From NCBI GenBank assembly GCA_001873285.1, contig MNYV01000098.1, positions 1-23,433 on the forward strand: a stretch of DNA of 23,433 nucleotides. Reading direction: 5' to 3'. The notes beneath the pieces were generated by a model that worked only from the letters and a program-made list of their open reading frames with translations, was not told the origin of the DNA and searched no databases. Positions 1-23,433 of the stretch are shown here, piece by piece. Made by a program: the position numbers and the translations under genes. How positions within the stretch are numbered: position 1 is the stretch's first letter; every line of letters begins with the position of its first letter. Origin of the DNA: Nitrospirae bacterium CG2_30_53_67. GTDB taxonomy: Bacteria > CG2-30-53-67.

Positions 1-13
1 ACTGGAAAACAAA

Positions 14-132
14 CACTTGACCCCTTGACCCCAAGATACCTCAGTGTAGTAGCCGTCGCAGACGGCAAAGATAGAGAAAAGCGGGGCACGCGAAGCGTAA
101 CCCTGGAATCCTCGAACCCTTTTTACCCAATA
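14..132. repeat. Right half of a dispersed inverted-repeat element (copy 1)
   Basis: This stretch is nearly identical to 8548-8712. The shared parts are a tandem TTGACCCC/TTGACCCC start, the block CTCAGTGYAGTAGCCGTCGC, and the block beginning AGAGAAAAGCGGGGCACGCG that runs to CGAACCCTT. Copy 1 lacks a roughly 45-bp hairpin insert present in the other copy (around 8600-8648). It ends in TTTTTACCCA, the terminal motif also seen at 4448-4457. The rest of this copy lies outside the window. No reading frame is associated with it. It is best explained as a non-autonomous mobile or REP-like element. Confidence 0.75.
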
Positions 133-164
133 AACGGGAGAAGAACCAGTCATTTAAACGGAGT

Positions 165-692
165 TCATGGTTCCCATCTTTCATAGCAGACGATCTCATT
201 CAGGGATTTTCTGCCGTTAAACTCCGGCGTTTCATTCGGATATCCAATGGGCGTCATCCCCACGACCCGCCATGGGTCCGGGATATTGAGGAGCGCTTTG
301 ACCTTCTTCTCGTTGAAGGCGCCTATCCAACAGGTGCCCAGCCCTTCGGAGGCTGCGGCCAGCATCATATGATCGAGGGCAATGGAGACATCGATTGCAA
401 AGGTCTTCATGTAATCGCCTTGACGCTGATAGCATTCCTCTTCATTGCCGCAGGCCACAATGCTCGCGTCTCCCATGCCCAGGTGGAGATGTTTCGCTCC
501 CCGAGTGCATTCTACCAGGGCTTTCTGTGTCCCTGGGTCGCGTATCACCATGAATTTCCACGGCTGAAGGTTCACGGCCGAAGGAGCCAGCCGGGCTGCG
601 TTGAGTACGCGCTCCAAGACCTCTTGAGGGATTTTTTTATCTTTGAATTTTCGGATGCTCCGTCTCTTCTGTATCGCCTCATAGAGTTCCAT
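165..692 (-). CDS. Nitroreductase family protein (FMN-dependent)
   Basis: The product is a 175-residue cytoplasmic flavoprotein of the nitroreductase fold, which uses FMN and NAD(P)H to reduce nitro compounds, quinones or similar acceptors. The physiological substrate cannot be read from the sequence. The N terminus has the family signature RRSIRKF (residues 10-16), followed by the FMN-contacting segment PSAVNLQPWKF (about 37-47). A C-terminal GLGTCWIGAF segment lies near residues 117-126, and the length fits the short form of the family. I chose the start at 692 rather than the upstream ATG at 740 because a GAGAGGAAG ribosome-binding site sits just before it and the family motif follows within ten residues. 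It is transcribed divergently from dprA and has its own promoter at 750-778. It is not obviously linked to its neighbours. Confidence 0.9.
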   Translation of the reverse strand: MELYEAIQKRRSIRKFKDKKIPQEVLERVLNAARLAPSAVNLQPWKFMVIRDPGTQKALVECTRGAKHLHLGMGDASIVACGNEEECYQRQGDYMKTFAIDVSIALDHMMLAAASEGLGTCWIGAFNEKKVKALLNIPDPWRVVGMTPIGYPNETPEFNGRKSLNEIVCYERWEP

Positions 693-749
693 GTCACTTC
701 CTCTCCGGTAAAGGTTGCATTTTTTTGTTTGCTCTTCCAATCCGTTTGA

Positions 750-778
750 ATTATCATAGTATATGAAAATTTGATCAA
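750..778 (-). promoter_or_regulatory. Sigma-70 type promoter for the nitroreductase gene
   Basis: Read on the minus strand, a TTGATC -35 box (773-778) and a GATAAT -10 box (750-755) are separated by exactly 17 bases of AT-rich sequence. Transcription would start near 743, giving a leader of about 50 bases before the start codon at 692. The match and spacing are good but no experimental evidence is available. Confidence 0.6.
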
Positions 779-871
779 GAGATCAATCCTTTCATGATAT
801 TTCAGTCACTGAGAAATTTCGTGCCTTCGTGTCTTTACGGCAAATAGGTTCGGATTTATCGGGTTGGGAAT

Positions 872-1969
872 ATGGATAAACGTTCGGCTTTTTTAGCATT
901 AAACGCCGCCAAGGGGATGACGCCGAGACTTTTTTGGAAGGTGATACGGATGGTTTCGGATCCAGGCCGGATCTTCTCCATGACCGAGGAGAAGATGATG
1001 GGCATGGGCCTCACCCGGGAGATGGCCGGCCGTCTGCTCCATGAACAGGATCCGGCGCGCTTTGCAGACGAGGAGGAGCAGCGGATTCGGGAGATCGGAG
1101 GGAAGATCCTGATCCATGGCGATCCGGGATACCCCCCGTCTCTCCTGCAGATTACTGATTCTCCGCCGGTCCTTTATCTGCTCGGAACGTTCAGGAAGGA
1201 GGACAGGCTTTCCTTTTCTATCGTGGGCTCCAGGGCAGCCTCCACACAAGGGCGTTTGAATGCGGAAATGATCTCAGGCAAACTGGCCGGCATGGGGATC
1301 ACCATTGTCAGCGGGCTCGCCATAGGGATCGACACCTGGGCGCATCAGGGGGCCCTCATGGCCGGAGGACGGACCATCGCTCTTCTGGGGTGCGGTCTGG
1401 ACCATCCCTATCCGAGATACAACAGGGAACTCAGGAATCGGATTGCGGAGCATGGGGCGCTGATGAGTGAATTCCCTCTGGGATCTCCCCCTCTTCCCAT
1501 GAACTTTCCCCGGAGAAACCGGCTTATCAGCGGGATCTCCATGGGGACCCTGGTGGTTGAGGCCGCGAAAAAAAGCGGTTCCCTGATTACGGCAAAATTT
1601 GCCCTGGAGCAGGGAAGAGATGTCTTTGCCGTTCCGGGGAACATCCGCTCACCGCTCAGTTCCGGAGTCAACGCTCTCATTAAGAAGGGGGCCAAGCTGG
1701 TCGAAAGAGTCGAGGATATTATCGAGGAGTTTCCGGATGAGGTCCAAAAGTACCTCAAGCTGCATGAAACGAAGATTGAAGAGCATTCGGCGGGCCGGGA
1801 CCGGGAAGAGCGCCTGATCCTGAAGCTGATCCACAAGGAGCCCGTGCATATCGACGAGCTGACCCGGGAGACCAGCATAGCGCCGGCGGCGATTTCCTCA
1901 CTGCTGATGAAAATGGAGATGCAGGGATTGGTCAGACAGCTTCCGGGCAAGCTTTTTATCAGACCGTAA
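872..1969 (+). CDS. dprA: DNA processing protein DprA (Smf)
   Basis: DprA binds incoming single-stranded DNA during natural transformation and loads RecA; it is widely conserved even in species not known to be competent. The 365-residue product has an N-terminal helical region (about 1-75) and a central Rossmann-like domain with SIVGSRAAS (117-124), SGLAIGID (147-154) and the later NFPRRNRLISG and AAKKSGSLITA segments that mark the family. A C-terminal winged-helix domain (about 315-365, the HIDELTRETSIAPAAISSLL region) is also present, so this is the long, complete form. The start follows a weak GGGTTGGGA element. The stop is 15 bases upstream of topA, and dprA-topA-trmFO-xerC is a recurrent gene order in many bacteria, so this is probably the first gene of that operon. 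Confidence 0.96.
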   Translation: MDKRSAFLALNAAKGMTPRLFWKVIRMVSDPGRIFSMTEEKMMGMGLTREMAGRLLHEQDPARFADEEEQRIREIGGKILIHGDPGYPPSLLQITDSPPVLYLLGTFRKEDRLSFSIVGSRAASTQGRLNAEMISGKLAGMGITIVSGLAIGIDTWAHQGALMAGGRTIALLGCGLDHPYPRYNRELRNRIAEHGALMSEFPLGSPPLPMNFPRRNRLISGISMGTLVVEAAKKSGSLITAKFALEQGRDVFAVPGNIRSPLSSGVNALIKKGAKLVERVEDIIEEFPDEVQKYLKLHETKIEEHSAGRDREERLILKLIHKEPVHIDELTRETSIAPAAISSLLMKMEMQGLVRQLPGKLFIRP

Positions 1970-1984
1970 CGTAATGGAGGAAGA

Positions 1985-4426
1985 ATGGGAAAATCACTGG
2001 TGATCGTGGAATCACCTTCCAAGGCCAAGACCATTCACAAGTTTCTCGGGAAGAACTTTAAGGTATTGGCATCGGTAGGGCACGTACGGGACCTTCCAAA
2101 AAAGGAACTCGGAGTGGACCTGGAGCGGAATTTTGAACCCAAGTATGTCACCATCCGAGGCAAAGGTAAGGTTCTTGCTGAGATCAAGAGCGCAGCCCTG
2201 CATGCCGATGCAGTCTATCTGGCGCCCGACTTCGACCGAGAAGGCGAGGCCATTGCCTGGCACCTGGCCCAGATCCTGGAAAACAAGACCAAGGAGATCT
2301 ACCGGGTGGTTTTTAATGAAATTACTCAGAAGGCGATCACCCAGGCCTTTCAGCATCCGGGACGGATCGACCAGAACCGAGTCGATGCGCAGCAGGCCCG
2401 GCGCATTCTCGACAGGATTGTGGGTTATAAAATCTCTCCGCTCCTCTGGGAAAAGGTCAGGCGGGGTCTTTCTGCGGGCCGGGTCCAGTCCGTGGCCGTC
2501 CGCCTCGTCTGTGAGCGTGAGGTTGAGATCCAGGCTTTTAAGCCCGAGGAATACTGGTCGATTACGGCGGAGCTTAAGGCCAAGGAGCCGCCGGTCTTTG
2601 AGGCCAAACTGCAAAAGATATCCGGAGGCAAAGCGGAGGTATCCAATGGGGAGCAGGCCCAAGGCATCATTGAGAAGATCCAGGGTCAGGATTTCCGGGT
2701 AAGCAGCATTGAAAAGAAACAGAAAAAGAAAAACCCCGTGGCCCCCTATACCACGAGCAAACTCCAGATGGATGCCTCAAGGAAGCTCGGGTTCTCAGCC
2801 AAAAAGACCATGATGATCGCACAAAAACTCTATGAGGGGCTTCCCGTAGGGAACGAAGGAAACGTCGGGCTGATTACCTATATGCGGACCGATTCCACGA
2901 GAGTGGCCGTGGATGCCCTGAATGAGGTGAGGGGGCTGATCCAGGATCGGTTTGGAAAAGAATATCTTCCGAACAGTCCCAGGCAGTATGCCAAGGGCAA
3001 GGGCGCGCAAGACGCCCATGAGGCCATACGCCCCACCTCCTCGCTGCGGGACCCCGAATCCATCCGAGCCTACTTGGACCATGACCCTTTTCGCTTGTAT
3101 CAGATGATCTGGAACCGGTTTGTGGCCAGCCAGATGAACCCTGCCATCCTGGATACCGTATCCGTGGATATCCATGTCAAGGAGTTTACCTTCCGTGCCA
3201 CGGGGAGCGCCATCCGGTTTAAAGGGTTCATGACGCTCTATATGGAGGAGGCCGAAGGAGAAACCGGTCCTGTGGAAGGGGAGAGTGTCCTGCCTCCTCT
3301 CCACGAAGGGGAACTTCTTCATGTCCGTCAGATTGTTCCGAGGCAGCACTTCACGGAGCCGCCTCCCCGTTATAGCGAGGCCACCCTGGTCAAAGAGCTG
3401 GAAGAGAAGGGGATCGGGCGTCCCAGCACCTATGCGGCGATCCTTTCCACCATCCAGGATCGGGAATATACGGAAATACGGGAAAAACGTTTTCACCCGA
3501 CCCCCTTGGGGGTGTTGGTGAACCGCCTGCTGGTTGAAAGCTTTCCGGATATCCTGAATGTGGAGTTTACATCGAACATGGAGGGGGAGCTGGACCGGAT
3601 CGAGGAAGGGATGTCGAACTGGAAGGTGATCCTGAAAACCTTTTATGACAAGTTCGTCGGGGATTTGGAAAAGGCCCGCGTGACCATGCGGGATATCAAG
3701 AAGGAGCTCGAGGATACCGACATCATCTGTGAAAAGTGCGGGAAGAAGATGGTCATCAAGTGGGGCTACAACGGCGAGTTTATCGCCTGTTCCGCCTTTC
3801 CGGAATGCAAGAACACCAAGGATTTTCTGAGGGACGAAGAGGGCCGAATCCAGATTATGAAAGTGGAAAAGGCCGATGAGAAATGTCCGGAGTGTCAGGC
3901 GGAGATGGTGGTGAAGCAGGGAAAATACGGAAGGTTCCTGGCGTGCACCCGGTATCCGGAATGCAAAACCACGCGCAGGCTTGTTCAGGATGAAAACGGC
4001 AGGATTAAGACCGCTCCTGAAGAGAAGACCGATGAGATCTGTGATAAGTGCGGAAAGCCCATGGCCGTCAAACATGGGCGATACGGCAAGTTCCTCGGAT
4101 GCAGCGCCTATCCGAAATGCAAGAATATCAAGCCGCTCAGCATCGGTGTGCCGTGCCCCGTGGAGGGGTGCGGCGGCTTCGTCGTTCAGAAGATATTCAA
4201 GGGAAGGACCTTTTACGGCTGCAGCCACTATCCCAAGTGCCGGTTTAACAGCAAGCAGAGGCCCTTGAACGAACCGTGCCCTGCCTGCGGCAGCCCTTAT
4301 CTCATCGAACGTTTCCGCAAGGAGGGGGAGACATACCATAAGGATATCGGCTGCCCGAACAAAAGTTGTGAATACGCCCGTGAGATTGAAGATGCAGCTC
4401 TCAAAGATGGGTCTTCTCCAAAATAG
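1985..4426 (+). CDS. topA: DNA topoisomerase I (type IA)
   Basis: This enzyme relaxes negative supercoils by transient cleavage of one DNA strand through a 5'-phosphotyrosine. The 813-residue product starts with the TOPRIM motif VIVESPSKAKTI (about 6-17). It has the TOPRIM acidic cluster in APDFDREGEA (near residues 80-89) and the active-site segment GLITYMRTDSTR with catalytic Tyr299. From about residue 580 there are five successive four-cysteine zinc-ribbon units, each with a CxxC-type pair, except the fourth where it is CPVEGC. The start is preceded by a strong GGAGGAAGA ribosome-binding site. The stop codon TAG is the junction with an inverted-repeat scar (4425-4459), so the accessory DNA that follows begins exactly at the end of this gene. 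Confidence 0.98.
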   Translation: MGKSLVIVESPSKAKTIHKFLGKNFKVLASVGHVRDLPKKELGVDLERNFEPKYVTIRGKGKVLAEIKSAALHADAVYLAPDFDREGEAIAWHLAQILENKTKEIYRVVFNEITQKAITQAFQHPGRIDQNRVDAQQARRILDRIVGYKISPLLWEKVRRGLSAGRVQSVAVRLVCEREVEIQAFKPEEYWSITAELKAKEPPVFEAKLQKISGGKAEVSNGEQAQGIIEKIQGQDFRVSSIEKKQKKKNPVAPYTTSKLQMDASRKLGFSAKKTMMIAQKLYEGLPVGNEGNVGLITYMRTDSTRVAVDALNEVRGLIQDRFGKEYLPNSPRQYAKGKGAQDAHEAIRPTSSLRDPESIRAYLDHDPFRLYQMIWNRFVASQMNPAILDTVSVDIHVKEFTFRATGSAIRFKGFMTLYMEEAEGETGPVEGESVLPPLHEGELLHVRQIVPRQHFTEPPPRYSEATLVKELEEKGIGRPSTYAAILSTIQDREYTEIREKRFHPTPLGVLVNRLLVESFPDILNVEFTSNMEGELDRIEEGMSNWKVILKTFYDKFVGDLEKARVTMRDIKKELEDTDIICEKCGKKMVIKWGYNGEFIACSAFPECKNTKDFLRDEEGRIQIMKVEKADEKCPECQAEMVVKQGKYGRFLACTRYPECKTTRRLVQDENGRIKTAPEEKTDEICDKCGKPMAVKHGRYGKFLGCSAYPKCKNIKPLSIGVPCPVEGCGGFVVQKIFKGRTFYGCSHYPKCRFNSKQRPLNEPCPACGSPYLIERFRKEGETYHKDIGCPNKSCEYAREIEDAALKDGSSPK

Positions 4427-4459
4427 TGGGTGAAAACAAAAGGGGCCTTTTTACCCACT
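4425..4459. repeat. Minimal terminal-inverted-repeat scar fused to the topA stop
   Basis: AGTGGGTGAAAA (4425-4436) and TTTTTACCCACT (4448-4459) are inverted repeats with one mismatch around an 11-base centre. The left arm matches the left end of the larger element at 8251 (AGTGGGTGAAAACA). The right arm matches the right ends at 122-132 and, less well, 8701-8712. It therefore looks like the same element family reduced to its two ends. The first two bases of the left arm are the AG of the topA stop codon. As RNA it would fold into a hairpin and may also attenuate read-through from topA. Confidence 0.6.
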
Positions 4460-4606
4460 AAATGGCCGATGGCTCGTAGAGGAGAAGAACCAATAGAAAA
4501 CTGTAGCGGGTGCGGGGGAGACAAAGGGGTTGGAGGAAGAATAAAGAGAACCGTCCCCTTTAGTTCCCAATCACTCCGGCTTGCTCGCGCCGGTGGAGGT
4601 GTGGTA

Positions 4607-4909
4607 ATGAGCATAAAAATTGATATTCCGAAAGCGGAAATCCAAGAGTTTTGCCGTCGCAACCAAATCCGCCGTTTGGCCGTGTTCGGGTCGGTTCTGC
4701 GCGATGATTTCACGCCCGAAAGCGATGTGGACGTGCTGGTGGAATTCGAGCCGGGCGCGCGAGTGGGGTTGATTGCGTTGGCGGGTATGGAAATCGAATT
4801 GAGTCAACTGCTGGGCCACAAGGCGGAAATGCACACGGCCAAGGGCCTCAACCCGCATTTCCGTGATGAGGTGTTGGGCCTGGCGGAGGTGCAGTATGAG
4901 CAAGGGTGA
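4607..4909 (+). CDS. mntA: MNT-domain nucleotidyltransferase antitoxin (MntA-like)
   Basis: The product is 100 residues, a minimal nucleotidyltransferase of the type found in HEPN/MNT (type VII) toxin-antitoxin pairs. In characterised members MntA inactivates its HepT partner by adding AMP to a tyrosine. The sequence shows the canonical GSx10DxD motif: Gly28-Ser29, then Asp40 and Asp42 in SDVDVLVEF, the metal- and nucleotide-binding core. The frame is open further upstream, but the start at 4607 is preceded by GGAGG at the right distance, and the upstream residues are translated repeat DNA. The gene overlaps the HEPN gene by 14 bases, as expected for a coupled pair. It sits inside a conserved housekeeping cluster, so it was probably acquired. 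Confidence 0.9.
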   Translation: MSIKIDIPKAEIQEFCRRNQIRRLAVFGSVLRDDFTPESDVDVLVEFEPGARVGLIALAGMEIELSQLLGHKAEMHTAKGLNPHFRDEVLGLAEVQYEQG

Positions 4910-5240
4910 CGACTCGCTCAGTCTGAAAGATATGCTCAATCACGCCCGAGAAGCGGTCGAGCTGTTGGGCAATTCGAGCCGGGAAGAATTGGGACGCAAT
5001 CGTGTAATGCAGCTGGCGCTGACGCGTCTGGTGGAGATTGTGGGCGAGGCAGCCAATCGCGTCTCTGAGGAGACACGATTGGCGAATCCGAAAATTCCTT
5101 GGCCGCAGATCATCGGAATGCGTAATCGGCTTGTTCACGGGTATGATGTAATAGACTTTGATTTGCTGTGGGACACGGTGACGGACGACCTGCCTCCACT
5201 GATCGCTGCGTTGCAAGAGATCGTGAGGGAAAAGGAATAA
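4896..5240 (+). CDS. hepT: HEPN-domain toxin of the DUF86/HepT family
   Basis: The product is 114 residues and mostly helical, matching the HepT-like (DUF86) HEPN ribonucleases that act as toxins and are neutralised by the adjacent MntA nucleotidyltransferase. The family's active-site motif Rx4HxY is complete: Arg76, His81 and Tyr83 in RNRLVHGYD. Tyr83 is the position modified in studied systems. The start at 4896 lies inside the end of mntA and has GGCGGAGG in front of it; an in-frame ATG at 4863 would add only a shadow translation of mntA. Both genes look intact, so the module is probably functional. The RNA target cannot be inferred from the sequence. Confidence 0.9.
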   Translation: MSKGDDSLSLKDMLNHAREAVELLGNSSREELGRNRVMQLALTRLVEIVGEAANRVSEETRLANPKIPWPQIIGMRNRLVHGYDVIDFDLLWDTVTDDLPPLIAALQEIVREKE

Positions 5241-5353
5241 AACCGATGGCGGGGAACAAACAGGAAGGAACAAATAGGGGCCATTTAAATAACGGTCGCT
5301 GTCCCCCTTTACTACGGGCAGAGTATAAATTGTCAGACTTCCCGGGAGGCTTC

Positions 5354-5440
5354 ATGCGAGGGAAGTACGCGAGCCGCTTGCGTAAGTCATCGAATATCGT
5401 TGTCCTTAGACCTGAAGTGGCTGAAGCATTCCCCAACGAA
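5354..5440 (+). pseudogene. Possible fragment of a small antitoxin-like gene
   Basis: A GGGAGG ribosome-binding site precedes an ATG at 5354. The first 29 residues contain KSSNIVVLRPEVAEAFPNE, which resembles from memory the N-terminal part of small hypothetical proteins often seen near toxin-antitoxin genes. After about 5440 the frame runs on into unrelated sequence (WGQTPNQIP and onward), so the similarity stops abruptly, as it would at a deletion junction. The assignment is weak. It could also be a short unrelated open frame in the debris between hepT and the next pseudogene. Confidence 0.3.
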
Positions 5441-5509
5441 TGGGGTCAGACACCAAATCAAATACCGCATGGGCAAGGAACTGGACAACGGCGAGGAAGG
5501 AGAATAAGT

Positions 5510-5876
5510 ATGCAAGAAAAATCATTAGCCATTTTTGAAAACTATAAAATCCGCCGTCACTACAATGAGCAGACAGATAAAATTATGGTTGGCCAAGGTG
5601 GGATACGAACGATTGCAGGATATGAGCGATCCCGCGCGCTCACTCGATCGCGCCCGTAAATACTGGCGTGAGCACGGCAGAAGCGAAAAGTGGATCCAAC
5701 AGCGGATGATGGGTCAGGAAACCCGTAATAAACTTACCGATTACTGGAAAGACCACGAAATAACCAAGGAAGACGAATATGCTATTCTCACCAACATCAT
5801 TCATCAGGAATGGAGCGGCGTTTCAGTCGATTTGGAAGCATACATTGGCGCTTGTGCCAAAATATGCTTACAATAA
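5510..5876 (+). pseudogene. DinD/BRO-type protein remnant, internally deleted and truncated
   Basis: A good ribosome-binding site (GGAAGGAG) precedes the ATG at 5510. The first 23 residues (MQEKSLAIFENYKIRRHYNE and on) match the N terminus of DinD-like proteins of the BRO-N group as I recall them. At about 5577 the sequence jumps to a different frame and resumes with IKLWLAKVGYER, continuing through DPARSLDRARKYW, GQETRNKLTDYW and AILTNIIHQEWSGVSV. These are typical of the middle and later part of the same family. Roughly 80 residues are missing between the two parts, and the reading frame shifts at the junction. After SGVSV (5828) the normal C-terminal region is absent and 15 unrelated residues lead to a stop at 5876. 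Intact relatives are about 270-290 residues, so this is a dead gene with two deletions. It ends three bases before trmFO. Confidence 0.8.
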
Positions 5877-5879
5877 CAC

Positions 5880-7202
5880 ATGAATAATGCAAACCAGGAA
5901 CTGACCGTTATCGGAGGGGGGCTGGCCGGCAGCGAGGCCGCTTTCCAGGCTGCTGAAAGGGGGATTCATGTCCTGCTCTACGAAATGCGTCCTACCCGGT
6001 ATACCCCCGCCCATAAAACCGACCGGCTGGCCGAGCTGGTCTGCAGCAATTCGTTTCGTTCCGAGGACCCCGCCAATGCCGTCGGTCTGCTCAAAGAAGA
6101 GATGCGGCGTGCCGGTTCTTTGATCATCCGGGCGGCTGATGCCCATCGGGTTCCGGCCGGATCGGCCCTTGCCGTGGACCGGGAGCGGTTTTCCGAGGAG
6201 ATTACTCAAGTGATGATGCATCATCCCCGTATCCGCGTCATGCGGTCAGAAATCACGGAGATCCCGGAAAGGGGAGTCGTGATCCTGGCCACAGGCCCAT
6301 TGACTTCCGACCGGATGGCCGATTCCATTACGCGGTTCACAGGATCCTCGCATCTCCACTTTTATGATGCCATCGCCCCGATTCTGGATGCGGAATCCAT
6401 CGACCGCTCTTTGGTCTTTGCGGCTTCCCGTTACGACAAAGGGGGGGCTGACTACCTCAACTGTCCCATGGAAAGGGAGGAGTACGACCGGTTCTATGAA
6501 GCCCTGACGGCCGGGGAGAAGGTTCCGGCGGAACCCTTTGAGGAGCCCAGGTATTTTGAAGGGTGCATGCCCATCGAGGTTATGGCGGAGCGCGGCAGGG
6601 AGACCCTCTTGTTCGGCCCTATGAAACCGGTGGGCCTGATCGATCCGAGAACCGACCGGCAGCCCTATGCCGTGGTTCAGCTCAGAAAGGAAAACCGGGA
6701 AGGGGCGGCGTACAACATGGTCGGGTTCCAGACCAAGCTCACCTATCCGTCGCAGGACAGGGTCTTCCGGCTGATTCCAGGGCTGGAAAAAGTCGAGTTT
6801 ATGCGGTATGGTAGTGTGCACAGGAACACCTTTGTGGACGGGCCGAGAATATTGAAAAAGACCCTTCAGTTCCGGCAGAGGGAAGATCTCTTCCTGGCCG
6901 GGCAGATCACGGGTGTGGAAGGATACGTGGAATCCACGGCCATGGGCTGGCTGGCCGGAGTTCTTGCAGCCCGTATGATCCAGGGGGAACCCCTGTCGCC
7001 GCCTCCGCCGGCCACGGCCCATGGCGCCCTTGTGGAGCATGTGACCAACGAGGCCTATAAGGAATTTCAACCCTCCAATGTCAATTGGAGCCTGTTCCCA
7101 TCACTTCCCGAAAAGATTCGTTCCAGGCGTGAGCGGAGGGAGAAGATGTATGGCCGGGCACTGGCTCAATGGGAGGAGTATCGGAAACAGGTGACGCTAT
7201 GA
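5880..7202 (+). CDS. trmFO: Methylenetetrahydrofolate--tRNA (m5U54) methyltransferase TrmFO
   Basis: TrmFO makes 5-methyluridine at position 54 of the tRNA T-loop, using methylenetetrahydrofolate as carbon donor and FAD as cofactor. The 440-residue product begins with the FAD-binding motif [11 protein letters not shown] (10-20). Cys55 in [11 protein letters not shown] and Cys229 in [14 protein letters not shown] correspond to the two functionally important cysteines of the family, and the length is normal. The start at 5880 is fixed by homology (the FAD motif begins ten residues later) but no Shine-Dalgarno sequence precedes it. The upstream DNA is pseudogene debris, so the native leader was probably lost when the accessory DNA came in. 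The stop overlaps the xerC start in an ATGA. Confidence 0.96.
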
Positions 7203-8152
7203 AAGACATGCCGGATCAGCAGACCGGGACTGCGGCCTTTGACAGGCGCCTCTCGGAATTTGAATCCTACCTCAAACATGAAAAGAATGCCTCGGAGCAT
7301 ACGGTCAAGAATTACTTAAGCGATCTGATCCAGTTCAAGGCATTTCTCGGGGCATACCGATCCTGCCTGGAGGATTTGAGCCGAATCGATCATCGGGTCA
7401 TCAGGCATTTTCTCTCTTATCTTCATCAGAAAAAGTATCATAAGTCCTCCATGGGGCGGAAGGTGGCGAGCCTCAGGAGTTTTTTTAAGTTTCTTCACCG
7501 TGAGAGGGTTGTGCAAGTCAACCCGGCCAAGGCCGTGGCCACGCCCAAGGCGGAAAAGAAGCACCCCAGGTTTCTCTCCGTGGACGACGCCTTCCGGTTG
7601 ATGGAGGCGCCGGATGAGAAGACCGGATCCGGCCTCCGGGACAAGGCGATTCTTGAGGCATTCTATTCCTCCGGAGTCCGGATCAGCGAGCTGGCCGGAT
7701 TGAATGAAGAAGACATGGATCTCTCCATCGGCCTGATGAAAGTGATGGGCAAGGGGCGCAAGGAACGGATTGTCACTCTCGGATCGCATGCCGTCCAGGC
7801 GGTCGAGCGATACCTGAAAGGCAAGGATGTGCCGGGTGACGGGACCTTTCATGCCGGGCACAAGACGCCGCTGTTCCTGAACCGATACGGCAGCCGGCTC
7901 AGCATCCGTGGGATCCGCAGGGTTGTTGAAAAATATGTGAGGCAATCTGCCGCGGCGTCCCGCATTTCACCCCATGGGCTGCGCCACTCATTTGCCACCC
8001 ACCTTTTGGACGGAGGCGCCGATCTCCGGAGCATTCAGGAACTCCTGGGCCATGTCAGCCTCTCCACAACTCAGAAGTACACACATGTCAGTATGGATAA
8101 ACTCATGGAAGTTTACGACAAGGCGCATCCGAGGGCCCACAAGAAACGCTGA
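7199..8152 (+). CDS. xerC: Tyrosine recombinase XerC
   Basis: XerC with XerD resolves chromosome dimers at the dif site. The 317-residue product has an N-terminal SAM-like core-binding domain (about 15-105) and a C-terminal catalytic domain. All catalytic positions are present: Arg161 in SGVRISEL, Lys185 in MGKGRKER, His259 and Arg262 in [12 protein letters not shown], His285 in [11 protein letters not shown] and the nucleophile Tyr294 in KYTHV. The start overlaps the trmFO stop by four bases (ATGA), which indicates translational coupling; an ATG at 7208 is a possible alternative. The position after trmFO supports XerC rather than a phage integrase. The hslV/hslU genes that often follow are absent here. 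Confidence 0.93.
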
Positions 8153-8250
8153 TCATGATTGACTTCTCGATCCGTCCCGTTGTAAACTCCGTTATAGAAA
8201 AAATTCCATGACGGAGTGAACTCCCTTTAAAGAAAGTTCATCTCCAAAAG

Positions 8251-8712
8251 AGTGGGTGAAAACATAAGGGTTCAAGGGGTCAAGGATTCCAGGGGTAAAG
8301 TGAAGTGTTAAAACATAAGGGGCCGAGGGTCCCAGTGTCGTGTCAACCTTGTAGTGTCTTTTGGTGTCACCCCCTCATCCTAACCTTCTCCCCTATGGGG
8401 AGAAGGGATGTTTGAACCTCCTTTCCCCTTGGGGAGAGGATTGAGGTGAGGGGGAAAATGGGATACGTCATTTTAGACGTGACGCGACACTATAGTTCAG
8501 GGTTCCCAGTGTTTTTCTCTGGAGATTTTGCTTGGATTTCAGTATTTCACTTGACCCCTTGACCCCAAGATACCTCAGTGCAGTAGCCGTCGCAGACGGT
8601 CCCGGCCCGGCAAGAATAGATTCAAGGAGATGCCGGGATCTAACGACAAAAACAGAGAAAAGCGGGGCACGCGAAGCGTAACCCTGGAATCCTCGAACCC
8701 TTCTTACTCATT
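8251..8712. mobile_element. Non-autonomous inverted-repeat element in the xerC-dnaE gap (copy 2)
   Basis: This fills most of the 572-base gap between xerC and dnaE and has no credible gene. The left end AGTGGGTGAAAACATAAGGG (8251-8270) and right end CCCTTCTTACTCATT (about 8698-8712) are inverted relatives. Just inside them, GGGTTC plus AGGATTCCAGGG on the left (about 8269-8294) pairs with CCCTGGAATCCT plus CGAACCC on the right (about 8682-8700). The right half (8548-8712) repeats 14-132. A hairpin insert with TCCCGGC and GCCGGGA arms (8600-8638) is present only in this copy. A separate palindromic unit (8334-8491) is nested in the left half. Any dnaE promoter must lie within or overlap this element. 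I see none that is convincing. Confidence 0.6.
8334..8491. repeat. Nested palindromic MITE-like repeat
   Basis: Terminal inverted repeats AGTGTCGTGTCA (8334-8345) and TGACGCGACACT (8480-8491) differ at one position. Inside, CCCCTCATCCTAACCTTCTC and GAGGATTGAGGTGAGGGG form a second long inverted repeat around two short hairpins (CCCCTATGGGG and CCCCTTGGGG). The inner CCCTCA-TAACC-CTCCCC palindrome resembles a repeat commonly seen between genes in many proteobacteria. The flanks carry GGGTCCCAGTGT (8327-8338) and GGGTTCCCAGTGT (8500-8512), consistent with insertion into a related sequence. Confidence 0.65.
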
Positions 8713-8724
8713 AAAGGAACCTGC

Positions 8725-11700
8725 ATGAAGAAACACGCTGAATTTGTTCACCTCCATATACACACCCAGTACAGCCTTCTGGACGGCGCCATACGGTTGA
8801 GCGAGCTTTTCAAAAGAGCCGCCGAGTACAAAATGCCGGCCTTGGCGATTACGGACCATGGAAACATGATCGGCGCCATCCATTTTTACAAAAAGGCCAT
8901 GAAGAGCGGGATCAAACCGATCATCGGCTGCGAAGTCTATGTGGCCCCGGGTTCCCGGCTGGAAAAGCCGGCAGGGAATGAAGAGAGCGCCTACCATCTG
9001 ATTCTCCTGGCGAGGAACCAGGCCGGTTACAAGAACCTGATGTGGCTGGTCAGCGAGGGATACCTGAACGGTTTTTACCGAAAGCCCCGGATCGATAAAG
9101 AGGTGCTTCGAGAGCATGCCGAGGGGTTGATCGGCCTTTCGGCCTGTATGCACGGGGAAATCCCGTCCTATCTTCTGCAAGGGCAAAGGGACAAGGCCGC
9201 TCGTGCGGCCGGAGAATATGCCGATATCCTCGGGAGAGGAAATTTTTATCTGGAGATCCAGGATAACGGGCTTGAGGATCAGAAGGTGGTGAATGACGAG
9301 ATGATCCGGCTTGCAAGAGAGCTCTCCATTCCGCTGGCGGCGACCAACGACTGTCATTATCTGAAGAGAGAGGATGCCGCCGCCCACGAGGCTTTGCTTT
9401 GTATCCAGACCGGAAAGACCCTGATGGAAGAAGACCGTTTCCGCTTCTCTTCGGATCAGCTCTATTTCAAGTCACCCGAAGAAATGGTCCAGGCCTTCAG
9501 CCATATCCCCGAAGCGATCCGCAATACGATAGAGATTGCGGAACGCTGCAATCTTGAGCTTGAATTCAACAAGATTCATTTACCTACGTATGATGCGCCG
9601 AAAGAGGTGAGCCTTGAGTCCTATCTCCAAGAGAAGGCCGAAGAGGGTTTCCTTGACCGGATGAAGCATGGAAAGATTCCGGCCGGCCAGGAAGAGATCT
9701 ACCGAGCCCGTCTTGCCGAGGAGCTGAGGATCATCAAAGAGATGGGATTCCCCGGGTATTTCCTTATCGTATGGGATTTCGTCCGATGGGCCAAGGGTCA
9801 GGGGATTCCGGTCGGACCGGGGAGGGGATCCGGGGCCGGGTCGCTTGTGGCCTATGCCCTGGGAATTACGGATATCGACCCGATGGCCTACGGTCTTATC
9901 TTCGAGCGGTTCATGAATCCGGAGCGGGTGAGCATGCCGGACTTTGATATTGACTTCTGCATGGAACGCAGGGGCGAGGTCATCGAGTATGTGACGAAAC
10001 GGTACAGCATGGATAAGGGATACGGCAATGAGGCCGTGGGGCAGATCATGGCCATCGGTTCCCTTCAGGCTCGGGGGGTGATCCGAGATGTGGCCCGCGT
10101 CATGGGGATCCCTTATGCCGAAGCCGACACCCTGGCAAAGCTGGTTCCGAACGAGCTGGGGATCAAGCTCCCGGACGCAGTCCGCCGGGAGAAGAAATTC
10201 AAGGAAATGGCGGACAAAGATCAGAAGATCAAGAAACTGCTCGATATTGCCATGGCCCTGGAAGGCCTGTACCGGAATGCATCCACCCACGCGGCCGGCG
10301 TGGTGATCGGTGACCGCTCTCTCCGGGAGTGGACCCCCCTCTACCGGAGCGAAGAGGCCGAGATCGTCACCCAGTACGACAAAAAAATTGTGGAGGAAGT
10401 CGGGCTGGTCAAGTTCGATTTCCTCGGACTCAGGACCCTGACGGTCATCGACAAGGCCGTTAAGATCATCAACCGCGAGCGCATGACGCAGGGGGGCCTT
10501 GGGGAAGGTCCTGCAGACCGGCAGGCGCCGCTCAACATGCTGGAGATCCCTCTCAATGATCCGGCTGTGTTTGAACTCCTCTCCCGAGGGGATACGATGG
10601 GGATTTTCCAGCTTGAAAGTTCGGGGATGCGGGAACTCCTGGTCAAGATGAAGCCCCAGAACTTCGAGGACATCATCGCCCTGGTCGCCCTCTACCGACC
10701 GGGGCCTATCGGAAGCGGGATGGTGGATGACTACGTCATGTGCAAGCACGGGAAAAAGGAGATGGAGTTCATCCTCCCTCAGCTCAAACCGATTCTCAAG
10801 GAGACCTATGGAGTCATCGTCTACCAGGAACAGGTGATGGAGATCGCCAAGGTTCTGGCCGGCTATTCTCTGGGGGCCGCCGACCTCTTGAGGCGCGCGA
10901 TGGGCAAGAAGATACCCGAGGAGATGGACAGGCACAAGTCCATCTTCTTGAACGGGGACGCGAAGCTGGGGATCCCCGGCGCAGTCAAGAAGGGAATTGA
11001 TGCCAAGAAAGCGGAAAAGGTCTTTGACCTCATGGCCTATTTCGCAGGGTATGGATTCAACAAGTCCCACTCGGCCGCTTATGCCATGATTGCCTATCAG
11101 ACGGCCTATCTCAAGGCGCACCACCCTGTGGAGTTTATTGCCGCCTTGATCTCTTCGGATATGGACAACACGGACAAGGTGGTTCAGTATATCTCGGAAT
11201 GCAGGGAGCGGGGGATAGAGGTCCTTCCGCCCGATCTGAATGAGAGCAGCATGGATTTCACAGTCGTCGGAAACAAGATCCGGTTCGGCCTGGCCGCCGT
11301 AAAGAACGTCGGGGGATCGGCCATTGATGATATCCTGAAGGCCAGGGAGACGGGCGGGCCCTTCAAGTCCATCTCCGATTTTTTTACGAGGGTGGATCTG
11401 AAGAAGGTGAACAAGAGGGTCATCGAAGGGCTGATCAAGTGCGGCGCCTTTGATTCCACGGGAGCAAAAAGATCACAGTTGATGGAGGTCTTTGAGTCTG
11501 CCATGGAGATGAACCATCAGGCGCAGCGGGACCGAGAGCTTGGGCAGGGGAGCCTTTTCGGTCAGGCGGGGGGCGTCCATTCCTATGAGACCGAAGTGTC
11601 TCTGCCTGGAATCGAAGAGTGGCATGAAAATCAGCTTCTCCGGTACGAGAAGGAGTCCCTCGGGTTTTACATCTCCGGGCACCCCCTGGCCCGGTGCACG

Positions 11701-12258
11701 GGAGAGATCAAAAAGTTTGCCAATTCGGACACGGCCAAGATCAAGGAGTTGGGAGAAAATGCGGAGGTTTCCCTCTGCGGCGTGATCTCCGCCTGCAAGA
11801 AAAAAGTGACTCGGCGGGGCGACAAGATGGCTATCCTGAGCCTTGAAGACCTTCAGGGAGTGACCGAGGTCCTGGTCTTCCCCAAGGTTTATGAAAAGAC
11901 GCAGGATATCCTTGAAAGCGATCTTCCTGTGCTGGTCAAAGGGCGGATCAAGAAGGACGAAAAGGGCGTTTCCATCATCTCCGAGGAGATCGCTATGCTG
12001 AAGGACATACGAAAACGTGAGGCAAGACGCGTGGACATCCGTCTATCCTCAATCGGCTTGAATGATGAACATTTAAGCCGGATCCATGATATTCTGCTGC
12101 AGAACAAGGGGGGATGTGAGGTCTATCTGCACATTCTTGTTCCCAACCACAGCGAAGCCGTGATCTCTGTAGGGAATGATCTTCGCGTGAGCCCATCGGA
12201 CAGGATGATCGTGGACATAGAAAGCATTGCCGGCAACCGCGCGGTGACGGTCTCTTAA
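8725..12258 (+). CDS. dnaE: DNA polymerase III alpha subunit
   Basis: This is the replicative polymerase catalytic subunit. The 1177-residue product starts with the PHP domain (HLHIHTQYSLLDGAI near residues 7-21). The polymerase active site has Asp406 and Asp408 in MPDFDIDFC and a third acidic residue at Asp565 in VKFDFLGLRTLT. The GPGRGSGAGSL segment (about residues 368-378) is the family's nucleotide-binding loop, and the helix-hairpin-helix and finger regions follow. An OB-fold (about 1010-1075, including VSLCGVISACKKKVTRRG) and a C-terminal tail-like domain complete the DnaE1 type. It is not the PolC type, since there is no inserted exonuclease. The start is preceded by AAAGGAAC. dnaE followed by accA is also seen in enteric bacteria. 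Confidence 0.97.
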   Translation: MKKHAEFVHLHIHTQYSLLDGAIRLSELFKRAAEYKMPALAITDHGNMIGAIHFYKKAMKSGIKPIIGCEVYVAPGSRLEKPAGNEESAYHLILLARNQAGYKNLMWLVSEGYLNGFYRKPRIDKEVLREHAEGLIGLSACMHGEIPSYLLQGQRDKAARAAGEYADILGRGNFYLEIQDNGLEDQKVVNDEMIRLARELSIPLAATNDCHYLKREDAAAHEALLCIQTGKTLMEEDRFRFSSDQLYFKSPEEMVQAFSHIPEAIRNTIEIAERCNLELEFNKIHLPTYDAPKEVSLESYLQEKAEEGFLDRMKHGKIPAGQEEIYRARLAEELRIIKEMGFPGYFLIVWDFVRWAKGQGIPVGPGRGSGAGSLVAYALGITDIDPMAYGLIFERFMNPERVSMPDFDIDFCMERRGEVIEYVTKRYSMDKGYGNEAVGQIMAIGSLQARGVIRDVARVMGIPYAEADTLAKLVPNELGIKLPDAVRREKKFKEMADKDQKIKKLLDIAMALEGLYRNASTHAAGVVIGDRSLREWTPLYRSEEAEIVTQYDKKIVEEVGLVKFDFLGLRTLTVIDKAVKIINRERMTQGGLGEGPADRQAPLNMLEIPLNDPAVFELLSRGDTMGIFQLESSGMRELLVKMKPQNFEDIIALVALYRPGPIGSGMVDDYVMCKHGKKEMEFILPQLKPILKETYGVIVYQEQVMEIAKVLAGYSLGAADLLRRAMGKKIPEEMDRHKSIFLNGDAKLGIPGAVKKGIDAKKAEKVFDLMAYFAGYGFNKSHSAAYAMIAYQTAYLKAHHPVEFIAALISSDMDNTDKVVQYISECRERGIEVLPPDLNESSMDFTVVGNKIRFGLAAVKNVGGSAIDDILKARETGGPFKSISDFFTRVDLKKVNKRVIEGLIKCGAFDSTGAKRSQLMEVFESAMEMNHQAQRDRELGQGSLFGQAGGVHSYETEVSLPGIEEWHENQLLRYEKESLGFYISGHPLARCTGEIKKFANSDTAKIKELGENAEVSLCGVISACKKKVTRRGDKMAILSLEDLQGVTEVLVFPKVYEKTQDILESDLPVLVKGRIKKDEKGVSIISEEIAMLKDIRKREARRVDIRLSSIGLNDEHLSRIHDILLQNKGGCEVYLHILVPNHSEAVISVGNDLRVSPSDRMIVDIESIAGNRAVTVS

Positions 12259-12266
12259 AAAAAGAG

Positions 12267-12320
12267 TTCAAACCATTCAAGCGGTTTAAATCGTTTAAAC
12301 TCTTTGAACGGCTTGAACGA
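12267..12320. repeat. Six-unit 9-bp degenerate tandem repeat between dnaE and accA
   Basis: The units are TTCAAACCA, TTCAAGCGG, TTTAAATCG, TTTAAACTC, TTTGAACGG and CTTGAACGA, consecutive and without gaps, with a consensus of about YTYRARNNN. Because each unit is roughly self-complementary (TTYRAA), the array also reads as overlapping inverted repeats, for example AAAGAGTTCAAAC against GTTTAAACTCTTT. A T-run follows (12321-12330), so the RNA could form a terminator-like fold, but the regular 9-base period is the stronger pattern. Confidence 0.75.
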
Positions 12321-12359
12321 TTTCTTTTTTCCTGGAGAAAACAGAAGGAATAAGAAACC

Positions 12360-13308
<949 letters not shown>

Positions 13309-13322
<14 letters not shown>

Positions 13323-13563
13323 TGAAAGCCGAGATTCCCTGCGGATCCTTGCGCGAGTTGATCGGAGGCAGATCGCCTATCTGAATGCCGTCTTGGAGTC
13401 CTATGAGGGACTGGGTCTCCTGCGGACGCTGAACCCGGCTGAAGGGATCGTTTGTTTCTATGTCTCAAACCCCCTCTCAGAAGAAACCCATGCGCTTCTT
13501 CAGTCCTTACAGAAAGAGATCGGTCTTGAATTTTGTGTATCATCATTCCATGGATGCCTTTAA
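13309..13563 (+). CDS. Small DUF4911-type protein of unknown function
   Basis: The product is 84 residues. The pattern RILARVDRRQIAYLNAVLES, then YEGLGLLRTLNPAEGIVCFY and a C-terminal ALLQSLQKEIGLEF, resembles the small DUF4911 family as I recall it, whose function is unknown. It has no signal peptide or cysteine motif and is likely a cytoplasmic alpha/beta protein. The start at 13309 overlaps the last 14 bases of accA and is the first ATG giving the family pattern; upstream codons in this frame only shadow accA. Its end overlaps the predicted start of the cytochrome gene by 14 bases. Confidence 0.7.
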
Positions 13564-14347
13564 AGCCGCTCTTCTGGTCACGCTTTTTTTCTTCATGTTC
13601 CCCGTCCGGGTTTCGGGAGAGAACAGTTGTGTGAAGTGCCATGAAGGTATAGAAAATCCGGCCATCAGGGAATTTCATAAGGAATGGAAGGCGTCTGCAC
13701 ATTCCCGTTCAGGGATCACCTGTGAGCACTGTCATGGCGGGGATCCGGGGAAGAGCGGGAAGGAGGCCGCTCACCAAGGTGTTCACAATGCGTTGGATCG
13801 TGAAAGCTCTGTCTATTATACGAAGATTCCAGCCCTTTGCGGAGGGTGCCACATCGCCGCCTTCAGTGAATTCAAAACAAGCAGCCATTACAGCAACCTT
13901 ATCACCAAGGGGACCGGCCCCAATTGCGTGACCTGCCATGATGCCATGGCCACGAAGATCATCAAACCGGGTGAGATTGAGATCTTTTGCGCGCTGTGCC
14001 ATAATGCGAAGATGAGTCTGCTTCCGGGTGTCACAAAAGACGCCAAGACCTGCCTGGAACGGATGGACCTGATCGGGCAGAAGATTCAGGAGGTAGAAAG
14101 GGCCCTGGCGCAGGCGGAAAAAAGCGGAACCGATACCACCCAGGCCAGGGGATTTCTCTCCCTGGCCGGGCGTGAATATGCCGCCTCTAAACAGGACTGG
14201 CACAGCTTTCAGTTGAACCGTGTCGCATCCCGCCTCAAGGGGGTGGAACGGCTTGTGCAAAAGGCAGGGGATTCATTCATCCGCCCCAAAGAAGATCGGA
14301 CTGACTCCTATGAAAATTCTGCAGTTCCTGCAGCGCCTATCCATTAA
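13550..14347 (+). CDS. Periplasmic pentahaem c-type cytochrome
   Basis: The 265-residue product has an N-terminal signal sequence (hydrophobic stretch about 7-18, likely cleavage near VSG at 21-23). Five CxxCH haem-attachment motifs follow: Cys27-His31, Cys58-His62, Cys97-His101, Cys126-His130 and Cys147-His151. Past residue 165 the protein is haem-free and predicted helical (a charged stretch around 172-245), a possible interaction arm. I chose the ATG at 13550 because it places the signal peptide at the N terminus, but no ribosome-binding site precedes it. In-frame starts at 13493 and 13460 are alternatives. The gene overlaps the histidine kinase gene by 38 bases. That coupling suggests the cytochrome works with the kinase, either as redox input or as an electron carrier, which is inference. 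Confidence 0.85.
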   Translation: MDAFKAALLVTLFFFMFPVRVSGENSCVKCHEGIENPAIREFHKEWKASAHSRSGITCEHCHGGDPGKSGKEAAHQGVHNALDRESSVYYTKIPALCGGCHIAAFSEFKTSSHYSNLITKGTGPNCVTCHDAMATKIIKPGEIEIFCALCHNAKMSLLPGVTKDAKTCLERMDLIGQKIQEVERALAQAEKSGTDTTQARGFLSLAGREYAASKQDWHSFQLNRVASRLKGVERLVQKAGDSFIRPKEDRTDSYENSAVPAAPIH

Positions 14348-16424
14348 TGCCAAGGTCGGCCTGGCCTACCTGGGGTTTGTGATCATCACCAGCGGCGCAG
14401 GGAGCCTGCTGGTTGTCTACAATGAAAAGGCGGTCATCCGGCAGGGGCACATCGACCTGGTCCGGAACCTTGCAGAAAACACCCAGCCGGTCCTTCTGGT
14501 CGAACACAGGATGATGCTGAACCGGCTGGTCCAGACCGTCGGGAAGATGCCTGATGTGCGGTCCTGCGCCATCATGAACAAAAACAACCTGGTGGTGGCC
14601 CATACGGATATGGCCATGATCGGGCGGATACTTCTGATCGGCGAACCTGCCATAGGATCCTTTAAAAAGAACGAATATTATTTTGAGGTCTTTGGTAAGC
14701 AGTTCGAGAATATCTATGTTCCGGTTTACAGTTCCGACCGATATCTCGGGAATGTTTTTGTAGGGTTCGATGCCCCCAGCTTTGTGCGCCTGTTCCGACA
14801 GCCCGGTCGGGCTGCCATTGAAAGCATCCTGATTGTCATTCTTTCTACGGCCTTGCTGGGGCTGATCGGGGCGTTTATTATCGTCAGGCTCATATCCTAT
14901 CCCATCCGCGTCCTGACCAAGAAGGTTTACAACGTTCATCAGGGCAAGATCCCCGAAAGGCGCTTGCCCAAGAGCTACGTCTACTGCTGGGAACAATTAG
15001 ACTGTAAGCAAGTCCAATGCCCCTCTTACGGGAACAAGGCGGAGAAATGCTGGGCCGTTGCCGGGACCTTCTGCAGGGGAAAGGTGCAGGGGGTCTTCGC
15101 CCAGAAGATAGGGGACTGCAGAAAGTGCATTATTTTTAAAAAGAATGCCGGAGATGAAGTAGCCCAGCTTAACGATGCATTCGACATCATGGTTCGGGAC
15201 TTGGTCTATAATACCGAGAAGGCGAATGAGGCCAGGGAAGATATAGAAAAGTATGCCAGGCAGATTGAAAAGGCCAACCAGGAGAACGCCGACCTCAAGG
15301 CCTATACCGAGAGAATTCTCAACAGCCTATCATCCGCCGTGATCTCCCTGGATAAAGACATGGTCATCAGGAAATACAACCGGACCGCTCAATCCCTTCT
15401 GGGGTTGGACCTCGAAAGGCTTGTGGGGCGGGGTATCTCGGAGATCACCCAATTTTGCAGCCGGTGCAATGACTTTTTCGGTTTGATACTGGCGGCATTG
15501 GCAACCTATAAAGAACAAGGAAAACCGATCATCGGGCAAGAGGTTTCCGTGACCAGGGCCGACGGGGAACCCATGACCATCAGCCTGAGCGTGCTTCCTC
15601 TTCATGGAGATCCGGCGCTTGAAAAGACCCCGATGATCGTGACCTTTGAAGACATTACGGAAAAGGAAAAGATGCGGGAGGAGCTGACGCTCTCGAGGCA
15701 GCTTGCCGAGCTGGGGGAGGTGGCGGCCAAGGTGGCGCATGACATCCGGAACCCCCTGAATGTCATTGCCGGCGGGGTTCATTACCTCACGTCCAAGTAT
15801 TTAAACGATCCGGAGATCCAGAATATGTCCAACCTGATCAGCGGCCAGGTGGAGCGGTTGAACAGTGTGACATCGGCCCTGCTGAAGGTCTCCAAACCCA
15901 TGATGCCGAATTTCAATGTGTGTGATCTGAACCGTTTGATAGACGAGTCCAGCTCTTTCCTTCTGGAGGAGATCAACCTGGCCGGGCTCATTCTAAAAAA
16001 GGATTATGCAAAGGATATCCCTCCTTTGTTCCTGGACGCCAATCAGATCCAACGGGTCGTGATCAATCTGATTGAAAACGCCATGGAGTCCATGCCCGGC
16101 GGGGGGACCATTACCCTCAGGACACGGTACCTGCAGAATGAAGGGAAATCGGACGAACAGGTGGAGCTGACCGTCCTGGATACAGGGCCCGGGATTTCCG
16201 ATGAGATCATGGATTCGGCATTCAAACCTTTTTACACCACCAAGGTCCATGGAACCGGACTCGGTCTTGCCATTGTCAGGCAGATCATCACGCAGCACCA
16301 TGGCCAGGCCAGAATCAGGAGAAGAGAGCCCGGGCCGGGCGCCGAGGTCTTGATCCTTCTTCCCGTCAAGACTGTACAGAAGGATAGGTCCCATGTCTAT
16401 TCATCAAAGCGTCCTTGTGATTGA
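14310..16424 (+). CDS. Membrane sensor histidine kinase with two-CW cysteine cluster and PAS domain
   Basis: The 704-residue product has a first membrane helix (about 17-37), a periplasmic sensor region (about 40-165, Cache-like in pattern) and a second helix (about 170-193) leading into a HAMP-like linker. A cytoplasmic cysteine cluster follows at Cys226, Cys232, Cys237, Cys247, Cys255, Cys270 and Cys273, with the CWE and CW signatures of two-CW domains. Then come a coiled coil (about 300-335) and a PAS domain (about 336-450) that carries another CxxC (Cys383, Cys386). The kinase core has the phosphoacceptor His477 in KVAHDIRNPLN, N-box Asn590, DTGPGIS (624-630) and the HGTGLGLA ATP lid (647-654). 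The start at 14310 overlaps the cytochrome gene. The cysteine cluster suggests metal or redox sensing, which is inference. It is surely the partner of the overlapping regulator. Confidence 0.92.
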   Translation: MKILQFLQRLSINAKVGLAYLGFVIITSGAGSLLVVYNEKAVIRQGHIDLVRNLAENTQPVLLVEHRMMLNRLVQTVGKMPDVRSCAIMNKNNLVVAHTDMAMIGRILLIGEPAIGSFKKNEYYFEVFGKQFENIYVPVYSSDRYLGNVFVGFDAPSFVRLFRQPGRAAIESILIVILSTALLGLIGAFIIVRLISYPIRVLTKKVYNVHQGKIPERRLPKSYVYCWEQLDCKQVQCPSYGNKAEKCWAVAGTFCRGKVQGVFAQKIGDCRKCIIFKKNAGDEVAQLNDAFDIMVRDLVYNTEKANEAREDIEKYARQIEKANQENADLKAYTERILNSLSSAVISLDKDMVIRKYNRTAQSLLGLDLERLVGRGISEITQFCSRCNDFFGLILAALATYKEQGKPIIGQEVSVTRADGEPMTISLSVLPLHGDPALEKTPMIVTFEDITEKEKMREELTLSRQLAELGEVAAKVAHDIRNPLNVIAGGVHYLTSKYLNDPEIQNMSNLISGQVERLNSVTSALLKVSKPMMPNFNVCDLNRLIDESSSFLLEEINLAGLILKKDYAKDIPPLFLDANQIQRVVINLIENAMESMPGGGTITLRTRYLQNEGKSDEQVELTVLDTGPGISDEIMDSAFKPFYTTKVHGTGLGLAIVRQIITQHHGQARIRRREPGPGAEVLILLPVKTVQKDRSHVYSSKRPCD

Positions 16425-17721
16425 CGATGAACCGGCCATCCTGGAGGTTATGCGGTTAAACCTCGCCAAGGAAGGTTATCAGGTCCTGACCGCGGCGTCA
16501 GGGGAGGAGGGTCTCGCCATGCTCTCCGAGAAGCTCGTGGATGTGGTGATCGTGGATTATAAAATGCCCGGGATGAACGGGATCGACTTTCTGGAAAAGG
16601 CAAAAGTTAGGCGCCAGGATATCCCGGTCATTCTGGCCACGGCCTATGGGACCATCGACATGGCGGTCAAGGCCATGAAGCTCGGGGCATACAACTACCT
16701 AACCAAGCCGTTGAATTATGAGGAGATGATTCTGCTCCTCAAGCAGGCCGTAGAGAAGAAGCGCCTGGTGGAGAATGTGAAGGAACTGCGGAAGGAAGTC
16801 CGTGAGCAGTTCCGTTTTGAAAAGATCATCACCAACAACAAAAAAATGCTGGAACTGCTCGACATGGCGGCGCATGTCGCTGAAACCGATGCGACCCTGC
16901 TCATCCGAGGGGAGACCGGAACAGGCAAGGAACTGATTGCCGGCGCCGTTCACTACATGAGCCCTCGAGGGGACAAGCCGTTTTTAAAGGTGAACTGTAC
17001 GGCGCTTCCGGTGACCCTTTTAGAAACCGAGCTGTTCGGGCATGTGAAAGGCGCCTTCACGGGGGCATCGAGGGACCGGAAAGGACGATTCGAGGCCGCA
17101 GACGGGGGCACGCTCTTTCTCGACGAGATCGGAGACATCTCACAGAATATGCAGCTCAAGCTCCTCCGGGTTCTGCAGGAGATGGAGTTTGAAAAGCTCG
17201 GAAGCAACGAAACCCTGAAGGTGGATGTCAGGGTCATCGTCTCCACGAACCGGAACCTTGAGGAAGCCATCCGGAAGGGCTCGTTCCGGGAGGATCTCTT
17301 TTTCCGCCTCAATGTAGTCCCGATCTTTATCCCTCCTCTCCGGGAGAGAAAAGACGATATTTACCTGCTGGCCAACCATTTTCTTGAGAGGTCCAACAAA
17401 AAACATAAGAAAGAGATCCATGTCATCCCATCTGAAGTGATGCTGACCCTGCTGAACTATGACTGGCCCGGGAACGTTCGGGAGCTCGAGAACGTCATAG
17501 AGCGGGCGGTCATTCTTTCCAAAGGAGATGCTCTCGATGTGGCGCACTTTAAGGTTCTTGCCGGCGCTGTGCAGGCGAGGAAGAAGAGCGAAAGGGAGAT
17601 CCTGATGGAACTGGAAGAAAAATATGCAGGCTTTCCCAACACCCTCGAAATGATCGCCAAAGATCTTGGGATCAATGCTTCGACCCTGTATCGCAAAAGA
17701 AAAAAGTATGGCCTGGCCTGA
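16393..17721 (+). CDS. NtrC-family sigma-54-dependent response regulator
   Basis: The 442-residue product has three domains. The receiver (1-120) has Asp11 and Asp12, the phosphoacceptor Asp55 in VIVDYKMPG and Lys105. The AAA+ domain has Walker A GETGTGKE (173-180), the sigma-54 contact loop GAFTGA (220-225) and Walker B GGTLFLDEIGD (238-248). The DNA-binding domain is a Fis-type helix-turn-helix at the C terminus (TLEMIAKDLGINASTLYRKR). The GAFTGA loop is perfect, so it should activate sigma-54 RNA polymerase directly. The gene overlaps the kinase gene by 32 bases. The next intergenic region holds a near-consensus sigma-54 promoter and two identical palindromes, which makes this regulator the obvious candidate activator there. 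Confidence 0.96.
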   Translation: MSIHQSVLVIDDEPAILEVMRLNLAKEGYQVLTAASGEEGLAMLSEKLVDVVIVDYKMPGMNGIDFLEKAKVRRQDIPVILATAYGTIDMAVKAMKLGAYNYLTKPLNYEEMILLLKQAVEKKRLVENVKELRKEVREQFRFEKIITNNKKMLELLDMAAHVAETDATLLIRGETGTGKELIAGAVHYMSPRGDKPFLKVNCTALPVTLLETELFGHVKGAFTGASRDRKGRFEAADGGTLFLDEIGDISQNMQLKLLRVLQEMEFEKLGSNETLKVDVRVIVSTNRNLEEAIRKGSFREDLFFRLNVVPIFIPPLRERKDDIYLLANHFLERSNKKHKKEIHVIPSEVMLTLLNYDWPGNVRELENVIERAVILSKGDALDVAHFKVLAGAVQARKKSEREILMELEEKYAGFPNTLEMIAKDLGINASTLYRKRKKYGLA

Positions 17722-17759
17722 TTCACGCCCTGCCCGGAGATTGCATTTTGCACGATTCA

Positions 17760-17775
17760 TAGGAAAAGTTTTTCC
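17760..17775. promoter_or_regulatory. Candidate upstream activator site 1
   Basis: TAGGAAAAGTTTTTCC is a GGAAAA-N2-TTTTCC palindrome. The same 16 bases recur at 17929, 169 bp downstream, which is close to 16 helical turns. Its centre is about 336 bp upstream of the predicted sigma-54 transcription start. NtrC-type activators bind dyads of this kind at such distances. That the neighbouring regulator binds here is inference. Confidence 0.6.
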
Positions 17776-17928
17776 CACACATGATCCTCTCAGAATTGGA
17801 TTCCGATAAGATTCTCGCCTTTTATAGGATAATCTCCGTTTGAAAATTGTATCCGAAACATCAATGGGTTAAGCAGCAGGACCTGGATGTTTGCAAAAAT
17901 GGATGCCGTCATTGTAATCTTTTGGGCT

Positions 17929-17946
17929 TAGGAAAAGTTTTTCCTA
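17929..17946. promoter_or_regulatory. Candidate upstream activator site 2
   Basis: TAGGAAAAGTTTTTCCTA extends the same palindrome to 18 bases, so its outer TA/TA bases are symmetric too. The centre lies about 168 bp upstream of the predicted transcription start, in the usual range for sigma-54 enhancers. The central two bases are the only asymmetry. The rest of 17776-18078 is AT-rich and holds no gene that I can see. Confidence 0.65.
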
Positions 17947-18078
17947 ATTATTACATGAATATATTCTTGATCCATTGATATTTTTAAACCCCTTCATGCC
18001 CCTGCGCTAATAAAATTATAGAGCATTTTCAAGACATTGAAAAGATATGCAGACCCCAGGTCCGCCCGCCTCCATTTT

Positions 18079-18094
18079 TGGCACAGGTTTTGCT
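18079..18094 (+). promoter_or_regulatory. Sigma-54 (-24/-12) promoter
   Basis: TGGCACAGGTTTTGCT matches the sigma-54 consensus TGGCAC-N5-TTGCW at every fixed position, with the correct spacing between the GG and GC dinucleotides. Transcription would start near 18105, giving a leader of about 45 bases before the gene at 18150. The promoter lies directly downstream of a sigma-54 activator gene and of two candidate activator sites. Confidence 0.85.
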
Positions 18095-18100
18095 CTATGA

Positions 18101-18117
18101 GTTTATAGATTATAAAC
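18101..18117. promoter_or_regulatory. Perfect inverted repeat at the predicted transcription start
   Basis: GTTTATA (18101-18107) and TATAAAC (18111-18117) are perfect inverted repeats around GAT. The dyad begins seven bases after the -12 element and covers the predicted +1 position. It could be a repressor operator or a small hairpin at the 5' end of the transcript. Neither role can be decided from the sequence. Confidence 0.5.
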
Positions 18118-18149
18118 ATTATAGATCCGTTTGATGCCCGGGCCGATGA

Positions 18150-19985
18150 ATGAAACGTTGTGTCATGGTTTTAGTGATGTTCTCATTTCTACTGAACGCC
18201 GGGAATCTTCATGCAGTACAGTATCTGTTGAGAATCACGGATGCCCCCTATCCGGCAGATACTAATTTCGGCGCCGATACCCTTCTTGCGGATGACGGTT
18301 TTTATCCGAGTTCGGGCCTTTCCCTGGGTTTCAACTTCCCCTTTTATTGCAGCACGTATAACAAAATCTATATTGACGTGAACGGATTTATTACCCTGGG
18401 GTCCAAGTCCTCCGGACAATACGACGACACCGATAACCAGACCTTCCCTCTCTACGATAACGCCGGTTCCAACCCGGAATTTTACAGCATCCCGATGATC
18501 GCGCCCTTCTGGTCTGATGTGATCACCGAGCACAGCACCGACCCGGACGTGATCGCCTATGAAAATGCCATAGGCAGGCCCGGCAGCCAGAGACATGGAC
18601 AAATCCGGTATCGTCTCGACTCCGTCTCTTCTCCGAAAAGGGTGATCGTGACCTGGAATGATGTCTTTCATTATCGGGATGCCGCATGGGGGGACGACAA
18701 CACCACCGGGAATAATTTTCAGCTCGTCCTGTATGCAGACGGCCGTATCCAGTTCAATTACGGGGCCATGGGGTGGCGGGGGTTCAATGCGCCCTATCAG
18801 AGGATGGCGACCATCGGCATTTATTCTGCCGATCACGCGGCCGGAAGCCCCTGCGAGGGACAGGCCGCGCCGTACGATATCTTCTATCCCGAGGACAATC
18901 AGGTATCAGGAAAAGAGCTTCTCTATCTCATGGATACGGATGAAGATGATATCCCTGACGATGGAGATGCATCGGGTGCGGCCGGAGACCATCTCTGCAG
19001 GCGCCCGGTGGTGGACAACTGCGACGACAATTGCCGGGATGTCATGAATTTCGATCAGGATGATACGGACGGGGACGGGGTGGGAGACCTCTGCGACAGC
19101 GACGATGACAACGACGGTGTCCCGGATGTATCCGACAACTGCCCTCTCGCGGCAAATCCGAGCCAGACCCATTCGGATGCCGACACCCATGGGGACGCCT
19201 GCGACAACTGTGTGACGGTTGCCAATGAAGATCAACTGGACACGGACGGAGACGGACAGGGAGATGCCTGTGATTCCGATGATGATAACGACGGTGTTCC
19301 GGACGGTTCGGATAACTGCCCGGTTACAACCAATCCTTCCCAGGCCAATTATGATCAGGATAGCATGGGGGACATCTGTGACCCGGATGCGGACAATGAC
19401 GGTCTCAGCAATATCAGTGAGAACCAGTGGCCCTACACCAACTGGCTGGACCCGGATACGGACCACGACCACTATACGGACTGGGAAGAGTTTAATCATG
19501 ACGGGAACCCGGCATATTCTTTCTTTCTCGACACCGATCCGAACAATCCGGATTGCGACGGCGACGGGCTTCTGGACGGGGATGAGGCGCATATCTTCGG
19601 GACCAACCCCAAAAGAGCGGATACGGATGCAAACGGGGTCCCTGATGGACAGGAAGATTTCGATCATGACGGGCTCGTTAACGTAGATGAGATCGCCGTG
19701 GGGACCAACCCCTGGAATCCGGATTCGGATAACGACGGCCTGATGGATGGGGCGGATCCATGGCCTTTGGATATCAATTACCGGGACGGAGATCTGGACG
19801 CCTCCGGGTCCGTGGATGCAGCGGATGCCTTGATTGCCATGCGTATTGCATCCGGTTTGATAACGGCCACCACCGTGCAACTCCAGCACGGCGACGTGAC
19901 TCCCATGGGGGCGCCGGACGGCATGATCGATATCTCGGATGCCTTGATGGTGATGAGAAAAGCCATGGGACTGGTTGCCTTTTAG
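18150..19985 (+). CDS. Secreted NIDO / thrombospondin type 3 / dockerin-like calcium-binding protein
   Basis: The 611-residue product has a signal peptide (about 1-22, cleavage likely after LHA). An N-terminal beta-rich region (about 30-245) contains IDVNGFITLGS, IAPFWSDV and NNFQLVLYADGRIQFNYG, the pattern of the nidogen-type NIDO domain. From about residue 260 to 540 there is a long run of aspartate-rich thrombospondin type 3-like repeats (DTDGDGVGDLCDSDDDNDGV and variants, with paired cysteines), which bind calcium. The last 70 residues (about 541-611) hold two dockerin-like calcium loops, DGDLDASGSVDAADALIAMR and DVTPMGAPDGMIDISDALMVM. No membrane anchor or sorting signal is apparent. It is probably an extracellular adhesion or scaffold protein. 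It is the first gene after the sigma-54 promoter, though its ribosome-binding site is weak. Confidence 0.85.
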   Translation: MKRCVMVLVMFSFLLNAGNLHAVQYLLRITDAPYPADTNFGADTLLADDGFYPSSGLSLGFNFPFYCSTYNKIYIDVNGFITLGSKSSGQYDDTDNQTFPLYDNAGSNPEFYSIPMIAPFWSDVITEHSTDPDVIAYENAIGRPGSQRHGQIRYRLDSVSSPKRVIVTWNDVFHYRDAAWGDDNTTGNNFQLVLYADGRIQFNYGAMGWRGFNAPYQRMATIGIYSADHAAGSPCEGQAAPYDIFYPEDNQVSGKELLYLMDTDEDDIPDDGDASGAAGDHLCRRPVVDNCDDNCRDVMNFDQDDTDGDGVGDLCDSDDDNDGVPDVSDNCPLAANPSQTHSDADTHGDACDNCVTVANEDQLDTDGDGQGDACDSDDDNDGVPDGSDNCPVTTNPSQANYDQDSMGDICDPDADNDGLSNISENQWPYTNWLDPDTDHDHYTDWEEFNHDGNPAYSFFLDTDPNNPDCDGDGLLDGDEAHIFGTNPKRADTDANGVPDGQEDFDHDGLVNVDEIAVGTNPWNPDSDNDGLMDGADPWPLDINYRDGDLDASGSVDAADALIAMRIASGLITATTVQLQHGDVTPMGAPDGMIDISDALMVMRKAMGLVAF

Positions 19986-19995
19986 AAAGCGGTAT

Positions 19996-20013
19996 CGGAA
20001 GTAACGGAAGTAA
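19996..20013. repeat. Two-unit 9-bp tandem repeat in the gap before the large cytochrome gene
   Basis: CGGAAGTAA occurs twice in tandem (19996-20004 and 20005-20013), flanked by related 9-base units (CAGATGGAA at 20014-20022). The 9-base period is the same as in the dnaE-accA array, although the unit sequence differs. The rest of the 141-base gap holds only the ribosome-binding site for the next gene; I see no clear second promoter. Confidence 0.5.
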
Positions 20014-20126
20014 CAGATGGAACTTTTCACACAAATCCAGTGGAAAGGGGGTGTAATCAGACATTCATAATTCGTTTATTTATCAATGAAGCATTCACTA
20101 ACGTAATGATTTGAATGGAGGTATTT

Positions 20127-23100
20127 ATGAAAAAGTTATTGAGAATGTCGGCCTTATTTTTGCTTATGGCGGGCATGGCCGTGATCTATCCTGCCACCGG
20201 CTTCAGCAAGCCGGGTGGAGGCGGCGGAGGCCACGGCGGCGGCGGGAAAACCGCCACCCCGCCCAAGAACGCCTTCAACATCATGATGAACTACGAGCTG
20301 GGGATGCACTGCACGGGATTTGAGTTCTCCTACTGCTGTATCCTCCCTCCGTACAATTCGATCCTGGCCCAGGTGGTCAAGACCGAGAAGGCGGGGGGCA
20401 AGCCCAAGCTCATGGAATCCGACCCCAACGTAGGGATCGACGGTCTGGGCCGGCCGACCGTGGTGCGGGATACCGCATTGGACGGGAACGGGAACTTTAA
20501 GAAATACGTTCTTAAATACTGGCACGATGCCCAGCCCAGAAACGACGGCCGAGGGGCGCCGCAGACCAGCACCCTGATCAGCCAGGTGGAGGGGAACTCC
20601 CTCCTGATGTGGAACACCAAATTTGACTCAGCAAAAGTTGATGCCAACGGCGCCCTGACTTACGGGACCTATAACGGCGCAACCGGCGTCATGCAAGGCG
20701 ATGGGGATTACACGGACGCCACGGACAACTATGCCAACGCCTGGATGAACCATCTCTACATCTATGCGGACCTGGAGGGCGGCAACCCGGCGAACTCCAG
20801 CCTGGAAGGGGATAAGATCCGTCTCGGTGTGGCGGGCCACGTGCAGTATCCTCCGAACGTGGGCGCCTCGCTTCAGCCCATGGGTCCAGGCGTCGTGGGC
20901 GCAGGTTTCGGCAACGTGCTGACCTTTTCCAAGGACTCAGGGACCGTGGTCTACACCCAGATGAAGGTTTTGGAAAATCTTCCGGTCATGTTGACCTCGC
21001 CCCGGATCTGGGAGGCGTTGGGCCTTCCTCTGACCCCGTTTGAGGACACCATCAATTTCTTCGGTGATCCCGGGGCCGTGGACGAGGATTCAATCCGGCC
21101 CTATGTGTTCATGCGCGCCGAGCTTCAGGACTATAATACCGGCGCGGCCATACTCGATGACGGGAACCCGGTGCGCGGCTTCGGGACGGCGCCCATTGAT
21201 ATCCCGAACTGCGAGCGCTGCCACGCCACATTCAGCAGTGTGAACAGCGCCAACCCCGTAGGCTCGCCCCAGTATGCCCTGGTCATGGATGAGATCAACT
21301 TCTGGAACTGCTACTACGGGATCAACACTGCGGCCGGGGACTCGGACTGGTATTCGAGACTCAAGGGAGCGGCCATCAGTATTTTGAAGATCCACGACAT
21401 GAAGCGCGGGACCTCATTTACGGCGAATTTCCCGGCAACCACCATCAACTGCGCCACGGGCGAGCTCTCCGGGGACACGAGCGACATCGTACAGAAGACC
21501 CGGCTCGGTCATGAGGCCGTGGTCTGCCAGCGCTGCCATGCGGACAACGTGATTGCCGCGGTCAAGTCGGCCAATATAGGGCAGGAGATGGTGGATAACG
21601 GTTCAGATATAGATCCGTCCCAACTGGGCGCGTTGATTCGGCCCCTGACTGAGGTCATCCACCGCGAACACAGGAACAGGGAGTTTTCAGACTCCCTGGG
21701 GAGGAACGGAGGCTGTCAGGGCTGCCATCCCTCTCACCGGTCCGACGGATCCTTGGACAATTATCCCATCACACAGGACGGGATGAACTTCTTTGCAGGG
21801 AGCGATAACCGGAACGCCGCAGGCGGATGCTATGTGGGCCGCGACGTGCATTCCAATCCCGGAAGAAATACCGACGGCGCCGAGACCCCGAGTCATCTGA
21901 ATCCCATCGGCCAGTGGCTGGTGACCAATGTGGCCAAGGACACGGGGACCGACAAGGGGATCTGGTGCACCAACTGCCACAGCCAGTTGGGTCAGGAACT
22001 CTGGAAAAAGGATAATATGAGCGACCCGATCCACGGGGTCGGCGTTTACACGGCCCGGAACGAGTCGTTCCCCGCAGGTGTGGCGGCTGCCCTTGGTGTC
22101 TCGGAGGCCCAGACCATTGCCTGGCTCGATCCCAAGACCAATGCGGATACGGCGGCGATCTGGAACCGGGATCCGGGACTCTGCAACTACGTTGCGGGAT
22201 ACTTCGGCGTCATTCCGGTCAATCCCGATCATGACGGGAATGTAGCCACCGTCGAGGTTCAGGTGAACAGCGCGTCAGCATGCACCACAGGCGGCGGCAC
22301 GGGCCTGATTGACTGCGGCGCTGACTACCCGGGCGCTCCCGCTTTCTATATCTGCGGTTCCACGGATGCGGACGGGGATTTCAGCGTGAAGGTCTTGGAC
22401 TTCTGCACCACGTCCGACTGCGTGGCGGCGGCCCAGGCAACCCTGCCTTCCGGCTCCGTGGCCGTGCCGGTGCCTTTCTCGGCTGCCTCGGACGGACGGG
22501 ACCACTGGCTGGCCGGGGGCGAGCCCCACTGTGCGGACTGCCATGCGGCGCCATACGTGGAGAACAGCGGGAACAACAACCCCTTTCCGCCGTTCAACTA
22601 CCCGAAAAAGCCGGCCCTGTTCCGCTACACCCGAGGGCATCAGGACATCACCTGCCAGGGGTGTCATGAGTCGATTCACGGGCTCTATCCGGTCACCCCG
22701 AACATCGACACCACGTCCTATGCCCAGGCGGCCGGCATGAACACGGACGGCTCCCACGGACCGCTCAAGTGCGGGGCCTGTCATAAGGCGAACAGTAGTG
22801 GCGTAGATAGTGCCGTGGCTAATCTGACATTCCAGGGAACAGCGATTGCCAACAACTTCGATGCGGCGGTCTCCTGGATGCACACCTACACGGAGGAGTC
22901 GGACCCACGTGACAGCACCTGCCTGCGCTGCCATGGAGACAACCGGTCCAAGATTTCTTCCACCAATGGGAAATGGACGACCCATGCCAAATCAGGCCGC
23001 GTCTCCAGAAAGACCATGGACAAGGTGGAGATCCTGCAGCTGGGCCATGTGTCCGGCGACCCTGCCTTTGAGAGTCCGTATACAACCCTGTGCAAGACCT

Positions 23101-23234
23101 GTCACGGAGACCGGGGCAACAGGGTTTCCTGCAGCAGCAAAAAATGGAAAAACCATCTTGTGGAAGGGCGTGCCTCTGCCTCTGTCTGGGAGTATGTCTC
23201 AGGACAGAAGACCGGAGGAACCTGCGGGTACTGA
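20127..23234 (+). CDS. Large secreted nine-haem c-type cytochrome with glycine-rich N terminus
   Basis: The 1035-residue product has a signal peptide (about 1-27) followed by a run of ten glycines broken only by a histidine (30-40). The first 360 residues contain no haem motif but include a conserved-looking segment NYELGMHCTGFEFSYCC (55-71) with three cysteines. Nine CxxCH motifs begin at Cys362, Cys467, Cys530, Cys614, Cys802, Cys843, Cys882, Cys932 and Cys989, so the haems crowd toward the C terminus. I prefer the start at 20127 to the ATG at 20115, because the latter's ATGGAGG contains the ribosome-binding site of the former. The protein is probably periplasmic or outside the cell; no catalytic assignment is possible. 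The gene follows the calcium-binding protein gene by 141 bases and probably shares its sigma-54 promoter. Confidence 0.88.
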   Translation: MKKLLRMSALFLLMAGMAVIYPATGFSKPGGGGGGHGGGGKTATPPKNAFNIMMNYELGMHCTGFEFSYCCILPPYNSILAQVVKTEKAGGKPKLMESDPNVGIDGLGRPTVVRDTALDGNGNFKKYVLKYWHDAQPRNDGRGAPQTSTLISQVEGNSLLMWNTKFDSAKVDANGALTYGTYNGATGVMQGDGDYTDATDNYANAWMNHLYIYADLEGGNPANSSLEGDKIRLGVAGHVQYPPNVGASLQPMGPGVVGAGFGNVLTFSKDSGTVVYTQMKVLENLPVMLTSPRIWEALGLPLTPFEDTINFFGDPGAVDEDSIRPYVFMRAELQDYNTGAAILDDGNPVRGFGTAPIDIPNCERCHATFSSVNSANPVGSPQYALVMDEINFWNCYYGINTAAGDSDWYSRLKGAAISILKIHDMKRGTSFTANFPATTINCATGELSGDTSDIVQKTRLGHEAVVCQRCHADNVIAAVKSANIGQEMVDNGSDIDPSQLGALIRPLTEVIHREHRNREFSDSLGRNGGCQGCHPSHRSDGSLDNYPITQDGMNFFAGSDNRNAAGGCYVGRDVHSNPGRNTDGAETPSHLNPIGQWLVTNVAKDTGTDKGIWCTNCHSQLGQELWKKDNMSDPIHGVGVYTARNESFPAGVAAALGVSEAQTIAWLDPKTNADTAAIWNRDPGLCNYVAGYFGVIPVNPDHDGNVATVEVQVNSASACTTGGGTGLIDCGADYPGAPAFYICGSTDADGDFSVKVLDFCTTSDCVAAAQATLPSGSVAVPVPFSAASDGRDHWLAGGEPHCADCHAAPYVENSGNNNPFPPFNYPKKPALFRYTRGHQDITCQGCHESIHGLYPVTPNIDTTSYAQAAGMNTDGSHGPLKCGACHKANSSGVDSAVANLTFQGTAIANNFDAAVSWMHTYTEESDPRDSTCLRCHGDNRSKISSTNGKWTTHAKSGRVSRKTMDKVEILQLGHVSGDPAFESPYTTLCKTCHGDRGNRVSCSSKKWKNHLVEGRASASVWEYVSGQKTGGTCGY

Positions 23235-23282
23235 TGATTGGTCGGCAAGTATCGTAGTGTGTCTGTAAAGTGAGCAAACCGG

Positions 23283-23316
23283 AAACGGGGGGGAAGATCC
23301 TTCCCCTCCGTTTTTT
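23283..23316 (+). terminator. Rho-independent terminator after the nine-haem cytochrome gene
   Basis: AAACGGGGGGGAAG (23283-23296) and CTTCCCCTCCGTTT (23300-23313) form a 14-bp stem with one G-U pair and a three-base loop, followed by six T residues (23311-23316). It lies about 50 bases after the stop codon and closes the two-gene secreted-protein unit. The remaining 117 bases of the window show no gene I can support. Confidence 0.9.
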
Positions 23317-23433
23317 ATACTGGATTGTCGGGTCGGGCCTGTCCTCCAATCCCCCGATCCGGTCTGAGGGCAGGCATTTTTGTCGCAGGCCCTTTTTCCC
23401 CGATTCAATGGACAACGCAAGGATTTTGATGGT

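Follow-up and report, generated by a model that had tools for sequence, protein, structure and literature searches.

A conserved sigma-54 control region beside a two-component system shares its palindromes with exopolysaccharide operons in an uncultured bacterial family

Which protein reads the palindromes that lie in front of a sigma-54 promoter? The original prediction for the intergenic region at 17722-18149 was that two such palindromes are the specific sites of the response regulator encoded next to them. We now consider whether that pairing holds. The window is the whole stretch of DNA analysed, 23,433 nucleotides, from a member of candidate phylum CG2-30-53-67, which has been treated as a phylum carrying dsr genes (PMC11406059). 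The comparison covers six genomes of one family, G000 (this genome) to G005, together with genomes of f2, another family in the same class. The features that concern us are as follows.

13550-14347, + strand: P0005, secreted multihaem cytochrome with five CxxCH motifs, first gene of a cytochrome, histidine kinase, response regulator operon (order kept in G001, G003 and G005)
14310-16424, + strand: P0004, sensor histidine kinase with a two-CW cysteine-rich domain, PAS, HisKA and HATPase
16393-17721, + strand: P0001, NtrC-family response regulator with GAFTGA, receiver and Sigma54_activat domains
17740-17756, + strand: conserved element ATTGCATTTTGCACGAT with core TGCACGAT, a candidate P0001 site on the basis of conservation
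17760-17775, no strand assigned: palindrome 1, TAGGAAAAGTTTTTCC, an exact match within a 43-bp block identical in G001
17929-17944, no strand assigned: palindrome 2, TAGGAAAAGTTTTTCC, within the 20-bp palindrome TTAGGAAAAGTTTTTCCTAA
18079-18094, + strand: sigma-54 -24/-12 promoter TGGCACAGGTTTTGCT (TGGCAC-N5-TTGCT), zero mismatches
18150-19985, + strand: P0002, secreted NIDO/TSP3 protein with a dockerin-like C-terminus, at this place in G000 only
20127-23234, + strand: P0003, secreted multihaem cytochrome with nine CxxCH motifs, the conserved target 3' of the promoter

The elements on which the prediction was built are all present: two identical TAGGAAAAGTTTTTCC sites 169 bp apart, the TGGCAC-N5-TTGCT promoter, the GAFTGA regulator gene just upstream and, just downstream, a gene for a secreted protein, P0002, with an N-terminus that by eye is hydrophobic and signal-like. 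The palindrome cores start at 17762 and 17931, a separation of about 16 helical turns. The two copies are the sole zero-mismatch matches to GGAAAANNTTTTCC in the window, which holds five matches with up to two mismatches (1.5 expected), and the palindrome at site 2 is longer than that at site 1. The promoter has the right spacing and agrees with TGGCAC-N5-TTGCW throughout; when the intergenic sequence downstream of site 1 is shuffled, a zero-mismatch match to the slightly looser TGGYAY-N5-TTGCW appears 0.05% of the time. A single sigma-54 gene (rpoN) is present in the genome, along with GAFTGA activators: 20 matches to Sigma54_activat exceed the cut-off, 17 being strong matches, and NtrC-type activators number well over a dozen. 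Judged from its sequence and conservation, this is a true sigma-54 control region. AATATATTCTTGAT at 17958-17971, identical in G001 and placed between site 2 and the promoter, resembles an IHF site with one mismatch.

The neighbouring operon encodes a two-component system. The two-CW domain of the kinase P0004 (NF045718, 40.4 bits against a cut-off of 35) occupies residues of about 230-290, between the membrane part and PAS, and makes a redox input plausible; a match to sCache_3_2 is weak and below the cut-off. The P0004 gene adjoins that of the multihaem cytochrome P0005. Orthologues of P0001 occur in all six family genomes, with 70-84% identity in the five relatives. Downstream, either G000 has gained P0002 by insertion or the other genomes have lost it, and we take the cytochrome P0003 to be the conserved target of the promoter; the two genes would be co-transcribed. 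Elsewhere in the window, at 4610-5240, a nucleotidyltransferase-like gene and, after it, a HepT-like gene (by eye an MntA/HepT-type toxin-antitoxin pair) lie between topA and a trmFO-like gene.

How far is the region conserved? G001 has the same gene order without P0002, with promoter and site 1 identical and site 2 degraded. The 43-bp block over TTGCATTTTGCACGAT and site 1 is the longest stretch of the region identical in G001, the promoter block (23 bp) being second. In G005 the promoter is an exact consensus, a one-mismatch palindrome stands at the site 2 position and site 1 is degraded. The G003 promoter is one mismatch off, and a palindrome search of that region gives nothing below 4 mismatches. 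P0001 is retained in G002 and G004, which have no relative of the cytochrome and no sites 3' of the regulator. Among cytochrome homologues elsewhere (f2, G003 and G005, some with incomplete flanks) none has a palindrome together with its own sigma-54 promoter.

Is the palindrome particular to this locus? Exact GGAAAA-N2-TTTTCC occurs 8, 10, 3, 7, 1 and 7 times in G000 to G005, respectively, where the reversed control gives 1, 1, 1, 1, 0 and 2, and is absent from the two f2 genomes. Two exact sites, one in G001 and one in G005, occur singly within reading frames; we treated these as chance matches and left them out. Beyond this locus the motif is organized in arrays. Exact or one-mismatch seeds served to pick them out, and the numbers of units therefore apply to strong arrays; 30 of 30 have at least two units, and 41 gaps are exactly 21 bp, or two helical turns. 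The other exact intergenic seeds examined have a neighbouring unit within 45 bp in 26 of 26 cases (4.3 expected). An outward-facing sigma-54 element (at most one mismatch, within 350 bp) accompanies 22 of 28 arrays, where 0.8 are expected, and this association, read from sequence, establishes the arrays as a class of sigma-54 upstream sites. A search with the half-spacer form TTTTCC-N7-GGAAAA (up to two mismatches) was abandoned as too noisy, with 351 matches against 319 in the control. Our literature search for a GGAAAA/TTTTCC activator site found nothing relevant.

The arrays front two exopolysaccharide (EPS) loci and genes for a GAF-GGDEF diguanylate cyclase, PilZ and STAS proteins, an ECF sigma factor, a secreted LVIVD/cyclophilin lipoprotein and a TSP3 subtilase. 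The first EPS locus combines an NtrC-type regulator, P0006, with an export protein, a chain-length determinant and a glycosyltransferase, two of them over XrtA-family cut-offs; the second has a sugar transferase with Poly_export. Segments resembling P0002 occur in at least four array-fronted genes or operons (contigs C42, C25 and C107 of G001 and C37 of G000), which we count as supporting evidence only, since TSP3 repeats are common.

The window sites share the core of this family motif, with two exact copies, and a weight matrix built without them places them mid-range, palindrome 1 ranking 42 of 72 array units. The arrangement differs. Whereas an array comprises at least two units, most of them 21 bp apart, the window palindromes are separated by 169 bp, with no further unit (up to three mismatches) within 45 bp of either. 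No array consists of a single copy, as the sites here and in G001 do, and these sites may therefore be read by another protein; the pairing with the adjacent regulator stays alive on that account.

The best candidate reader of GGAAAA-N2-TTTTCC is probably P0006, because all six genomes have an array 5' of its gene, which belongs to the XrtA-like EPS cluster. That array has at least four units in G000, G001, G002, G004 and G005 and at least two in G003. A perfect sigma-54 element follows it in G000; in the other five genomes no recognisable -24/-12 element lies downstream, so autoregulation would need another promoter type. An extended -10 sigma-70-like sequence, TATGTTAMRCTA, was seen by eye between array and gene (L017:7543-8072, L235, L237); it is common to G000, G002 and G004, and P0006 may be expressed from it. 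Just upstream of the array is the gene for P0007 (L017:6366-7535), a soluble receiver-histidine kinase kept in G001, G003 and G005, which may be the partner kinase of P0006.

A second element lies directly 5' of site 1. This is TTTGCACGAT, with core TGCACGAT. The core is present in four of four genomes that keep the cytochrome at this place and in neither of the two that have lost it. Since any shared 8-mer arises in 1.6% of shuffles (P about 0.016, moderately significant, with four sequences), this conservation is suggestive and not proof. On this pattern TTTGCACGAT would be a likelier site for P0001 than the palindromes. Enteric NtrC uses paired upstream sites, looping to the sigma-54 polymerase, and its site contains TGCAC; TTTGCACGAT contains TGCAC too, and a resemblance of sites and helices is presumed. 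P0001 itself falls short of the NtrC cut-off (413.9 against 558.6). As the mark of a wider regulon GCANNNTGCACGAT was rejected: G000 and G001 each have a single match, at this locus, and the other matches examined (two in G002 and one of those in G003) are inside reading frames with no sigma-54 element nearby.

Comparison with known systems is informative. In the PEP-CTERM/XrtA regulon of PrsK/PrsR, motif 1 spans 17 nucleotides, terminates in TTTACA and is separated from the promoter by about 63 bp (Haft et al. 2006, PMC1569441). The array regulon appears, by analogy, to work like this one, with an EPS-linked NtrC-type response regulator and an upstream motif (sometimes repeated in the PrsR case) plus a -24/-12 element preceding numerous individual, dispersed genes whose products are secreted. 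It nevertheless lies outside that regulon. Here GGAAAA-N2-TTTTCC is repeated in 21-bp arrays and lacks the TTTACA ending; P0001 and P0006 score 363 and 388 bits, respectively, against a cut-off of 502.6 for TIGR02915 (PrsR), and P0002 ends in the dockerin-like RKAMGLVAF with no PEP-CTERM family match. In Myxococcus xanthus the NtrC-like regulator EpsI/Nla24, encoded in an EPS locus, is required for EPS and tied to c-di-GMP (PMC4877007). P0006 is likewise NtrC-type and within an EPS cluster; a search of that account for 'binding site' revealed no described motif. The sigma-54 regulome of Desulfovibrio vulgaris includes many NtrC-type regulators, each with a mostly palindromic upstream site, several beside their target, among them DVU3142, which regulates an electron-transport (octahaem cytochrome) system (PMC4641369, PMC3333781). 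Most of those regulons comprise one to four operons, unlike the array regulon here. The main text of the two papers, whose motifs are given in figures, contains no GGAAA sequence.

On balance we favour a composite sigma-54 promoter, in which the palindromes belong to a matrix regulon read by P0006 and TTTGCACGAT serves P0004/P0001. The main alternative is that P0001 binds both palindromes and activates the promoter, its specificity happening to resemble the matrix motif. Adjacency speaks for it, as does the kept order of regulator, sites, sigma-54 promoter and cytochrome, and it accommodates the single-copy sites, the 43-bp block around site 1 and the spacing close to 16 helical turns. Presence and absence of the two regulators cannot separate them, as both occur in all six genomes. 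The recognition helices differ, however: NASTLYRKRKKYG in P0001 and SYKALLYKIKEN in P0006, each conserved across the orthologues read. The P0001 orthologue of G003 differs very little in its helix and has a sigma-54 promoter, yet no palindrome accompanies it, and palindrome 2 falls in the diverged part of its surroundings in G001. The same motif stands before many unrelated operons across the six genomes without P0001 as a neighbour, including P0006 in every genome. Specificity of the palindromes for the adjacent regulator is not supported, and a private pairing with it looks unlikely, though it is the strongest of the competing explanations.

Less probable still is recognition of the palindromes throughout the genome by a third regulator of the NtrC type. 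With well over a dozen sigma-54 activators there is no shortage of candidates, and the helix of a regulator on C72, VSYKTLLTKIKDY, resembles that of P0006; the C72 locus, however, carries neither palindrome nor sigma-54 element, whilst P0006 carries its array in all six genomes. We give least credence to the idea that the palindromes here are decaying or non-functional and that TTTGCACGAT and the promoter are all that matter. Degradation of site 2 in G001 and of site 1 in G005, and absence from G003, would fit such decay. Against this are two perfect copies within a 428-bp region and the position of site 1 in the region's longest identical block, with 41 of 43 columns conserved compared to 231 of 351 elsewhere.

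Under the composite reading, the two palindromes would be upstream activating sites of a family-wide extracellular-matrix regulon, bound by P0006 or a related activator, while P0001 of the putative redox two-component system P0004/P0001 would bind TTTGCACGAT. One of these activators, or both, would reach sigma-54 RNA polymerase at 18079-18094 by looping and turn on expression of the secreted TSP3 protein P0002 and the nine-haem cytochrome P0003. That each protein is matched to its proper element, and that the effect is activation and not repression, we infer. We put forward more tentatively, as something that may well not hold, the further idea that a matrix regulator with 21-bp arrays also recruits, through single palindromes, a cytochrome operon answering to its own redox two-component system.

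The locus illustrates that proximity by itself is an unreliable basis for assigning an activator to a site. For the matrix regulon of this uncultured lineage it also yields a candidate motif together with a candidate regulator and a list of targets, and it suggests a link between the regulon and a cytochrome operon of the extracellular type. If this is correct, one NtrC-type regulator would command EPS, c-di-GMP enzymes and secreted adhesin-like proteins in this uncultured family, and the promoter described here would act as an AND or OR gate through which biofilm matrix and extracellular electron transfer are coupled.
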